A DNA stretch of 64,000 nt, from NCBI GenBank assembly GCA_005223185.1, contig NJBN01000002.1, positions 310,001 through 374,000 on the forward strand. The letters run 5' to 3'. Source of the DNA: a candidate division LCP-89 bacterium B3_LCP. Lineage in GTDB: Bacteria; Electryoneota; B3-LCP. This document shows, one piece after another, positions 1 through 64,000 of this stretch (position 1 is its first letter; every line of letters starts with the position of its first letter). The notes below the pieces were generated by a model. It did not search any database and had not been told where the DNA came from. It saw only the letters and a list, made by a program, of their open reading frames with translations. The position numbers and the translations under genes are program-made.

Positions 1-51
1 GTGCGGAACCGTGAGCTGATCCCCACCATACTAACCTCTAATCCCTAAATT

Positions 52-149
52 GATCCCCCCTTTCCTCAAAGCGGGACGGGGGGATCTAGAATCCGGAGGG
101 TGGCCGGGACAGCTTCCCCATAGGGGCTGACGAAGTCAGGATGTCCCGG
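52..149. repeat. Nested inverted repeats upstream of proS
   Basis: A 9-bp inverted repeat (GATCCCCCC at 52-60, GGGGGGATC at 78-86) is followed by an 8-bp outer stem (CCGGGACA at 104-111, TGTCCCGG at 142-149). The outer stem encloses two smaller hairpins: CCCC/GGGG at 116-126 and CTGAC/GTCAG at 127-139. The second unit would fold as a three-way junction. No gene is seen in bases 1-281. The unit resembles the palindromes at 5924-5970 in composition. It may be a dispersed repeat or the tail of the preceding transcript. Confidence 0.5.
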
Positions 150-204
150 TCAATTACAGCGTCCAAGACCTGACCCACCTTTATAAACCACGCCGTGAAA
201 ATGC

Positions 205-233
205 TTGACAATCTGCTGAAAAAAGCCTATATT
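205..233 (+). promoter_or_regulatory. Sigma70-type promoter of proS
   Basis: TTGACA (205-210) and TATATT (228-233) are separated by exactly 17 bp. Transcription would start near 240, about 42 nt before the proS ATG at 282. The promoter lies inside the upstream in-frame extension of the reading frame, which argues against translation starting at 195. Confidence 0.75.
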
Positions 234-281
234 TCAGTTTACTCAAATTATAACGAAAAATCTAAAAAACATTTAATCATC

Positions 282-1994
282 ATGCGTCTGTCACGCGCCT
301 TTATACCTACACTAAAAGAAACTCCTGCTGATGCTGTCATTCCCTCGCATCAGTTAATGATCCGTTCCGGTATGATCAAGCAACTTGCCGCCGGGATTTA
401 TTCCGAACTGCCCTTCGAATGGAAAGCTGCCCTTAAAGCCATAGGAATCGTTCGTGAGGAGATGAACAGGATCGGAGGTCAGGAACTCTTCCTGCCGATA
501 CTGAATCCTGTCGATGTATGGGAAGAAACTGGCAGAGCGACCGATTTCGGCGATGAGATGTTCAGACTGAAGGATCGCAAGAATCACCAGATGTGCTTAG
601 CGCCGACACACGAAGAGATAATCTGCGACATAGCCAGAACTTATATCCGATCTTACCGTGATCTCCCTCAGATCTGGTATCAATTTCAGTCGAAGATGCG
701 TGATGAACCCCGCCCCCGATCCGGCGTTTTACGGGCACGTCAGTTTATAATGAAGGATGCCTACAGCCTGGACGTCGATGAAGAGGGATTGGATGCCAGT
801 TACCAGTTGCACGCAGGAGCCTATCGCCGTATGTTTGATAGATGCGGACTGGATTTCTTCGAAGTCGGCGCTTCCAGCGGTCTGATGGGGGGGACTGGTT
901 CACAGGAATTTATGGTCGAATCCCCGCACGGTGAAGATCACACTGCACGATGTGATAAATGCGGTTATGCTGCCAATTTAGAAGTTGCTTCATCTAAGCC
1001 GCCACAAATTGACGATTCTGCGCAAGATGAATCACAGGGAGATCTAGAGCGCGTGGCAACGCCTGAAAAGCGAACCATCGAAGAGGTCAGCGGTTTTCTA
1101 AAAATTGCCCCGGAAAGATTGATAAAAACCATAATTATTATGGCTGGAGATGAAAAACCGGTCATGGTTCTTCTATCCGGTGATGATGAATTGCAGGAAG
1201 CTAAGCTTTTGTCTGCTCTGGGAGAAACCTCCAGGCCTGCTCATCCTGATGAAATTAAAGAAATCTTCGGCTGCGAAGCCGGTTTCCTGGGACCGTACAA
1301 GGCGCCGAAGATGCGTATAATTGCGGATAATCGTTTAAAAGGCGCTTCAGGTCGCGTTACAGGCGCTAATGAAGATCATTATCATATCACCGGTGTGGAT
1401 GAAGGACGCCACTTTCAACCTGATAGCTTCGAAGATTTGCGTACAGCTAAAGACGGTGAAGGATGCCCCAATTGCCAGGGGACTCTGCACGTAACCAATG
1501 CCATTGAGTTAGGGCACATCTTTAAATTAGGCACCAAGTATTCAAGTTCCATGGGCGCTAACATCCTCCACGAAAACGGGAAGGAGAGACCTATCGTCAT
1601 GGGGAGTTACGGCATAGGTATTGGACGCATCTTAGCCTGTGCAATTGAAAGTAATCATGACGAATTTGGCATCATCTGGCCTGAAAATATATCACCTTAT
1701 GATGTAATACTCATAGGCATAAACCTGGAGAATGACGAAAAAGTCCAGCAGAAAGCGGATTCCCTTTACGAACAGCTTCAATCAGAAGGTTTTGACGTTC
1801 TGTTTGATGACCGAAATGTGCGTCCGGGATTCAAATTCAAGGATGCCGATCTGCTGGGGATTCCTTATCAGGTCATAGTAAGCCCCAAGAGTCTCGAGCA
1901 GGGCGGGGTGGAGGTTAAAGTACGCCTTTCCGGCGAAAGAACCGTTATTAATAGCGACAATCTGTTAAATTTCTTGCGAGGAAATCATGAATGA
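282..1994 (+). CDS. proS: Prolyl-tRNA synthetase
   Basis: This class II synthetase charges tRNA-Pro with proline in the cytoplasm. The 570-residue length is that of the bacterial-type enzyme. Visible features are the class II motif 2 region (DEPRPRSGVLRARQF, near residue 140), the THEE motif near residue 106, an inserted YbaK-like editing domain at roughly 225-380, motif 3 (GSYGIGIGR near 440) and a C-terminal anticodon-binding domain. The frame is open from 195, but the promoter at 205-233 and the usual family N-terminus (MRLSRAFIPTLKE) support the ATG at 282. Its end overlaps the next gene by 8 bp. Confidence 0.96.
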   Translation: MRLSRAFIPTLKETPADAVIPSHQLMIRSGMIKQLAAGIYSELPFEWKAALKAIGIVREEMNRIGGQELFLPILNPVDVWEETGRATDFGDEMFRLKDRKNHQMCLAPTHEEIICDIARTYIRSYRDLPQIWYQFQSKMRDEPRPRSGVLRARQFIMKDAYSLDVDEEGLDASYQLHAGAYRRMFDRCGLDFFEVGASSGLMGGTGSQEFMVESPHGEDHTARCDKCGYAANLEVASSKPPQIDDSAQDESQGDLERVATPEKRTIEEVSGFLKIAPERLIKTIIIMAGDEKPVMVLLSGDDELQEAKLLSALGETSRPAHPDEIKEIFGCEAGFLGPYKAPKMRIIADNRLKGASGRVTGANEDHYHITGVDEGRHFQPDSFEDLRTAKDGEGCPNCQGTLHVTNAIELGHIFKLGTKYSSSMGANILHENGKERPIVMGSYGIGIGRILACAIESNHDEFGIIWPENISPYDVILIGINLENDEKVQQKADSLYEQLQSEGFDVLFDDRNVRPGFKFKDADLLGIPYQVIVSPKSLEQGGVEVKVRLSGERTVINSDNLLNFLRGNHE

Positions 1995-2355
1995 AGAGAA
2001 TAAAACTAACGAAAATAGCGAAGATACCACTGTACCATACGCAGAAGTACAGGAAGATGACGCCAATGTAAAAGAAGAGGGGAAGCTTGCCGCGATTCTG
2101 GCTTATGTTCCCTTTCTGTGCTTTTACGCTCTGTTCTTTAAAAAGGACAATTCCTACGCATTTCAACACGGTAAACAGGGGCTGGCGATTTTCATCATCG
2201 AATTAGCTGCCGTTGCATTGCGTTGGGATGTGCTCTGGAATGTGCTCCTTTTCCTCTGTGCTGCAGTAGCCGTATGGGGAATGGTGACCGCCTTGCGAGG
2301 CGACGATTTCCGTTTGCCAATTATTTCTGATCTACTTGATCAATATCAACCTTAG
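1987..2355 (+). CDS. Small DUF4870/Tic20-like membrane protein
   Basis: The 122-residue protein has an acidic, hydrophilic N-terminus of about 30 residues and then two to three hydrophobic segments (about 35-50, 65-83 and 86-105). The motif FQHGKQGLAIFI resembles the YAxxHxxQAL signature of DUF4870 and Tic20-like membrane proteins. The start codon overlaps the 3' end of proS, so the two are probably co-transcribed. Function is unknown. The family assignment is by motif resemblance only. Confidence 0.72.
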   Translation: MNEENKTNENSEDTTVPYAEVQEDDANVKEEGKLAAILAYVPFLCFYALFFKKDNSYAFQHGKQGLAIFIIELAAVALRWDVLWNVLLFLCAAVAVWGMVTALRGDDFRLPIISDLLDQYQP

Positions 2356-2373
2356 GAGTTGACAGATCCGTAA

Positions 2374-2443
2374 GGGGGCTTACGCCCAAGAATGTCCGTC
2401 CTCCACCGTTGTTACCGGGGAGGTTAGGTATTCCTACCTGACT
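2374..2443. repeat. Cluster of short dispersed repeat modules
   Basis: Three modules in this gap recur in the Roco intergenic region. GGGGGCTTACGCCCA (2374-2388) is exact at 12201-12215. AAGAATGTCCGTCCT (2388-2402) recurs on the opposite strand at 11886-11900. The 28-nt segment 2416-2443 recurs on the opposite strand at 11932-11959 with four differences, all in paired positions of a hairpin. The order of modules differs between the two places. Confidence 0.7.
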
Positions 2444-2448
2444 ATAAT
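2423..2448 (+). promoter_or_regulatory. Inverted repeat abutting a -10 box, before the ceramide genes
   Basis: GTTAGGTA-TTCC-TACCTGAC (2423-2442) is an 8-bp inverted repeat with one G:T pair. It directly abuts TATAAT at 2443-2448, 65 bp before the spt start. It could be an operator in the promoter spacer. No good -35 box is visible 17 bp upstream, and the hairpin belongs to a dispersed repeat family, so a regulatory role is only inferred. Confidence 0.35.
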
Positions 2449-2512
2449 ATGTTGTACAAAATTTTTATGATTGGTTTGTCATCGCAACCCCTCCAAATCG
2501 AAAGGATTCCGA

Positions 2513-3697
2513 ATGAGGATTCGTGACCGAGCACGCGCATTCACCGCCGCACGTGAAGTAATGGCATTGGGTTATTACCCCTACTTTAGGCCGATTGAAT
2601 CGGATCAGGATACCGTCGTGCACCTGGATGGTAAGGAAGTGCTGATGCTCGGCTCGAATAATTACCTGGGACTTACCAATCATCCTGAGGTTAAAGAAGC
2701 TGCCATGCAGGCTATTCGTGATTTCGGTACCGGTTGCGCCGGGTCGCGATTTTTAAACGGCACCCTGGTAATACACATCGAATTGGAGGAAAAATTAGCT
2801 GAATTTTTAAATAAGGAAGCTGTCCTGCTGTTCTCGACCGGCTTTCAGGTGAATCAAGGCGTCATCTCCACCCTGATAGGCAAGGATTCCGTTGTGTTCT
2901 CAGATAAGTTAGACCATGCTTCTATCATAGATGGCTGCCGGTTAGCCTTTGGCAGATCGCTGAAATACAACCATAACGATATGACCGATCTGGAGAGGGT
3001 ACTTAAGAGTGTGAATGAAGCCAAATCACGGTTGATTGTCGTCGATGGCGTATTTTCCATGGAAGGCGACATTGCTAAACTTCCGGAAATTGTGAGACTG
3101 GCTGAAGAATACGATACTGAAGTTATGGTTGACGACGCTCATTCCCTGGGCGTTCTGGGTCCTAATGGTGATGGCACCGCAGCGCATTTTGGATTAAACG
3201 ACCGGGTTGCCTTGATTATGGGCACTTTTTCAAAATCGCTTGCTTCGGTGGGAGGATTCATAGCCTCCGATGAGGATACCATACATTATTTAAAACATCA
3301 CTCGCGCGCACTGATTTTCTCCGCTTCTCCGCCGCCTGCTTCCGTTGCTTCTGTTCTCAAGGCGCTGGAAATCGTCCAGCGTGAACCGGAACGTCGGCAA
3401 AAGCTGTGGGATAACACCCACCGTTTAGTAGCGGGGTTGAAGGAATCCGGGTTCGATTTGGGACCTTCTGAAACCCCCATTATTCCCGTGATCGTAGGCG
3501 ATAATCTTAAAGTGTTCATCTTCTGCAAACGCTTGCAGGAAGAGGGTATCTTCGTAAATCCTGTGGTATCGCCTGCAGTTCAGCCCGGCAACCAGTTGAT
3601 CAGAATCAGCCTCATGTCCACGCATTCCTTTGATCAGGTGGATTTCGCGCTGGAAAAACTTACCCTCGTGGGGAAGGAACTGGAACTCATCCCGTAG
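2513..3697 (+). CDS. spt: Serine palmitoyltransferase-like alpha-oxoamine synthase
   Basis: This is a PLP-dependent enzyme of the alpha-oxoamine synthase family (394 aa). The family condenses an amino acid with an acyl-CoA or acyl-ACP. Visible are HASIIDG (about 136), the PLP-binding DDAHS (about 207) and the Schiff-base lysine in [12 protein letters not shown] (about 241). The segments GSRFLNGT and HIELEE, and the CerS- and CerR-like neighbours, favour serine palmitoyltransferase over BioF or Kbl. The product would be 3-ketosphinganine. The ATG at 2513 follows AAAGGA. A TTG at 2471 in the same frame lacks support. It heads a three-gene cluster. BioF or Kbl activity remains possible. Confidence 0.85.
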
Positions 3698-3730
3698 TCG
3701 GGCTTGCCTGCCCTTTGGCATGGGTCGCTT

Positions 3731-3758
3731 GCCCCTTCGGGGCCTGCCCCTATGGGGC
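3731..3758. repeat. Two tandem GC-rich hairpins between spt and the next gene
   Basis: GCCCC-TTC-GGGGC (3731-3743) and GCCCC-TAT-GGGGC (3746-3758) lie side by side in the 111-bp gap between spt and the ceramide synthase-like gene. No T-run follows, so these are not ordinary terminators. They could stabilise the spt mRNA or be repeat debris. Confidence 0.5.
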
Positions 3759-3808
3759 CTCCCGTCCCCGTCCCAATATATTATTTTCACTAATCGACAC
3801 TACCCCTC

Positions 3809-4921
3809 ATGTCAATCCAAATTGAAATAATCCGCAAGGAACGCCACCTGAAAGGTTTTCTTAACCTTCCCAGGCATATTTACCGCGGTAATCCCAACTG
3901 GGTGCCTCCACTTATCTCTGACATTAAGAAAACACTCCATCCCCAGAAGAACCCCTTCTTCCAGCATGCTCAGATGACCCGCATGATCGCTAAGAAAAAT
4001 GGAAAAATCGCTGGTCGAATCTGTGCGATCCACGATCATGCTCATCAGGATTATTGGCAGGAACCGGTCGGCTTCTTCGGCTTCTTCGAATGTATAGACG
4101 ACCAGGAAGTTGCTGATACTCTGATCGCAGCAGCGGCAGAATGGCTGCGCCAGAGGGGAATCAAGACCATGCGCGGGCCGATGAATCCTTCAACGAACGA
4201 TTCCTGCGGTGTGTTGATTGACAGTTTTGACGTACCGCCAGTATTGATGATGCCTTACAACCCGCCTTACTATAACACGCTGATTGAAAAGGCAGGTCTT
4301 GCCAAAGTTAAAGACCTCTATGCTTATAAAATATCCAAAGATGACATCCCCGAACGCATAATACGCATCGGCGATAAGATCGCCGAGCGAATTAACGTGA
4401 ACATCAGACCGGTCATTATTAAAGACTTTAAGAACGAAATCGAACGGATCCGTTCGATTTACAATCAAGCCTGGTCCAAGAACTGGGGTTTCGTGCCCAT
4501 GACTGAAGCGGAATTCGATCATACCGCTAAAGACCTGAAGAAAATTATCGATCCCCAGTTGGCATTTATTGCCGAAGATGAAGGTCAAGCAGTGGGATTT
4601 TCTCTGGCTCTGCCGGATCTTAACATAGCGCTGAAGCACCTTAATGGCCGGCTTTTCCCCTTTGGAATCTTAAAATTACTCTACTATTCCAGAAAGATAA
4701 ATTGTGCTCGCGTTATCACTATGGGAGTTGTGGAAGGCTACAGAAATCGTGGCATAGACATTCTGTTCTATCTCGAATCTCTTCGCAGGGCCGTTGCCAA
4801 CGGGTACAATTGGGGGGAGTTATCCTGGGTTTTAGAAGATAATGATGCTATGAACAAAGCCATCGAGATGGTTGGTGGGAAGGTGTACAAACGTTATCGT
4901 ATTTACGAAATGCCGCTATGA
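3809..4921 (+). CDS. GNAT-fold protein, candidate bacterial ceramide synthase
   Basis: The 370-residue protein has a GNAT acyltransferase-like C-terminus. ITMGVVEGYRNRGID (about residues 300-315) matches the acyl-CoA binding region of the fold, followed by a helix and strand that end in RIYEMPL. The N-terminal half has the pattern of large bacterial GNAT-like proteins (HIYRGNPNWVPPL, then MRGPMNPSTNDSCG). Bacterial ceramide synthases such as Caulobacter bCerS are GNAT-related proteins of this kind, and they sit with an SPT and an epimerase-like CerR, as here. Function is inferred from that context. No Shine-Dalgarno sequence is obvious. The gene overlaps the next one by 4 bp (ATGA). Confidence 0.72.
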   Translation: MSIQIEIIRKERHLKGFLNLPRHIYRGNPNWVPPLISDIKKTLHPQKNPFFQHAQMTRMIAKKNGKIAGRICAIHDHAHQDYWQEPVGFFGFFECIDDQEVADTLIAAAAEWLRQRGIKTMRGPMNPSTNDSCGVLIDSFDVPPVLMMPYNPPYYNTLIEKAGLAKVKDLYAYKISKDDIPERIIRIGDKIAERINVNIRPVIIKDFKNEIERIRSIYNQAWSKNWGFVPMTEAEFDHTAKDLKKIIDPQLAFIAEDEGQAVGFSLALPDLNIALKHLNGRLFPFGILKLLYYSRKINCARVITMGVVEGYRNRGIDILFYLESLRRAVANGYNWGELSWVLEDNDAMNKAIEMVGGKVYKRYRIYEMPL

Positions 4922-5904
4922 ACAGACCTGTCCTGGTAACCGGGGGAAATGGCTTTGTCGGCAGCCACGTTGTCGAAGAACTGCTGCAGGAGGGGTATTC
5001 CGTTCGATGTCTATTAAGGCCGCATTCCCGCCCTGATTGGATTGAAACCCTGCCGGTTGACATCGTAAGAACTGATTATTCAGATCTCAATTCATTAAGA
5101 GAAGCGATCTCAGGATGTGAAGCAATCCTTCATTTCGGTGGAGCCACCAAGGCTAAGAATAAGGAAAGCTATTTTGACGCCAATGCCAGGACGACCGGTA
5201 ATCTATTAGAGGCTGCAACGGACGTCTGTCCCGATCTATCCCTGTTTCTGTTCTGTTCCAGTCAGGCGGCGGTCGGTCCTTCACCATCTTTAGACCCCTT
5301 GGACGAAAACGCGCCTCCGCATCCCATCTCAGCATACGGTTGGTCCAAGATGACCGCCGAGAAGATCTGCTTAGAGAGTCAAGCCAAATTCCCCCTATGC
5401 ATCGTTCGTCCATCGGCAGTTTACGGTCCCCGTGATAAAGATATCTTGATTTTCTTCAAAGCGATGCGCTGGGGGATTGCGCCTGCAATCGGTAGGGGGG
5501 AGCGATATCTGAGCATGGTCTATGTCAAGGATATCGCCAGACTGTGCGGACTCATTTTGAAGAAGAAACCGCAAGGAACACAGATATTTCACGTAACTGA
5601 TGGCGACATGCACCGCTGGAGTACCATTAGCGACACTATCGCTGAGGCGATGGATAAACGCCCCCTTAGAGTAAATGTGCCTGTAGGTCTAACCGTTCTA
5701 ATTGGCAAAATCCTCTCAGGCTACGCTAACTTCGCCGGTAGAATCGCCACCCTGAACCGTGAAAAGATAGATGACATTTTGCAGAATTACTGGCTGATAA
5801 GTTCGGATAAAGCTCAAAAAGAACTCGGCTTCAAACCGAAATACAAGCTCTCTGATGGAGTGGAGGAAACGGTTCGCTGGTACAGAGAGCATGGGTGGTT
5901 GTAG
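4918..5904 (+). CDS. NAD-dependent epimerase/dehydratase, candidate ceramide reductase
   Basis: This is an extended short-chain dehydrogenase of 328 aa. The N-terminal VTGGNGFVGSH has the GxxGxxG dinucleotide-binding motif (about residues 7-15). The catalytic pair is in AYGWSK (Tyr about 140, Lys about 144). RPSAVYGPRD is typical of NAD-dependent epimerase family members. Its 4-bp overlap with the GNAT-like gene implies translational coupling. In bacterial sphingolipid clusters a protein of this family (CerR) reduces 3-ketoceramide, and that role is inferred here. A sugar-nucleotide or sterol dehydrogenase role cannot be excluded. Confidence 0.8.
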   Translation: MNRPVLVTGGNGFVGSHVVEELLQEGYSVRCLLRPHSRPDWIETLPVDIVRTDYSDLNSLREAISGCEAILHFGGATKAKNKESYFDANARTTGNLLEAATDVCPDLSLFLFCSSQAAVGPSPSLDPLDENAPPHPISAYGWSKMTAEKICLESQAKFPLCIVRPSAVYGPRDKDILIFFKAMRWGIAPAIGRGERYLSMVYVKDIARLCGLILKKKPQGTQIFHVTDGDMHRWSTISDTIAEAMDKRPLRVNVPVGLTVLIGKILSGYANFAGRIATLNREKIDDILQNYWLISSDKAQKELGFKPKYKLSDGVEETVRWYREHGWL

Positions 5905-5923
5905 GTTGATCGATAGTGTATTT

Positions 5924-6046
5924 CCCCCCTTATCCCAAGGGGGGTGTCAGTCGGCAGACTGACGGGGGGATTTGTTCGGGAACACCTGCGCCTTTGGGGA
6001 CATCCGCAGTGTGCAGGGACACTGCAGCACCAGTGATATGAATAAC
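5924..6046. repeat. Palindromes and a shared element upstream of the first Roco gene
   Basis: CCCCCC/GGGGGG (5924-5944) and GTCAGTC-GGCA-GACTGAC (5946-5963) form adjacent hairpins, followed by a further GGGGGGA. The segment 6004-6046 (CCGCAG...AATAAC) is clearly similar to 11987-12028, which lies upstream of the second Roco gene. Both contain GTGCAGGGA and end in a TAT-rich, AATAAC-containing stretch. No good promoter was recognised. Confidence 0.55.
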
Positions 6047-6061
6047 ACAGAGGAAAAAAAC

Positions 6062-9000
6062 ATGACAGACCTTGATACCATAAAACAAATTGAAAAAATA
6101 CTAAAATTGAAGCTTGAGGAATTAGACGAAGTTGACTGGTATACTAGAGGCTACACAATAAACTTTAAGGGAGAGGTTACAGGATTAAGCTTATATGACT
6201 GCAAAATAAGCAATCTTAGTCTTATCATTTCCCCGTTGGAGGGCTTGACGAGTTTAACGGCATTATATCTAGCTCAAAATCTACTCAACGATATTTCCCC
6301 GCTGGAGGGTCTGGTAAACTTAACGGAATTAAATTTAGGTATTAATCATCTCAGCGATATTTCCCCGCTGAAGGGTTTGACGAACTTGACGAGATTAGAT
6401 TTATCCAACAGTCGACTCAGTGATATTTCGCCACTGAAGGGTTTGACAAACCTAACTAAATTAGAAATTAACAGTAATCATCTCAGTGATATTTCCCCGC
6501 TGAAGGATTTGTCGAATCTAACAACATTATATTTGCAAGAAAATCATCTCAGTGATATTTCCCCGCTGAAGGGTTTGACGAATTTAACGACAGTGCATTT
6601 AGGTAGCAATCAACTCAGCGATATTTCCCCCCTGAAGAGTTTGACGAACTTAACAGAGTTAGACTTAGGTGGGAATAAACTCAGCGATATTTCCCCCCTG
6701 AATGGTTTAACGAACTTAACAGAGTTAGACTTAGGTGGGAATAAACTCAGCGATATTTCCCCCCTGAATGGTTTAACGAACCTAACGAAATTACATTTAC
6801 CAAATAATCAACTGAGTGATATTTCCCCGCTGGAGGGTTTGACGAAGTTAAAGGATTTAGTTTTGTTAAGTAATCAACTTAGCGATATTTCACCGCTGGA
6901 GGGTTTGACGAATTTAACGGAATTACTTTTATACGACAATAAACTCAGCGATATTACCCCGCTGAAGGATTTGACGAAATTGAACTTAATAGATTTTGAT
7001 GGGAATCCGTTAAAAATATTACCACCCTGGATCACAGATTTTAACATGGACATTAAATGGACAAAGCAAATAACGGAAGGATGCATTACTTTTTATGGCA
7101 ATCCGCTGCAAACACCGCCTGTGGAAATTGTCAAGCAAGGCAAAGAGGCGGTGAGGAGTTATTTTGCATCTCTAAAAGATAAGAAGAAAGTTGTAAAACT
7201 TAACGAAGTACGGATTTTACTGGTTGGCGATGGCATGGCGGGCAAGACGTCATTACTCAAACAGATTCAGGGTTTGGAATTCAACGAAAATGAATCACAG
7301 ACGCACGGGATCAATGTCCTTACCTTACCTGCCAACGATATACGCGGATTGGGGAATTTGAGTAAAATAAAAGACTGCCAGCTTCATTTCTGGGATTTTG
7401 GCGGGCAGGAGATAATGCACGCTTCCCACCAGTTTTTCCTGAGCAAGCGTTCACTTTACATTTTAGTGCTTGACAGCCGCACGGACAGTAAAAAATACTA
7501 CTGGCTCAAACATATCGAGAAATATGGCGGTGATTCACCACTCATCGTGGTCATGAATAAGATGGATGAAAATCCTAATTACAACATTGAGCAGAAGAAG
7601 ATCAATGATGGTTTTTCCAATATCGGAAACCGCTTTTTTCGCCTCTCGTGCAAGGATAAGGAGGGTCTCCCTGAATATTTGACATGTTTAGGAAAAACGA
7701 TTCCTGAAACCTCACTCTATGGCACGGATATCAATATCGACTGGATAAATATAAGAGACAAACTGATTGAAGCAACGCAAGCGAGTAATTACATCAGCCG
7801 TAAAGAATTTATTAAGATCTGCACTGAAAACAACGTAAAAGATGAAAGCAGCCAGCTTACATTATTGAAATTCCTGCATGATTTAGGTGTTGTCCTGTTT
7901 TTCGAGAAACTACAACTTGCCAGCATATATGTGTTAGATCCACACTGGGTTACCATAGGCGTATATAAGATCATCAATTCGGCAAAAATCAAAGAGGGCA
8001 TATTAAGAGAACGAGACCTTGATTATATCCTGAACAAGGAGGTAATCAAGAAAGAGGAATACGATCCTGCAAGGGAGAAGAAAATCACCTATAGTCTGGA
8101 TGAACAGCGATACATTATCGACATCATGATGCAATTTGATCTCTGCTATGAATACGATCAAGATAATAATCATTACATAATTCCCGATTTACTCCCAAAA
8201 GAATTAAAGAATGAACCGGAATTGGACGAAGGCACGCCGCTCCGTTTTGTGATGAAATACGATTATCTGCCAACTCCGGTCATATCCCGGTTAATGATTC
8301 GCTTGAAAAACGATATCGTCAAAGGTCAGCAGTGGAAATACGGGATGATATTGGAGAATGAAGAATTTAATTGTAAAGCAAAAGTAAGGTCAGATGAGGA
8401 AAACAAGACGATTGAAATTACAGTACAGGGTGAGATGAGATGCAAGCAGAAGTATTTCTCGGCTATATTGTATCAACTGAATGATATAAATAGAAGCTTT
8501 GAGAATTTAAACATAGAGGAATTTATACCTCTGCCGGGTCATCAGGATATTTTAGTTGATTATAAAGAATTATTAGGATTTGAGAGGGCAAGCAGAGATG
8601 AATATTTCGTAGGTAAGTTAGGAGAAGAATTTTCAGTGTCAGAAATGCTGGATAGCGTTATCAGCAAGGACGATAGAATAAAGCATCATTCCCGAGGCGG
8701 TGAAGATACTTTGCGGGAAAGGTTTGATCGATTAGACGAAAAATTGGACGCCATGTCAGAAGAAAACAAGAGTGCTCTCAAAACAATATTGAGCAGGCTT
8801 GATGAATCGGAGAAAACTATCGTCAACCTGATATACCAGAAGATCGATGATAAAGAAATAACCCAAATGGAAACGTTCCAGGTTCTTGCGGATGTTGCGC
8901 AGGGAATTGAACAGCTTGAAGAAAAGATGATCAAAGGAGAGGATATCGATAGGATAAAACAAATCTATGATGCTGTAAATAAAACGGATGACGTAACTTC

Positions 9001-9115
9001 TAAATTTAAACTGACTATCCCCATAATCCCTCTGCTACTTAGTTTTGAGCAAGAGCTTGATATAAGCAGTTCTTTGAACAAATTCTGGAAAAAGATGCAG
9101 AATTGTTTGTTCTAA
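6062..9115 (+). CDS. LRR-Roc-COR (Roco) GTPase
   Basis: The 1017-residue protein has about twelve 22-residue internalin-like leucine-rich repeats at residues 50-325 (consensus LTxLxLxxNxLSDISPLKGLTN). A Roc GTPase domain follows, with P-loop GDGMAGKT near 389, WDFGGQE as G3 and NKMD as G4. Then come a COR dimerisation region (about 560-830) and a helical, probably coiled-coil C-terminus. The ATG at 6062 follows AGAGGA. The frame is open upstream to 5972, but that stretch is repeat sequence. It is paralogous to 12258-14915. Bacterial Roco proteins are GTP-regulated dimers, and their roles are mostly unknown. The gene looks more AT-rich than its neighbours, suggesting acquisition. Confidence 0.93.
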   Translation: MTDLDTIKQIEKILKLKLEELDEVDWYTRGYTINFKGEVTGLSLYDCKISNLSLIISPLEGLTSLTALYLAQNLLNDISPLEGLVNLTELNLGINHLSDISPLKGLTNLTRLDLSNSRLSDISPLKGLTNLTKLEINSNHLSDISPLKDLSNLTTLYLQENHLSDISPLKGLTNLTTVHLGSNQLSDISPLKSLTNLTELDLGGNKLSDISPLNGLTNLTELDLGGNKLSDISPLNGLTNLTKLHLPNNQLSDISPLEGLTKLKDLVLLSNQLSDISPLEGLTNLTELLLYDNKLSDITPLKDLTKLNLIDFDGNPLKILPPWITDFNMDIKWTKQITEGCITFYGNPLQTPPVEIVKQGKEAVRSYFASLKDKKKVVKLNEVRILLVGDGMAGKTSLLKQIQGLEFNENESQTHGINVLTLPANDIRGLGNLSKIKDCQLHFWDFGGQEIMHASHQFFLSKRSLYILVLDSRTDSKKYYWLKHIEKYGGDSPLIVVMNKMDENPNYNIEQKKINDGFSNIGNRFFRLSCKDKEGLPEYLTCLGKTIPETSLYGTDINIDWINIRDKLIEATQASNYISRKEFIKICTENNVKDESSQLTLLKFLHDLGVVLFFEKLQLASIYVLDPHWVTIGVYKIINSAKIKEGILRERDLDYILNKEVIKKEEYDPAREKKITYSLDEQRYIIDIMMQFDLCYEYDQDNNHYIIPDLLPKELKNEPELDEGTPLRFVMKYDYLPTPVISRLMIRLKNDIVKGQQWKYGMILENEEFNCKAKVRSDEENKTIEITVQGEMRCKQKYFSAILYQLNDINRSFENLNIEEFIPLPGHQDILVDYKELLGFERASRDEYFVGKLGEEFSVSEMLDSVISKDDRIKHHSRGGEDTLRERFDRLDEKLDAMSEENKSALKTILSRLDESEKTIVNLIYQKIDDKEITQMETFQVLADVAQGIEQLEEKMIKGEDIDRIKQIYDAVNKTDDVTSKFKLTIPIIPLLLSFEQELDISSSLNKFWKKMQNCLF
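6645..6776 (+). repeat. Exact 66-bp tandem duplication in the LRR array
   Basis: The unit 6645-6710 is repeated without a single change at 6711-6776. It encodes one complete 22-residue leucine-rich repeat, including the segment LDLGGNKLSDISPL. Flanking LRR units are similar but diverged. Identity down to third codon positions points to a recent unit duplication. Confidence 0.95.
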
Positions 9116-9161
9116 GATAAAAAAATAGACGGATGGGGGGTGCCCCGATTTTGCCACAAGT

Positions 9162-9195
9162 AAAAAAGCGGTCATGGAGTAGTCCATAACCGCTT
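9162..9195 (-). terminator. Rho-independent terminator of the PpiD-like gene
   Basis: A 13-bp stem with one mismatch (9166-9178 with 9183-9195, loop GTAG) is followed on the minus strand by a run of six T. It lies just after the stop of the minus-strand gene at 9219. The hairpin is also downstream of the converging Roco gene but lacks a T-run on that side. Confidence 0.8.
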
Positions 9196-9218
9196 GGTTG
9201 ACTGCTTTCTTAGTATGC

Positions 9219-11024
9219 CTAATAATCCCGATAGTAGAGGTATCTAAAATCTTCAATATCCGCGTTTTCCTGTGCTACCCTCAGCCATTCAGAATAGTAT
9301 TGATTCTGTTTGCTGGTTAATAACTGGCTGCGTAGTTCTTCCCGCTTTTCTAAGAATTCTGAAGAATCGACCTCGGTTTTTTCGGTCAACTGGATCAGGT
9401 AATACCCTTTCTGCCCTTTCACAGGTTGGGATAGTTCTCCCACATCAAGCCTCAGAGCAGAACTGGTGAACGTCAGGTCTCTGCCAACGCCGCGCACGTA
9501 ATCGTCAAACTTGAACTCAAGCTCGGTCTCTTTCACTTCTAAGCTTTCCGCTTCTGCGATGCTGGCAAAATCCTCCAGCGAATCGATTCTTTTACGAAGA
9601 TCGCCGCATTGCTCATATGTCTGCTGGAGTTTGGCTTCCTTATACAGGTTCGAGAAAATCAGATTTCTGACTTCGGCTAATTCTTGTGTGTGCGCTTTCT
9701 GCACATCGAAGATCCTGAAGACTAAAAGAGCATCACGTATGCTATAGATCATGCTGGTTTCGCCCACCAGTCTGGCGAAGATGAAATCCACCGCAGCCGG
9801 CAGTCTGCCCACTCCAGGAATTATATCATTTTGATCGAAGAACGATGAAGTATCAACTTCTACGCCGTATATCTCAGCAGCGGAGGCGAAATCATTCTCT
9901 CTGGTCTCCTCTGCAAATCCCGTGGCACTGCTACCGATTTTATCACGTGTATCCGGTGATAGTTTTATCTTCAAGAGTATATGACTGGCGGCAATCTCAT
10001 CACCTTTCTTACCCTTCCTTTTATCGGTAACTTTGATGATGTGATAACCGAATTGTGACATAACCGGTCCCTTTACCTCGCCAACTTTGGTGGAAAAAGC
10101 AGCTTCTTCAAATTCCGGAACCATCTGTCCTCTGGCGAAGAAACCCAAATCTCCGCCTTTTTCGCTGGTTACGTCCTCAGAAAACTCCTTGGCCAATTCT
10201 GCAAAGTCATCACCTTCGTCTATCCTCGCCACGATTTCATCAGCTAATTCCTGCGCAGCAGCAGAATCTTCTGATGATGGCTGTTCAGGGAACATGGTAT
10301 ATATGATCTGTCTCTTCTCAGCAATGAAATACTCATCGCGATGCTGAAAATAGTAATCCTCGATCTGCTTGTCAGTTACAACGGCGCTGTCAACGGCAGC
10401 ATTTCCTTTGTCGAAAAGCACGTAACTCGCTTTGCCTTTTAAATTATCGTCTGTGTATTTCTGCCATACTTCCTGGTCAGTTACCGAAGCCAAGGCCAAT
10501 ATCTGGTTCAGAAACTTCTGCTGGGGAAGTGATTTACGATAGCTCTCTTCGATCATCATCAGGTCGCTTGCTGCTCTTGGATTGCGCAGAAATTCCTGGT
10601 ATTTAGTTTCATCGAAGAACCCATCAGTCTGGAAATATTCATTCTGCCTGATGAAGTCGGGCGGATTGGTCTGAATCAGATGGGCGATCTCTTTGTCTGA
10701 TATCTTGATGCCCAACCTTTGTACTTCCTGCTCTATGATAATATCACGAACGAGTTCATCCCATACTTCAGTGCGGATCTGTTTTGTGCGGTATTCGGTC
10801 AGATCAGTTTCGCTCTGATTCTGTTCGTATACAAGTTTCTGCTGAATCAGATCCTGCAACCGCTCGAAGGTGATCTCCACGCCGTTTATGGAGGCAACAA
10901 TTCCCTGTTTGGGACCACTGCCCTGAAAACCGCCCATACCCCAGGAAAAGACGATAGTTCCTATAAAAGCCAGAATAAGAATCCACAAGATGGCCTTCAT
11001 ATTCTGGCGCATAGTCTGCATCAT
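9219..11024 (-). CDS. ppiD: PpiD/SurA-like peptidyl-prolyl isomerase
   Basis: The 601-residue protein has a single N-terminal membrane anchor (MKAILWILILAFIGTIVFSW, residues 9-28) and a SurA/PpiD-type N-terminal chaperone region. A parvulin (PpiC) domain at about 228-345 contains GGDLGFFARGQMVPEFEEAAF and a closing FGYHIIKV segment. A second degenerate parvulin-like segment lies near the C-terminus. It probably helps outer-membrane or secreted proteins fold in the periplasm. The ATG follows GGAG. It stands alone between the two Roco genes, in the opposite orientation. Confidence 0.92.
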   Translation of the reverse strand: MMQTMRQNMKAILWILILAFIGTIVFSWGMGGFQGSGPKQGIVASINGVEITFERLQDLIQQKLVYEQNQSETDLTEYRTKQIRTEVWDELVRDIIIEQEVQRLGIKISDKEIAHLIQTNPPDFIRQNEYFQTDGFFDETKYQEFLRNPRAASDLMMIEESYRKSLPQQKFLNQILALASVTDQEVWQKYTDDNLKGKASYVLFDKGNAAVDSAVVTDKQIEDYYFQHRDEYFIAEKRQIIYTMFPEQPSSEDSAAAQELADEIVARIDEGDDFAELAKEFSEDVTSEKGGDLGFFARGQMVPEFEEAAFSTKVGEVKGPVMSQFGYHIIKVTDKRKGKKGDEIAASHILLKIKLSPDTRDKIGSSATGFAEETRENDFASAAEIYGVEVDTSSFFDQNDIIPGVGRLPAAVDFIFARLVGETSMIYSIRDALLVFRIFDVQKAHTQELAEVRNLIFSNLYKEAKLQQTYEQCGDLRKRIDSLEDFASIAEAESLEVKETELEFKFDDYVRGVGRDLTFTSSALRLDVGELSQPVKGQKGYYLIQLTEKTEVDSSEFLEKREELRSQLLTSKQNQYYSEWLRVAQENADIEDFRYLYYRDY

Positions 11025-11269
11025 GATGAACTGCTCCGGATGAATTTTCTCATGTGTTTGAAATAATTTTGCTTAAGCTAACAATATATATTTTTCCGGA
11101 AGTAAAATCAAGCAATATTCACAGTTTTGTATTGTGTTGTGCCTGCCATAAAACAGGCGGAATAATTTCAGTATTACACCGCTCCATCAATTTTCTGTTG
11201 TATCGAGCTACTCTGCGGTTTTTTAAAAATCGCCGAGTACGGGGGGCTCGGGCGGCACGGAAAGTGACA

Positions 11270-11500
11270 GATGTGGCGGACAAAATCCAGTGTCGGACAA
11301 TTATGGCGGTGATATCACGCACGATTGGAACCGTGCAGCGACATTATTGACGCTAAAGTGAGATGGCAGTGAATGGATGTTGTACATTGTTAAGATATGT
11401 TTTTGGGAAGGTTTTATGGACAAATAATTACGGGTGCATTAGGGCTCTTGTATATAATATACAACAATTCACGGGGAAAAGCAAGGGAAATTTGAGGGAA
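11270..11500. repeat. Dispersed non-coding repeat, copy 1
   Basis: The segment starting GACAGATGTGGCGGACAAAA aligns with 58965 onward. The first 29 positions differ at two sites, and further similarity continues through a GCGACA...CGC hairpin. Both copies then carry the exact 16-mer TATAATATACAACAAT (11453-11468 here) followed by a GAAA-GCAAG stretch. The middle part has diverged. The element contains several small inverted repeats and no coding frame. Confidence 0.65.
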
Positions 11501-11753
11501 TATTAAGTGACTTGATAGAAGTGTCGGGGTCAGGGGCACCATAGGCGCAGGCGACCCCGTCTGACGCTATTCCTCAAATCCCTTCTTGATATTGCTCTGA
11601 AATGTGTTTAAATTACATGAGTCGGGTTTCATCCAGGTAGAAGAAATAATAGGAGAAACCAGGCTCTGAAGAAGCCGGGGCACACGCAGAGTGAATGAAA
11701 CCTAACCCTGAAGAGGTCGGGGCACCCGGCACCCGGGGGGTAGGGTGAAGGAA

Positions 11754-11830
11754 GGCAATGTCATTCTGGCACAGTCCAGAATCTGACATTGCCGTCTGTC
11801 CGATTCCGAACAAGTCGGAATGACAGACGG
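11754..11830. repeat. Two tandem long hairpins of the GTCATTC family
   Basis: Hairpin 1 (11754-11793) pairs GGCAATGTCATTCTGG with 11776-11793. It has a 16-bp stem and a two-base bulge (TC) in one arm. Hairpin 2 (11792-11830) pairs CCGTCTGTCCGATTCCGA with TCGGAATGACAGACGG, again 16 bp with a two-base bulge (CG). In a common orientation both read GTCATTC...GAATCnGAC. The outer stem bases differ between copies but stay complementary. A third copy is at 44159-44198. Confidence 0.75.
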
Positions 11831-11885
11831 AAGAATATTGATCAGCGGGAATCAGTGGTTAAGACAAAAAAAACATCTCATGGGT

Positions 11886-12028
11886 AGGACGGACATTCTT
11901 GTCTGTCCAATTTACTACTCTTTACGAGCAAAGTCAGACAGGAATGTCTAACCTCCCCGCTTTCAAACAGCAGGGCTGTTGAGCACCCGCAGAGTGCAGG
12001 GATAATGCGGCACTGACAGTATAATAAC
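11886..12028. repeat. Repeat modules shared with the spt and Roco upstream regions
   Basis: 11886-11900 is the exact reverse complement of 2388-2402. 11932-11959 is the reverse complement of 2416-2443 with four differences, forming two compensated base pairs in the stem around a TTCC loop. 11987-12028 resembles 6004-6046 upstream of the first Roco gene. Confidence 0.7.
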
Positions 12029-12257
12029 GGTCACTCGGGAATGAATTCCCGAGCTATTTTACTTCAGTCCATCGGCTGACGGACGCAAAGGTTTTTAAGC
12101 GTCCCGCTTGAGCGGGACAGCATTAAATTAGCCTGGAAATTCATTTCCGGGCGGTGCAAGGATATTTTTAAAAGCCATAAGCGGGGCCAGAAGCCAGTGA
12201 GGGGGCTTACGCCCATGCCACCCATTACTGCTGAGAACCAACCCAAGAGGAAAAACC

Positions 12258-14915
12258 ATGTCAGACCTTGATGCAATAAAACAAATTGAGAAAATACTGG
12301 AAGTGAAGTTAGAAAAAGTAAACAAAATTTCTTGGGACCGCAGATGCTATTCACTAAAACATAACAGAGAGGTTACAGGATTAAGCTTATATGACTGCAG
12401 AATAAGCAATCTTAGTCTTATCATTTCCCCGTTGGAGGGCTTATCAAACTTAACAAGATTATGTTTATACAGGAATCAACTCAGCGATATTTCCCCACTG
12501 AAAGATATGACGAGTTTAGTGACATTGGATTTAGATGTAAATCTACTCAGCGATATCTCCCCGTTGAAGGATTTAACAAATTTAACATATTTAAGTTTAG
12601 GACATAATCAACTTAGTGATATTTCCCCGTTGAAAGGCTTAACAAACTTAACTAAATTACATTTATACAAAAATCAACTCAACCATATTCTTCCACTGCA
12701 GGAACTGACAAAATTATGCATTTTACATTTAAGAGACAATCCATTAAGCACTCTGCCGCCCTGGATCACAGATTTTGATATGGACATTAAATGGAAAAAT
12801 GGAGCAAAAGAAGGATGCATCACTTTCTACAACAGCCCGCTGGAAAAACCGCCAGTTGAGGTTGTCAAGCAGGGCAAGGAGGCGGTGAGGAGTTATTTTG
12901 CGCAGATAGAGAAACAGGGGGTGGATAATATTTATGAAGCCAAATTGATGCTTGTGGGAGAACCGGGATCAGGTAAAACCACCTTAATGAATTTATTATT
13001 CGACAAAGATATTCCAGTGCCCAATAAGGAACAAAAATCAACGTTAGGCATCGAGGTTCGTCCGGATTGGAGTTTCAGTATCGGCGGCAAAGAGGATTTC
13101 AAAGCTCACGTCTGGGATTTCGGGGGACAGCAGATTCAGTACATGCTGCACCAGTTTTTTCTCACTCCCAATTGTCTATATGTCCTGATGGCGGAGAAAC
13201 GAAAGGAGCTGGGCAACTTCGATTACTGGCTGAATATCATAAACGTTCTATGCACAAACAGCCCCGTCGTCACCCTGTTCAATGAGATTGACATCGACTT
13301 CATACCGTCCTTCATATATGATGAGAAGAAGTATAAGGGCTTGTTTCCCGATCTCAACCTGCAGAGATTTGACGTCAACTTAGCAGATATGTCCGATGGC
13401 AGGTTTGACGTTCTTATAAAGGCAGTACAGAAGAAAATCAGTACACTTGAACACATCGGGGAGAAGGTCCCGGCGCGCTGGGTGGACGTCCGCAGAGAAC
13501 TGCAGAATAGAATGGGTGAAAAGCACATTCGCATAAGTGAGTATTTTGATATCTGCAGGAATTTCGATATTGAGAAAGAGGAAGACCAGACGTTACTGTT
13601 GCGGTACTTTCACCTTTTAGGTATAGTGCTGCATTTCGGTGAAGATGAGAACCTATGCGACACCCTGTTCCTGGATCCTAACTGGACTGTCGATGCCATC
13701 TACTCGGTTTTAGCCAACAAGGAGGTTGAAAAAAGTTTTGGTTTTATCAAAAAGTCCCACGTCGATAGAATCTGGAGTGAGAAAGGGTACGATTTCGAGG
13801 AGAGAGCTAATCTGCTGCGATTGATGCTGAAGGACAATTTTGAGCTCTGTTATAAACTGCCGGATACAGAGGATGATTACATCGTTCCTCTGCTCTTATC
13901 GCCTCAGAAGCCGGAATATCCCTGGGATAGTAAGGACAATCTGCTGTTTCGCTTTCAGTATCCATTTATGCCGGAAGGCATCGTCAGCCGCCTGATCGTT
14001 CGTATGCACGAATATGCGGATCAGGAGAATGTATGGAACGAGGGAGTGGTGCTCAATAAAGACGGGGCAAATGCTCAGGTTATCGAGCAGAAGACCGTAA
14101 AGGAGGGGTTGAAGGTAATCGAAATCAGGCTGACCGGAACGCCCAACGGCCGCAAGGATCTGTTGACGTTGATACGCGAGGAGATAAAAAAGATCCAGAA
14201 TAGCTCATTCCCAAATCTTCCCTATGCCGAAATGGTGCCCTGCCATTGTGCTGAGTGCGCGATTGCAGAGACGCCCTACTTCTTCGATTATGGCGATATA
14301 GAGACCTACCTGAACAAGGGGAAGACTAAGATCGACTGTCGTAAGAGCACCGAGAAAATGCCAATCGCCGATCTGGTCGGCAGTGTGTTCAATATGGATG
14401 AAATAGAGGAGAGGTTAAAAAGAACCATGGATGAACGGAAGAATATTTTCAATATCAGTAATGTTGTAAGTCCACAGCAGAATGTAACGCAGCAGGTAGA
14501 ACAGACTGTTACTCAGCAGCAAACGGTTGAAATGCACCAGGAAGTAAAAAATGTACAGGGCTTATTGGGAAACCTGAAGGGAGATATCTTAGATGAAGCT
14601 GAGATAGAAATCAAAGATGAAGGCGAGAAGAAGCGGTTAAGAAACGAGTTGGAAAAAGCTGAGAAAGCATTTTCGGAATTGGAAAAAGCAGCTTCAGAGG
14701 GTGAAAAAGAACTACCGGCAGGAACACAGGATCGAATCAGCGAATTTATTGACAACCTTAAAGATGAAAATTCTCGAATCAGAAAAGCACTCAATTTCGT
14801 TTCCAAAGGAGCGCAGAAAGTCCAGAAGTTAGGTCGAGTATATAATAAATTCGCTCCATATTTCACCTTACCTTCCATACCACCGATACTTGTTGGGAAG
14901 GAAGATAAAAGTTGA
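12258..14915 (+). CDS. LRR-Roc-COR (Roco) GTPase, second paralogue
   Basis: The 885-residue protein has five leucine-rich repeats (about 50-165) and a Roc domain with P-loop GEPGSGKT near 234 and WDFGGQQ near 284. The G4 element reads NEID instead of NKxD. A COR-like region follows. A cysteine motif (CHCAEC about 657, then a lone Cys near 694) fits metal binding. The C-terminus is a glutamine-rich linker (TQQVEQTVTQQQ) and a long coiled coil. The ATG follows AGAGGA. The N-terminal region is nearly identical in DNA to the other Roco gene. Its partner or signal output is unknown. The changed G4 motif may lower guanine specificity. Confidence 0.92.
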   Translation: MSDLDAIKQIEKILEVKLEKVNKISWDRRCYSLKHNREVTGLSLYDCRISNLSLIISPLEGLSNLTRLCLYRNQLSDISPLKDMTSLVTLDLDVNLLSDISPLKDLTNLTYLSLGHNQLSDISPLKGLTNLTKLHLYKNQLNHILPLQELTKLCILHLRDNPLSTLPPWITDFDMDIKWKNGAKEGCITFYNSPLEKPPVEVVKQGKEAVRSYFAQIEKQGVDNIYEAKLMLVGEPGSGKTTLMNLLFDKDIPVPNKEQKSTLGIEVRPDWSFSIGGKEDFKAHVWDFGGQQIQYMLHQFFLTPNCLYVLMAEKRKELGNFDYWLNIINVLCTNSPVVTLFNEIDIDFIPSFIYDEKKYKGLFPDLNLQRFDVNLADMSDGRFDVLIKAVQKKISTLEHIGEKVPARWVDVRRELQNRMGEKHIRISEYFDICRNFDIEKEEDQTLLLRYFHLLGIVLHFGEDENLCDTLFLDPNWTVDAIYSVLANKEVEKSFGFIKKSHVDRIWSEKGYDFEERANLLRLMLKDNFELCYKLPDTEDDYIVPLLLSPQKPEYPWDSKDNLLFRFQYPFMPEGIVSRLIVRMHEYADQENVWNEGVVLNKDGANAQVIEQKTVKEGLKVIEIRLTGTPNGRKDLLTLIREEIKKIQNSSFPNLPYAEMVPCHCAECAIAETPYFFDYGDIETYLNKGKTKIDCRKSTEKMPIADLVGSVFNMDEIEERLKRTMDERKNIFNISNVVSPQQNVTQQVEQTVTQQQTVEMHQEVKNVQGLLGNLKGDILDEAEIEIKDEGEKKRLRNELEKAEKAFSELEKAASEGEKELPAGTQDRISEFIDNLKDENSRIRKALNFVSKGAQKVQKLGRVYNKFAPYFTLPSIPPILVGKEDKS

Positions 14916-14986
14916 GTTTATTTTAGATGGTGGTGGTGAAGTAAATCCGTTTACCGTTTACCGTGAATCGTTGACCGTTTCGTGAT

Positions 14987-15033
14987 GTCATTCCAGGCTT
15001 GTTCGCCATAGGCGGGCTTGCTCCGGAATCCAG
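14987..15033. repeat. Degenerate GTCATTC-family palindrome
   Basis: GTCATTCC at 14987-14994 is answered by GGAATCCAG at 15025-15033, with a GC-rich middle containing GCCATAGGCGGGC. This matches the general layout of the hairpins at 11754-11830 and 44159-44198, but the outer GAC arm is lost. Just upstream, 14948-14980 holds imperfect short repeats of ACCGTTT. Confidence 0.45.
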
Positions 15034-15044
15034 AGTATTAATTA

Positions 15045-15077
15045 AAACGATCCCGCTACGGCGGGATCGTTTGTTTT
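15045..15077 (+). terminator. Rho-independent terminator after the second Roco gene
   Basis: A perfect 12-bp stem (15045-15056 with 15061-15072, loop TACG) is followed by GTTTT on the plus strand. It lies between the converging Roco gene and the minus-strand secreted-protein gene at 15104. On the minus strand no good T-run follows. Confidence 0.8.
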
Positions 15078-15103
15078 ATCTTCTTACTTCTGTCTTCTGA
15101 ATC

Positions 15104-16294
15104 CTACTTCACCAGCATCATCTTCTTCACCGAACTGAAATCACCCGCTTCGATGCGGTAGAAGTACAGCCCTGAGGTCAGGTTAGAGGCATCAAAGGTC
15201 ACTTCGTGAATACCGGCATCCCTCATACCGTTTACCAGCTCATTCACCAGACGACCCTGCAGATCGAAGACTCTCAAGTTAACCAGAGAAATCTCAGGCA
15301 GAGCGAAGGTTATAGTTGTGGTTGGGTTGAAGGGATTGGGGTGATTGGTAAACAGGAAGGGATCGGGCATAAATCCGTCCAACCGGTAAGAACCGGGTCC
15401 GTTTCCATAACTAATCATTTCATATCCATCAGGAATCAAGCCGGCCGGAACCATCATTCCATTGTTGATCATGTCCATGGCATCTTTGGCGTCACTGATC
15501 GCCGATCCACTGCTGGTGATCATGTCGGCTCCGAAGGCTATAGCTTCATTGACCGTACGATCATCTTCACTGATAACCTGGTAGACGGAAACATATTCAG
15601 CCACTACATTTAATACCAGTGCCAGGAGTTGCTTCTTCGCCTTATTGAACATTCCTGCGGACCCACCATTTGGCAAGTTGAAAGTATCGAGCATATTCTC
15701 CGGAGTGAGAGGGCTTCCTCCAACAGAAGAAACTCCTTCAACAGGGAAGTAATCAGCACCATCAAACTGGTCGAAAACGGCTTCCAGCAGAGCCTGCAAT
15801 TCATCGGGAGGAACCTGAGCATGACCTCTGCCTGTAACCGCTACAGTTGCCTGATGCTTCCAGAAACCTATCGTACCGGGCGCATTAGGCAGTAAAAGGA
15901 AGCAGTTATAGAAATCGTCCCTTAATTCCCGCGGATTAGAGTTCCACCATGACCCTTGCTGGGGATCGGTCGCCATTACATAACCTTCTGGGCAAATTAT
16001 TTCAACCCAGTAATCCAACCTGTAAGGGACATCATCGAAGTAATAAATCCCATGTGGGGAGGTTAGATTGTGCTGAATCATGAAAGCCGAATCAGTGTGC
16101 GTAACATCGGTGTATAGCACTGTTTGCATTTCATCGTAAAGCAAGACTGTTATCCCGTTAATGCCGACACCAACTGATGGATTGCCAGCATATATGCGCG
16201 TCTGCCCGTAGATATCAACTGTCTGGGCCATTGCAAAAGTACCAACGAGAATTATCACCAGTACAGTTGCTACATTAATCCTTAACAAGTTCAT
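15104..16294 (-). CDS. Secreted protein with T9SS-type C-terminal sorting domain
   Basis: The 396-residue protein has an N-terminal signal peptide (hydrophobic about residues 7-22, cleavage after AMA). The middle part includes a SdrD/Cna B-like fold (about 25-130) and the phrase GTIGFWKHQA, found in many secreted proteins. The C-terminal ~75 residues carry NPFNPTTTITFALPE, FDLQGRLV and SGLYFYRIEAG, the type A sorting/FlgD-like Ig signature of FCB-group bacteria. It is presumably exported to the cell surface through a Por/type IX system. Its ligand or activity is unknown. The start follows a strong GAGGAGG site. Confidence 0.88.
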   Translation of the reverse strand: MNLLRINVATVLVIILVGTFAMAQTVDIYGQTRIYAGNPSVGVGINGITVLLYDEMQTVLYTDVTHTDSAFMIQHNLTSPHGIYYFDDVPYRLDYWVEIICPEGYVMATDPQQGSWWNSNPRELRDDFYNCFLLLPNAPGTIGFWKHQATVAVTGRGHAQVPPDELQALLEAVFDQFDGADYFPVEGVSSVGGSPLTPENMLDTFNLPNGGSAGMFNKAKKQLLALVLNVVAEYVSVYQVISEDDRTVNEAIAFGADMITSSGSAISDAKDAMDMINNGMMVPAGLIPDGYEMISYGNGPGSYRLDGFMPDPFLFTNHPNPFNPTTTITFALPEISLVNLRVFDLQGRLVNELVNGMRDAGIHEVTFDASNLTSGLYFYRIEAGDFSSVKKMMLVK

Positions 16295-16427
16295 TTTTCC
16301 TCCTCTTCAAACTAACTTCGAAAGATAGAACGATTTTATGTACAAATTAGCTTCAACGATACTGAAAGGTTTTATTATCCCGATAGGGGGAAAGGGTTAA
16401 GTCACATATTACCAATCTTATAAGCTG

Positions 16428-16502
16428 GGTGCGAAAGGGGATTTGAACCCCCGACCTCCTGAGCCACAGTCAGGCGCTCTAACCAACTGAGCTATCCGCA
16501 CC
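16428..16502 (-). tRNA. tRNA-His (GTG)
   Basis: On the minus strand the sequence folds as a full cloverleaf. The anticodon loop is CTGTGGC, giving anticodon GTG. The 5' end has the extra G(-1) opposite discriminator C73, the hallmark of histidine tRNA. The acceptor stem is GTGCGGA with TTCGCAC, including one G:T pair. The T-loop is TTCAAAT. A complete CCA end is not encoded. Confidence 0.97.
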
Positions 16503-16517
16503 GTGTTTGAAACTTTA

Positions 16518-16546
16518 AATATACATCTTCAATCTCCGTTTGTCAA
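16518..16546 (-). promoter_or_regulatory. Sigma70-type promoter of tRNA-His
   Basis: On the minus strand TTGACA (16546-16541) and TATATT (16523-16518) have a 17-bp spacer. The tRNA 5' end is 15 bp downstream of the -10 box. Confidence 0.8.
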
Positions 16547-16579
16547 GCATCACCATCAGGAATTTCTTCGCAGGGAGGC

Positions 16580-16608
16580 TTGACTCCCGCCGATAAGTTT
16601 CGTATAAT
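16580..16608 (+). promoter_or_regulatory. Sigma70-type promoter of lipA
   Basis: TTGACT (16580-16585) and TATAAT (16603-16608) have a 17-bp spacer. The transcript would start near 16615, leaving only about 16 nt before the first lipA ATG. No Shine-Dalgarno sequence is visible in that short leader. Confidence 0.78.
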
Positions 16609-16630
16609 ATACTGCTTATCCGCTTGAATC

Positions 16631-17488
16631 ATGAAAATGACCGACAAAAAACCTGACTGGTTGAAAGTAAAGCTGCCTTCCGGTGAGACCTTCGCTGAAG
16701 TGCATTCTCTGATCCGCTCGCAGGATCTGAATACGGTCTGCAGTTCGGCTCGCTGTCCAAACTTAAGCGAATGCTGGAACAACCGCACCGCCACCTTCAT
16801 GATACTGGGCGATCACTGCACCCGCAACTGTTCCTTCTGCGCTATTACCAGCGGCAAACCATCGCCCCCCGATCCCGACGAACCCCGCCGCGTCGCTCAG
16901 TCGGTTAAAGCGCTGGGTTTGCAATATGCCGTCATTACTTCCGTCACCAGAGACGATCTTTCCGATGGTGGAGCGTCTCATTTTGCCTCAACCATAGAAC
17001 AGATTCGCGCTGCCGCGCCCGGCTGCCTGGTGGAAGTGCTGATTTCCGATCTGCAGGGCAGGGTAGAAGCGCTGCAAACGATCTTTGCTGCTTTGCCAGA
17101 CGTCCTCAACCACAACCTGGAAACCGTACCTGATCTGTATCCGGACGTACGTCCTAAAAGCCATTATAACCGTTCGTTGAGTGTTTTGCGCAAGGCAGCC
17201 TCATCCGGTCTGCGCACCAAAACCGGTTTGATGCTGGGTTTGGGGGAAACCGAAGCGCAATTGATCGAGGTTTTCCGGGATATAGTTGACAGCCACTGCC
17301 GCCTGCTGACTCTGGGTCAATACCTGCAGCCCACCAGGTCGCACCACCCTGTGGTTCGCTACGTTCATCCTGATGAATTTAAAAGGTTAGCTGAAATCGG
17401 TATGGAAATGGGTTTCGATCACGTGGAAGCAGGACCGCTGGTGCGTTCCAGCTATCACGCTCATGAACAGGTGGAAGGGGTGGTGTAG
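16631..17488 (+). CDS. lipA: Lipoyl synthase
   Basis: This radical-SAM enzyme inserts two sulfur atoms into protein-bound octanoyl groups to make lipoyl cofactor. At 285 residues it has both iron-sulfur clusters of the family. The auxiliary cluster motif is CSSARCPNLSEC (Cys37, 42, 48) and the radical-SAM motif is CTRNCSFC (about 63-70). The conserved C-terminal RSSYHA motif is also present. It stands alone, divergent from tRNA-His, behind its own promoter. ATG 16637 is a possible alternative start. No lipB is seen in the window. Confidence 0.97.
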   Translation: MKMTDKKPDWLKVKLPSGETFAEVHSLIRSQDLNTVCSSARCPNLSECWNNRTATFMILGDHCTRNCSFCAITSGKPSPPDPDEPRRVAQSVKALGLQYAVITSVTRDDLSDGGASHFASTIEQIRAAAPGCLVEVLISDLQGRVEALQTIFAALPDVLNHNLETVPDLYPDVRPKSHYNRSLSVLRKAASSGLRTKTGLMLGLGETEAQLIEVFRDIVDSHCRLLTLGQYLQPTRSHHPVVRYVHPDEFKRLAEIGMEMGFDHVEAGPLVRSSYHAHEQVEGVV

Positions 17489-17597
17489 AGTGGGGGTGGA
17501 TTAAGTCCGTCAGTTGATGTACTCAATCCCCTATGAAACTGGACTCCCGTTTACAATGGAGTGACGGGAAGCGTCAATTCATCCCGCCGGAGCGGGA

Positions 17598-17700
17598 CGA
17601 CCACATGCCCCCCGGTCATGCGAATGTTACTTGTCGGGGCGACTGGATTTTCCCATGGGGACTCCCACGGAGGAACCAGCGACCACAGACTACAGTCATA
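17598..17700 (-). pseudogene. Decayed tRNA-Pro fragments
   Basis: Two fragments of the adjacent tRNA-Pro gene lie downstream of it. 17624-17650 repeats 17704-17730 exactly (27 bp, including the acceptor and T-arm end). After a 22-bp insertion in the T-loop (17651-17672) it continues with GAACCAGCGACCACA at 17673-17687, matching the tRNA again. A further anticodon-arm-like fragment is at 17598-17622. None can fold into an intact tRNA. Confidence 0.75.
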
Positions 17701-17711
17701 TAGATGTTACT

Positions 17712-17787
<76 letters not shown>

Positions 17788-17790
17788 AAA

Positions 17791-18141
17791 TTATTTATCC
17801 AATATATCGAGAATATCCTCGATATCCTGCTTGATCTCTTCTGCCGTTACTTTCATCTTATCCTGAACCGATGCCCCGTTCTGACTATCGGAACCTTCAC
17901 TACTACGATTCTGTTTTAAGAAGCTGCGCGCGCCTTCAATGGTGAAACGGTCCTCGTAAAGCAGCTTCTTTATCTGCAGAACGCCGTCAATTTCCGCCTG
18001 TTTATACAGACGCTTCCCCGACCGGTTTCGATGAGGTCTAAGACCCTCGAATTCAGTTTCCCAGAAACGCAGTACGGATGTGGGCAATCCTGCTATCTTG
18101 CCGACTTCCCCAATCGTGTAGTAGAGCTTATCGGATTTCAC
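17791..18141 (-). CDS. MerR-family transcriptional regulator
   Basis: The 116-residue protein begins with a winged helix-turn-helix of MerR type (YYTIGEVGKIAGLPTSVLRFWETEF, residues 7-31). This is followed by the RLYKQAEID segment and an arm ending near residue 78. A charged tail of about 35 residues is predicted helical and could dimerise. There is no cysteine-based metal site and no drug-binding domain. It is the small, stand-alone kind often found downstream of core operons, and its target is unknown. The tRNA-Pro gene follows immediately. Confidence 0.9.
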   Translation of the reverse strand: MKSDKLYYTIGEVGKIAGLPTSVLRFWETEFEGLRPHRNRSGKRLYKQAEIDGVLQIKKLLYEDRFTIEGARSFLKQNRSSEGSDSQNGASVQDKMKVTAEEIKQDIEDILDILDK

Positions 18142-18169
18142 TTGTGATACTCGAAGATAAGGTCAGCTT

Positions 18170-18198
18170 AATATAACCAAAAAACAATCACATCGCAA
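18170..18198 (-). promoter_or_regulatory. Promoter of the MerR gene and tRNA-Pro
   Basis: On the minus strand TTGCGA (18198-18193) and TATATT (18175-18170) are 17 bp apart. Transcription would begin about 20 nt before the start codon at 18141. Confidence 0.68.
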
Positions 18199-18256
18199 GT
18201 CATTTTTGACAGAAGGATTTATGGGATATTTTAGCCTGAAATCCCCACAATTTACG

Positions 18257-19018
18257 CTATTTCGTCTTCATTACCCGGGTGACGTTTGAACAGGCGTGAA
18301 GCGCGCCTAAGCGGGTGATCTCAAATAGATTCATTTCCAGTTTGTGGATCAGAGCTTTATTGCGGTCCCACCGGTAAACCGGAAACCGGGGTAATACTCC
18401 CGAAAAGGGACCTTTAATACCTGGAACGCCGCCGCATATCTCCTGGTATCCGCATTGGCGGGCGATAGTAATCAGATCAAATGAAGCCGCACCAAAGGGA
18501 AGTGCCAATGAAGTTACTTCCCTGCCAAGTCCCTCTTCGAGAACTGTTTTAGATTCAAGAAGGTCGCTATGTGCCGTTTCTGATGAGATGCGCGTCAGAT
18601 CCCGGTGCGTGCGGCTGTGCGATCCTATTTCAATACCTTGATCAGAAATTTCCCTGATCATATCCCAATTCAGGTGGCGGCGTCTGTTGATACCGAAGGT
18701 GATGTCCCAATCGTTCGTCCTGCCGATATAATCGGTGATAATGAATAACGTCGCCGGTATTTTTTCTTCTATCAGGGTGGGGAAGACTTCATCGTAAAAC
18801 GATTGGTAACCATCATCGAAAGTTATGCATATCTTATCTTTGCCGCTGCTATCGCGAAGACCTTTAAGTTTCGCGAACTTGAGACCGGATTCTTTGATAA
18901 ATTCTATCTGTTTTCGAAAGCTATTGGGGGAGACGTTGTTGATTCCAAGATGGAATCGGCGGCTTACTTCATGGTAGGTCAAAATGCGCGGGTACTGAGC
19001 AGCACCCGGTACATACAT
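18257..19018 (-). CDS. Polysaccharide deacetylase family protein
   Basis: The 253-residue protein has the NodB homology fold. It starts with the strand motif RILTYHEVS, followed by TFDDG (about residue 66), which carries the catalytic base and a metal ligand. Next is SHSRTHRDL (about 135), the metal-binding SHSxxH motif, and LALPFGAAS. Family members remove N- or O-acetyl groups from peptidoglycan, chitin or other glycans. No signal peptide is evident. It is the last gene of the minus-strand operon, 43 bp after dut. Confidence 0.88.
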   Translation of the reverse strand: MYVPGAAQYPRILTYHEVSRRFHLGINNVSPNSFRKQIEFIKESGLKFAKLKGLRDSSGKDKICITFDDGYQSFYDEVFPTLIEEKIPATLFIITDYIGRTNDWDITFGINRRRHLNWDMIREISDQGIEIGSHSRTHRDLTRISSETAHSDLLESKTVLEEGLGREVTSLALPFGAASFDLITIARQCGYQEICGGVPGIKGPFSGVLPRFPVYRWDRNKALIHKLEMNLFEITRLGALHACSNVTRVMKTK

Positions 19019-19061
19019 GGTAGGCGTTTTCAGAAATTATCCCTCCCTGCATGCAAAAGAT

Positions 19062-19508
19062 TCAGGAGCCCGTATGCCCAAAACCCCCATCGCCTCGATC
19101 GCTCAGTGGCAAATCATCCAACTCTATCCAGCGAGGATGATATGCTTGGCTCAAGACCAATTGAGCAATTCTGGCGCCGGGCTTTAACGTGAATGGTTCT
19201 TTCCCGAAATTCGTCAACAGCACTTTTATTTCCCCCCGGTAATCCGCATCGATGGTTCCCGGTGCGTTCAACATACCTATGGAATGCTCCAATGCCAGCC
19301 CCGAACGCGGCCTGACCTGAGCTTCCCAACCGTTTGGTAACGCAATGGCAATGCCGGTCGGAATGGCATTTGTTTGACCGGGTTCTAAGCTCATCGGGTC
19401 ACCAATGTCCGCATATAGGTCCAGCCCGGCAGAAAGAGGTGTAGCCGGTGCCGGTAAGGGCCAGCGTTTGCCTCTTAGTCTGGTTATTTTTACCGGAATT
19501 TCTTCCAT
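19062..19508 (-). CDS. dut: dUTP diphosphatase
   Basis: This trimeric dUTPase of 148 aa hydrolyses dUTP to dUMP. Conserved motifs are visible: AGLDLYA (motif 1), RPRSGLA (motif 2), PGTIDADYRGEIKV with the catalytic Asp (motif 3), RIAQLV (motif 4) and the C-terminal RGDGGFGHTG (motif 5). It starts 5 bp after ald. Pairing with pnp and an M16 peptidase gene is also seen in other bacteria. Confidence 0.97.
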   Translation of the reverse strand: MEEIPVKITRLRGKRWPLPAPATPLSAGLDLYADIGDPMSLEPGQTNAIPTGIAIALPNGWEAQVRPRSGLALEHSIGMLNAPGTIDADYRGEIKVLLTNFGKEPFTLKPGARIAQLVLSQAYHPRWIELDDLPLSDRGDGGFGHTGS

Positions 19509-19513
19509 GCTTG

Positions 19514-20626
19514 TCAGAGAACGTCCTCAACAGGTGTGTAGGATAGGTTGAAAGCGTCCGCTACACCTTTGTAGGTTATTTTGTTTTTCAGCACGTTGAT
19601 TCCGGTGAGGATCTCACAGCTTTCACCAGCAGCTTTCACATAACCTTTATCGGCGATTTCAACTGCGTAGGGGAGAGTGGCATTCGTCAACGCAATTGTG
19701 GAAGTATGAGGAACGGCTCCCGGCATGTTTGCCACGCAGTAATGCACCACGCCTTCGATTGCGTATGTCGGCTCTGAGTGTGTCGTGGGCTTGCAGGTTT
19801 CAATGCAGCCACCCTGATCGACCGCCACATCCACGATTACCGCGCCCTTCTTCATTAACTTTAACATCCCTTTAGTTACCAGATGCGGAGCTTTGGCGCC
19901 CGGAATTAGAACCGCACCAATGAGAAGATCAGCTTTGGCGATGGAAGAACGGATATTAGCGGGATTGGAAGCCAATGTATCGACATTGGCAGGCATAACG
20001 TCGTCTAAGTAACGCAGACGGTCCAAGTTGATATCCAATATGGTAACGTGTGCGCCCAGTCCGGCAGCCATCTTAGCAGCGTTCGTACCCACGATTCCAC
20101 CGCCTAAAACAACCGCTTCCCCGGGAGCAACACCCGGAACGCCGCCTAACAATACTCCGCGCCCGCCCTGGGCTTCTTCCAAGTATTTCGCTCCTTCCTG
20201 AGTAGCCATTCTTCCAGCTACCTCACTCATGGGAACCAAAAGCGGTAATGAACCGTCGGGACTTTCCATCGTTTCATAGGCTATGCACACAGCGCCTGAA
20301 TCTATCATAGCCTTGGTCAACTCTTTAGATGCCGCAAAATGGAAGTATGTAAACAGAACCTGATCCTTCTTGATCAGTTTATATTCCGAAGCTAACGGTT
20401 CCTTCACCTTGATGATCATGTCAGCACGGGAAAAGACCTCTTCCGCTGTACTTAATATCTCAGCACTGGCGTGACGATATTCATCGTTGGAAAAATCGCT
20501 GCCCAGACCGGCATCTTCTTCAACTAAAACCTGATGCCCGCGCTGACTGAGCATTTCCGCTCCCACCGGCTGCAGAGCGATTCGGTTTTCGTTGGCTTTT
20601 ATCTCTTTCGGTACACCGATGATCAT
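19514..20626 (-). CDS. ald: Alanine dehydrogenase
   Basis: The enzyme interconverts L-alanine and pyruvate with NAD. At 370 aa it has the family's full length. The N-terminus MIIGVPKEIKANENRIAL is diagnostic, VLFTYFHFAA and VAGRMA follow, and the NAD-binding GGGIVGTNAAKMAAGLGA is near 173-190. The start codon directly follows the stop of the M16 peptidase gene, implying coupled translation. Confidence 0.97.
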   Translation of the reverse strand: MIIGVPKEIKANENRIALQPVGAEMLSQRGHQVLVEEDAGLGSDFSNDEYRHASAEILSTAEEVFSRADMIIKVKEPLASEYKLIKKDQVLFTYFHFAASKELTKAMIDSGAVCIAYETMESPDGSLPLLVPMSEVAGRMATQEGAKYLEEAQGGRGVLLGGVPGVAPGEAVVLGGGIVGTNAAKMAAGLGAHVTILDINLDRLRYLDDVMPANVDTLASNPANIRSSIAKADLLIGAVLIPGAKAPHLVTKGMLKLMKKGAVIVDVAVDQGGCIETCKPTTHSEPTYAIEGVVHYCVANMPGAVPHTSTIALTNATLPYAVEIADKGYVKAAGESCEILTGINVLKNKITYKGVADAFNLSYTPVEDVL

Positions 20627-21868
20627 TTATACTTCCTCCTTGGGCAGAATAATCGCCGTATATTGGTTTTCTTTTTTCAGGAAATTATGGGCTATCTCCA
20701 TTATGCCTTCTTCCGTAACTGCTTCTATTAGATGAATCGTTTCATCCAGTGTGAGAAATCTATTCAGGTAGATCTCAAGCTTGGCTAAGCGGAACATCCT
20801 CCCTGAAGTTCCTTCGGAACCTAAGATCAAATTACCCTTCAACTGCTCCTTCACACGAGTCAATTCTTCCGCAGGGATGCCATCAACGTTGATGCGGGTG
20901 TATTCCTCTTCCAGCACACCCAAGGTATGATCCAACTTGGCCGGATCCGTGCCTAAGTACACTCCGAAGACGCCGGTGTCGCGCAGTGATTCCAGAAAAC
21001 TGAAGAGGGAATACGCTAATGCTTCCTTCTCCCTGATCCGCTGGAATAGTCGTGAACTCATGCCTCCGCCCAAAATATTCGACAGCGTCAGTGCAGCGAA
21101 TTTTTTCGGGTCGGAATAACTGATTCCATGCGTGCCAGTGCAGATGTGCACACCCTGCACCGGTCTGGTAATGCGGTCAACACGGGGCTTAGGATACTCT
21201 ATAGGTGGGAAACCATTATCTTTCGTGCTCTTTTTCAGCTTCAATCGTTTCTGGATTTCCTCCAGCAGGAAATCGTGATCTAGATTTCCCGTCGCAGCTA
21301 CTACCGTACGGTTGCTGGGGTAGTTATTATCCAGGTAACTGCGCAGCATCCCCTGCGATATCCCCGCAACCGATTCCACCGTACCCATGATGGGACGCGC
21401 CAGTGGGTGCTCGCCATGCAGTGTACGAGCAAAGTAGTCGAAAATCAGGTCATGCGGAGAATCCTCGTAATGCCTGATCTCTTCCGCTATGACTAACTTC
21501 TCCCGCGCTACGTCATCCTCTGCTAATTTGGGTGATACTAACAAGCCACAGAGGACGTCAAGAGCTAAGTCCAGGTGGTTGTCCAACACCTGCACGTAGA
21601 AGCAGGTGAGCTCTTTTGACGTAAAAGCATTGATATGCCCGCCCACGCCTTCAATGGTTTGAACGATTTCAAGTCCGCTGCGCTGGCTGGTTCCCTTGAA
21701 CACCATGTGTTCCAGCATGTGGGAAATACCAGCCTGGTTGTCCGTCTCATACATGGATCCGGTATTTACCCAGATGCCCACGGCAACAGAACGAACGCCG
21801 GGAATTCTCTCAGATACAATCGTGAGTTGATCATCGGTGATGGTCTTCTTGTATACGGCTTTAGTCAC
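20627..21868 (-). CDS. M16-family zinc peptidase (processing-peptidase-like)
   Basis: The 413-residue protein carries the inverted zinc motif HMLEH (about residues 43-47) and a downstream glutamate region (EELTCFYVQV), as in the beta subunit of processing peptidases. The best start is a GTG at 21868, inside a GTGACTAA overlap with the pnp stop. It gives the usual family N-terminus, shortly before YKKTITDDQLTIVSE. The upstream in-frame extension to 22009 lies within the glycine-rich end of pnp in another frame and is unlikely to be translated. Homologues sit after pnp in many bacteria. The substrate is unknown. Confidence 0.92.
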   Translation of the reverse strand: MTKAVYKKTITDDQLTIVSERIPGVRSVAVGIWVNTGSMYETDNQAGISHMLEHMVFKGTSQRSGLEIVQTIEGVGGHINAFTSKELTCFYVQVLDNHLDLALDVLCGLLVSPKLAEDDVAREKLVIAEEIRHYEDSPHDLIFDYFARTLHGEHPLARPIMGTVESVAGISQGMLRSYLDNNYPSNRTVVAATGNLDHDFLLEEIQKRLKLKKSTKDNGFPPIEYPKPRVDRITRPVQGVHICTGTHGISYSDPKKFAALTLSNILGGGMSSRLFQRIREKEALAYSLFSFLESLRDTGVFGVYLGTDPAKLDHTLGVLEEEYTRINVDGIPAEELTRVKEQLKGNLILGSEGTSGRMFRLAKLEIYLNRFLTLDETIHLIEAVTEEGIMEIAHNFLKKENQYTAIILPKEEV

Positions 21869-24086
21869 GCCGGCCACCCCCACCACTAAATCGTCCACCA
21901 TCTCTGCGGTTGCGATCCCTCCGATCACGCCCACCCCCCCGGTTATCCCGACCGCTTGGACGGTCTGGCCGGTTACGAGTGTAAGGCTTATCGCTGGGTA
22001 ACTCTCCATCCTGTTCCATGAGGACAGCTCTGCGTGATAGGTCCATCTTGCCCTGCCTATCGACAGATAGCAGCTTTACTTCAATCTCATCGCCGACATC
22101 AATTTCATCAGTGACTCTATCTATGCGTCCCTTGGCAATTTCACTGATGTGCAGCAGACCATCTTTACCGGGTAGTATCTCCACAAAAGCCCCGAAGTCC
22201 GTGACTTTCCTGACGGTTCCCGTGTAATTCTTGCCAGGTTCCGGCGCTTCGATCAAGCGCAGTACCATCTTCCTGGCCATCTCTCCGGATTCAGCATCGA
22301 CCGAAGCGATATTTACCTTACCGTCATCCATTATGTCAACTTTTGCGCCACTCTTCTCAGTTATCTCACGGATCATCTTGCCTCCGGGTCCTATAACTGT
22401 TCCGATTTCATCGACGGGAACCTGTACGGAGAGGATGCGGGGTGCATAATCCGATAGTTCAGGTCGCGGCTCTGAAATGGCTTCTTCCATTATGTCCAGA
22501 ATGCGGAAACGAGCGTTCTGGGCTTTCCCCAATGCTTCGCTCATGAGCGCAGGACTTAAGCCTTTGATCTTGATGTCCATCTGGATAGCAGTTATGCCGT
22601 TTCTGGTGCCAGCCACTTTGAAATCCATATCGCCAAGGTGGTCTTCGTCACCCAAAATGTCCGTCAAAATAGCGGTTTGGTCGCCATCCATAACTAATCC
22701 CATGGCGATACCAGCTACATGCTGGGTGGTGGGAACGCCAGCCGCCATCATAGCCAAGGAACCGGAACAGACGGAAGCCATTGAAGAGGATCCGTTGGAT
22801 TCTAAGATTTCCGATACGACTCTGAGGGTATAGGGAAAGGTGTCCCAGGCCGGTACTATAAACTGAAGCGCACGATGAGCTAAGTTACCATGCCCGACTT
22901 CGCGTCGCCCTGTGCCTAAGAACTTCTTGACTTCACCTGTTGAGAAAGGTGGGAAGTTATAGTGAAAGATGAAGCGCCGGAAGAAATCTTCTGCAAGTCC
23001 ATCGATGCGCTGTTCATCTTGTTTAGTACCCAGGGTAATTACACCCAACGACTGAGTTTGACCTCTGGTGAACAGTGCCGATCCATGTGCGCGTGGTAAC
23101 AGACCCAATTCGATGCTGATTGGGCGGATGTCATCATATCCGCGGCCATCAAGGCGTTTCTTTTCTTCCAGCATCATGCGCCGCACTTCAGCCGTAAAGA
23201 GATCGCTATAGATCTCTTTCATAAACGACTCGCACTCCGGATATTTCTCTTCAAGTTCTGTGAGGATCTTTTCTTTTACCTCTTTCCTGGCCGTTTTCCT
23301 CTCCGATTTATCCGTAATACGACAGATCCTTCCAATTTCCGGGTCGGCGATATTCTTGACGTCCTTTTCCAACCCTTCGGGATATTCGATCGATAGATGT
23401 TCGCGCTTGGCAACATTCAGCTTCTCAGCCAACCGTTTCTGTACTTCGATGATTTCGCGTATAGCAGTATGCGCGAACTCAATAGCTTCGATCATCCGCT
23501 CTTCGCTGATTTCCTTGCAGCCACCTTCAACCATGGTGATAGCGTCATAACTGCCCGCAACCACTAGCTCGATCTCTGATTTCTCAATCTGATCGAAAGA
23601 CGGATTTAAGATAAACTGACCGTCTATCAATCCGACACGCACTAAGGCTACAGGCCCATCGAAAGGAATATCGGAAACCGTCAAGGCGGCTGAAGCGGCA
23701 ATAGCCGCGACCATGTCAGGCAGACACTCCATATCCGCCGAATAAACGTTCAACAGTACCTGAGTTTCGCACCTGTAGTCCTTGGGGAACAGAGGACGGA
23801 TGGGGCGGTCAATCAAGCGAGATACCAAAGTTTCCGATTCTGAAGGCCTTCCTTCACGCTTGAAGAAACCGCCGGGAATCTTTCCCGAAGCGTACATTTT
23901 CTCTCTATAATCCACCGTCAACGGCAGAAAATCTGATTCAATTGGATCTCGTTGTGACGTTACGGCGGCTAATACAATGGTATCTCCGTACCGCACCCAG
24001 GCTGCGCCGTTCGCCTGATTGGCTACTTTTCCTATCTCGATGGAAAGCGTGCGTCCGCCAATGGTAATCTCTTCTGAGTAGCTCAT
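21861..24086 (-). CDS. pnp: Polyribonucleotide nucleotidyltransferase (PNPase)
   Basis: This phosphorolytic 3'-5' exoribonuclease is the core of RNA turnover. Its 741 residues contain two RNase PH domains separated by a helical linker. A KH domain (about 550-610, VIGPGGKMIREI) and an S1 domain (about 618-690, FGAFVEILPGKDGLLHISE) follow. The last 40 residues are an Arg/Gly/Asp-rich tail, probably disordered. The ATG at 24086 has GGAGA in front and matches the usual N-terminus. A start at 24134 is less likely. It follows rpsO, the classic arrangement. Confidence 0.97.
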   Translation of the reverse strand: MSYSEEITIGGRTLSIEIGKVANQANGAAWVRYGDTIVLAAVTSQRDPIESDFLPLTVDYREKMYASGKIPGGFFKREGRPSESETLVSRLIDRPIRPLFPKDYRCETQVLLNVYSADMECLPDMVAAIAASAALTVSDIPFDGPVALVRVGLIDGQFILNPSFDQIEKSEIELVVAGSYDAITMVEGGCKEISEERMIEAIEFAHTAIREIIEVQKRLAEKLNVAKREHLSIEYPEGLEKDVKNIADPEIGRICRITDKSERKTARKEVKEKILTELEEKYPECESFMKEIYSDLFTAEVRRMMLEEKKRLDGRGYDDIRPISIELGLLPRAHGSALFTRGQTQSLGVITLGTKQDEQRIDGLAEDFFRRFIFHYNFPPFSTGEVKKFLGTGRREVGHGNLAHRALQFIVPAWDTFPYTLRVVSEILESNGSSSMASVCSGSLAMMAAGVPTTQHVAGIAMGLVMDGDQTAILTDILGDEDHLGDMDFKVAGTRNGITAIQMDIKIKGLSPALMSEALGKAQNARFRILDIMEEAISEPRPELSDYAPRILSVQVPVDEIGTVIGPGGKMIREITEKSGAKVDIMDDGKVNIASVDAESGEMARKMVLRLIEAPEPGKNYTGTVRKVTDFGAFVEILPGKDGLLHISEIAKGRIDRVTDEIDVGDEIEVKLLSVDRQGKMDLSRRAVLMEQDGELPSDKPYTRNRPDRPSGRDNRGGGRDRRDRNRRDGGRFSGGGGRRD

Positions 24087-24161
24087 AAATTCTCCACTGC
24101 CTGTATCTTTCACAGGCGTTTGTCCGGGTTTCAATCAGTTATAGATAATTCTATTGTGACC

Positions 24162-24431
24162 TTACCGGCGTAGGTTTAATTTCTTTATGATCGCGCGATA
24201 GCGTTCCAGGTCTTTTTTTGCCAGGTAATCCAGCAATCGCCTGCGCCGTCCGACCATTTTCAACAGACCGCGTCTGGTATGATGATCCTTGTTATGATTT
24301 TTCAAGTGCTTTGTCAGATCATTGATGTGAGTGGTCAAAATGGCGACCTGAACCTCTGTCCGACCAGTGTCCTGCGCATTGCTGCCGAATTCCTTAACTA
24401 TCTCTTTGACTGTTTCCTGTGTAACTGGCAT
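24162..24431 (-). CDS. rpsO: 30S ribosomal protein S15
   Basis: The 89-residue length and sequence are standard for S15: [30 protein letters not shown] and the C-terminal [12 protein letters not shown]. It binds 16S rRNA early in 30S assembly. It sits between ribF and pnp as in many bacteria. Confidence 0.98.
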
Positions 24432-24465
24432 CGTTATCCTGAAAGTTGTTTATATTATTTCATTT

Positions 24466-25443
24466 TTAACAGAATTTCTCTACCTGCAGGTCTTCACTCT
24501 TGTGGTGATGATAAGCCTGCAAGCTGTCCTCTTTATCCTTGGTTAACTGTTGGGTGAGTTCATCCGAATTATCGAATTTCCTCTCGGATCGTAGATACTG
24601 CAAAAATTGCAAGGTGATAACCTCACCGTACAGTTCACCGCTAAAGCCTATCAAGTGGATCTCTATTGACAGATCCTTTCCGCCGAAAGTGGGTTTGACG
24701 CCGATGTTGAGCATTCCCGGATAGACTGTGTGATTGTGTCGCACAGCGGCGGCGTAAACACCATACTTCGGTATCAATCTGTGCTTGGGGATCGGTTCTA
24801 TATTCGCAGTAGGGAAGTTTAATTGCCTGCCTCTACCTTCGCCGGGAATCACGATTCCGCGCAAACAGTAGGGTCTGCCCAAAAATGCGTTGGTCTTCTC
24901 TATTTCACCGCTCATAAGAGCGTTACGGATCTTGGAAGAACTCACTGTCTCCTCGCCGACAAAATGCGGCTCCACCACTTTCAGTTCAAATCCGTATTTT
25001 TCCTTAACACTTCTCAAGAATTCGCACGTTCCTTTGCGCCCTTCACCAAAGGCATGATTGAAGCCCACTACCAATTTCTTTGAGTTCAGCTTTCCTAATA
25101 GTATCTGCTTTAAGAAATCTTCTGCGGATAGTTTCGCTAACTCTTCGGTGAATTTTAAGATTAACACACGATCAACGCCTTCTCTGCGAAGCAATCTGAC
25201 CTTCTGTTCGGTGTCGGTGATTATGGGAACGATTCCAGGTCTCTTTCGCATCATGTTCTGCGGGTGAGGTTCAAAAGTTACCACAGTTCGGATCATTTCC
25301 TGCCCTGAACCACTGCTTAACTCCCCAAGTATCTTCCTATGACCTAAATGGACGCCATCGAAAGTCCCGACTGTGGTTACCGCAGGACCGGATTTGTCCG
25401 GATTGAAGATATTATCAGTGTGAATATCGAAGGGTTCTGTCAT
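24466..25443 (-). CDS. ribF: Bifunctional riboflavin kinase/FAD synthetase
   Basis: The N-terminal nucleotidyltransferase domain (about 15-180) has GTFDGVHLGHRKIL and VSSSKIR. The C-terminal riboflavin kinase domain (about 190-310) has GEGRGRQLNFPTANI and YGVYAAAV. The protein converts riboflavin to FMN and FAD. At 325 aa it has full length. It overlaps truB by 4 bp. Confidence 0.97.
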   Translation of the reverse strand: MTEPFDIHTDNIFNPDKSGPAVTTVGTFDGVHLGHRKILGELSSGSGQEMIRTVVTFEPHPQNMMRKRPGIVPIITDTEQKVRLLRREGVDRVLILKFTEELAKLSAEDFLKQILLGKLNSKKLVVGFNHAFGEGRKGTCEFLRSVKEKYGFELKVVEPHFVGEETVSSSKIRNALMSGEIEKTNAFLGRPYCLRGIVIPGEGRGRQLNFPTANIEPIPKHRLIPKYGVYAAAVRHNHTVYPGMLNIGVKPTFGGKDLSIEIHLIGFSGELYGEVITLQFLQYLRSERKFDNSDELTQQLTKDKEDSLQAYHHHKSEDLQVEKFC

Positions 25444-26165
25444 CGTTTGATCTTGGCAGCCAGCTCACCCAATGTGAGTGCGTCATCAACTTGATATGTA
25501 TCTATGCGCTTGCGTATTAGTGATTTCAGGGTTCCGCCGCAGCCAATAGCTTCACCTATATCGTGAGCCAATGAGCGTACATAGAAACCGCTGGAACAAT
25601 CCAATCTTATAGTAAATTCTTCAGGACTCCATTCTTCTATGGAAAAGTTATGGAGTGTAACCTGACGAGGATCCAATTTTACCTGTTGCCCTTTGCGAGC
25701 GCGCTTGTAGCTGGGTACACCATTTTGCTTAATGCTTGAGAATGCCGGCGGCATCTGTTTGAAAGTGCCCACAAATCGCTCATTGATAAGTTGAATCAGG
25801 CGGTCCTTTGTTGTACTGGGAACCGGCGCTTCTGCAACTATTTTTCCATCCATATCCCAGGTGTCAGTCATCATACCCAGTAGAATAGTAGCCAGATATT
25901 CCTTATCCAGACTCATGAAGTGATTCTGACTGCGCGTTGCCTTGCCGGTCAACAGGATCAAGAGGCCGGTAGCCAGGGGATCAAGCGTTCCAGTGTGACC
26001 GACCTTGCGTATCCCAATTAATGATCGTACGCGCTGCACCACTCCGAATGAAGTGATACCTTTGGGTTTATCTATGAGAAGCGCTGCTCCAGCTTCGAAA
26101 TCGATACTATCTAAAGAATCATTCCTGGTTAGCGGTATGGGGATATCTCTTATCAACCTCTTCAC
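25440..26165 (-). CDS. truB: tRNA pseudouridine(55) synthase
   Basis: The enzyme makes pseudouridine 55 in the tRNA T-loop. Visible are LLIDKPKGITSF and the catalytic-Asp motif GHTGTLDPLATGLL, then RKGQQVKLDPRQV and the C-terminal CSSGFYVRSLAHDIG. The 241-residue form ends after the catalytic core and lacks a long PUA extension. No ATG is available near the start; GTG 26165 or TTG 26156 must be used, so the gene overlaps nrnA by 47 or 38 bp. Confidence 0.93.
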   Translation of the reverse strand: MKRLIRDIPIPLTRNDSLDSIDFEAGAALLIDKPKGITSFGVVQRVRSLIGIRKVGHTGTLDPLATGLLILLTGKATRSQNHFMSLDKEYLATILLGMMTDTWDMDGKIVAEAPVPSTTKDRLIQLINERFVGTFKQMPPAFSSIKQNGVPSYKRARKGQQVKLDPRQVTLHNFSIEEWSPEEFTIRLDCSSGFYVRSLAHDIGEAIGCGGTLKSLIRKRIDTYQVDDALTLGELAAKIKR

Positions 26166-27126
26166 TCAGCGCTTTGATCACTTGTGTTTTTACTACTTCC
26201 GAGTCGTCGGTAATCGTAAAACCGGCAGCTTTAGGATGTCCCCCTCCGCCAAAACTGTGAGCAATGGAATCAACCTTTACAGAGCCGCGACTGCGCAAAC
26301 TCACGCGAGACAACTTATCCTGCAATCTGAAAAGCGCGGAAGCTTGAACACCTTTAATCCAAAGAGCATAATCTGATAAATCTTCCGGTTCCTCATCCGC
26401 ATTAACATTCTTGACTGTCATCAAGGCGACTCGGCCGTTGGCGTGTAATTCCAGCGATCTCAGAGCATCACTTAATATGTTAATGCTTTTCAGTGAATTG
26501 CTGGAATAGACCTCTTCAGCAATCTTATGGGGGTGAGCCCCAAACTTAACCAGTTCCGTTGCAGTGGAAAAAGCCTCCTCATCAGCATTGGAAAAACGAA
26601 ATCCACCGGTATCGGTCAATAAACCCGTAAAGAGCAGATCGGCAAGCTTCTTATCAACCGGTAACTCCAATTCTCGTATCAATTTGAACAGAATTTGCGT
26701 TGTGGATGCGCATTCCGGGTGGATGATGTTAAGCTGACCGAAGCGCGTATTATCAGCATGGTGATCCACCACAATCAATTCAGCGTCGGGGCTGATGGCG
26801 TCCGTCAGAGCGCCAATTCTCGCATAGCTGCCACAATCAACAACCAACGCCCGCGTTCTTTTTTTATCTCTGCTAATGTCCCAGTTTATTACACGATCCG
26901 AACCGGGAAGAAATTTGTACCTTTCAGGAATATCACCTGATAAACAAAAAACGGCTTCACTTCCTAAGAGTCTTAATATCTCTACCCCCGCCAATGCGGA
27001 TGCCACACCATCCCCATCAGGCGAAGTATGAGTGGTTACCAAAATATCCTGCTGACCTTTTAACCGATCTCTAAACTCCTTCGCCAGTGCGGAAAATGAA
27101 TCATTCTGTGGGGTCTTCAGAGTCAT
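26119..27126 (-). CDS. nrnA: DHH-family phosphoesterase, NrnA-type oligoribonuclease
   Basis: The 335-residue protein has a DHH domain (THTSPDGDGVAS near 31, VDCGSYARIG, the signature VDHHADN near 120) and a C-terminal DHHA1 domain with SFGGGGHPKAAGF. Such proteins degrade nanoRNA or pAp. The usual placement between rbfA and truB is kept. It overlaps rbfA by 26 bp. Confidence 0.93.
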   Translation of the reverse strand: MTLKTPQNDSFSALAKEFRDRLKGQQDILVTTHTSPDGDGVASALAGVEILRLLGSEAVFCLSGDIPERYKFLPGSDRVINWDISRDKKRTRALVVDCGSYARIGALTDAISPDAELIVVDHHADNTRFGQLNIIHPECASTTQILFKLIRELELPVDKKLADLLFTGLLTDTGGFRFSNADEEAFSTATELVKFGAHPHKIAEEVYSSNSLKSINILSDALRSLELHANGRVALMTVKNVNADEEPEDLSDYALWIKGVQASALFRLQDKLSRVSLRSRGSVKVDSIAHSFGGGGHPKAAGFTITDDSEVVKTQVIKALSEEVDKRYPHTANQE

Positions 27127-27493
27127 CCCTTTGCAGCAAATCTTCTATGCGTTGTGCGCGTTCTGTAGATTCATCTATGATAAATTCAAGAGAAGGCACA
27201 TATTTTAATGAAATTTCACCAGCTAATATCTGGCGCAGCTTCTGACGGATGTTTTGAAGCTTCCGGATAGCTGCTTCTTGCTGAGGTTTATCTGCGTATA
27301 TGGATACAAAAGTCCGCGCATGCCTGAGATCACCGCTGGTGCGCACTTCAGTTACAGTTACCATCGCACCAATGTCATCTGAAAACTTTTTCTGCAGGAT
27401 ATTTCCAATCTGGCGGCGTAACAGATCGTTAACCCGAGCCTGCCGACGCCCGGGGGTTTTAGCTAATGGATCTCCCCAACGGCGGCGGCTCAT
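27101..27493 (-). CDS. rbfA: Ribosome-binding factor A
   Basis: The 130-residue KH-fold protein helps mature the 5' end of 16S rRNA in the 30S subunit. The family segments RRQARVNDLLRRQIGNIL, DLRHARTFVS and the C-terminal PSLEFIIDES are visible. It overlaps infB by 4 bp. Confidence 0.95.
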   Translation of the reverse strand: MSRRRWGDPLAKTPGRRQARVNDLLRRQIGNILQKKFSDDIGAMVTVTEVRTSGDLRHARTFVSIYADKPQQEAAIRKLQNIRQKLRQILAGEISLKYVPSLEFIIDESTERAQRIEDLLQRDDSEDPTE

Positions 27494-30243
27494 GCTAACG
27501 TTCTCTTGGTTTCGACAAGTTCGTAAACCTCGATCACGTCACTCTCTTTCATGTCGTTGAAATTTTGAATCCCCACGCCGCATTCGAAGCCTTCTTTTAC
27601 CTCTTTAGCGTCATCCTTGAAGCGTTTCAACGAACAGACTTCACCTTCATAGACTTCTTGACCGTCTCTGATCAACCTCACGCGGCTGTTCCGTTCAATT
27701 TTCCCAGCTTGCACGTAACATCCCGCTATCATGCCTAACTTGGGAACCTTGAAGGTCTGGCGTACCTCCAGAGTGCCGACGTTTTTCTCGGATACGTCCG
27801 GCGCTAACATTCCCTCAAGCGCTGCCTTGACGTCATTGATTACGTCATAAATTATCCGGTACACTCTGATTTCAACGCTTTCCTGTGTCGCCACTTCGCG
27901 GGATTTGAGATTGGGATGCACCATAAAACCGATGATCAAAGCTGATGAAGCGGCGGCTAAGTTAACGTCGGTTTCCGTTATAGCGCCCACGCCGCGATGA
28001 ATGATGTTGACGCCGACCTCTTCGGAATTCAGCTTCATCAGTGAATCACTCAGGGCTTCCACCGATCCATTGACGTCCCCTTTTATGATTAACGGTAGTT
28101 CCCGCACTTCACCGCTTTTAATCTGTGCTGATAACCCTTCTAAGCTTAACACTCGAATCTGCTTAAACGCTTGTTCACGTTGTAGAGCTTGCCGTTTCAG
28201 AGAGATGGCTTTGGTTTCCTTCTCGCTGTCAAGACATAAGAAGGATTCACCTGCCTGAGGCGTGCCGTCAAATCCCAAAACCTGCACGGGGAAACCGGGA
28301 CCAACTTTCTTGATCTTCTTCCCATATTCATCAAAGAGCGCTTTGACTCGTCCAGCGTATGCTCCTCCGACGAAGTTGTTGCTGAGCTTTAGCGTGCCCT
28401 GTTGTACTAGGACTGTAGCAAGTGGTCCCCTTCCTTTATCCAAACGTGATTCAATGATTATTGCCCGCGCATTACGGTCTGGATTTGCCTTCAGATCCAA
28501 CACCTCTGCAGCCAGTGTAATCTCTTCTAATAGATTTTCTATACCGTCTCCGCTCTTGGCGGATACTAAAGCACACTGATATTTACCACCCCATTCCTCT
28601 ACTAAAATATCCTTCTCAGAAAGCTCTCTACGGATAAGGTCTGGGTCTGCGGTCGGTTTATCAACCTTGTTGATGGCGATAATTATGGGAACACCAGCAG
28701 CTTTCGCATGATTTATGGCTTCAGTAGTTTGGGGCATAACGTGATCATCAGCAGCTACTACCAGGACAACTAAATCGGTAACATGAGCACCGCGGGCACG
28801 CATGGCTGTAAAAGCTTCATGACCGGGAGTATCTAAGAACGTGATTGGTTTATTCTGGTAAGTTACGGAATATGCGCCTATATGCTGAGTTATTCCTCCG
28901 GATTCTCCCGCGACGATATTCGATTTCCGAATGTGGTCCAATAGCGAAGTTTTTCCATGATCGACGTGTCCCATAACGGTCACCACAGGAGGTCTCGGTT
29001 TCAGATTTTCCTCCGCTTCCTCTTCCTCCTCTATGACTTCTTCAACGCCGTCAAATTCACTTATAAATTCAATATCATATCCGTAATCCCCCACTAAAAG
29101 TTCGATTGCATCACGGTCTAACCGCTGGTTTATGGTTACCTGTAAACCCATATCGAGGCATTTTCTGATCAATTCAGAAACGGGAACATCCAAGAGCGCA
29201 GCTAGATCATTAGTGGGTATAAATTCCATCACCTTGAGGACGTTTTCATCCTCCAACACCTCGCCAACGTCTTGAACTTTACGGCGGCGTTTGCGTGGTT
29301 TCTTCTCTTCCATAGAAGCCAGCGTCTGCTTGATCGATGCGTCGACAACCTTCTGATCAACTCTTGCCTTTTTGCTTCTACGCCTACGCCTGCTTCGTTT
29401 GCTTGGAGCGGCTTCTGCTGGTTTTTCCTTTGCAGCTTTCGCCTTGGGTGCTTCTCTCTTTGCCTTCTTTCGTTCCAGTGCGGTCTTTTTGGCACGTTCG
29501 ACTGCCTTTTCAACCGTCAGCTCTTCTTCCGTTAGTTCCTTCTTCTTTCGCTTGTGGCGTTTTTTTGCAGGTTCAGGTGCCACGCCTTCTTCTTTGGCGT
29601 CTCGCTTACGCGCTAATTCGCGCGCTCGCGCCACCATATCGTCTGTTTTAGCATCCGCCATCAACGCTTCAAATGTGCCGGGCATCGGCGAATCTTTCTT
29701 CTTCTTTCCTTTCTCTGCTTTTTTCTTATCTGCTTCAGCTTCTTTCTTCTCTTCAGGTGCTGCTTCAACCGGTTGCGCTACGCTCTCTGTGGGTTCAGGC
29801 TGCTTTTCAGGTTTCTTCTTTTTCTTCTCTTTAGTTACAGCTTTGGTTTTGGCAGTATCATCGACATCATCAACCTCTTTCTTGATTTCCGGTTTTTCAG
29901 GAGGTTGTTCCTCTACAATTTCCTTTTCCGGAACTTCTTCCGGTTCCGGTTCATGCTCGATACTGATCTCAGCCGTTTCAGATAGAATTTTTTCGAGTTC
30001 TTCTTCCCGCGCTCGCTCAGAAATCTTGCGGCGTTCCAGGACTTTATCGGGTTTTGCCTCATCCTGCAATTCCTGGTAGAGAGCTCGATCGAATTTCTTT
30101 AACACCTCATGATAGAGTTCTTCATCAATTGTGCTCATGTGCCCTTTGGGCACAGAATGCCCCATACTATCGAGGTGCTCGATAATGGTGGTACTGGCTA
30201 AATTTAATTCTTTGGCGATTTTGTAGATTTTATACTTTGGCAA
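27490..30243 (-). CDS. infB: Translation initiation factor IF-2
   Basis: The 917-residue GTPase places initiator tRNA on the ribosome. The N-terminal IF2-N helix bundle (YKIYKIAKELNLASTTII) is followed by about 300 residues of Lys/Glu/Pro-rich, probably disordered linker. The second IF2-N domain is at about 340-390 and the G domain at about 415-580 (GHVDHGKTSLLDHIR, DTPGHEAF, NKVDKP). Domains II-IV complete the protein. The charged linker produces long spurious frames on the other strand. Confidence 0.98.
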   Translation of the reverse strand: MPKYKIYKIAKELNLASTTIIEHLDSMGHSVPKGHMSTIDEELYHEVLKKFDRALYQELQDEAKPDKVLERRKISERAREEELEKILSETAEISIEHEPEPEEVPEKEIVEEQPPEKPEIKKEVDDVDDTAKTKAVTKEKKKKKPEKQPEPTESVAQPVEAAPEEKKEAEADKKKAEKGKKKKDSPMPGTFEALMADAKTDDMVARARELARKRDAKEEGVAPEPAKKRHKRKKKELTEEELTVEKAVERAKKTALERKKAKREAPKAKAAKEKPAEAAPSKRSRRRRRSKKARVDQKVVDASIKQTLASMEEKKPRKRRRKVQDVGEVLEDENVLKVMEFIPTNDLAALLDVPVSELIRKCLDMGLQVTINQRLDRDAIELLVGDYGYDIEFISEFDGVEEVIEEEEEAEENLKPRPPVVTVMGHVDHGKTSLLDHIRKSNIVAGESGGITQHIGAYSVTYQNKPITFLDTPGHEAFTAMRARGAHVTDLVVLVVAADDHVMPQTTEAINHAKAAGVPIIIAINKVDKPTADPDLIRRELSEKDILVEEWGGKYQCALVSAKSGDGIENLLEEITLAAEVLDLKANPDRNARAIIIESRLDKGRGPLATVLVQQGTLKLSNNFVGGAYAGRVKALFDEYGKKIKKVGPGFPVQVLGFDGTPQAGESFLCLDSEKETKAISLKRQALQREQAFKQIRVLSLEGLSAQIKSGEVRELPLIIKGDVNGSVEALSDSLMKLNSEEVGVNIIHRGVGAITETDVNLAAASSALIIGFMVHPNLKSREVATQESVEIRVYRIIYDVINDVKAALEGMLAPDVSEKNVGTLEVRQTFKVPKLGMIAGCYVQAGKIERNSRVRLIRDGQEVYEGEVCSLKRFKDDAKEVKEGFECGVGIQNFNDMKESDVIEVYELVETKRTLA

Positions 30244-30275
30244 ACGAACCTCTTAAATGTACGGGAAGTTCAAAT

Positions 30276-31508
30276 CTAATCTTCGTAATATACTGTTAAA
30301 GCTTCCAGTATTTTATTGGCAATAGCCTCACCAACTCCGCTGATTTCAAGTAATTTCTCTTTACCAGCGTCTAATACCTGTTCGGCGTTGTCGTAGCCTG
30401 CGGTTTTAAGCTTTCCTTTGACAGAATCGCTTAATCCTTCGATTTCATCTATGGGGAGTTCTTCCTCCTCGTAGAAATCGGACTCTTTGATCGGTTCGAT
30501 GTTGACGCCTACAAGCAAAGATGCTAACCTGATATTCTGACCCTTCCGTCCGATAGCCATGGACATCTGGTCGTCCGGTATGACGGCCATGATCCTTCTG
30601 TTCTCTTCGTCGGGAATGAGTTCTAAAGGAGTGACCGGCGCCAGCGCTCGATGGATCAATAAACTACGCTCTTCATTCCAGTGAATTATATCTATCTTTT
30701 CATTGTTGAGTTCACGCACGATTGCCTGAATGCGTACACCTTTTAAGCCAACGCAAGCTCCTACAGGATCGATACGCTTATCGTTGGATTCCACTGCAAT
30801 CTTCGTCCGGTCTCCCGGTTCTCTGACGATCCTGCGGATCTCCACGATGCCGTCGTATATCTCAGGAACTTCAATTTCGAACAACCGGCGAATAAAACTG
30901 ACGTCCGCTCGACTGACGATAATTAAAGGTTCCTTAGGCGTTCTGGCCACATCTTTGATTATGGCGCGCACCGTGTCACCGCGGCGATATCTTTCATTGT
31001 ATATCGCCTCGTCACGCGGCATGACAACTTCGGTTTTATCTACGTTTATGCGGATTTCATGTCGGTTAATCTGATGAACGTCGCCTAAAATGACCTCGCC
31101 CTTGCGTTCGGTAAATTCACGGAAGATGTTATCTTTCTCCACTTCCTTGATTTTTTGGGCTAAGTTTTGTTTAGCCGCAGTGATCAATCGCCGACCGAAA
31201 GTCCTGTAATCTATTATTTCTACGAAATCTTCACCAACTTCAAAATCGCCGTCAACCTTCTGCGCGTCTGAAAGAGCAACCTGAGTTACCGGGTCTTCGA
31301 TGCCGTCATCTGGAACGATCTCCTTCTCGCAATAGATCTCAATGTCACCCTTCTCCAGATTGAAGATAACGTCGAAATTATCTGAAGAACCGAATTTTTT
31401 CTTCAGAATAGATAGAAAGACGCTTTCAATGATCTCCTGGAAGGCGTGTTTTTCAATCTGTTTCTCGCGGATTAAATACGAAATGGCATCCACTATATCG
31501 TGGTTCAT
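30276..31508 (-). CDS. nusA: Transcription termination/antitermination factor NusA
   Basis: The 410-residue protein binds RNA polymerase and nascent RNA. The N-terminal domain covers about 1-125, the S1 domain 130-200 and two KH domains about 225-345 (VGACVGLKGVRIQAIV, SMAIGRKGQNIRLA). A C-terminal helix-hairpin-helix segment contains LEISGVGEAIANKIL. It lies between rimP and infB, the conserved order. Confidence 0.97.
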   Translation of the reverse strand: MNHDIVDAISYLIREKQIEKHAFQEIIESVFLSILKKKFGSSDNFDVIFNLEKGDIEIYCEKEIVPDDGIEDPVTQVALSDAQKVDGDFEVGEDFVEIIDYRTFGRRLITAAKQNLAQKIKEVEKDNIFREFTERKGEVILGDVHQINRHEIRINVDKTEVVMPRDEAIYNERYRRGDTVRAIIKDVARTPKEPLIIVSRADVSFIRRLFEIEVPEIYDGIVEIRRIVREPGDRTKIAVESNDKRIDPVGACVGLKGVRIQAIVRELNNEKIDIIHWNEERSLLIHRALAPVTPLELIPDEENRRIMAVIPDDQMSMAIGRKGQNIRLASLLVGVNIEPIKESDFYEEEELPIDEIEGLSDSVKGKLKTAGYDNAEQVLDAGKEKLLEISGVGEAIANKILEALTVYYED

Positions 31509-31607
31509 GGTGTCAGACCTCTAATTACCCAACTCATCTGTCTCTCCTCCTGATGTGTAATTCCCTTCTTTCATTATAAGCAACAGTGCAGCTTGATCCT
31601 GCAAATT

Positions 31608-32057
31608 TTATTTCAAGCTCGGTATCACGAATACAGAATTGTCTATGTCAAAGGCAAATTCGCGGATATGTTCCCCGAAATTTACTGCAAAAGAATCTTT
31701 CATCACCTTGGTCAGTTCACCTTTGAAAACAACCTGCTTGCCTTCCTCTTGGTAGCGCACTTCAACTGAACGCCCCACATTTTTCTCGAACTGCCATTTT
31801 TTTAACGGATGATTCAGACCCGGTGAGGATACCTCTAAGCGGTAATCAGGGAAATCGTGCGGATAGCTGTCCAGCAGGTCGCTGATCTGATGCGATAGAT
31901 CAGCACATTCTTCGACAGATATATTGTGATCTTCGGCGTCAGACAGAACCCGCAGATGCTGCCGTCCGCGTACCGGGTGCCAGTTAGCGCTGATCAGATG
32001 AAATCCCGCTGATTCCACTAACTTCCCGATCCGTCTCTCTAACTCAATTGAATCCAA
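31608..32057 (-). CDS. rimP: Ribosome maturation factor RimP
   Basis: The 149-residue protein assists 30S assembly. DYRLEVSSPGLNHPLKKWQFEKNVGRSVEV is the family core (split here by residues 78-107), followed by an SH3-like C-terminus. The start codon is TTG with AAGGT in front. It is the first gene of the long minus-strand operon. A strong hairpin ends only 21 bp upstream of its start codon. Confidence 0.95.
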   Translation of the reverse strand: MDSIELERRIGKLVESAGFHLISANWHPVRGRQHLRVLSDAEDHNISVEECADLSHQISDLLDSYPHDFPDYRLEVSSPGLNHPLKKWQFEKNVGRSVEVRYQEEGKQVVFKGELTKVMKDSFAVNFGEHIREFAFDIDNSVFVIPSLK

Positions 32058-32078
32058 TTTACCTTGCGATTAAACAAA

Positions 32079-32101
32079 AAAGTGGGATTACGGCCCACTT
32101 T
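32079..32101 (-). terminator. Hairpin with T-run just upstream of rimP
   Basis: AAAGTGGG and CCCACTTT (32094-32101 with 32079-32086) form a perfect 8-bp stem with a 7-base loop. On the minus strand it is followed by TTTGTTT. It can terminate transcription of the TPR gene ending at 32214. Since rimP starts at 32057, no promoter fits between it and rimP, so it lies in the rimP leader or at the very start of that transcript. Confidence 0.75.
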
Positions 32102-32108
32102 CACAGGT

Positions 32109-32137
32109 AAATTAACCAAAATTTTTGTTCAAATCAA
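32109..32137 (-). promoter_or_regulatory. Candidate promoter of the rimP-nusA-infB operon
   Basis: On the minus strand TTGATT (32137-32132) and TAATTT (32114-32109) are 17 bp apart in a very AT-rich stretch. The -10 match is weak. An overlapping alternative uses TTGAAC. The start site would fall close to the hairpin at 32079-32101. Confidence 0.35.
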
Positions 32138-32213
32138 GTAAAAAAAGAGTTATTTTTGGAAAATTTCTTACTTAGTACGGTTATTTCTGCTTTATTCAGT
32201 GATAAAGTAATTT

Positions 32214-32891
32214 CTACAACCGCGCTGCCTCTTTTATTGCTTCTCTGGCGAAGGGTGAATCGGGGAAATTGGTTTCAATTAATTCGCATTCAGTTCGCGC
32301 TCGTTCAGATTCACCTGCCAAGCGATAGCAGCGAGCCGCATCTAAGTGAAATCGCGGTGCTAAGAAAAAATTCTTTTTCACCGAAGCAGCCTGCAGATAG
32401 ACTTGAGCCGCATCATTGAAACGCCCCAAGTCTTCGAGACACGATGCCTTCCCGGCTAAAGCGGATGGATACAGATATGCGGATTTTCGTCCCTTTTGCA
32501 GATATCTGTCGTACGCTTCTAATGCTTCTTCCTTCTGATCAGCCATCATGTGCATCTGCGCAGTGTACATGAGAGCTTCGTTACCGGCAGTGGTTCCGCT
32601 GAAGCGTTCCGCTATCTGATTAAAATCATCAGCAAGTGCCGCCGGATCGACTGCCTGGGCTGCAGTCAACGCCACTCCCATCTCATAAGCTGCTTGATAT
32701 TCCGCATTTCTCTTGGATGTAAACCAGAACGCTGTAAGCGCTATTATCAGGATAACAGCACCGCCAATCTTTATAATCTTATTCTTATTTTCGCTGAAAT
32801 AATCGCGACTTTGAAAGTAAGTAGTGACTAACTTATCTTCCTTCAATTCTTTCTTTCTAACGTGTTGTAACGGTTTTACGCCTTTAGCCAT
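32214..32891 (-). CDS. Membrane-anchored TPR protein (YfgM-like layout)
   Basis: The 225-residue protein has a lysine-rich N-terminus and one membrane segment (about 43-60, IIKIGGAVILIIALTAFWF). A helical region with at least two to three tetratricopeptide repeats follows (GNEALMYTAQMHMMADQKEEALEAY type). The layout resembles YfgM or CcmI-like periplasmic TPR proteins that bind other proteins. The specific partner is unknown. It is a single gene ending in the terminator at 32079-32101. Confidence 0.8.
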   Translation of the reverse strand: MAKGVKPLQHVRKKELKEDKLVTTYFQSRDYFSENKNKIIKIGGAVILIIALTAFWFTSKRNAEYQAAYEMGVALTAAQAVDPAALADDFNQIAERFSGTTAGNEALMYTAQMHMMADQKEEALEAYDRYLQKGRKSAYLYPSALAGKASCLEDLGRFNDAAQVYLQAASVKKNFFLAPRFHLDAARCYRLAGESERARTECELIETNFPDSPFAREAIKEAARL

Positions 32892-33003
32892 GGATTCCTC
32901 AAGTTCTATTCCTTAACACAATAAGTGGATTCTTCACACATAAAAGATAGTCATAAATCAGACCTGATGCCAGCACTGTTTTGAGAAATATTCTTTGATG
33001 GAA

Positions 33004-35388
33004 TCAGGGCAGGTAGCATACCTTCCTGATTGCCTGCCACGAACCTGATGATACTTGCACGAAGTATATCCCCGCAGCGATATTATTCAGTTGCAGCGTA
33101 AACTGATGCTGTCCTGCTGATCGCCAGCCGTTGTAACGGGTGGCTGTAAGGCACCCGCGAATGTCGTAAATGTTAATTGCAACAGGGCCTGCCGTGGGTA
33201 TTGAATATGACAGTTGCGTGCCGTCATTAAACGGATTGGGGTGGGGAGGACTGAAGTGGTATTCCTTTGAGGCAGCCGCTGTTCCCGAGCCGGGTTCAAC
33301 TGCAGCTACTATACCTTCCTTGGTGAAGTCGAAGGCATCGACGTCATATACCGGTACCGGATAAATGCCAATGTATGAGGAAAATGAGTACCCCCCCGGT
33401 TCGTAACTCTCAGGTACGTAGAAAGACGTCGATAGATTTCTGGTTCCTGGAGCAAATAAAAAGCTATAATTATCGAGCGGACCGATAATCTGATTTCCCG
33501 GTGTGGTTATCATAGTCCAGACGTCTATCTGTAGAGATTGTGGCTCGTTGTTCTCCACTTGTATGATATAATCGATCGTGCCTCCCTCTTCTGGGATCAC
33601 TATAGGTGGATTATATGGTAGCAATAAGATGCTTAAGTTCAGAATTATACCTGTATTCTCCATGAGATATAAACCACCAGCAGCGCAGCCCACTAACAGG
33701 TCGTTATCACCATCATTGTCTATATCTGCCAGATAAGGAACGGCATGATCGCCGAAATCCCAATCTTCATAGCTTGTATTCTCCAGACTCCATAACGGCT
33801 GCGGAGGACCGTTATTGCGGTAGAAAGCAATATGTCCCGTCAATCCACCATTGCCCACCAGCAGATCTAAGTCGCCATCGAAATCCAGGTCCGCAATGGC
33901 TGGTGCGGAGAATCCACCCACGCTGATACCGTTGTAGTTCCCCAGGTCTTCCCAGACGGGAATTTCCGGCGTTCCGCTATTTTGTATCCACCTCAATGAA
34001 TCGTCAGCAGAACCGACGAACAGATCGAGGTCTCCATCCATATCTGCATCTGCCAAAACAGGAGTTGAATTTTCTCCAAGATCAATTCCTGTATAGTTAT
34101 AGACTGCATCCGCCCAGACTGCCGCTTGAGGAGTGCCGTCATTCTGGAAATATGTTAAAGTGCCATCCCCGCTGCCTGCTACTAAATCTATGTCGTCATC
34201 ATTATCTAAATCACCAAACGCCAGCGCCTCCGATCCCGGCAGATTGATACCTGCATATTGATTGGTAACTAAATGCCATGCCGCAGAATCGGGACTGCCT
34301 ATATTTTCTAAGAATATCACTCCAGCGGGAATGCGTCCGACGAACATGTCCAGATCACCATCGTCATCGATGTCCACCAAGGAAGGCTTGCTGTAGTTGC
34401 CCGCATCGAAATAGGCAAACTGATCCTGAGTAAATTCCCAATCAGGCGCATTGGGATTCCCGATATTGGTTAGAAGCGTCAAATTACCGTCAGATTCTCC
34501 TGCAATCAAATCCAGGTCATCATCACTATCAAGGTCACAGAGAGTCGGACAGGCGTTGTAACCCGGATTGTAGATGACGCCCATATCTAGAAAATCAGGC
34601 GTTGACGCCGGTCCTTCATTATGAAAATAGTGGATTTCACCTTCTGCGCCAGCCATGAAAATATCCTGTAAGTTGTCACTATCAACATCAAATACACAGA
34701 CTGAAGTGTTATCCCCGACGTCCAAACCCTGATAATTGGGAGTCTGATAGCTCCATGCAGGAGATCCAACCGATCCCATATTGAGGAAATGCGCCGCTCC
34801 TGCCTCTATCGGATCTTCCCTGTCGTGTCCTACTAACAGATCGTCATCGTTGTCGGCATCCAGGTCGCGAAAGAATGGAATAGCGTGATAGTTGACCCCC
34901 AACGATCCAAAATTTTCCGTCATAAAGGTCCATATCGGATCTTCCAGAGTTCCGTCATTGCGGTAATGCCAGATGCTGCCCTCTTCCTCACCGATGAACA
35001 TGTCAAGATCGCCGTCATCATCGTAATCCCAGAACGTTGGAGCACTGTATTTGCCGATGTCAATCGTGTCCAGAGCAGTTGTGATGCAAATCCAGTCCGG
35101 AGGGTTATTACCGCTGTTCTCCAGGAAATTCAGGTAGCCGTCATGTTCACCCACGAAAAGATCAAAGTCGCCGTCATTGTCAATATCCACGAATGTCGGT
35201 TTGGAAAATTCCACACCTCCATGGTAAAAAGCTACTTGCGATTCTTCTAAAACATCGTGAATCACACGCTGCCAGTATATGTCCTGGGACTGCAGACGAT
35301 TGGGACTTAAGATCAGCACGATGGTCATTATCAGAACGGTTAAGCGGATACTTTGAAATAATCTGCCCAGCGTTAAGTATGCTTTCAT
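33004..35388 (-). CDS. Secreted FG-GAP/VCBS repeat protein with T9SS sorting domain
   Basis: The 794-residue protein begins with a signal peptide (hydrophobic about 15-29). Ten repeats follow with the calcium-binding pattern DxDxDGDxDLFVG (for example DIDNDGDFDLFVGEHDG and DLDFDGDLDLLVG), typical of FG-GAP beta-propeller proteins. After a linker domain the C-terminus has PNPFNDGTQLSYSIP and AAGIYFVQVSSG, the T9SS type A signature. It is probably exported to the cell surface and binds calcium. Its ligand is unknown. Confidence 0.9.
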   Translation of the reverse strand: MKAYLTLGRLFQSIRLTVLIMTIVLILSPNRLQSQDIYWQRVIHDVLEESQVAFYHGGVEFSKPTFVDIDNDGDFDLFVGEHDGYLNFLENSGNNPPDWICITTALDTIDIGKYSAPTFWDYDDDGDLDMFIGEEEGSIWHYRNDGTLEDPIWTFMTENFGSLGVNYHAIPFFRDLDADNDDDLLVGHDREDPIEAGAAHFLNMGSVGSPAWSYQTPNYQGLDVGDNTSVCVFDVDSDNLQDIFMAGAEGEIHYFHNEGPASTPDFLDMGVIYNPGYNACPTLCDLDSDDDLDLIAGESDGNLTLLTNIGNPNAPDWEFTQDQFAYFDAGNYSKPSLVDIDDDGDLDMFVGRIPAGVIFLENIGSPDSAAWHLVTNQYAGINLPGSEALAFGDLDNDDDIDLVAGSGDGTLTYFQNDGTPQAAVWADAVYNYTGIDLGENSTPVLADADMDGDLDLFVGSADDSLRWIQNSGTPEIPVWEDLGNYNGISVGGFSAPAIADLDFDGDLDLLVGNGGLTGHIAFYRNNGPPQPLWSLENTSYEDWDFGDHAVPYLADIDNDGDNDLLVGCAAGGLYLMENTGIILNLSILLLPYNPPIVIPEEGGTIDYIIQVENNEPQSLQIDVWTMITTPGNQIIGPLDNYSFLFAPGTRNLSTSFYVPESYEPGGYSFSSYIGIYPVPVYDVDAFDFTKEGIVAAVEPGSGTAAASKEYHFSPPHPNPFNDGTQLSYSIPTAGPVAINIYDIRGCLTATRYNGWRSAGQHQFTLQLNNIAAGIYFVQVSSGSWQAIRKVCYLP

Positions 35389-35429
35389 GACGAAGATTCC
35401 TTAATTATTCACCTGAAATTATTTGCTTG

Positions 35430-35458
35430 AAGATAAATACAAACAGGGGCAATGTCAA
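35430..35458 (-). promoter_or_regulatory. Promoter of the FG-GAP protein gene
   Basis: On the minus strand TTGACA (35458-35453) and TATCTT (35435-35430) have a 17-bp spacer. The start codon at 35388 is about 40 nt downstream. Confidence 0.65.
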
Positions 35459-35596
35459 GAAAAAGGAGAGAAAGCCTGTGGATTATGCGATTTTTTCAGG
35501 CAGGTGTCAAATAAATAGGCAATAGTTATCTACCTGATATTTATTATGTTAATTGAATTGCGCTTCTACCGCTGTCAACCAAGCCAACAATTAGCC

Positions 35597-35610
35597 GTGA
35601 TCTGGATCAC
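35597..35610 (+). promoter_or_regulatory. CRP/FNR-like palindrome
   Basis: GTGATC-TG-GATCAC is a perfect palindrome fitting the GTGA-N6-TCAC core of CRP-family sites. It lies 152 bp before the small secreted protein gene, in a 373-bp gap that otherwise holds only AT-rich promoter-like sequence. No regulator of this family is in the window. Confidence 0.35.
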
Positions 35611-35761
35611 TTATTTTCAAAAATATTTTCTGTATATCTATTAATAACAGTATGATAGTAGTGCACCCGTTTTTTGGCATCTGCTTTGCTTTTATCAGCA
35701 GCGAACATGAAAATAATCGAAAAAGGCAAAATAAGTGAAGACAATCAGCAGGAGGTTCAAA

Positions 35762-36157
35762 ATGAAGCGCTTAACAATCATCACAATCGTTACTTTAAGT
35801 CTGTCATTGTGTGTAGGTTCAGCCATGGCCGGCGGAGTTGAAACTAACAATGCCAACGGAGTTTCCCTTGAACGACCCCAACTCGAGGCTACTCCACCGG
35901 GAATGGTAACACCCAATCCGGGTCCCGCTCAACCTTTGGGATATACCGCTAACCATTATACGCCGCATCACAATTCTGGAGGTGGGTCTTATCAATCACA
36001 GCCGTCGCCTGGTAACAATGGTCCTAATCCCGGTCCCGGTCAACCATTGGGATATACTGCGAATCATTACACGCCGCATCACAGTCACGGTCCCAGCATA
36101 GTTGATTGGTGCAACAAACTGTGGATGCAGATGATGAGTTCACTGCAGGGAATATAA
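35762..36157 (+). CDS. Small secreted protein with a duplicated PGxPLGYTANHYTPHH motif
   Basis: The 131-residue protein has a signal peptide (KRLTIITIVTLSLSLCVGSAMA, split as residues 2-23). The mature part is rich in Pro, Gly, Asn and His. A 20-residue unit around PNPGPxQPLGYTANHYTPHH occurs twice (about residues 59-78 and 90-109). Each unit ends in paired histidines that could bind metal. The C-terminus has one Cys (IVDWCNKLW). The ATG at 35762 follows a strong AGGAGG; an earlier in-frame ATG at 35735 does not. No family is recognised. Confidence 0.8.
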   Translation: MKRLTIITIVTLSLSLCVGSAMAGGVETNNANGVSLERPQLEATPPGMVTPNPGPAQPLGYTANHYTPHHNSGGGSYQSQPSPGNNGPNPGPGQPLGYTANHYTPHHSHGPSIVDWCNKLWMQMMSSLQGI

Positions 36158-36170
36158 TAACTTGAAATAG

Positions 36171-36220
36171 GGGCGGTCCGGTGAATAGCCACCTTAACGG
36201 AGACACAGTTCGGACCGCCC
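36171..36220 (+). terminator. Hairpin after the small secreted protein gene
   Basis: GGGCGGTCCG (36171-36180) pairs perfectly with CGGACCGCCC (36211-36220), enclosing a 30-base loop. AAAGGAAATTTTT follows rather than an immediate T-run. It may terminate or stabilise the 3' end. Confidence 0.5.
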
Positions 36221-36278
36221 AAAGGAAATTTTTACCTCCTAACCAACCTCCACATAAATCTGCGTTTGGCGAATGAAA

Positions 36279-36301
36279 AAGGCGGGCACATTGCCCGCCT
36301 T
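36279..36301 (-). terminator. Rho-independent terminator of the CBS-domain gene
   Basis: AGGCGGGCA (36280-36288) pairs with TGCCCGCCT (36292-36300) and one further A:T pair closes the stem. On the minus strand TTTTT follows, just after the CBS gene that ends at 36326. Confidence 0.85.
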
Positions 36302-36325
36302 GATTTCTATATGCGGCTCCCTCCT

Positions 36326-36892
36326 TTATTCACCACTCTCTTCCGAATGTACATACTGCAACATTTTAGTAGTGATTTCATTAAATAGGTCGGCAAGTCT
36401 CAAAATCCCCACCACCTCATCGCCTTCCTTGACGATGATTGAAAGTGTCTGATACATGACGATTTTGTGTACTGCTTCGCTCAAAGGAGCGTCTATATCG
36501 ATATTCTCCTCCACGGGATGCATGACGGTCTTTACCTGGGTTTTCTTAGCATTATTAACGTAATCCCCGAAAGTATCCCCCCACAGGTGCATATCCGTCA
36601 TCATGGAAGAGATGAAATTAGACGTCCAACCAGCCCGCGAAAGAGTTCCTAAGTCGCCCATTTGGTCATATTTTGGTTCCAAGCCTCGTAAAAATGCTAA
36701 GTGCCCTAATTTACCGATAATTCTCTTCTTATCATCGACAACGAGAACGGAGCGAACTGGCTGAACATCTTCTGGGAGCTTTTTCTGAGCCTCTTCCAAT
36801 GTATAAAGGGCATCCAGCATAGTGGATTCCTCCGGCACCACAGCATACCTGTCCAGAGGCAGCATCAGGTCTCTTATTTTTTTAAGTTTCAT
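36326..36892 (-). CDS. CBS-domain protein
   Basis: The 188-residue protein has two CBS motifs, at about 5-65 (IRDLMLPLDRYAVVPEESTMLDALYTL) and about 118-180 (VKTVMHPVEENIDIDAPLSEAVHKIV). They form one Bateman module that usually binds adenosine nucleotides. A linker of about 50 residues lies between them. It starts 20 bp after the anion transporter gene, so it may sense energy state for the transporter. This link is inferred from position only. Confidence 0.87.
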   Translation of the reverse strand: MKLKKIRDLMLPLDRYAVVPEESTMLDALYTLEEAQKKLPEDVQPVRSVLVVDDKKRIIGKLGHLAFLRGLEPKYDQMGDLGTLSRAGWTSNFISSMMTDMHLWGDTFGDYVNNAKKTQVKTVMHPVEENIDIDAPLSEAVHKIVMYQTLSIIVKEGDEVVGILRLADLFNEITTKMLQYVHSEESGE

Positions 36893-36912
36893 GGCTTATT
36901 TCCTTTCATTTA

Positions 36913-38385
36913 CTACTGGGCGAATACCGGCATACCCATCAAGGGCCAGATAAGAGCTACATATATAGCCAAAACAACCATCAGCATAATGCTGGCGGGA
37001 ATTCCGTATTTCATGAATTCAGCCGACGTAAACTGCTTACTCTCGTATGCGATGGCATTGGGCGCAGCTCCGACCAAAAACAGAAATGGCATACCCGCAG
37101 TAACCAGCGCAGAGAACAGAACTACCTCAGGCGACACCCCTAAATATGGCGCGATCACCAGAGCAATGGGCATAGTTATGGCTATCGCTGCGACATTCAT
37201 GATGAGGTTGGTCATCATCAGAACGAAGAATGCGATACCCATTACAAAGATGAACCAGTGCGCTGTTTCAAACAAACTCAGCCAGTGGATCGCCAACCAC
37301 CTTGCTGCCCCTGTCTGCCAGAGGCAGAAACCGATACTCATAGCTCCCCCGAAGAGGAGTACGATGTTCCAGGGAATTGCTTCCAGATCGGATAGGTCCA
37401 GTATCTTGAACAGAAAAAACAAGATGGTCGTCGTGAGAATTATCGCCGCATTGTTGATGGGCTGCAGCGCCGGAATGAATGAACGCAAACTCATCAGCGA
37501 GATAGCACATAAAACAATTACAAGGGTAAGCAGTTCAGTGCGCGTTATGGGACCTAAATGGGTTCGCAATTCTCTGGCTTTATCCCTTAACCCCGGGATG
37601 GTTTTCCTATCTGGTTTGAAGAAGGTCATGAAGAAGAACCATAGGAGTGCGACCATTGTCAAACCCACGGGTCCCAGATAGAAGGTGTAGTCGAAGAAGG
37701 TTATTTCCCGGCCGACGATGTCTTTGAAAAAACCAATGGCAACAGCCCCACGGGCAGCGCCTAAAAGTGTGATGATACTCCCCGCGCCGGCAACAAAAGC
37801 CATGCCCATGAACAAACCCTTACCGAATTTCGTCGGTTTTTCTTCATCTGTATAGAGTGAATAGATGGCAGTGAGGAGAGGATACATTGTCGCAGCCACA
37901 GCCGTATGAGCCATAACCACGGTTAACAGTGCAATCAGGACAAAGCTACCTAAATATATCATACTGGTTTTTTCACCGACAACAACCAGCATGTTGTAAG
38001 CCAATCTCTGCGTCAAGCCGCTTTTCGTGAATGTTCTGCCTATCACCAGCGAAGCGAAGATGAACCATACCGATGGATTCATGAAATCACAGAAAGCGAC
38101 GTTCGCAGGGCGAATGAGAAATAGTGCCTGAACAACACCGATGGCAATGGCGGTAATACCGATGGGAACCACTTCGAAAACCCACCAGGTAGCCGCTAAA
38201 AGAAAGAGACCCAAAGCGGCTTTTCCCTCGCGGCTGAGTTGGAAGAACTCGCCCTTGGGATCCACTGCGTCGGGCCAGGGAGGTGAGAGATACACTACAG
38301 CGAAGAGGCCAATTCCTAAAAGGATTAAGAGGAGTCTCTTCAGGTCGAAATTTATCTTTGTGGTGGAGGAATCGCTAGGTGCCAT
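36913..38385 (-). CDS. DASS/SLC13-family anion transporter
   Basis: The 490-residue membrane protein has about eleven to twelve hydrophobic segments. Family features are visible: SVWFIFASLVIGRTFTKSGL, NIVLLFGGAMSIGF, MTNLIMNVAAIAITMPIAL and FLVGAAPNAIAYESK near the C-terminus. Members import di- or tricarboxylates or sulfate, usually with sodium. The substrate cannot be chosen from sequence. It is probably an operon with the CBS gene. An inverted repeat lies upstream at 38480-38499. Confidence 0.9.
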   Translation of the reverse strand: MAPSDSSTTKINFDLKRLLLILLGIGLFAVVYLSPPWPDAVDPKGEFFQLSREGKAALGLFLLAATWWVFEVVPIGITAIAIGVVQALFLIRPANVAFCDFMNPSVWFIFASLVIGRTFTKSGLTQRLAYNMLVVVGEKTSMIYLGSFVLIALLTVVMAHTAVAATMYPLLTAIYSLYTDEEKPTKFGKGLFMGMAFVAGAGSIITLLGAARGAVAIGFFKDIVGREITFFDYTFYLGPVGLTMVALLWFFFMTFFKPDRKTIPGLRDKARELRTHLGPITRTELLTLVIVLCAISLMSLRSFIPALQPINNAAIILTTTILFFLFKILDLSDLEAIPWNIVLLFGGAMSIGFCLWQTGAARWLAIHWLSLFETAHWFIFVMGIAFFVLMMTNLIMNVAAIAITMPIALVIAPYLGVSPEVVLFSALVTAGMPFLFLVGAAPNAIAYESKQFTSAEFMKYGIPASIMLMVVLAIYVALIWPLMGMPVFAQ

Positions 38386-38479
38386 TATGCCTCAAGTCCG
38401 TCCGCTTCTTCCGTGATTATTTCAGGTGATCATAAACACCAGGATAACTGCGCAATGCCCGGTATAATTACCATGTCGA

Positions 38480-38499
38480 TTTGTTATCAGATTAACAAA
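38480..38499. promoter_or_regulatory. Inverted repeat upstream of the transporter gene
   Basis: TTTGTTA-TCAGAT-TAACAAA is a perfect 7-bp inverted repeat with a 6-bp centre, about 95 bp before the transporter start. It has the size of a repressor site. No regulator gene is adjacent. Confidence 0.35.
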
Positions 38500-38597
38500 C
38501 AGGGCGAATAAAATGTAATGAAATTCTTCACATAAGTCAAGAGCCAAGTAACCGTATTCTTCTCCTGAATGAATAATCGTTGGATAACTATTGTTGC

Positions 38598-38662
38598 GTC
38601 AGGCATTGCCCCGCACCGGTGGGGAACCTTTCACGCTTAGGCGGAACTTGCGGGAATGACGG
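38598..38662. repeat. Degenerate GTCATTC-family palindrome before mfd's 3' end
   Basis: In the 311-bp gap between the transporter and mfd, GTCAGG (38598) is answered by GCGGGAATGACGG (38650-38662). A central palindrome CCCCGCACCGGTGGGG lies in between (38609-38624). The outer arms fit the GTCATTC repeat family but are eroded. No gene is seen in this gap. Confidence 0.4.
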
Positions 38663-38696
38663 TAGATCCTTTTGTTATAATACAGCAGTAAAAAAA

Positions 38697-41600
38697 TTAC
38701 TTCTGCAGATCAGCATCATGTAATTTCCGCAGTAAATTTTTGGCTTGGTTTACTTTTTTGTTCCAGGTCTCTTCTGATTCCCATTTCAGCAGGATTTCGG
38801 GAGGCTCATTGCCAGAAAATTCTACGTCTGTACCATGCAGTTTCTCTACAATCACGTTGAGGCGTCGATGCCAATCGTCACCATCCTGTTTTTCCATCTC
38901 TGCCAAAAGCTTATTTCTATTAATTTCTAACTTAGGAAAACGGTTCAACAGACAGCCTAATTTCAGTTCCACCAGGTCGAAGAGATTTTTAGCCAGCGAT
39001 GGTGGCGTGCCATACCTGTCTGTGATCTCCCGGACGATACTATCAAGTTCAGAATAATTCCTGGCGCTGGATAATTTACGGTATAAATTTACGCGCTGAC
39101 CCGGCGCTTCCACGTAACTGGTGGGCAGATAAGCATCTAAAGGAAATTCTATCTTCGGTTCGAAATCAGGCAGTTGGGTGGTTTCCGTTGAGATGCCGAT
39201 ATGGCTGTCCTCTTTCAAGTCCGTTAAGGCGTCCTGGAGCATTTTCTGATAAAGATCAAAACCCACGGAATGGATGAGTCCCGATTGTTTTGCGCCGAAA
39301 ATCTCACCAGCGCCACGGATTTCTAAGTCCTTCATGGCTAACTGGAATCCTGCGCCTAAGTAGCTGCAATATCGAATGGCGTCCAGTCTCTTATATGCGG
39401 GGTCTGATACGGGCAGTTTCGGCGAGGTGAGCAGATAGGCATAAGCTTGACGGTTAGACCGTCCTATTCGACCGCGCAATTGGTATAACTGCGCCAGCCC
39501 GAATCTGTCCGCTCTGTTAATGATCATCGTGTTGACGTTGGGTAAATCCAGACCTGACTCGATTATCATGGTTGAAACCAGACAGTCGTATTTGTTATCT
39601 AAGAATGCGCTCATGGTTTCTTCTAATTGTTTTTCCGGCATCTGTCCATGAGCGACCACAAATCGTACTTCAGGCAGCCATCTCTCCAGCATCTCTTTGA
39701 TGACCTCAATTGACTGAACTCGGTTATGGACGAAATAAATCTGTCCTTTGCGGTCAATCTCTCTGAGTATGGCTTCGGTGATGAGTTCCTGCGAAAAGGG
39801 CGCTATCTCGGTTTCTATCGGTAATCTGTCCTGGGGTGCGGTGTTGATCAGAGACATGTCCCGAGCGCCGATCATAGCCATATGTAGAGTGCGGGGAATA
39901 GGGGTTGCGGTCAATGTGAGCACGTCCACCTCGGATCTGAGTTTTTTCAGTCTTTCCTTATGGCGAACCCCAAAACGATGCTCCTCATCAACTATCAGCA
40001 AACCTAAATTGTTGAATTTAACGTCTCTTGACAGCATCCGGTGAGTTCCGATGAGGATGTCCACCTGACCCGCAGACAGTTTCTTCAATATTCTCTGTTG
40101 CTGCATTTTAGTCCGAAAGCGCGATAACATTTCCACCTCAACGGCAGATTCGCGCAGTCTATCGGTAAAGCCGTGAAAATGCTGTTGTGCCAACAATGTC
40201 GTAGGGACCAGAATGCCAACCTGCTTGCCGCTTACGATCGCTTTGAAGGCAGCTCGCAGAGCCACTTCCGTTTTCCCATAACCAACGTCCCCACAGACCA
40301 GACGATCCATCGGGTTGGGTTTTTCCATGTCGCTTTTAACGTCTGATATCGCTTTCAACTGGTCAGGAGTTTCTTCGTATTCAAATGCAGCTTCCAACTC
40401 GAGTTGCAGCGAACCATCCTGCAGATGAGCATATCCCGTGCGTGAAGCGCGCAGAGCGTATAGTTTTATCAGGTCATCTGCTAGATTATCGACCGCTTTC
40501 TGAGCTTTCTTACGGATCTTCTCCCATTCACCACGCCCGATGCGAGTTAAGGGCGGGACAAATCCTTCACGGCCGGAATACTTCTGTAATTTTTTCAGCA
40601 ATTCCAGGCGAACGTACAAGGTGGTTCTACCACGATACTCAATTTGCAGGCATTCGCGGACATGTCCACCCACATTGATAGTTCTCAATCCCAAATAGCG
40701 TCCAATGCCAAAGTTTTCGTGGACTACGTAATCTCCCTGCTTGAGTGTATCCGCGTGCTGGATGGGTGAGAAATTTCTAAATCTGAAATAACTTCTACGG
40801 CGCCGGGGTCTTTTAAATATCTGGTGATCGGTCAGAAGGGAAGGAAATCCATCAGGCAGATGAAATCCACCTGATAAATGAGCTACGAAGTATTTCGGGG
40901 ATTGCGCAACATTTTTATCGCTAATCAAATCACGAAGTCTCTCCAACTGACCTTCGCTGTCGCATGCTATGAGAATCTCCGAGCCACGTCTTGATTTTTG
41001 ATCGAAACTGTCAACCAAGTTTCCCATTTTTCCGCCAAAATCAGCTTGCGGCAGAGCTTGTATGTCAATTTTGGGGAGGTCCTGTCGTGGACTGTTGGTG
41101 TAAATTGTGGTCTGGTTCTCACAAAACTTATCCCACAACTCTTCGTTGGATGATTGAGTTGCCAAGAGCCGGCAATCTTCCGGGTCTTCGATCAGCAGTA
41201 CGTCATCAGGCGTGGAATAGGAGATAAGGTTTTCCGCATCCACACCATTGGCTTGTGATAGGAAGAGGATGGTATCTTCAAGATGCGAAATGGTACGTTG
41301 AGTAGCGGGATCGAAGGTGCGTAACGATTCCAGGCGATTCCCCCAAAACTCGATGCGCAACGGCGTATCGTGCGTGTATGGGAAGATGTCTAAGATATGT
41401 CCTCGCACTGCATATTCACCGCGATTTTCCGCCATGTCCACTCTGGAATAGCCCGCTTGCAGTAATCTGTCAATCAAACTGTCACGTCCGGGAGAACTGC
41501 CCTGCGATAGTTGAATTTTGATCCTATCGAGCTCTTGTTTCGATGGTAGCAGTTTCAGCCACACAGAAGATGGTTCCGTAACCAGAGCGAATGGTTGGGA

Positions 41601-41966
41601 TGAAGTCCAGTTTTGGAGTGCTCTGGTGCGAAATATGCGAGCTTCAAAAGGGGTAATATCATCAACTGCCTGAGGAGCGGGGAGAAAACCTACTTTGTCT
41701 TCAGACAATAGCTGGATAAGATCGGATAACGCCGCTTCGCGGTTGGCATTGCGCGGTGATATCCACAGAATTCGCCGTTTTAATTTGATAATATGCGAGA
41801 CAATGAAAGCTTTCAAACAACCAGGCACTCCTTTTAGAATGGTGCTTTCATTCCGCAAAATATGAGGAGTGATAGAGGCAAAAGGCGGGTAGTTGTAAAG
41901 ACTTTCCCGAAAATTGTCAACTACTGGCATAAAAGCGGTTGGTTTCTGTTGAACGTTTAAATCCAT
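38697..41966 (-). CDS. mfd: Transcription-repair coupling factor Mfd
   Basis: The ATPase removes stalled RNA polymerase from DNA lesions and recruits UvrA. The 1089-residue protein shows a UvrB-like N-terminal half and an RNA polymerase-interacting domain (LKQGDYVVHENFGIGRYLG). The RecG-like translocase has P-loop GDVGYGKTEV near 558, DEEH in VDEEHRFGVRHKERL, and LTATPIPRTLHMA. A C-terminal TRCF domain completes it. The ATG at 41966 is preferred over an in-frame TTG at 41996. It is probably co-transcribed with the small gene at 42029. Confidence 0.97.
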   Translation of the reverse strand: MDLNVQQKPTAFMPVVDNFRESLYNYPPFASITPHILRNESTILKGVPGCLKAFIVSHIIKLKRRILWISPRNANREAALSDLIQLLSEDKVGFLPAPQAVDDITPFEARIFRTRALQNWTSSQPFALVTEPSSVWLKLLPSKQELDRIKIQLSQGSSPGRDSLIDRLLQAGYSRVDMAENRGEYAVRGHILDIFPYTHDTPLRIEFWGNRLESLRTFDPATQRTISHLEDTILFLSQANGVDAENLISYSTPDDVLLIEDPEDCRLLATQSSNEELWDKFCENQTTIYTNSPRQDLPKIDIQALPQADFGGKMGNLVDSFDQKSRRGSEILIACDSEGQLERLRDLISDKNVAQSPKYFVAHLSGGFHLPDGFPSLLTDHQIFKRPRRRRSYFRFRNFSPIQHADTLKQGDYVVHENFGIGRYLGLRTINVGGHVRECLQIEYRGRTTLYVRLELLKKLQKYSGREGFVPPLTRIGRGEWEKIRKKAQKAVDNLADDLIKLYALRASRTGYAHLQDGSLQLELEAAFEYEETPDQLKAISDVKSDMEKPNPMDRLVCGDVGYGKTEVALRAAFKAIVSGKQVGILVPTTLLAQQHFHGFTDRLRESAVEVEMLSRFRTKMQQQRILKKLSAGQVDILIGTHRMLSRDVKFNNLGLLIVDEEHRFGVRHKERLKKLRSEVDVLTLTATPIPRTLHMAMIGARDMSLINTAPQDRLPIETEIAPFSQELITEAILREIDRKGQIYFVHNRVQSIEVIKEMLERWLPEVRFVVAHGQMPEKQLEETMSAFLDNKYDCLVSTMIIESGLDLPNVNTMIINRADRFGLAQLYQLRGRIGRSNRQAYAYLLTSPKLPVSDPAYKRLDAIRYCSYLGAGFQLAMKDLEIRGAGEIFGAKQSGLIHSVGFDLYQKMLQDALTDLKEDSHIGISTETTQLPDFEPKIEFPLDAYLPTSYVEAPGQRVNLYRKLSSARNYSELDSIVREITDRYGTPPSLAKNLFDLVELKLGCLLNRFPKLEINRNKLLAEMEKQDGDDWHRRLNVIVEKLHGTDVEFSGNEPPEILLKWESEETWNKKVNQAKNLLRKLHDADLQK

Positions 41967-42028
41967 GGAATTAGAATTTAAAATTACGGCAGACAAAGCT
42001 TCATGATGAATCTAGAAATTTTGACAGC

Positions 42029-42223
42029 TCATGAATAATCGATTATTTTATAGGGAATTTTGAAACTTGCCATAGCAAGTTTGACATGATCGATATTTAC
42101 ATGTCCTAAGTGTATGAAATGCCGGGTATCGTACATATCCCAGGTAAATTCGACCTCATTCTGTTCCAACAAGGATATGGCTTTTTTTAGATCCTCATGG
42201 CTTTCAAATTGCAGCTTTTTCAT
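42029..42223 (-). CDS. Small protein of unknown function upstream of mfd
   Basis: The 64-residue protein has the composition of a real folded protein. An N-terminal helix (FESHEDLKKAISLLEQ) is followed by strand-like segments (VEFTWDMYDTRHFIHLGHV) and a second helix, an alpha-beta layout like a small ferredoxin-like fold. It ends 62 bp before the mfd start in the same direction. The Shine-Dalgarno sequence is weak. I do not recognise a family. Confidence 0.55.
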   Translation of the reverse strand: MKKLQFESHEDLKKAISLLEQNEVEFTWDMYDTRHFIHLGHVNIDHVKLAMASFKIPYKIIDYS

Positions 42224-42343
42224 TTTATATCGCTATTTTTTTAGGGGAATTGCGCTTTTTGCCATAAATGACACGAAACGCAGAAAAGTCTGACGGTACT
42301 GAATTAGTATAAACTATTAAGATATTAATTTATCCTGGGAAAA

Positions 42344-43993
42344 TCAAGTGAGGATGGGGATATTTTCTTTTTCCGGGGCGGTCAGATGAGAAGCTTTTGC
42401 TTTTGTACGGTTATCGGTATCCGTCCAGATGCGATTTCTGCCATTGTTTTTTGCTGCGTAGAGGTTCTTGTCTGCATTTTTGATCAGGTCATCTTCCTTT
42501 TTATAATCAGATTCCTTGGTCATGGTTGAAACGCCAATTGATACCGTAACTGAGAGCGATTTCGACTCGAATTTGAATGGATGTTTTTCAATAATTATTC
42601 TTAATTTTTCTGCCAGTACAGTGGCGCCTTTAAGATCAGTTTCGGGAGAAAGTAACACAAATTCTTCTCCGCCGTAACGAGCCAGAAAGTCACTTTTTCG
42701 CAATATCCCCTGCATTAAACTAGCTACATCCCTGAGGACGTGGTCACCAACTAAGTGACCTTCATTATCGTTGATCTGCTTGAAATGATCCAGATCGATC
42801 ATGATGCACGATAATGGATGCCCATAGCGGTTGGAGCGGTAGAATTCCCTGGTAATGAGGTTCTGGAATACGCGCCGGTTGAAAATTTGCGTCAAGCCAT
42901 CAAGGTTAGCCATATCCTCCAATTTACGGTTGGCTTCTGAAAGCTGCGTAGCTAAGTCTTCTGCTCGCTTTCTAGCAGTTACTAACTCGATATTCATCTG
43001 TTCATAAGATAAGTTGAGCTTTCCTAATTCAATATTTGCTGCAGCTAAAAGTTCTGAATAGCTTGCTGCGCTTTCCAAAGATAATCCGAAAAATTCAGCT
43101 ACTTCTTTTACTTCCTCAGAAAGGTTAACCAGCAGATCCTCTATAACCTGATTGCCGAAACCGAAGTACTTCTCGCTACCTTCTTTCAGTTGGGTTACTC
43201 TATCGGGTCGAAATTCATCATAAAAAATGGTCGTAGCAAGATGGGAAAGGTGAATAAGTTGTATGCGTTTCTCAATGTCCTCCTTGTCTTCATCTTCAAC
43301 GCCCATGGGCGTTCCTTCCGGTTCATGGTGACGCAGGATGGGTACAGTCAAAGCGCGGGGCAGCCGCCATTTGTTAGCCAGAAACTCACCCAACATGGTG
43401 TGATTAATGCCAAACTGCTGATCCTCCAGATTGATGATTGGCGTTGTCGTACGACGTGCCTCTTCTATCAGTTTGGTATATTCCCCCGGATAGTGCTTAA
43501 TAAATACCAGCATGCCTACGTTCTGCAGTAAGGCAGCTATAAATATCTCCTCTTCATAAGGGAACTTCGCTAATATTGACATTCTACGAGCTGCAACCGC
43601 CGCAAACAGGGAACGCTCCCAGAAGACTTTGAAATCCTGCGCCCCTTTTGTCACTTTAGAACCCTTCATCATCACTTCTAAGATGGACATTGATAATGCC
43701 AGGTTCTTCACGGCGGATAATCCCAGAATCACCATTGCCTGGGAAAGAGTGGAAACCTTGCGAGTAAATCCGTAAAAAGCTGAATTGACAACCTTTAATA
43801 TTTTAAAGCTTAAAGAAACATCATTTTTTATAACTGTGGCGAGTTCGTTTATGGATACGTTTTCATCGCTGATTAAACGAAGGACTTTCTGTACAATAGG
43901 GGAGAGCGTAGGTAGTTCTCTGTCCTGATCCAGAATCTGTATGATTTCCTTGATGCGGTGGTTTGGTAGAGAGGACATTTTTGAAACCTTCAA
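42344..43993 (-). CDS. HDOD-GGDEF signalling protein
   Basis: The 549-residue protein has an HDOD domain (about 25-220, LPTLSPIVQKVLRLISDENVS type start, and VNSAFYG). A helical linker (about 290-360) predicted as coiled coil leads to a GGDEF diguanylate cyclase domain (about 365-525). The signature loop is YGGEEF, a functional variant of GGDEF. It probably makes cyclic di-GMP under control of the HDOD part. No receiver domain is present, so the input signal is not visible. Confidence 0.93.
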   Translation of the reverse strand: MKVSKMSSLPNHRIKEIIQILDQDRELPTLSPIVQKVLRLISDENVSINELATVIKNDVSLSFKILKVVNSAFYGFTRKVSTLSQAMVILGLSAVKNLALSMSILEVMMKGSKVTKGAQDFKVFWERSLFAAVAARRMSILAKFPYEEEIFIAALLQNVGMLVFIKHYPGEYTKLIEEARRTTTPIINLEDQQFGINHTMLGEFLANKWRLPRALTVPILRHHEPEGTPMGVEDEDKEDIEKRIQLIHLSHLATTIFYDEFRPDRVTQLKEGSEKYFGFGNQVIEDLLVNLSEEVKEVAEFFGLSLESAASYSELLAAANIELGKLNLSYEQMNIELVTARKRAEDLATQLSEANRKLEDMANLDGLTQIFNRRVFQNLITREFYRSNRYGHPLSCIMIDLDHFKQINDNEGHLVGDHVLRDVASLMQGILRKSDFLARYGGEEFVLLSPETDLKGATVLAEKLRIIIEKHPFKFESKSLSVTVSIGVSTMTKESDYKKEDDLIKNADKNLYAAKNNGRNRIWTDTDNRTKAKASHLTAPEKENIPILT

Positions 43994-44158
43994 AAAATCC
44001 TGTGGTTCAGTTTTTAGATGCAGAATTCCCTAAAACTGGGATCATCAGATACCGATTATTCTGAGAAGTATATTACCCATACATTTTGAAGCAAAAAACA
44101 GACCGTTATTTGTATCGTATTGGAGTCAATGACAATCCCAACTAGTTTAAAATACAAG

Positions 44159-44198
44159 CCGTCATTCTGGCAAGCGTAGCGCGTCCAGAATCAGACGG
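44159..44198. repeat. GTCATTC-family hairpin
   Basis: CCGTCATTCTGG (44159-44170) pairs with CCAGAAT-CA-GACGG (44185-44198), leaving a two-base bulge and a 14-base loop. The layout, including the bulge position, matches both hairpins at 11754-11830. It lies in the 397-bp gap between two divergent genes; the rest of the gap shows only AT-rich promoter-like sequence. Confidence 0.7.
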
Positions 44199-44390
44199 CG
44201 CTCTGATAATAAGATTAATAGGTATTCACCATGTTGCGGTATGACAATCACAGATCCCGTCCACGAAAATGTGTTTTTCCCCTTGTTTTGAATGGTGACA
44301 AATCTTACTTTTTCAGGCGATCCATAGGATAGAGTGACTTAAGTAAGAACGATTGCGAAATTAGTACGTAACTTACAAAGGAAATTAAGC

Positions 44391-45311
44391 ATGAAACGGG
44401 ATTTTCTGGCCATAACTGATTTGACAGTTAAAGAAGTTCACGACACTATCAGTCTGGCGCTGGAGTTAAAGGAAATGCGCGGCACCGATCGAACGCCACT
44501 ACCGCTAAAGGGGAGGACCGTGGGGTGCATTTTCCACAAAGCATCCCTGCGAACCCGCATAAGTTTCGAGACGGGCATCTATGAACTTGGCGGTGCGTCG
44601 TTATACATCACCAAGAATGAGATAGATTTAGGTAAGAGGGAGAGCATAGAAGACGCTGCCAGAGCACTCTCGCGGTATTTATCTATGATAATGATCCGCA
44701 CTTTCTCGCATGATGACGTGGAGAAATTGGCTAAATATGCAGATGTGCCGGTCATAAACGGCTTGACGGATTTTGCGCATCCCTGCCAGGTTATGGGCGA
44801 CATGATGACCGTCCAGGAGAGACTTGGAGTACTCGATGGCGTCAAAGTAGCATATCTGGGGGATGGCAATAACCTGGCGAATTCCTGGCTGAATGCGGCG
44901 CGTAGAGTGAAAATGGAATTGTGCATAGGAACATCAGAGCAAACTTATCCTGATATGAACCTGTTCAAAGCAGCACAAGATGAGGGCTTATCCAGCGTGA
45001 GTATCGTCCACGATGCTATTGAAGCGGTTCAGGGAGCACAGGTGGTTTACACGGACGTCTGGGCATCCATGGGGCAGAAAGAGCAGGGAACGCAAAAAGC
45101 GGAACTTCTGCGGTCATTCCAGATCAACGATGAACTGTTGAAACACGCTGATCCTGATTGCATCGTTCTGCACTGCCTGCCGGCAGAACGTGGCAGGGAA
45201 ATTACTGATGAAGTTATGGACGGACCTCATTCTGCCGTTTTCGATCAAGCTGAAAACCGCCTGCACGTTCAGAAAGCGATCATGGTGCGATTAATGGAAT
45301 GGGCATCGTAA
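44391..45311 (+). CDS. argF: Ornithine carbamoyltransferase
   Basis: The enzyme makes citrulline from ornithine and carbamoyl phosphate in arginine synthesis. At 306 aa it has the usual length. The carbamoyl phosphate site reads SLRTR (about 53-57) instead of the common STRTR. FAHPCQVMGD, DGNNLANSW and the ornithine-binding HCLPAERG are present. The ATG follows AAAGGAAA. No other arginine genes are adjacent. Use of a modified ornithine (as in the acetyl- or succinyl-ornithine enzymes) is possible but not favoured, because HCLP and DGNN are intact. Confidence 0.92.
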   Translation: MKRDFLAITDLTVKEVHDTISLALELKEMRGTDRTPLPLKGRTVGCIFHKASLRTRISFETGIYELGGASLYITKNEIDLGKRESIEDAARALSRYLSMIMIRTFSHDDVEKLAKYADVPVINGLTDFAHPCQVMGDMMTVQERLGVLDGVKVAYLGDGNNLANSWLNAARRVKMELCIGTSEQTYPDMNLFKAAQDEGLSSVSIVHDAIEAVQGAQVVYTDVWASMGQKEQGTQKAELLRSFQINDELLKHADPDCIVLHCLPAERGREITDEVMDGPHSAVFDQAENRLHVQKAIMVRLMEWAS

Positions 45312-45432
45312 GGATTAGCGATTATCATGTTAGGCAGATAGCTGCTCATATCCTTTTTTAGGGGTTATTCCATTCCTTCTCCAAGCGAAAACAGACATTT
45401 CGAAAATGCCTGACGAAAAATAAAAAAAAAGC

Positions 45433-45460
45433 TTGCATTTTGATTTTCAGCGCTTAAATT
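45433..45460 (+). promoter_or_regulatory. Candidate promoter of the HU-family gene
   Basis: TTGCAT (45433-45438) and TAAATT (45455-45460) are 16 bp apart, about 100 bp before the start codon at 45557. Confidence 0.45.
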
Positions 45461-45556
45461 TAGGTAAGTTTTTGAGATAAATCCAATAAAGATAAACTCA
45501 ACCGCAATTTTCAATATATATCGAAAGAAACATTAACAGTAAATACTGGAGCGACC

Positions 45557-45859
45557 ATGAAGACCTTTATTAAGAAAAACGTCATCGAACGCACCGCAGA
45601 AAAAATAGGAAAAGAACCAAAGGAAATCGCACGTTCGGTCGATGCGGTCTTCACGGTACTCCGTGAAATTATGGCTGAAGCAGACCCCGAATGTCGCATT
45701 GAAATACGTGATTTCGGCGTCTTCGAAGTCAAAAAGACCAAAGCCAAGCCCAAAGCGCGCAATCCCAAGACCAACGAAGAGATATACGTTCCCCCGCGCC
45801 GCAAGACTCACTTCAAACCAGGTAAGCTCCTTAAAACTGCTTTGAAACGTCCACTCTAA
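45557..45859 (+). CDS. HU/IHF-family DNA-binding protein
   Basis: The 100-residue protein has the histone-like fold: two N-terminal helices, then RIEIRDFGVFEVKK and a DNA-binding arm (ARNPKTNEEIYVPPRRKTHF). The proline in the arm tip region fits DNA bending by intercalation. It compacts or bends DNA as a dimer. It is monocistronic, with a strong terminator at 45901. Confidence 0.95.
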   Translation: MKTFIKKNVIERTAEKIGKEPKEIARSVDAVFTVLREIMAEADPECRIEIRDFGVFEVKKTKAKPKARNPKTNEEIYVPPRRKTHFKPGKLLKTALKRPL

Positions 45860-45900
45860 GTAAGTTTTAACAGTTATCTCTCATTTTTTTCTCAAGCAAG

Positions 45901-45924
45901 AAATCCGCCTCTGGCGGATTTTTT
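45901..45924 (+). terminator. Rho-independent terminator of the HU-family gene
   Basis: AAATCCGCC (45901-45909), loop TCT, GGCGGATTT (45913-45921) followed by more T residues. It is a textbook stem and T-run 40 bp after the HU stop codon. Confidence 0.93.
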
Positions 45925-45959
45925 CATTGCCTCATTTCCTCTGTAGAGTTAAGTTTTAC

Positions 45960-45988
45960 TTGCTATTGATGTTTGTTTTTGGTAAATT
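45960..45988 (+). promoter_or_regulatory. Promoter of the DUF456 cluster
   Basis: TTGCTA (45960-45965) and TAAATT (45983-45988) have a 17-bp spacer, 50 bp before the first start codon at 46039 and just after the HU terminator. Confidence 0.6.
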
Positions 45989-46038
45989 ATTAGGTTCGGG
46001 AACTTCGCCCAAGCACACAAGTCTAATTTCTTAGAGAT

Positions 46039-46536
46039 ATGTGGGATATTTTAGGACATATACTGTTTTACCTGATTCTGTTCTGCGGTGTGCTGCTGAC
46101 CTCGATCAGCATGCCCGGAACCTGGGTTATCGTTGTCGCCAGCGCTGTTTTCGGTCTAATAACCGGATTTGAAAACATGACCTATCAACTTCTGGGAGGT
46201 CTGGCAATAGCTGCTCTGGCGCTTGAAGGCATAGAGTTTTTATTAGCAGTTAAATTAGCCGAGAAGATGGGAACGGGAAAACAAGCTTCCTGGATCGCAG
46301 TAGTTGGCGCTATTGTAGGCGGCATCTGGGGAACTACAATATTACCCATAATTGGTTCGTTGATTGGCGCTTTAGGCGGAGCCTTTTTCGCTGCGGTTAT
46401 CTGGGAATTGATCCAGGGAAAATCCTATACAGAAGCGTTCAAATCAGGAAGAGGCGCGCTTATAGGGCGCGGCGGCGCCACGATTGTCAAGACGATCGGC
46501 GCTATAACCATGGTGATCGTAATAATTTTTGTGTGA
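46039..46536 (+). CDS. DUF456 membrane protein
   Basis: The 165-residue protein is almost entirely hydrophobic, with about five to six membrane segments. The glycine-rich GAIVGGIWGTTILPIIGSLIGALGG (about 92-116, split over two segments) is characteristic of DUF456. Function is not known. It starts a run of closely spaced plus-strand genes encoding envelope proteins. Confidence 0.88.
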   Translation: MWDILGHILFYLILFCGVLLTSISMPGTWVIVVASAVFGLITGFENMTYQLLGGLAIAALALEGIEFLLAVKLAEKMGTGKQASWIAVVGAIVGGIWGTTILPIIGSLIGALGGAFFAAVIWELIQGKSYTEAFKSGRGALIGRGGATIVKTIGAITMVIVIIFV

Positions 46537-46537
46537 T

Positions 46538-47224
46538 ATGAATAGCTGTACAAAAATAATCACGCTGGGTTTGTTACAACTTCTGTTGATAACTTCCGTA
46601 TTAGCTCAAGAGGCACCGGACCTGGACGTCTTCACTATCGGCAGAATAAAATACGGTGGTGGAGGTGACTGGTACAGTGATCCCTCAGCACTGCCAAACC
46701 TGCTGGGGTTTTTAGAACAAGAAACCGGCATAAAGGCGGCTGAAAGGGAAGTCCCAGTAGAACCATCTGACCGTGCTATTTTCAATCTGCCATATCTTTA
46801 CCTGACTGGACATGGAAACGTGAAGTTTACTGATGAAGAGGCTGCCAACCTGCGCCGGCATCTGACCTCCGGAGGATTTCTGCACGTTGACGATAATTAT
46901 GGACTGGATGAACATTTCAGGCGGGAAATAAAGAAGGTATTTCCCAATGCCAGGTTAGAGGAGATACCGTATTCGCACCCTATATTTCACAGTCATTTTG
47001 ACTTTGCAAATGGTCTGCCCAAGATACACGAACATGATAACATGCCGCCACAGGGATTCGGCATTTTCTATGAAGGTGAGATGGTACTGTTTTATACCTA
47101 CGAATGCGATTTAGGAGATGGTTGGGAAGATCCCGACGTGCACCACGATCCTGAAGAAGTGCGTATTAAAGCGCTGAAAATGGGTGTAAACATCATAGTG
47201 TATGCACTGCAGAGGTTCAATTAA
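46538..47224 (+). CDS. DUF4159-domain secreted protein
   Basis: The 228-residue protein has a signal peptide (residues about 5-21, ending VLAQ). The DUF4159 domain includes IKYGGGGDWYSDPSALPNLL, YLTGHGNVKFTDEEAANLRRHLTSGGF and VDDNYG, a class I glutamine amidotransferase-like fold. In other bacteria such proteins belong to MoxR/Bat-type clusters with vWA proteins. The ATG at 46538 is chosen because it starts the signal peptide; a TTG at 46529 is in frame. Confidence 0.9.
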   Translation: MNSCTKIITLGLLQLLLITSVLAQEAPDLDVFTIGRIKYGGGGDWYSDPSALPNLLGFLEQETGIKAAEREVPVEPSDRAIFNLPYLYLTGHGNVKFTDEEAANLRRHLTSGGFLHVDDNYGLDEHFRREIKKVFPNARLEEIPYSHPIFHSHFDFANGLPKIHEHDNMPPQGFGIFYEGEMVLFYTYECDLGDGWEDPDVHHDPEEVRIKALKMGVNIIVYALQRFN

Positions 47225-47226
47225 GG

Positions 47227-50200
47227 ATGGATTGGGACCTTAAAATAAGAGAGAGGCTAAAGAGCCTTCGCCGGAAGATCCTCTTCTATGACCTCTTCGA
47301 CGGCTGGTGGAGGATATTAGGCATCTCACTACTGCTGATATTGGCAATTACACAGTTGGAGATGCTGCTGCAATTGGATCCCCCGCTGCGTCTGCCGGTG
47401 GTATTGTTTATCATTACATTAATTGGCATCATCTTAGTTACCTGGCTGTTGGTTCCGCTCATCAGGTTTATTCTCCGACCAAAATCATCGGAAGAGTTGG
47501 CGCTCACCTGGGGATATTCCTTAGATGGCATCAACGACCGCCTGCTGAATGCCATGCAGGTCTATGAAGGGCGAACGACAGAGAGTACATCTTCTGACTT
47601 GGCGGAGATGTCTTTGGCTGTTATCGCAGACGAACTCGAAGGAGCTTCATTCGATAACGTATTTGACAGGATCAGAATAAAAAAGGTGCGGAATTTTAGC
47701 TTTCTTATACTGAGTGCCTGGCTGTTGGTATTTCTGATTTCGGGGAGTTCATTTACCGGGGCTTTGTACAGATTAGCATATCCACAGGTCGATTTCAGAC
47801 CGCCTGATCCGTTTTCATTAGCGCTGATTGACGTCCCCGAACATGTTGTGCGAGGCGAACCATTTACTATCTCCGTGTCGGGAACGGGCGATCTACCTGC
47901 TGATATTTCCATCGTTATAAATGAGGAGAGCACTGATCCTAAAGCCTTCGATGCACAGTTTGACAGCACAGGGATAGCGGACTATTCTCTTCCCAATCCA
48001 CAGAACGATATGTACCTGTATGCTTATTCTGGCAGAGTCACCAGCGATACGGCTTTCATTGCCGTCAAAACCAGACCGTTTATCAAAGAGTTGCAGGTCA
48101 AGTGGTTTCCGCCCAAATACAGCAAACTACCTTCATCTTCTTCAACCGGCAAGAGAGGTGACGTTGCCGCATTGAAAGGGAGCCGGGTGGTGCTGGAAAT
48201 CGAGGTAGATCGGCAACTAAGCCAAGCTGATCTCCTGATTTTCAGAGACGAAGACCCAGAAGATTCCGTCCTGATTAACATGATCCTGGATGGGCATTTC
48301 GCCACTTCGGAATTCAAGCTGTTGAAGAATGGGTATTATAATATATTGATCCAGGACCATGACGGTATTGAGAACGGCGAACGGGTCAACTATAACCTTT
48401 GGCCTATACAGGATGAATGGCCCGTAGTCAGCATCTTTTATCCGCCGCCCGAAGCCGAATTCAACGAGTCTCTGATGGTGCCGCTGAAAGTCGGCGCGAG
48501 GGATGATTTCGCCATCTCCCGTTTCCGCATAGGGAGAAAACTGATTAAGGGCGGTGTAGCAGATACATCTGAAGAAGGTAAATTTATATGGAAGAAACTT
48601 CCCTTTGAATCCTTCGATGATGGCACTTCGTTAGTTGACATGCTGATGGATTTCAACGACATGAACCTTCTACCTGGGGACGTTCTTCAGTACAAGATGG
48701 ACGTACTGGATAACGACCGCATATCGGGTCCCAAACGAGCGGAAACGCCGGTGCAGGAACTGCGCTTTCCGACACTCAAAGAGATATTTGCGCGTATGGA
48801 AGAGGGGCACGGCGAGCAGGTTGAAGATATTCGCGAGACGCTGGAAAAATCCAGGTTATTGAAAGAAGAACTTGAAGCTCTGCAGGAAGAACTGAAGCGC
48901 AATCCCGAGCTGTCCTGGGAGGAGAAACAGGACGTACAAGAGATGCTGAAAAAGCAAGAAGAGATGGCTCAGAAAACTGATGAGATGGCAGAGCAGATCG
49001 AAAAGATGATCCAGAAGATGGAGGAGAACAATCTCTTCACTCCGGAAACGATGGCAAAATATCAGGAACTGCAGCGCTTGATGCAGGATATCATGAGTCC
49101 GGAACTGGCCAAGGCGATGCAGAAGCTCCAGGAATCGTTAAAACAACAGGATCCAGAGAATCTAAGACGTGCAGTTGAAGAGTTCTCTCTGAGTCAGGAG
49201 GAATTCTTGGAGAGAATGGAAAAAACCATGAACATCCTGAAACAGCTTCAGATGGAGATGAAACTGGATGAATTGGCAAAGCGCGCTCAAGAGATGTTGG
49301 AGAAGCAGGAGGAAATTAATGAAGCACTAAGTGATTCTGCCAAAGAAGGCTCACAGCCGGAACAAGCGCAAGCTGAAAGCGAGCTAAAAGAGGACATGGA
49401 GGAGTTCCAGAAAGAATTCGAAAAGACGAAAGAACTCCTGGAAGAATCACCTCATAATCCGGAAGAATCCATGTCGGATGCTGAAAAGCTGCTGGAAGAA
49501 TCACAGTTCGCTGATGCCATGAGTCAGATGTCACAGGAATTAATGCAAGGTGATCTGTCTTCAGCCCAACAGCAAGGGGGGGAGATAAAAGAGGGTCTTT
49601 CGCAGCTTGCCCAGACCATGCAGCAGGCGAAAAACCAGATGATGGAGTCCAGTAAATCAAAACTTGCAGAAGCTCTGAAGAAGGTATCCCACGATCTATT
49701 ATCACTATCCTATCAGCAGGAAGATCTGCTCTCTGAATCGGGTGAAATAGACCGAGCCAGCCCCCGCTTTCGTTCCATGGCGCAAAAGCAGGAACAACTG
49801 CGCAGTCATCTGGAAAAGACGTCGGAAGAACTGTTCAAGTTATCCCAGGAGAGTTTCTTTATCACACCTCAGATTGGCACAGCCTTAAATCAAGCTTTTC
49901 ACGGCATGGATCAGGCGATATCGGGATACACTGCACGAACTCCGCGTTCTGTTTCACGGCAGCAGGAATCTGCCATGGGAGGTTTAAATCGCGCCGTAAT
50001 GGAGATTGGGCAGTCGTTGGATCAGTTATCGTCTTCTTCATCTTCGACCGGTTATGCGGAAATGATGGAGCAGTTGGCACAGATGGCAGGGCAGCAGGGG
50101 CAGATAAATCAGGGGACGATGAGCCTGATTCCGGGGGGAACCAATCCAGGCCAATTTTCCTTACAGCAACAAGCTGCCATGAGTCGGCTGGCAGCTCAAC

Positions 50201-50598
50201 AGGAAGCGCTGCGCCAGCAGATGGATAATTTGAGTCAATCCAGCCAGCAAATCTCTGAAACGATGGGGCGTTTGGGCGACCTGAGCAAGGAAATGCAGGA
50301 AATCGTGGATGACTTAAAGAACCGTCAGATAGATGAAAGAACCCTGAAAAGACAGGAACGAATCCTAAGACGGCTCCTGGACGCGCAGAAATCAGTCAGA
50401 GAACGCGAATACCGCAGAGAGAGGTTATCGCGCACTGCTGAGGGCCCCTATCAAGGTCCATCCCCCGATGAATTGAATATCAGCATGACGCAAGATGAAA
50501 TGCGCGAAAAGCTGCTGCGCGCATTACGGGAAGGCTACACCAAGGATTACCAGAAGTTGATAAGGGATTATTTCGAGGCATTGGCTCGTGATCAATAG
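47227..50598 (+). CDS. Large DUF4175-like membrane and coiled-coil protein
   Basis: The 1123-residue protein has two to three N-terminal membrane segments (about 27-45, 55-80 and 145-165), as in DUF4175 proteins. A beta-rich periplasmic part covers about 190-510. The rest (about 520-1110) is Gln/Glu/Met/Leu-rich and predicted as long coiled coil. It overlaps the next gene by 11 bp. It probably acts in envelope organisation with the TPR protein. The family name is by layout and neighbour order (DUF4159 next to DUF4175 is common). Confidence 0.78.
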   Translation: MDWDLKIRERLKSLRRKILFYDLFDGWWRILGISLLLILAITQLEMLLQLDPPLRLPVVLFIITLIGIILVTWLLVPLIRFILRPKSSEELALTWGYSLDGINDRLLNAMQVYEGRTTESTSSDLAEMSLAVIADELEGASFDNVFDRIRIKKVRNFSFLILSAWLLVFLISGSSFTGALYRLAYPQVDFRPPDPFSLALIDVPEHVVRGEPFTISVSGTGDLPADISIVINEESTDPKAFDAQFDSTGIADYSLPNPQNDMYLYAYSGRVTSDTAFIAVKTRPFIKELQVKWFPPKYSKLPSSSSTGKRGDVAALKGSRVVLEIEVDRQLSQADLLIFRDEDPEDSVLINMILDGHFATSEFKLLKNGYYNILIQDHDGIENGERVNYNLWPIQDEWPVVSIFYPPPEAEFNESLMVPLKVGARDDFAISRFRIGRKLIKGGVADTSEEGKFIWKKLPFESFDDGTSLVDMLMDFNDMNLLPGDVLQYKMDVLDNDRISGPKRAETPVQELRFPTLKEIFARMEEGHGEQVEDIRETLEKSRLLKEELEALQEELKRNPELSWEEKQDVQEMLKKQEEMAQKTDEMAEQIEKMIQKMEENNLFTPETMAKYQELQRLMQDIMSPELAKAMQKLQESLKQQDPENLRRAVEEFSLSQEEFLERMEKTMNILKQLQMEMKLDELAKRAQEMLEKQEEINEALSDSAKEGSQPEQAQAESELKEDMEEFQKEFEKTKELLEESPHNPEESMSDAEKLLEESQFADAMSQMSQELMQGDLSSAQQQGGEIKEGLSQLAQTMQQAKNQMMESSKSKLAEALKKVSHDLLSLSYQQEDLLSESGEIDRASPRFRSMAQKQEQLRSHLEKTSEELFKLSQESFFITPQIGTALNQAFHGMDQAISGYTARTPRSVSRQQESAMGGLNRAVMEIGQSLDQLSSSSSSTGYAEMMEQLAQMAGQQGQINQGTMSLIPGGTNPGQFSLQQQAAMSRLAAQQEALRQQMDNLSQSSQQISETMGRLGDLSKEMQEIVDDLKNRQIDERTLKRQERILRRLLDAQKSVREREYRRERLSRTAEGPYQGPSPDELNISMTQDEMREKLLRALREGYTKDYQKLIRDYFEALARDQ

Positions 50599-52477
50599 AT
50601 TTTTCACATACATCTGTTTAAGTCTCCTTCTGATGATCGGAACCGGACAGGCGCAAGTATTCGATTTCCCGCCGTCAGTGCCCCTGGATCTACGCACTGC
50701 CGTCGATAATGAAGCCCGGCAATTGCAGAGACAGGCGTCTCTACACGAAAACCGGGGGAGATACCAGGAAGCTCTTGACATATATCTTGATTTGCATCAG
50801 AGGCATCCGGGCTATACCCCTTTCTATGAAGGCGCCATCAGAGGATATATAAATCTGCAGAAGTTCGATCAAGGCTTAGTCTGGGTGGATTCGCTTCGGG
50901 AAGTGATGCAGGGCAGCACTAAATTCAGCGATCTGACAGTGGCAGAAAGAGTACGTTTAGCGAACTACATCGTCGATGGAGGTCGTTTCTGCGGTAAGTT
51001 AGGCCGCAGAGAAGAGGCTTTGGGACGTTGGGAGGAGGTCTATCTTATTCCACAGGTGGGTTCCAATCCATTCTTCCGGCTGTTTTCGGCTATGATAGAC
51101 ATACGCTATTTAGATGGCATGGATGAGATGACCAAACGCGCCCGGGAAGTAACTGGAATACCATCATTATTATCCGCTTCTTTGGCGAATTTCTGGGCGA
51201 ACCGCGGCCAGTTGGACCGTGCCATCGGGGAGTGGTTGTGGTTGATGGAAGTGCAGCCAAGACAGAGCCGCAGCGTTAAAAATCAGATACTGAACTTACC
51301 TGATGATGAGAACACACGCAATCAGGTGGAAGAGAGCCTGATGAAAGCCCTTTCGCGTGAAGCGATTAAAATTCACGTGGTGGAACTGTTAGCTGATTTC
51401 TACTTCCGCAATAGGCAGTGGGAAGCTGCTCATGAGTACTTCCGCATTGCCGATCAGTTGGGAGGCAAAGAAGGAGATGCCTTGGTGACCTTTGCCGAAA
51501 ATCTGATAAACGAGAACAGACCTGAACTGGCATTACAGGTACTGGACGATCTAAACCAGACATATCCGCAACTTGTGAATCAGCCGCGAATATCATTGGC
51601 AAGGGGTAGAGCTTTAGAAGCAACCGGCGCCTACACTTCCGCAGATTCGATATATAATCTGATCACGACGTCAGAAGGTCTGCATTCAGTGCAGGGTCAG
51701 GATGCACTACTTAAGCAGGCGCAAATGAGGCTGGATATTCTCCGGCAGCCGGAAGAAGCACGCCAACTGCTGGAAGACGGTCTTAAACGCATCCCTCGCA
51801 TGCGCAATAGGGGCGAGGTTCTGCTTCTCATAGGCGACACTTACATTGCCGAGAGAAAACTTGATAAAGCTCGAGAGACTTATTTGGCTACTGCCCAAGA
51901 GCAGGGCAAAGGGTACGTTGAGATTCGTTCCCGGGCGCTGGTTAATGCCGCCAAGGTGGATTTTTACCTAAATGAAAACGATCAGGCGATAGAAAAGCTG
52001 AAAAAGGCTACCATGCAGAGTCCATCCGGAATTTTGACCAACGACGCTCTATATATGCTCCAATTACTGCGAAATGGGGAAACAGACACTACCGGATTAC
52101 AATTGATCGCACAAGCTGAACTGGAGAGAAGGTTGACCAATACAACAAAGGCAGAATCACTCTACACCGCTGCCGCCCAGTCTGCGAAATCCCACGATAT
52201 AATTTTGCGATCCCTCTGGAACTTAGCCGAGATCCAGCGGGAGGACGGCGAATATTTAAGTGCACTGGAGGTTCTTGAAAGTTCCGCAAGTCGCTTCCCA
52301 AAAAGCCTTGAAGCGCCTCGTATATTATTGGAAATGGGAGATATTTACCAAAATAATCTACTGGATACAGAAGCTGCTCTGGAAAAATATGAAAAGATAT
52401 TGATTGATTACCCCCAATCACTTTTAGTCGAAGAAGCTCGCCGGAGAATACGTAAGATAGAAGCAACCGAAACATAA
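50588..52477 (+). CDS. Secreted TPR-repeat protein
   Basis: The 629-residue protein starts at GTG 50588, overlapping the previous gene. A signal peptide (about residues 5-21, ending GQAQ) precedes repeated helical pairs. Clear TPR units are ENRGRYQEALDIYLDLHQRHPGYTPF (about 57-82), EGEYLSALEVLESSASRFP-like and the last unit EAALEKYEKILIDYPQSLLVEEARRRI. It probably scaffolds periplasmic complexes with the coiled-coil protein before it. Confidence 0.88.
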   Translation: MINRFFTYICLSLLLMIGTGQAQVFDFPPSVPLDLRTAVDNEARQLQRQASLHENRGRYQEALDIYLDLHQRHPGYTPFYEGAIRGYINLQKFDQGLVWVDSLREVMQGSTKFSDLTVAERVRLANYIVDGGRFCGKLGRREEALGRWEEVYLIPQVGSNPFFRLFSAMIDIRYLDGMDEMTKRAREVTGIPSLLSASLANFWANRGQLDRAIGEWLWLMEVQPRQSRSVKNQILNLPDDENTRNQVEESLMKALSREAIKIHVVELLADFYFRNRQWEAAHEYFRIADQLGGKEGDALVTFAENLINENRPELALQVLDDLNQTYPQLVNQPRISLARGRALEATGAYTSADSIYNLITTSEGLHSVQGQDALLKQAQMRLDILRQPEEARQLLEDGLKRIPRMRNRGEVLLLIGDTYIAERKLDKARETYLATAQEQGKGYVEIRSRALVNAAKVDFYLNENDQAIEKLKKATMQSPSGILTNDALYMLQLLRNGETDTTGLQLIAQAELERRLTNTTKAESLYTAAAQSAKSHDIILRSLWNLAEIQREDGEYLSALEVLESSASRFPKSLEAPRILLEMGDIYQNNLLDTEAALEKYEKILIDYPQSLLVEEARRRIRKIEATET

Positions 52478-52492
52478 AGGAAGAACCAGAAT

Positions 52493-52777
52493 ATGCCCAC
52501 ATACGAATACCGTTGTAATGATTGTGGATTTGAATTTGAAGAATTTCAGAGCATGGTGGCAGAACCGCTGCACGTCTGTCCCCGCTGCAGGGGAGACGTA
52601 CGCCGCTTGATATCAGGCGGCGGAGGTTTGATATTCAAAGGTAGCGGCTTTTACGAAACTGACTACAAGCGCCGCCATTTCAGCGAAGGATCAACTTCCA
52701 AGCCGAAACCTTCAGAAACGCCCACATCGGAAACTACCTCCAAAGAATCCGTTAAAAGTAGCGTCGAAAATAAATAG
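52493..52777 (+). CDS. FmdB-type zinc ribbon protein
   Basis: The 94-residue protein begins with MPTYEYRCNDCGFEFEEFQ and carries CxxC at about 8-11 and 29-32, the FmdB/CxxC_CxxC_SSSS zinc ribbon. The conserved RLISGGGGLIFKGSGFY segment follows. The tail is Ser/Thr/Lys-rich and probably disordered. Its exact role is unknown, although such proteins are widespread. Confidence 0.93.
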   Translation: MPTYEYRCNDCGFEFEEFQSMVAEPLHVCPRCRGDVRRLISGGGGLIFKGSGFYETDYKRRHFSEGSTSKPKPSETPTSETTSKESVKSSVENK

Positions 52778-52782
52778 AGCGC

Positions 52783-53643
52783 ATGGATAATTTTTTAGAA
52801 CCCACCCAACCCAATCAAAATGGCGAGGACAAACCTCGCCGTTACTATCCGCCTCCCAACGAAGCGTTTTTAGTATTGGCGGCAACTCTGGTAATGACCA
52901 TGATCTTCGGCGCCATTCTGGTTACCAATTCCGGTCGGGTGGGATTATTCATGACTGAATTATTGTTCATATTTCCACCCATTATTTACCTTCAGGTCAA
53001 AAAATACGATCTTAAGCGATGCCTGCGTTTGAATAAAGTCCCCTTGCCTCAGCTCTTTACTTCGCTCATTATCGGAGTTGCGCTGGTCGTTTTCTTGGAT
53101 GAAGTAGATCGTATTATGAATTTAATTTTCCCCATGCCTGCAGAAGTACAGCAGGCTCTTATGGATTTTGTGACACTGGATAGCTGGTCTGACTATTTAA
53201 TCGTAGGTGGAGGAACTGTGTTTATCGCTGCTATATGTGAAGAATCTCTTTTCAGAGGATTCATGCAGGTATCGATGGAGGCATTTGGAAGCGTTACCAA
53301 GGCGGTTCTTTTCGGTGCTTTACTCTTTGCGCTGGCGCACTTCAATCCCTGGTGGATGCTGCAGATAGTGCTATTAGGAGTAATCTTAGGATATATTTCC
53401 TGGCGTACTAACAGCATATTCCCCTGCATGCTGATACACGCCGTGCACAATGCTATTGCTCTGTCGGTGAGCGGTTCGCTTGAGGGCGAAGGCTGGGAAT
53501 GGTACTCCAGCGGCACTCACGTATCACCTGAAATTCTGATATTTGCTGGCGCTCTGTTGTTCTTAGGATTCAAGTTATTAATCAGACAGACTGAGCACAC
53601 ATTCCCTTCAGGATCCGATTCTGATGAAACCACCACTGCTTAA
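52783..53643 (+). CDS. CPBP-family intramembrane metalloprotease
   Basis: The 286-residue protein has about seven to eight membrane segments and the CPBP (Abi) motifs EESLFRGF (EExxxR, about 149-156), AHFNPWW (about 185) and HAVHNAIAL (about 218). These place catalytic Glu and His residues in the membrane. Family members cleave prenylated or other membrane proteins. It overlaps the SpoIID-like gene by 20 bp. Confidence 0.9.
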   Translation: MDNFLEPTQPNQNGEDKPRRYYPPPNEAFLVLAATLVMTMIFGAILVTNSGRVGLFMTELLFIFPPIIYLQVKKYDLKRCLRLNKVPLPQLFTSLIIGVALVVFLDEVDRIMNLIFPMPAEVQQALMDFVTLDSWSDYLIVGGGTVFIAAICEESLFRGFMQVSMEAFGSVTKAVLFGALLFALAHFNPWWMLQIVLLGVILGYISWRTNSIFPCMLIHAVHNAIALSVSGSLEGEGWEWYSSGTHVSPEILIFAGALLFLGFKLLIRQTEHTFPSGSDSDETTTA

Positions 53644-55138
53644 GGTCGCTATAATAACCGGCGCTGAATCGGTCAATATTAAGGCTGAAGGAGCTTTTCA
53701 GGTTGAATCAGAAAACAATCTCCCTGTTGAATGCCAATCGGGACATATAAACATATCCCTCAAAGAATCCCATCCAGCCCCTATTGAGAAATGGTTATGG
53801 TGTGCAAAATACGCTGAAGAGCAAGGGGCTCTGGAATATGCGGACTTACTGAAAAAAAAGGGACTTCAGGTTAAGCTGTGGGAGATAGGGAAGACACCGC
53901 GAAATGACCTCTGGCATCCGCGTGAATACCGGTTGCTGATAAGGATAGATTCCGAAGAGAATAAACAGCAGATTATCCGAGAGATCTCTGACATAGTACC
54001 AGTCGAATCGCATGTGGAAATTGACTTACCCGCAGGCGCGCCATCGGGAGTATTACAGATTGAAGTAAATAATGAAGCGATCAGCAGTTATTCCGTAAAT
54101 ATACGCATATTATCAGATTATCCATTGGCAATTATGAATGCGCTCGTGGGGCGGGGATTTCACTGGGAACATGCAGAAGACTTAAACCTTCCATCACCCC
54201 TCTGGATTTCTATCGGTTCTGACGGAAAGCTGTGCGCTGGAACTGAAATTGATATGGAATCATATCTGGTCTCGGTTAATTCATCGGAAATGCCCGCGGA
54301 TTCACCGCAGGAATTCCTTAAAAGTCAGGTCATTGCTGCCAGGTCCTGGCTGCTGGCAAATTGGGGCAGCCACCATCCGGGTGAACCATATATTGTCTGC
54401 GCTGGTGATCATTGTCAATGCTATTACGGTCTATCTCGAATTGAAGATTCATCAAGAAAGGCTGGAGCATCTACTTTCGGACTCACCCTCATGTATGAAG
54501 GTAGAATCTGTGATGCCCGCTACGCCAAAACCTGCGGTGGAGTGACCGAACCCTCATTTAACGTATGGCACTTCTCAGACGAAGCTTACATGGGACACCT
54601 GCGTGATCTGCCCGATTCGGAACCGATAGATCTGTCTGAAGAGGCAGGTTTTCGATCCTTCCAAATGCTGGATAATAGCAGCGATTCGTGCTGTGCACCG
54701 GGATATGCTAATCTGGAGGGCAGACTTGGCGAATTGGCAGAATTATATCGCTGGAAAGTGGAAGTACAAAGAGGTGAACTTAGCGAAATAATCAACCTGA
54801 AGACAGGCAGTGATATTGGTGAGATTAAGCAAGTTACACCCATCGCTCGAGGACCATCCGGAAGGTTAATCACGGTTCTGGTAACCGGTCAGCACGGTGA
54901 ACTGAAAATCGAACCAGAACTCGAAATCAGGCGGATATTAAGTCGAACGCACCTTCCCAGTTCGGCATTCTGGGTTGAAGAGAAGGGAACTGACACTTTA
55001 ATCTTTCATGGAGCAGGGTGGGGGCATGGCGCGGGTATGTGCCAGATGGGAGCGGCTTCATTGGCACTGCGCGGGCGTACATACGACATGATTTTAGACC
55101 ATTACTATCCGAGAACAAGCATCCAAAAGATTTATTGA
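53624..55138 (+). CDS. SpoIID/LytB-domain protein
   Basis: The 504-residue protein has a SpoIID/LytB domain in its second half: MESYLVSVNSSEMPADSP (about 208-225), LKSQVIAARSWLLANWG, ARYAKTCGG and the terminal GAGWGHGAGMCQMGAASLA. The N-terminal part is unlike the usual amidase enhancers and has no clear signal peptide. In Bacillus SpoIID is a lytic transglycosylase acting on peptidoglycan. Here it may remodel the wall or be cytoplasmic. Its presence outside sporulating bacteria is known but unexplained. Confidence 0.88.
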   Translation: MKPPLLKVAIITGAESVNIKAEGAFQVESENNLPVECQSGHINISLKESHPAPIEKWLWCAKYAEEQGALEYADLLKKKGLQVKLWEIGKTPRNDLWHPREYRLLIRIDSEENKQQIIREISDIVPVESHVEIDLPAGAPSGVLQIEVNNEAISSYSVNIRILSDYPLAIMNALVGRGFHWEHAEDLNLPSPLWISIGSDGKLCAGTEIDMESYLVSVNSSEMPADSPQEFLKSQVIAARSWLLANWGSHHPGEPYIVCAGDHCQCYYGLSRIEDSSRKAGASTFGLTLMYEGRICDARYAKTCGGVTEPSFNVWHFSDEAYMGHLRDLPDSEPIDLSEEAGFRSFQMLDNSSDSCCAPGYANLEGRLGELAELYRWKVEVQRGELSEIINLKTGSDIGEIKQVTPIARGPSGRLITVLVTGQHGELKIEPELEIRRILSRTHLPSSAFWVEEKGTDTLIFHGAGWGHGAGMCQMGAASLALRGRTYDMILDHYYPRTSIQKIY

Positions 55139-55217
55139 TTTTCACGCCTTAATACATTATCTTATTATGTTGCATAGCACAATCACAATATGCCTTATGA
55201 AGAGGTAGAACAGGATT

Positions 55218-55949
55218 ATGGCACTCTTTAAAAAAATGCTGGAAATACTTTCCAGCCTGGTTAGCTATCTGGTGGTCATGATCGGGATGGTGCCGTTCTT
55301 TTGCTTTTTAATGAAGGTCTTAAATCGCACTGAAATACAAAATAAACATATTATTCAGCGCGCCAGACCGCCATTTATATTCTGCTCAAATCATGTCAGC
55401 ATGTTGGACGATACCTTTGTCGATCCTGTTGTATTTGCACCTCGAGCTTACTGGGACTTCAGATTTATCGCCTATCACACACCTGAAAAGAAGAATTTCT
55501 TCAAAGGGCCATTCTTCTCCTTTATCATGTATGCGTCAAGATGCGTGCCTATTACCAGAGGCAAGGGGGTTTTTCAGCCGGGGATGGAGCGGTTAATCAG
55601 GGTGCTCAAGAGTGGGAAGATCGTGCATATTTATCCGGAAGGGACGCGCACGCGCAGCGGCAAGTTAGGCAAAGCTAAGATCGGAGTAGGGCGGCTGGTA
55701 CGCGAAACCGGCGCACCGGTGATCCCCTGTTACCATCAGGGATTGGACAAAGTCCTGCCCATCGGTCATAAAATTCCGAAAATTGGCAAAAAAGTAAAGA
55801 TTTATATCGGCAATATCATCAATTTCAGTGAATATATAGATATGCCTAACGCTCCGAAAACCTGGCAGATGATTGCTGACAAGATAATGGAAGCGATAGG
55901 GGAGTTAAGAGCACAGGTGGAATCCCAGGCAGATACAACTGAGAACTAA
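55218..55949 (+). CDS. plsC: 1-acyl-glycerol-3-phosphate acyltransferase
   Basis: The 243-residue PlsC-family protein has an N-terminal membrane segment (about 14-32). The catalytic NHVSMLDD (H-x4-D, about 59-66), IYPEGTRTRSG (about 139-149) and GAPVIPCYHQG are visible. It transfers an acyl chain to lysophosphatidic acid in membrane lipid synthesis. The start follows AGGTAG and an ~80-bp AT-rich gap. Confidence 0.92.
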   Translation: MALFKKMLEILSSLVSYLVVMIGMVPFFCFLMKVLNRTEIQNKHIIQRARPPFIFCSNHVSMLDDTFVDPVVFAPRAYWDFRFIAYHTPEKKNFFKGPFFSFIMYASRCVPITRGKGVFQPGMERLIRVLKSGKIVHIYPEGTRTRSGKLGKAKIGVGRLVRETGAPVIPCYHQGLDKVLPIGHKIPKIGKKVKIYIGNIINFSEYIDMPNAPKTWQMIADKIMEAIGELRAQVESQADTTEN

Positions 55950-55969
55950 TTAACCGATCATAGATAATA

Positions 55970-56626
55970 ATGGCTTTTCTTCAACAGACTGATGGACCGG
56001 AAGATCCTGATGAACTCAGCTTCGAAGTGATACTCCAGCGTATCTTCAACGAAACGGATCCAGCGGCGCACCGGAATGCTATTTGGGATTTCCTGAACCT
56101 CACCGGTGATTGGGAACTCTTCGAAAAGATTTCGGAAGCAGGTAGTAAACAGAGCGCAGCTAATTATTTCCAAAACGTGTTAGATGTGATCGATGGAAAC
56201 TACGATGACGTGGATAATGTAAGTGATTTACCCATGATACCAGAACAGGATCGAGATGAAGTCCATGCTCTATACGCGTCGCCACTCTTGTTTATGAGGA
56301 ATTCGGATTGGGCTGGAACGGCTGCAGCGTTTCATGAAATCCTCTTGAATGAGATATATGAAATCTATGAAATCACTGAATCTGAATTAAAATTCGAAGA
56401 AGCGATGGCATCGACGCTGGACAGCTGGGTCAACGAAGAGGTGCTGCTTCCCTTGAGTGTAATTGAGTACATGGCTTATTCAGATTGCCTTACCGTTCAA
56501 ATGGACGCTGCCATCCTGGAGAATCAACTGGCGTTGCTGCTGACGCTATTCTTCAGCGCTCAAGCCCACCTGGATGTGGATGGATCTCAATCAGGTCCAA
56601 TGTTTAATCCGGGAGATTCCAATTGA
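55970..56626 (+). CDS. Acidic protein of unknown function
   Basis: The 218-residue protein is strongly acidic and predicted mostly helical, with no signal peptide and no membrane segment. A repeated-looking stretch (EILLNEIYEIYEITESELKFEE, split at about 120-142) is dense in Glu and Ile. It starts 20 bp after plsC and overlaps nadE by 4 bp, so it is part of this operon. I do not recognise a family. Confidence 0.7.
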   Translation: MAFLQQTDGPEDPDELSFEVILQRIFNETDPAAHRNAIWDFLNLTGDWELFEKISEAGSKQSAANYFQNVLDVIDGNYDDVDNVSDLPMIPEQDRDEVHALYASPLLFMRNSDWAGTAAAFHEILLNEIYEIYEITESELKFEEAMASTLDSWVNEEVLLPLSVIEYMAYSDCLTVQMDAAILENQLALLLTLFFSAQAHLDVDGSQSGPMFNPGDSN

Positions 56627-57417
56627 AGCTACTTGAAATTGACCTGGATTTCGTGCGGCAGTGGTTGACTCACTTTATCGGTGAATACACTGCCGAACAG
56701 GGTTTCTCGCGTGTTGTGTTGGGCATATCGGGAGGTCTTGATTCCTCCGTTTGCGCTTATCTAGCTGTTGAAGCGCTGGGAAAGGATAACTGTATCGGTG
56801 TTTTTATGCCTCACCAGGTGAGTAATCCGCAGAGTCTTGAGGATGCTCAGATGATCGCGGCGGAACTGGGAATACGAACGCAGTTGGTGGACATAACTTC
56901 CAAGGCAAAGCCCTTTCAGGAATCCTTTCCAATGATGACCGAACTGCAGTTGGGAAATGTGATGGCGCGCTGCAGGATGATCACACTGTACCAGATATCG
57001 GCACAAGAGAATGCGTTGGTTCTGGGTACGTCCAATAAATCAGAAATCCTGTTGGGGTACGGCACGCTCTGGGGGGATTTAGCCTGCGCCTTCGATCCTT
57101 TAGGTGATCTCTATAAGACGCAGGTACGGGCTCTGGCTGCTAAAATAGGCATTCCTGAAAAGATACTGAACAAAGCGCCCAGCGCCGATCTCTGGCATGA
57201 TCAGAGCGATGAAGAAGAGTTGGGCATGAGTTATTCTGAGGCTGACCGGTTTTTAGTGCGGTGGATTGACAGGGGCTATTCCAGAGAGAAGCTGCTGAAC
57301 GAAGGTTTTTCTGAAGAATTCATCGACAGGATAGTAGCTCGGGTGGAAGGGCAGCAGTTCAAGCGCACGGGGCCGATCATCCCCGGTATCACAGATAGTG
57401 ATGAATCAGGCAAATGA
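56623..57417 (+). CDS. nadE: NAD synthetase
   Basis: The enzyme makes NAD from deamido-NAD and ammonia. The PP-loop SGGLDSS (about 36-42) and the segments GTSNKSEILLGYGT and GDLACAFDPLGDLYKTQV identify it. At 264 aa it is the short, ammonia-dependent type without a glutaminase domain. The start codon is TTG in a 4-bp overlap with the previous gene. It also overlaps rsmI by 4 bp. Confidence 0.95.
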   Translation: MKLLEIDLDFVRQWLTHFIGEYTAEQGFSRVVLGISGGLDSSVCAYLAVEALGKDNCIGVFMPHQVSNPQSLEDAQMIAAELGIRTQLVDITSKAKPFQESFPMMTELQLGNVMARCRMITLYQISAQENALVLGTSNKSEILLGYGTLWGDLACAFDPLGDLYKTQVRALAAKIGIPEKILNKAPSADLWHDQSDEEELGMSYSEADRFLVRWIDRGYSREKLLNEGFSEEFIDRIVARVEGQQFKRTGPIIPGITDSDESGK

Positions 57418-58109
57418 CTGTAGGAAATAGAGGTAAGCTGTTTCTGGTGCCGACTCCAATAGGCAATTTAGAGGATATTACCCTTCGCGCAGTCCGGATT
57501 TTAGGGGAAGTGGACCTGGTTCTCTGCGAGGATACCAGGCGGTCTTCCATATTGTTCGGCAAGTATGGTATAAAAACGAAGCGTGAAAGCTATCACGAAC
57601 ACAATAAATACAGGCGCACACCGGGGATACTTGAAAGGTTGCACGACGGTGCCGGAATCGCCTTGATAACTGAAGCGGGGACACCCGGAATCAGTGATCC
57701 GGGATTTTATCTGACGCGTGCCGCTATCGAAGAAGATATACCTGTGGAGACCCTTCCCGGAGCCTGCGCGGCGATAGTAGCGCTGGTTAATTCAGGGCTG
57801 CCAACAGATAGATTTACATTCGAAGGTTTTCTTCCTGCCAAAAAAGGACGAAAGAAGAGATTGGCGGAATTGCAGGAAGAAGTCCGCACCATTATCTTTT
57901 ACGAATCGCCGCACCGGATAAAGAGAACACTCTCGGATCTAAAGGAAGCTTTGGGTGAGCGCAGAGCTTCTTGGGGGCGGGAAATCAGTAAAATACACGA
58001 GGATTACCAGCGGGGAACTTTGACTGAATTAGCTGCAATCTTAGATGATAAAAAACCTAAAGGTGAATTTACGCTAATCGTCGAGGGTAATAAAGACAGC
58101 AAGAAGTAA
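57414..58109 (+). CDS. rsmI: 16S rRNA (cytidine1402-2'-O)-methyltransferase
   Basis: The 231-residue SAM-dependent methyltransferase has the tetrapyrrole-methylase fold. VPTPIGNLEDITLRA, CEDTRRSSILFGKYGI, TEAGTPGISDPG and YESPHR are all family signatures. The length is short because the C-terminal extension seen in E. coli is missing. ATGA overlap couples it to nadE. Confidence 0.95.
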   Translation: MTVGNRGKLFLVPTPIGNLEDITLRAVRILGEVDLVLCEDTRRSSILFGKYGIKTKRESYHEHNKYRRTPGILERLHDGAGIALITEAGTPGISDPGFYLTRAAIEEDIPVETLPGACAAIVALVNSGLPTDRFTFEGFLPAKKGRKKRLAELQEEVRTIIFYESPHRIKRTLSDLKEALGERRASWGREISKIHEDYQRGTLTELAAILDDKKPKGEFTLIVEGNKDSKK

Positions 58110-58126
58110 CTAAAGAATTAACAAAC

Positions 58127-58948
58127 ATGTATCCTGAATTAATCCGTATAGGCGGAGTTGCCATACATACCTACGGTTTCATGATGACTCTGGCTTTCGC
58201 CCTTGGTATAGCGATGGCAATTTATCGCGGAAAGAAGTACGATATAGACAGCGGCACCATCTGGGATCTGGCGATTGTGGTGATTCTTTCTTCGCTGTTG
58301 GGATCGCGGGCGCTGTACGTTATAACGCATCTGAATGAATTTCAGGGCAATTGGTTCGCTATTATCAATCCCATTCAGCCTGATGGGCGTATAGGTATCG
58401 CCGGAATGGTGCTTTTGGGTGGTGTGGTAACTGCTACTATAGCAGCGATTATATTCATCCGCAAGCGTGATATGGACGTCTGGGCATTGGCTGACGTCAT
58501 TGCGCCGGTTCTGGCTGTGGGAATCAGTTTGGGTAGAATTGGCTGTTTCTGCACGGGCTGCTGCTACGGACAGCCTACCGATTCTCCTCTGGGTATCGTA
58601 TTTCCACATGATTCACATGCTGGCAGCCATTTCCCCAATACACCGGTCTTACCTACCCAGTTATTCGCTTCGGGTTTTTGCTTTCTTTTGGCTGTAAGTC
58701 TGATCATAATAGAACGCTGGAAGAAATTCCACGGGTTTACTTTTTCGCTTTTCTTGATCGGTTATTCGATCTTCAGAATCTGGATCGACACTATACGTGT
58801 TTACGATGCGGGCGACATCCTGATCAATACAGCCACCCTGCGAATCACTGTAAGTCAGTCGATAGCGGCGGGGATGATCGTGTTTGGGGTGGGTTTGTTT
58901 GTGGTGTTACGAAAGAAGCAAATTGACTCATCGGGGATGCGGGCATAA
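58127..58948 (+). CDS. lgt: Prolipoprotein diacylglyceryl transferase
   Basis: The 273-residue membrane enzyme adds diacylglycerol to lipobox cysteines. About seven membrane segments are seen. The HTYGFMM near the N-terminus and GRIGCFCTGCCYGQPT (about 127-142) correspond to the family signature, here in the cysteine-containing variant. It ends the operon. A hairpin (GGGCAT/ATGCCC at 58941-58959) overlaps its stop. Confidence 0.93.
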   Translation: MYPELIRIGGVAIHTYGFMMTLAFALGIAMAIYRGKKYDIDSGTIWDLAIVVILSSLLGSRALYVITHLNEFQGNWFAIINPIQPDGRIGIAGMVLLGGVVTATIAAIIFIRKRDMDVWALADVIAPVLAVGISLGRIGCFCTGCCYGQPTDSPLGIVFPHDSHAGSHFPNTPVLPTQLFASGFCFLLAVSLIIIERWKKFHGFTFSLFLIGYSIFRIWIDTIRVYDAGDILINTATLRITVSQSIAAGMIVFGVGLFVVLRKKQIDSSGMRA

Positions 58949-58964
58949 AGTTCATGCCCCGGAC

Positions 58965-59212
58965 AGATATGGCGGACAAAATCCGGTGTCCGCCGATTTT
59001 GTCGTAATTTCCCGCACGGTTTTGGTGCAGGCGACAGGTTTGTCGCTAAAAAAGGTGGAGAATCTGGATTTAGGCGGATGACGAATATAGTCATCATGAT
59101 CATAGATAATGTGGTTATGGAAAAGTTCTTTTCTGCGGAATTCGAGGCGGGCAAAAGGGGTCTATGATTATAATATACAACAATATTTGGAGAAATGCAA
59201 GTGTTTATTGGG
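58965..59212. repeat. Dispersed non-coding repeat, copy 2
   Basis: This copy aligns with 11270-11500. Visible hairpins are GGCGGACA/TGTCCGCC, GACAAAATC/GATTTTGTC and GCGACA-GGTT-TGTCGC. The exact 16-mer TATAATATACAACAAT is at 59169-59184. It fills most of the 365-bp gap between lgt and the SIR2-like gene. Just before that gene lies a short run of CGCGGATTT-type direct repeats (59264-59298). Confidence 0.65.
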
Positions 59213-59313
59213 GGAAATGGGGGTTGGGGGATGTTTATTATAGAAAGAAATAGTTGTCGGAACCGCGGATTTTCACGGATAGCGCGGATTTCGCGGATAA
59301 AACTGGAGATAAC

Positions 59314-60396
59314 ATGGCAAGAACAGTTCTTATTCTTGGTGCAGGAGCATCAGTAGATGCAGGGGCTCCTGTTATGAATGATTTTTTGGATGTTTCACAA
59401 GAGTTGCTAGACAATAATGATTGTGATGGGAATGAGGAAGACTTTGAATTAGTATTTAAAGCAATATCACGAATGCGACAATTACATGAGAAGGTTAATA
59501 TCAATGTGATTAATCTTGAAGAAGTTTTTTCAGCTATTGAAATGGGTGTTATTTTGGGTAGATTTGGAGATATAGAAGGAGATGAATTAGCGCGTCTTAG
59601 TAAAAGCTTAAAGAGAGTAATATGTACTACTTTAGAAAGAACAATGAAATTCGAGTTTGCAAAGTCAGATGATAGACTTCAAGCTACTGAAGCGAATTTA
59701 AGGTTAATGGGGCTATTAAAGCGACTAGAAGAAAAAAATACATCAAAAAAATTGAGATCATGTGTAATTACATTTAATTACGATTTAGCTATTGATATTG
59801 CATTTATGTTCCGAAAGATAGACTTTACATATTGCTTAGATGAAACAAATGAAACTGTTTATCCTTTTTTGAAACTCCACGGTTCCTTGAATTGGGGTAA
59901 ATGTAGAGTTTGTGAGGATGGAATTGGCAGCACGACAATTTGGGAAGGTCAAACTAATAAAGATGGTTCTCATTGTGCAAAAGGGAGTCCAGGAACAGCG
60001 TCCCATTGTGGACAACTTACCATCAACGAATCAGTTATTGTTTCCCCAACTTGGAATAAATTGCAGCAAGCTCGCCCATTGAGAAACATCTGGAGAAGAG
60101 CAGCTCAAGAGCTATCAGAGGCACAAGAAATCATCATCATTGGTTATTCATTTCCTGACGCAGATATATTCTTCAAATTCTTATATGCTCTTGGATCTGA
60201 TAGTAATACAAGAGTCAGAAGATTTATTATTGGCAATCCAGATGAATCTGTCGAGGAGAAGTTCAGAAATCTTATTGGTTCTGGAATTCAACAGAGGTTT
60301 GAGTTCATCCCTGAGAGATATAATGAGTTAATGTTACTCTTAAATGGTCACCAAAAAATGACTAAGAAATATCCAAAATTTAGACCATTGACGTAA
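59314..60396 (+). CDS. SIR2-like domain protein
   Basis: The 360-residue protein has the NAD-binding SIR2 fold signs: TVLILGAGASVDAGAP (about 4-19), TFNYDLAID (about 154-162), LHGSLNW (about 190-196, with the catalytic-type His) and IIIGYSFPDAD (about 275-285). Cysteines in CRVCEDG and further Cys residues near 221 and 230 could hold zinc. The ATG at 59314 follows GGAG. The gene is clearly more AT-rich than its neighbours. SIR2-like proteins of this class are often NADases in phage defence; that role is inferred. Confidence 0.82.
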   Translation: MARTVLILGAGASVDAGAPVMNDFLDVSQELLDNNDCDGNEEDFELVFKAISRMRQLHEKVNINVINLEEVFSAIEMGVILGRFGDIEGDELARLSKSLKRVICTTLERTMKFEFAKSDDRLQATEANLRLMGLLKRLEEKNTSKKLRSCVITFNYDLAIDIAFMFRKIDFTYCLDETNETVYPFLKLHGSLNWGKCRVCEDGIGSTTIWEGQTNKDGSHCAKGSPGTASHCGQLTINESVIVSPTWNKLQQARPLRNIWRRAAQELSEAQEIIIIGYSFPDADIFFKFLYALGSDSNTRVRRFIIGNPDESVEEKFRNLIGSGIQQRFEFIPERYNELMLLLNGHQKMTKKYPKFRPLT

Positions 60397-60439
60397 GTCA
60401 AGTATCTTCATAATTACAGAATTCTACTGATTATATGCT

Positions 60440-60763
60440 ATGATTCAAGTCACCCCATCCACCATCCAGGCGATGGTGGATCGCATAGTGGAGAAATTTC
60501 AGCCGGAAAAGGTGATCCTTTTCGGGTCGTACGCAAGCGGTAAACCCACGAAGGATAGTGATCTTGACTTTTTGGTTATTATGGATTATGAAGGCAGGAG
60601 ATTAAACCAGCTCCGTAAAATCAGACGCGCCCTGAATGATTTTCACATGCCCAAGGATATCGTAATACGCACCCCTGAAGAGGTTGATAAATACGGAAAA
60701 TTTGTAGGTACCATATTACATCCGGCACTTAAGGAAGGGAAGGTTCTTTATGCCAGAGATTGA
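60440..60763 (+). CDS. MNT-type nucleotidyltransferase antitoxin
   Basis: The 107-residue minimal nucleotidyltransferase has LFGSYASGKPTKDSDLDFLV (about 28-47), the GSx(10)DxD active site. In HEPN/MNT systems such enzymes AMPylate or otherwise silence the partner toxin. It overlaps the HEPN gene by 14 bp. Confidence 0.92.
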   Translation: MIQVTPSTIQAMVDRIVEKFQPEKVILFGSYASGKPTKDSDLDFLVIMDYEGRRLNQLRKIRRALNDFHMPKDIVIRTPEEVDKYGKFVGTILHPALKEGKVLYARD

Positions 60764-61175
60764 TCCCAAACTAGTCGAAATAGTCCAACAATGGTTCAAG
60801 AAGGGCAGCCAGGATCTCTGGATGGCAAAGACCGCACTTGACCGTGAAGATGCCCCCGGTGATTTGGTCGCCTTCCATGCCCAACAAGCTGTTGAAAAAT
60901 GTATAAAAGGACTACTGACTCTTCATCAGATAGAATTCCCCAAGACTCATGATTTGCACACGCTTGTCGAGTTACTGCGTCCGTTTTGGAGCGATATTCC
61001 AGCATCTGTTGAGAATTCAGATGAACTTACTGATTTCGCAGTAATGACTCGATATCCACACGAGTTTGAGGATATATCTTTAAAAGAGGCAAAGAAGGCT
61101 TTTACTGCGGCTGAAGACATCTTTGAGGAGTGCAGGAATTATTTAGCCAAAAAAGGAATAACCATACTGGAATAA
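60750..61175 (+). CDS. HEPN-domain protein
   Basis: The 141-residue helical protein has the HEPN signature DLVAFHAQQAVEKCIKGLL (about 31-49). The later segment MTRYPHEFEDI (about 104-114) takes the place of the RNase-type R-x4-6-H motif, which is not clearly seen. It forms a pair with the nucleotidyltransferase in front and probably acts as a toxin or its inactive relative. It stops 8 bp before the glyS start. Confidence 0.92.
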   Translation: MPEIDPKLVEIVQQWFKKGSQDLWMAKTALDREDAPGDLVAFHAQQAVEKCIKGLLTLHQIEFPKTHDLHTLVELLRPFWSDIPASVENSDELTDFAVMTRYPHEFEDISLKEAKKAFTAAEDIFEECRNYLAKKGITILE

Positions 61176-61183
61176 CTACCACC

Positions 61184-62512
61184 ATGCCTAACAACAAACT
61201 AATGGAAAAGATCGTCTCGCTGGCGAAGCGGCGGGGCTTCGTATTTGCATCATCAGAAATTTACGGAGGGTTAAACTCCTGCTGGGATTACGGTCCTTTA
61301 GGAGTTGAACTGAAGAAGAACATCCAGGATTTCTGGTGGAACGAGATGACACTGCGTAATGACATCGTGGGACTGGATTCATCCATCCTCATGCACCCGC
61401 GAATATGGGAAGCATCGGGTCACGTGGACAGCTTCACCGATCCTATGGTGGATTGCCGCCAGTGCAAAGCGCGCTTCAAAGCAGATGACTTGCCGCAAGA
61501 TAAAATGGAAAAGCGCCAGTGCCCCAACTGCGGCACAAAAGACGCTCTGACGGACGCCCGCAATTTCAACCTGATGTTTAAAACCTTTATGGGACCACTT
61601 GAGGACGATACTTCCACCACCTATCTCCGCCCGGAAACTGCGCAAGGAATCTACGTCAATTACCTTAACGTAGCCACCGTGTCACGCTTAAAAATTCCCT
61701 TCGGTATCGCTCAGGTGGGGAAAGCCTTTCGCAATGAGATCACTCCGGGGAACTTCATCTTCCGCACCCGTGAGTTCTCGCAGATGGAGATGCAGTATTT
61801 CGTCAAGCCGGGAGACGACGAAAAGGTCTTCGAAGAGTGGAAAGAACGGAGGATGGATTTCTACCTGAAATTGGGCATCCGCGAAGAAAAACTGCGCTTT
61901 AAGGAACACGGTCCGGATGAATTGGCTCACTATGCCAAGACAGCCTGGGACATCCAGTACGAGTTCCCCTTCGGGTGGCAGGAATTAGAAGGCGTACACA
62001 ACCGCACCGATTTTGATTTAAAGCGTCATCAGGAACATTCGGGGAAATCGCTGCTGTACTTCGATGACGTTTCCAAGGAAAAATTCCTTCCTTACATAAT
62101 AGAAACTTCCGCCGGTCTGAACCGCACCATGCTCACCGTCATGTTAGATGCCTACTGGGAAGATGAAGAACACAAACGGATCGTCTTGAAGCTTCACCCT
62201 AAGTTAGCGCCGATCAAAGCTGTTATATGTCCTTTAGTCAAGAAGGATGGATTGCCGGAAATCGCCCGCCAAATCGAAAATGACCTGCGCCCACACTTTC
62301 CCGTTATCTATGACCAGCAGAGTTCTATAGGCAAGCGTTACTACAGGCAGGATGAAGCGGGAACTCCCTACGGAATTACTGTAGATCATCAATCCCTCGA
62401 AGATAATACCGTAACTCTGAGGGAACGGGATACGCTGGAACAGGTGAGGTTACCAATTCCAACTTTGCTGGATGAAATCAACTCCCGTTTAAAAGCTGAT
62501 TGGAAACCTTAG
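61184..62512 (+). CDS. glyS: Glycyl-tRNA synthetase (single-chain type)
   Basis: The 442-residue class II enzyme is the homodimeric form rather than the GlyQ/GlyS heterotetramer. It has FASSEIYGGLNSCWDYGPLGVELK, CPNCGTKDALTDARNFNLMF, RPETAQGIYVNY and FRNEITPGNFIFRTREFSQMEMQ (each a family landmark). The anticodon-binding domain is in the last ~100 residues. The ATG at 61184 gives the usual N-terminus; an upstream in-frame start at 61130 would lie inside the HEPN gene. Confidence 0.97.
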   Translation: MPNNKLMEKIVSLAKRRGFVFASSEIYGGLNSCWDYGPLGVELKKNIQDFWWNEMTLRNDIVGLDSSILMHPRIWEASGHVDSFTDPMVDCRQCKARFKADDLPQDKMEKRQCPNCGTKDALTDARNFNLMFKTFMGPLEDDTSTTYLRPETAQGIYVNYLNVATVSRLKIPFGIAQVGKAFRNEITPGNFIFRTREFSQMEMQYFVKPGDDEKVFEEWKERRMDFYLKLGIREEKLRFKEHGPDELAHYAKTAWDIQYEFPFGWQELEGVHNRTDFDLKRHQEHSGKSLLYFDDVSKEKFLPYIIETSAGLNRTMLTVMLDAYWEDEEHKRIVLKLHPKLAPIKAVICPLVKKDGLPEIARQIENDLRPHFPVIYDQQSSIGKRYYRQDEAGTPYGITVDHQSLEDNTVTLRERDTLEQVRLPIPTLLDEINSRLKADWKP

Positions 62513-62748
62513 GTCTGCATTGCCCACAATTACTGCTTTCAGCGACGTGGATCACAAATATATTAACTCAAGCTGCTTATCTTTTGGAATGATTCTGGCA
62601 TACGTTTACTCTATTAGTGTATTTCTGAGTTAATGGCGTGCAAAAAAGTGTATTTGTGGGTAAGAACCGCACGTAATTGCATGCAGTTATCTATAAATAA
62701 AAAGTCCATAGAGAAAATGTCTATAGTAATCACTTAACGAGGAGGAGA

Positions 62749-64000
62749 ATGATGACGAGATTTTACAGATGGGTAATTCCAGCATTATGCATTCTGTTTG
62801 TTACGGGTATAGCCTGGGCAGACTTGCAATGGGTATCGTTCACAAACAGTGAAGAAGCTGCGCCATCGAGGCAAGTGCTGGAGCACAATAATCTGCAAAC
62901 CGTAATCGAAGTAAGTTTGAACGGCTTCTGGGTGGATGAAGTCATGGAAGCTGGTGTAACTTACCAGGTTCCCAGTTTAGGCGGATGGGCTACAACTATG
63001 GACGTTGGTGCTCCTATGCTGCCTATGATCAACGAGAGAGTAGGAATACCCGCTCGTTCGGATTTGAGGGTACACGTTACCAACGTAAAAACCGTGACTT
63101 TTTCTGATTACAACCTGTATCCCTTCCAAACACCTACCACTGACGATACTCAACAGCTTCCCTTCGTGTTGGATCAAGCAGCATATTCGCAGAATGAGTT
63201 TTATCCAGGCGAGTTAGCTACCGTATCGCAACCGCATATCTGGCGGGACGTTCGTCTAACCGAACTACACATGTCACCAATGCGCTACAATCCTGCAACC
63301 AAGGAACTGGTAGTGGCGACTTCATTCGAAGTCGTAATCGAATATCATGGTATCAATAACCACAACGCTCTGGATCGCGCCCCCGTCAAAGTCAATCCTC
63401 GTATTGCTGAAATGTACCGCGCTGGATTGATCAATTACGATTATATGGGGATCGATGAAACGCGTCTTGATGAACCTGGAACCAAATACCTGTTCGTCAT
63501 GAAAGCAGAAGCACAGCCTTATGTGCAACCTCTGATCGACTACAGAAATGCTCAAGGATACCAGACTGAAGTACGGCACATGGAATCACCCAACTTCGAC
63601 GATGAATACGAGATCAAGGATTACATCAACGATCTATTCTTCGCCTCTGGTTTGGAATATGTGCTGTTGGTTGGCGATGCCTTTTATAGCGGTGGTCCCA
63701 GCGCAGTCGATGTACCCATGCATTACTGGACCAACACCTATTCAGATTCCTGGTACATTTCTCTGCAGGGTGATAATGATTACTACGCTGACCTGACCAT
63801 CGGGCGGATAGTTTATGATACTGCAGCTGATCTTGAACATCAGATCACCAAAACCATGGATTACCTGACCGCTCCAGATACCTCAACTGACTGGGCGAAG
63901 AATTCACTGCTGGTTGCTCACCAGGAACAGTATCCGTTGAAATATACTCAGTGCAAGGAAGAGATCCGCACTTTTCCCTATGCGCTTGAAACGCCAACTT
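62749..64000 (+). CDS. Gingipain-like C25 peptidase, truncated by the window edge
   Basis: The reading frame is open to the end of the window (417 codons). A signal peptide (about 8-25, WVIPALCILFVTGIAWA) precedes a propeptide-like region with GAPMLPMINERVGIP. The start of the peptidase C25 domain follows: KYLFVMKAEAQPYVQPLIDY, LEYVLLVGDA and YYADLTIGRIVYD. The catalytic His and Cys would lie beyond the edge. The ATG follows GAGGAGG. Such peptidases are secreted by the type IX system. The 236-bp gap before it shows only weak AT-rich promoter-like sequence. Confidence 0.85.
   Translation, partial: MMTRFYRWVIPALCILFVTGIAWADLQWVSFTNSEEAAPSRQVLEHNNLQTVIEVSLNGFWVDEVMEAGVTYQVPSLGGWATTMDVGAPMLPMINERVGIPARSDLRVHVTNVKTVTFSDYNLYPFQTPTTDDTQQLPFVLDQAAYSQNEFYPGELATVSQPHIWRDVRLTELHMSPMRYNPATKELVVATSFEVVIEYHGINNHNALDRAPVKVNPRIAEMYRAGLINYDYMGIDETRLDEPGTKYLFVMKAEAQPYVQPLIDYRNAQGYQTEVRHMESPNFDDEYEIKDYINDLFFASGLEYVLLVGDAFYSGGPSAVDVPMHYWTNTYSDSWYISLQGDNDYYADLTIGRIVYDTAADLEHQITKTMDYLTAPDTSTDWAKNSLLVAHQEQYPLKYTQCKEEIRTFPYALETPT

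Follow-up and report, generated by a model that had tools for sequence, protein, structure and literature searches.

The window analysed here, 64,000 nucleotides of contig NJBN01000002.1 of the candidate division LCP-89 bacterium B3_LCP, contains a short hairpin twice, once ahead of spt and the ceramide genes and once in the gap next to a Roco gene. What is this hairpin, and what does it do at these two places? The preliminary description of the sequence took it for an element under selection for pairing, either as RNA or as a DNA palindrome, and tied one copy to a promoter. The results below agree on the pairing and lead to another identity: the two hairpins are copies of a mobile REP palindrome rather than a two-copy promoter motif.

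Two inverted doublets in the window

On recounting, 24 of 28 bases are indeed common to 2416-2443 and the reverse complement of 11932-11959, and all four mismatched bases belong to two compensated stem pairs around a constant TTCC loop, as both sequence and pairing bear out. The TATAAT said to adjoin the first copy starts on the final base of the hairpin, the remainder being flank outside the repeat. Both hairpins proved to be the T halves of inverted doublets, located at about 2360-2443 and 11882-11958. Their partner halves, missed in the preliminary description, were recognised by R1, a covariance model of the family (Table 1). The feet of the two halves lie inside the doublet at spt and outside in the Roco gap. 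The 3' arm of the A half at spt appears to be split by a 21-nt palindromic segment, so that this half spans about 2360-2406. The Roco-gap doublet, which stands in a divergent setting with no stop codon near, folds as a single long hairpin (z -3.4), and single halves taken alone give a weak single-strand DNA fold (z -1.2 and -1.9). Next to this doublet, another inverted repeat, of the GTCATTCYGR...CGGAATGACAGACGG kind, was seen by eye at 11757-11835.

Table 1. Hairpins, associated motifs and nested palindromes, with positions in the window or in the locus named.
Feature	Sequence	Position	Strand	Basis
T-type REP hairpin of the spt-upstream doublet (foot GGGGAG, stem, loop TTCC)	window	2417-2443	+	R1, 41.1 bits; sequence, pairing
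A-type partner hairpin, heads-in to the T half, 3' arm interrupted	window	2360-2406	-	R1 match 2380-2406, 30.2 bits; extension to 2360 by eye
21-nt palindromic segment (GGCGTAAGCCCCCTTACGG + AT) within the spt A half, common to a second palindrome family; nested palindrome	window	2366-2386	-	
TATAAT, first T = last hairpin base	window	2443-2448	+	
A-type REP hairpin of the Roco-gap doublet, foot GGGTAG	window	11882-11908	+	R1, 38.9 bits
T-type REP hairpin of the Roco-gap doublet	window	11932-11958	-	R1, 45.0 bits
Nested palindrome	L062	5493-5540		
Nested palindrome	L239	1911-1957		
Nested palindrome	L256	2490-2539		
Nested palindrome	L336	550-596		
Nested palindrome	L331	564-610		
Nested palindrome	L340	620-666		

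A dispersed hairpin family in the B3_LCP genome

The B3_LCP genome was searched as an assembly of 3.79 Mb in 18 contigs, 95.8% complete. A BLAST search with the second copy and its surroundings revealed a dispersed family, with 35 matches at E<=10 and 16 at E<=0.001. A pattern search allowing 3 mismatches, which is too loose for counting copies, returned 79 places versus 22 for the reversed control. From this search and the flanks of its hits, 57 candidate hairpins were taken, and four with unpaired stems (C4:50948, C16:361461, C18:300572 and C18:330433) were dropped before the model was built; two others (C6:41573 and C16:313468) were kept despite 3 mismatches. The remaining 53 copies (45 distinct), including both window hairpins, were used to construct R1. 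The genome-wide scan with such a model, which the preliminary description had proposed as a check, gave the same 53 copies at E<=0.01, followed by a next match at E=0.27, and none of the four dropped hairpins at E<=10. R1 matches its own members by construction; the informative part of this result is the clean gap beneath them.

The repeat unit, roughly GGGGAG-GWYRGRYA-TTCN-TRYCYRWC, is a palindrome of 27 nt. Its 5' foot, GGGGAG, consists of six mostly unpaired bases and is followed by eight pairs round a four-base loop. The GGAG of the foot (columns 3-6) is conserved at a level of at least 90% in each column. A GTAG foot occurs in a few copies of this genome, among them that at 11882, and of the relative G004, as well as in several of locus L239.

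Of the 53 copies, 52 fall outside any ORF of 100 aa or longer; for randomly drawn positions of these stretches the share is 16%. Both values are based on simple ORFs rather than on a gene caller. The neighbouring genes are unrelated to each other; their ORFs are codirectional around 40 of the 53 hairpins, convergent around 10 and divergent around 2. The copies form 35 clusters. A stop codon is found no more than 20 bp away in 16 of the 33 that have a stop-side flank, and a start equally near in 2 of the 29 that have a start-side flank.

Eighteen adjacent doublets were found within a distance of 150 bp, 15 with the feet outside (tails-in) and 3 with the feet inside (heads-in). Two types of unit exist, set apart by the third stem pair, which is A:T in the A-type and flipped to T:A in the T-type. 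Of the 18 doublets, 17 combine both types; in the 18th, G stands in place of the A. The same rule is obeyed by 37 of 39 doublets of relatives among the matches listed, a count which is complete for G001, G003 and G005, takes in 58 of 91 matches of G004 and none of the 86 of G002. A doublet of one type would form one long perfect inverted repeat, and the mismatch that mixed types would leave in this duplex may explain the persistence of mixed doublets.

Stem covariation

Among the 45 distinct copies, standard pairs occupy 90.9% of the stem cells. The covariation score was 0.378 versus 0.228 +/- 0.014 for shuffles (none of 500 as high), a control that leaves the relatedness among copies in place, and it fell to at most 0.091 when the partner column was slid. 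The outermost pair (column 6 with 27) lacks support, being unpaired in 26 of 45 copies. The hairpins of relatives covary likewise (0.319 versus 0.161 and 0.307 versus 0.168) in alignments fitted to R1. Counts of pair positions and pair types did not exceed those of the shuffles in the B3_LCP genome or in the first set from relatives (0.319). Uncompensated stem changes, named in the preliminary description as evidence against its claim, were found in a few degenerate copies, accounting for 11 of 360 cells of the inner eight pairs; overall, pairing has been kept.

Distribution among relatives and RAYT genes

An R1 match at E<=0.01 was obtained in 17 of the 41 genomes searched. By taxonomic group, these were all six genomes of the own family (f1), all nine of a second family (f2) and one of two of a third (f3). 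One genome of another phylum gave a single weak R1 match, and the remaining 23 of the 41 gave none at E<=0.01. The same palindrome family is present in other genera, with no control hits in five genomes, and is common to at least two taxonomic families of one phylum.

Ten Y1-transposase genes were detected in the B3_LCP genome, four of them over the cut-off of NF047646, the model for REP-associated transposases. No R1 match at E<=0.01 was found within about 6 kb of any of the ten (9 stretches), and the IS200-like genes of this genome were rejected as the cognate transposase, none being flanked by an R1 hairpin. In REP-bearing relatives, 60 RAYT loci were inspected; these are among the matches listed for such genomes, some (e.g., of G012 and G033) being omitted, and the regions L233 and L240 were stretched to include a known hairpin. 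In eight of the 60 loci (L228, L239, L244, L250, L256, L263, L277 and L283), the RAYT match has R1 hairpins at E<=0.01 to its left and right, in inverted orientation and at most about 170 bp away. In a tree of 66 RAYT proteins, seven of the eight fall into one branch of 11 rows (support 86/89), and L263 into its sister branch. Locus L259, whose R1 hairpins are weak (E 0.24), carries the R1 label in the tree but is left out of the eight. An alignment of nine proteins shows no variation in the HxH pair or in the YxxxNP residues.

The nearest B3_LCP protein to this cognate lineage is L045 (C18:285107; 43% over residues 44-126). Its homology is confined to the C-terminal two thirds, the N-terminal part having none; in the tree it is placed near the R1-linked branches on a long, unsure branch. 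L045 is flanked on both sides by repeats other than R1. The R1 copies of the B3_LCP genome therefore seem to have no enzyme of their own, unless its gene lies in the 4% absent from the assembly; they may be old.

The RAYT genes L041, L042, L043 and L045 of this genome each have their own, different inverted repeats as flanks, and several REP families therefore seem to coexist in it.

Clusters behind type IX secretion genes

For eleven of the 16 stop-adjacent clusters (<=20 bp), the gene in front has a C-terminus that scores above the cut-off of TIGR04183, the model of the type IX sorting domain. As a background, 7 of 136 ORFs had such a tail in stretches not chosen for R1; this count was made by a C-terminal pattern and not by TIGR04183, and the pattern also recovers all 11. 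The binomial probability of the excess is about 2e-11 at the background rate and 3e-8 at 10%, duplicated tail genes (e.g., two on C13) not being independent. In the genome as a whole, 150 of 338 TIGR04183 candidates were scored, all over the cut-off. The hairpin nearest to the stop is the A half in 16 of 16 clusters, and its foot points towards the stop in 15 (by eye). Examples of R1 clusters behind stops are found at L050, L062, L064, L067, L058, L061 and L069. Because spacers and stop codons differ among the tail-gene clusters, tail gene and doublet are not one copied cassette. In relatives the link is uneven: of 17 stop-adjacent hairpins at the 60 loci, 7 follow a tail gene, including all 6 of those in G004 but 1 of 8 in G005 and none of the 3 in G001.

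It is conceivable, though we consider it quite doubtful, that the REP family is non-neutral, its fixed polarity behind type IX cargo genes reflecting a shared 3' untranslated element or a recombination seam. If the enrichment survives a proper gene-call control, it would link the REP family to a functional gene class. At C16:134078-134320, a type IX tail ORF of 106 aa, perhaps a broken gene, stands directly behind an R1 doublet; the simple ORF call misses the rest of the gene.

Comparison with known REP systems and proposed origin

REPs are palindromes of 20-40 bp with a GTAG or CGTC foot, often arranged as dimers and mostly located 3' of coding regions, and their sub-families carry alternative complementary stem residues, according to Di Nocera 2013 (PMC3733652). 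As Nunvar 2010 (PMC2817692) describes, RAYT genes are flanked by inverted REPs with complementary mutations, and classical REPs usually exceed 100 copies. Single-strand recognition by RAYT and y-z mosaics are treated in PMC8266576.

The R1 family resembles the GTAG-type REPs and BIMEs/REPINs of E. coli (y/z), Pseudomonas and Stenotrophomonas, as covered in PMC3733652 and PMC2817692: it is a dispersed palindrome within the size range of 20-40 nt, with an unpaired 5' tetranucleotide foot in a variant form, inverted doublets of alternating orientation, intergenic and stop-side siting, and sub-families with complementary, compensated stem changes. The pairing of two unit types in one doublet corresponds to that of y with z in E. 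coli (PMC8266576). It differs from GTAG-type REPs in its mostly GGAG foot, 27-nt unit, TTCN loop and uncultured-type bacterial host, and from the classical families in having 53 copies, fewer than the usual number given in PMC2817692. In relatives, RAYT genes with the domain, HxH, YxxxNP and R1 on both sides form a REPtron comparable to the RAYT / TnpA-REP systems (NF047646; PMC8266576 and PMC6006769). Unlike in those systems, no such REPtron, with a cognate RAYT flanked by REPs, was found in the B3_LCP genome at 95.8% completeness; Y1 transposases related to those of IS200/IS605 (L037-L040) are present there, none flanked by an R1 hairpin.

Based on the observed family, its doublets, the covariation, the intergenic siting, the RAYT link in relatives and the absence of the hairpin from four spt loci of relatives, we suggest the following origin. 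Both window sites are very probably REP doublets (BIME/REPIN) of a family spread, most likely, by the RAYT lineage that it flanks in relatives, and mere passengers at spt and in the Roco gap. RAYT would recognise the folded single strand together with the foot, cleave next to the hairpin and carry the doublet to new intergenic places. Copies unable to fold would be neither recognised nor copied, which would keep the stem changes compensated. Any effects of the spt and Roco-gap doublets on neighbouring genes would be incidental. For the B3_LCP genome itself, with its orphan-looking copies, mobility is a supposition. The preliminary claim of selection for pairing thus stands insofar as pairing is maintained genome-wide, and the choice it left between RNA and DNA can be narrowed: the hairpin-flanked RAYT lineage in relatives, the one-sided foot and the doublets favour a DNA palindrome over a specific regulatory RNA. 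A promoter-like oddity is in this way explained as a mobile palindrome, and an uncultured-type lineage gains a RAYT/REP pair for which the range, the unit types and the lineage of the cognate enzyme are given.

Alternative explanations

The copy at spt adjoins TATAAT and ends 69 bp ahead of the likely spt ATG (2513), which would suit a role in regulating the spt/ceramide promoter, whether as an RNA leader or as an operator, with a second use at the Roco gap. The promoter link drawn in the preliminary description found no support. In the four closest relatives tested (L085-L088), where spt is 79-80% identical and preceded by the same gene, no R1 hairpin was found upstream of spt at E<=1; TATAAT stands 3' of the hairpin in 1 of 53 copies, and a simple sigma-70 scan of the plus strand at the spt copy gave no promoter-like site. 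In addition, the 53 copies lie by unrelated genes, and a known RNA family was rejected, as Rfam gave no match at gathering score in window 1900-12400. A regulatory element is thus very improbable. The gap between the upstream gene and spt measures about 53 bases in L085 (by eye) versus 157 in the window. Together with the hairpin-free spt loci, the single TATAAT and the missing sigma-70-like site, this makes insertion into a syntenic block, between two of its genes, the simplest account of the spt doublet. In a named collection, the closest relatives of spt carry the labels Zixiibacteriota, Calditrichaeota or simply bacterium. Sequences so short, with so weak a fold of each half, might be put down to unrelated chance hairpins or to an artefact of the assembly; the excess over the reversed control, the 53 strong R1 matches and the occurrence in other genera leave this a negligible probability, and copy number refutes it.

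Two further proposals concern the REP palindrome itself. Doublets might be transcribed 3'-end elements that protect or end mRNAs and are retained by selection after certain genes, a possible effect of REPs and not an alternative identity. The preference for stops over starts, the predominance of codirectional settings and the U-G pairs that are frequent at one stem position are in line with it. On the other hand, the spt copy showed no T-run terminator, the Roco-gap copy has a divergent setting away from any stop, and stop-side siting is typical of REPs in general according to PMC3733652; such a role is possible, but on the unlikely side. Compensation could also have arisen without selection. 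Template switching, a known mutational process, equalises the arms of an imperfect palindrome and would yield compensated pairs in any palindrome, pairing then being a product of mutation. The conserved foot, the A/T doublet rule and the RAYT flanks are left unexplained by it, and as a sole cause we hold it to be unlikely; template switching and RAYT selection could act together.

Nested palindromes

A literature search on nested insertions in REP loops found nothing. In several R1 hairpins, palindromes of about 20 nt are located inside the loop region, and the outer arms still match (Table 1). The segment within the spt A half (core GGCGTAAGCCCC) recurs inside a second palindrome family of the B3_LCP genome. 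The GGGGCTTACGCC core of the second family also occurs in the Roco gap at 12198-12213 (C12:322198), near the start of the Roco ORF at 12258.
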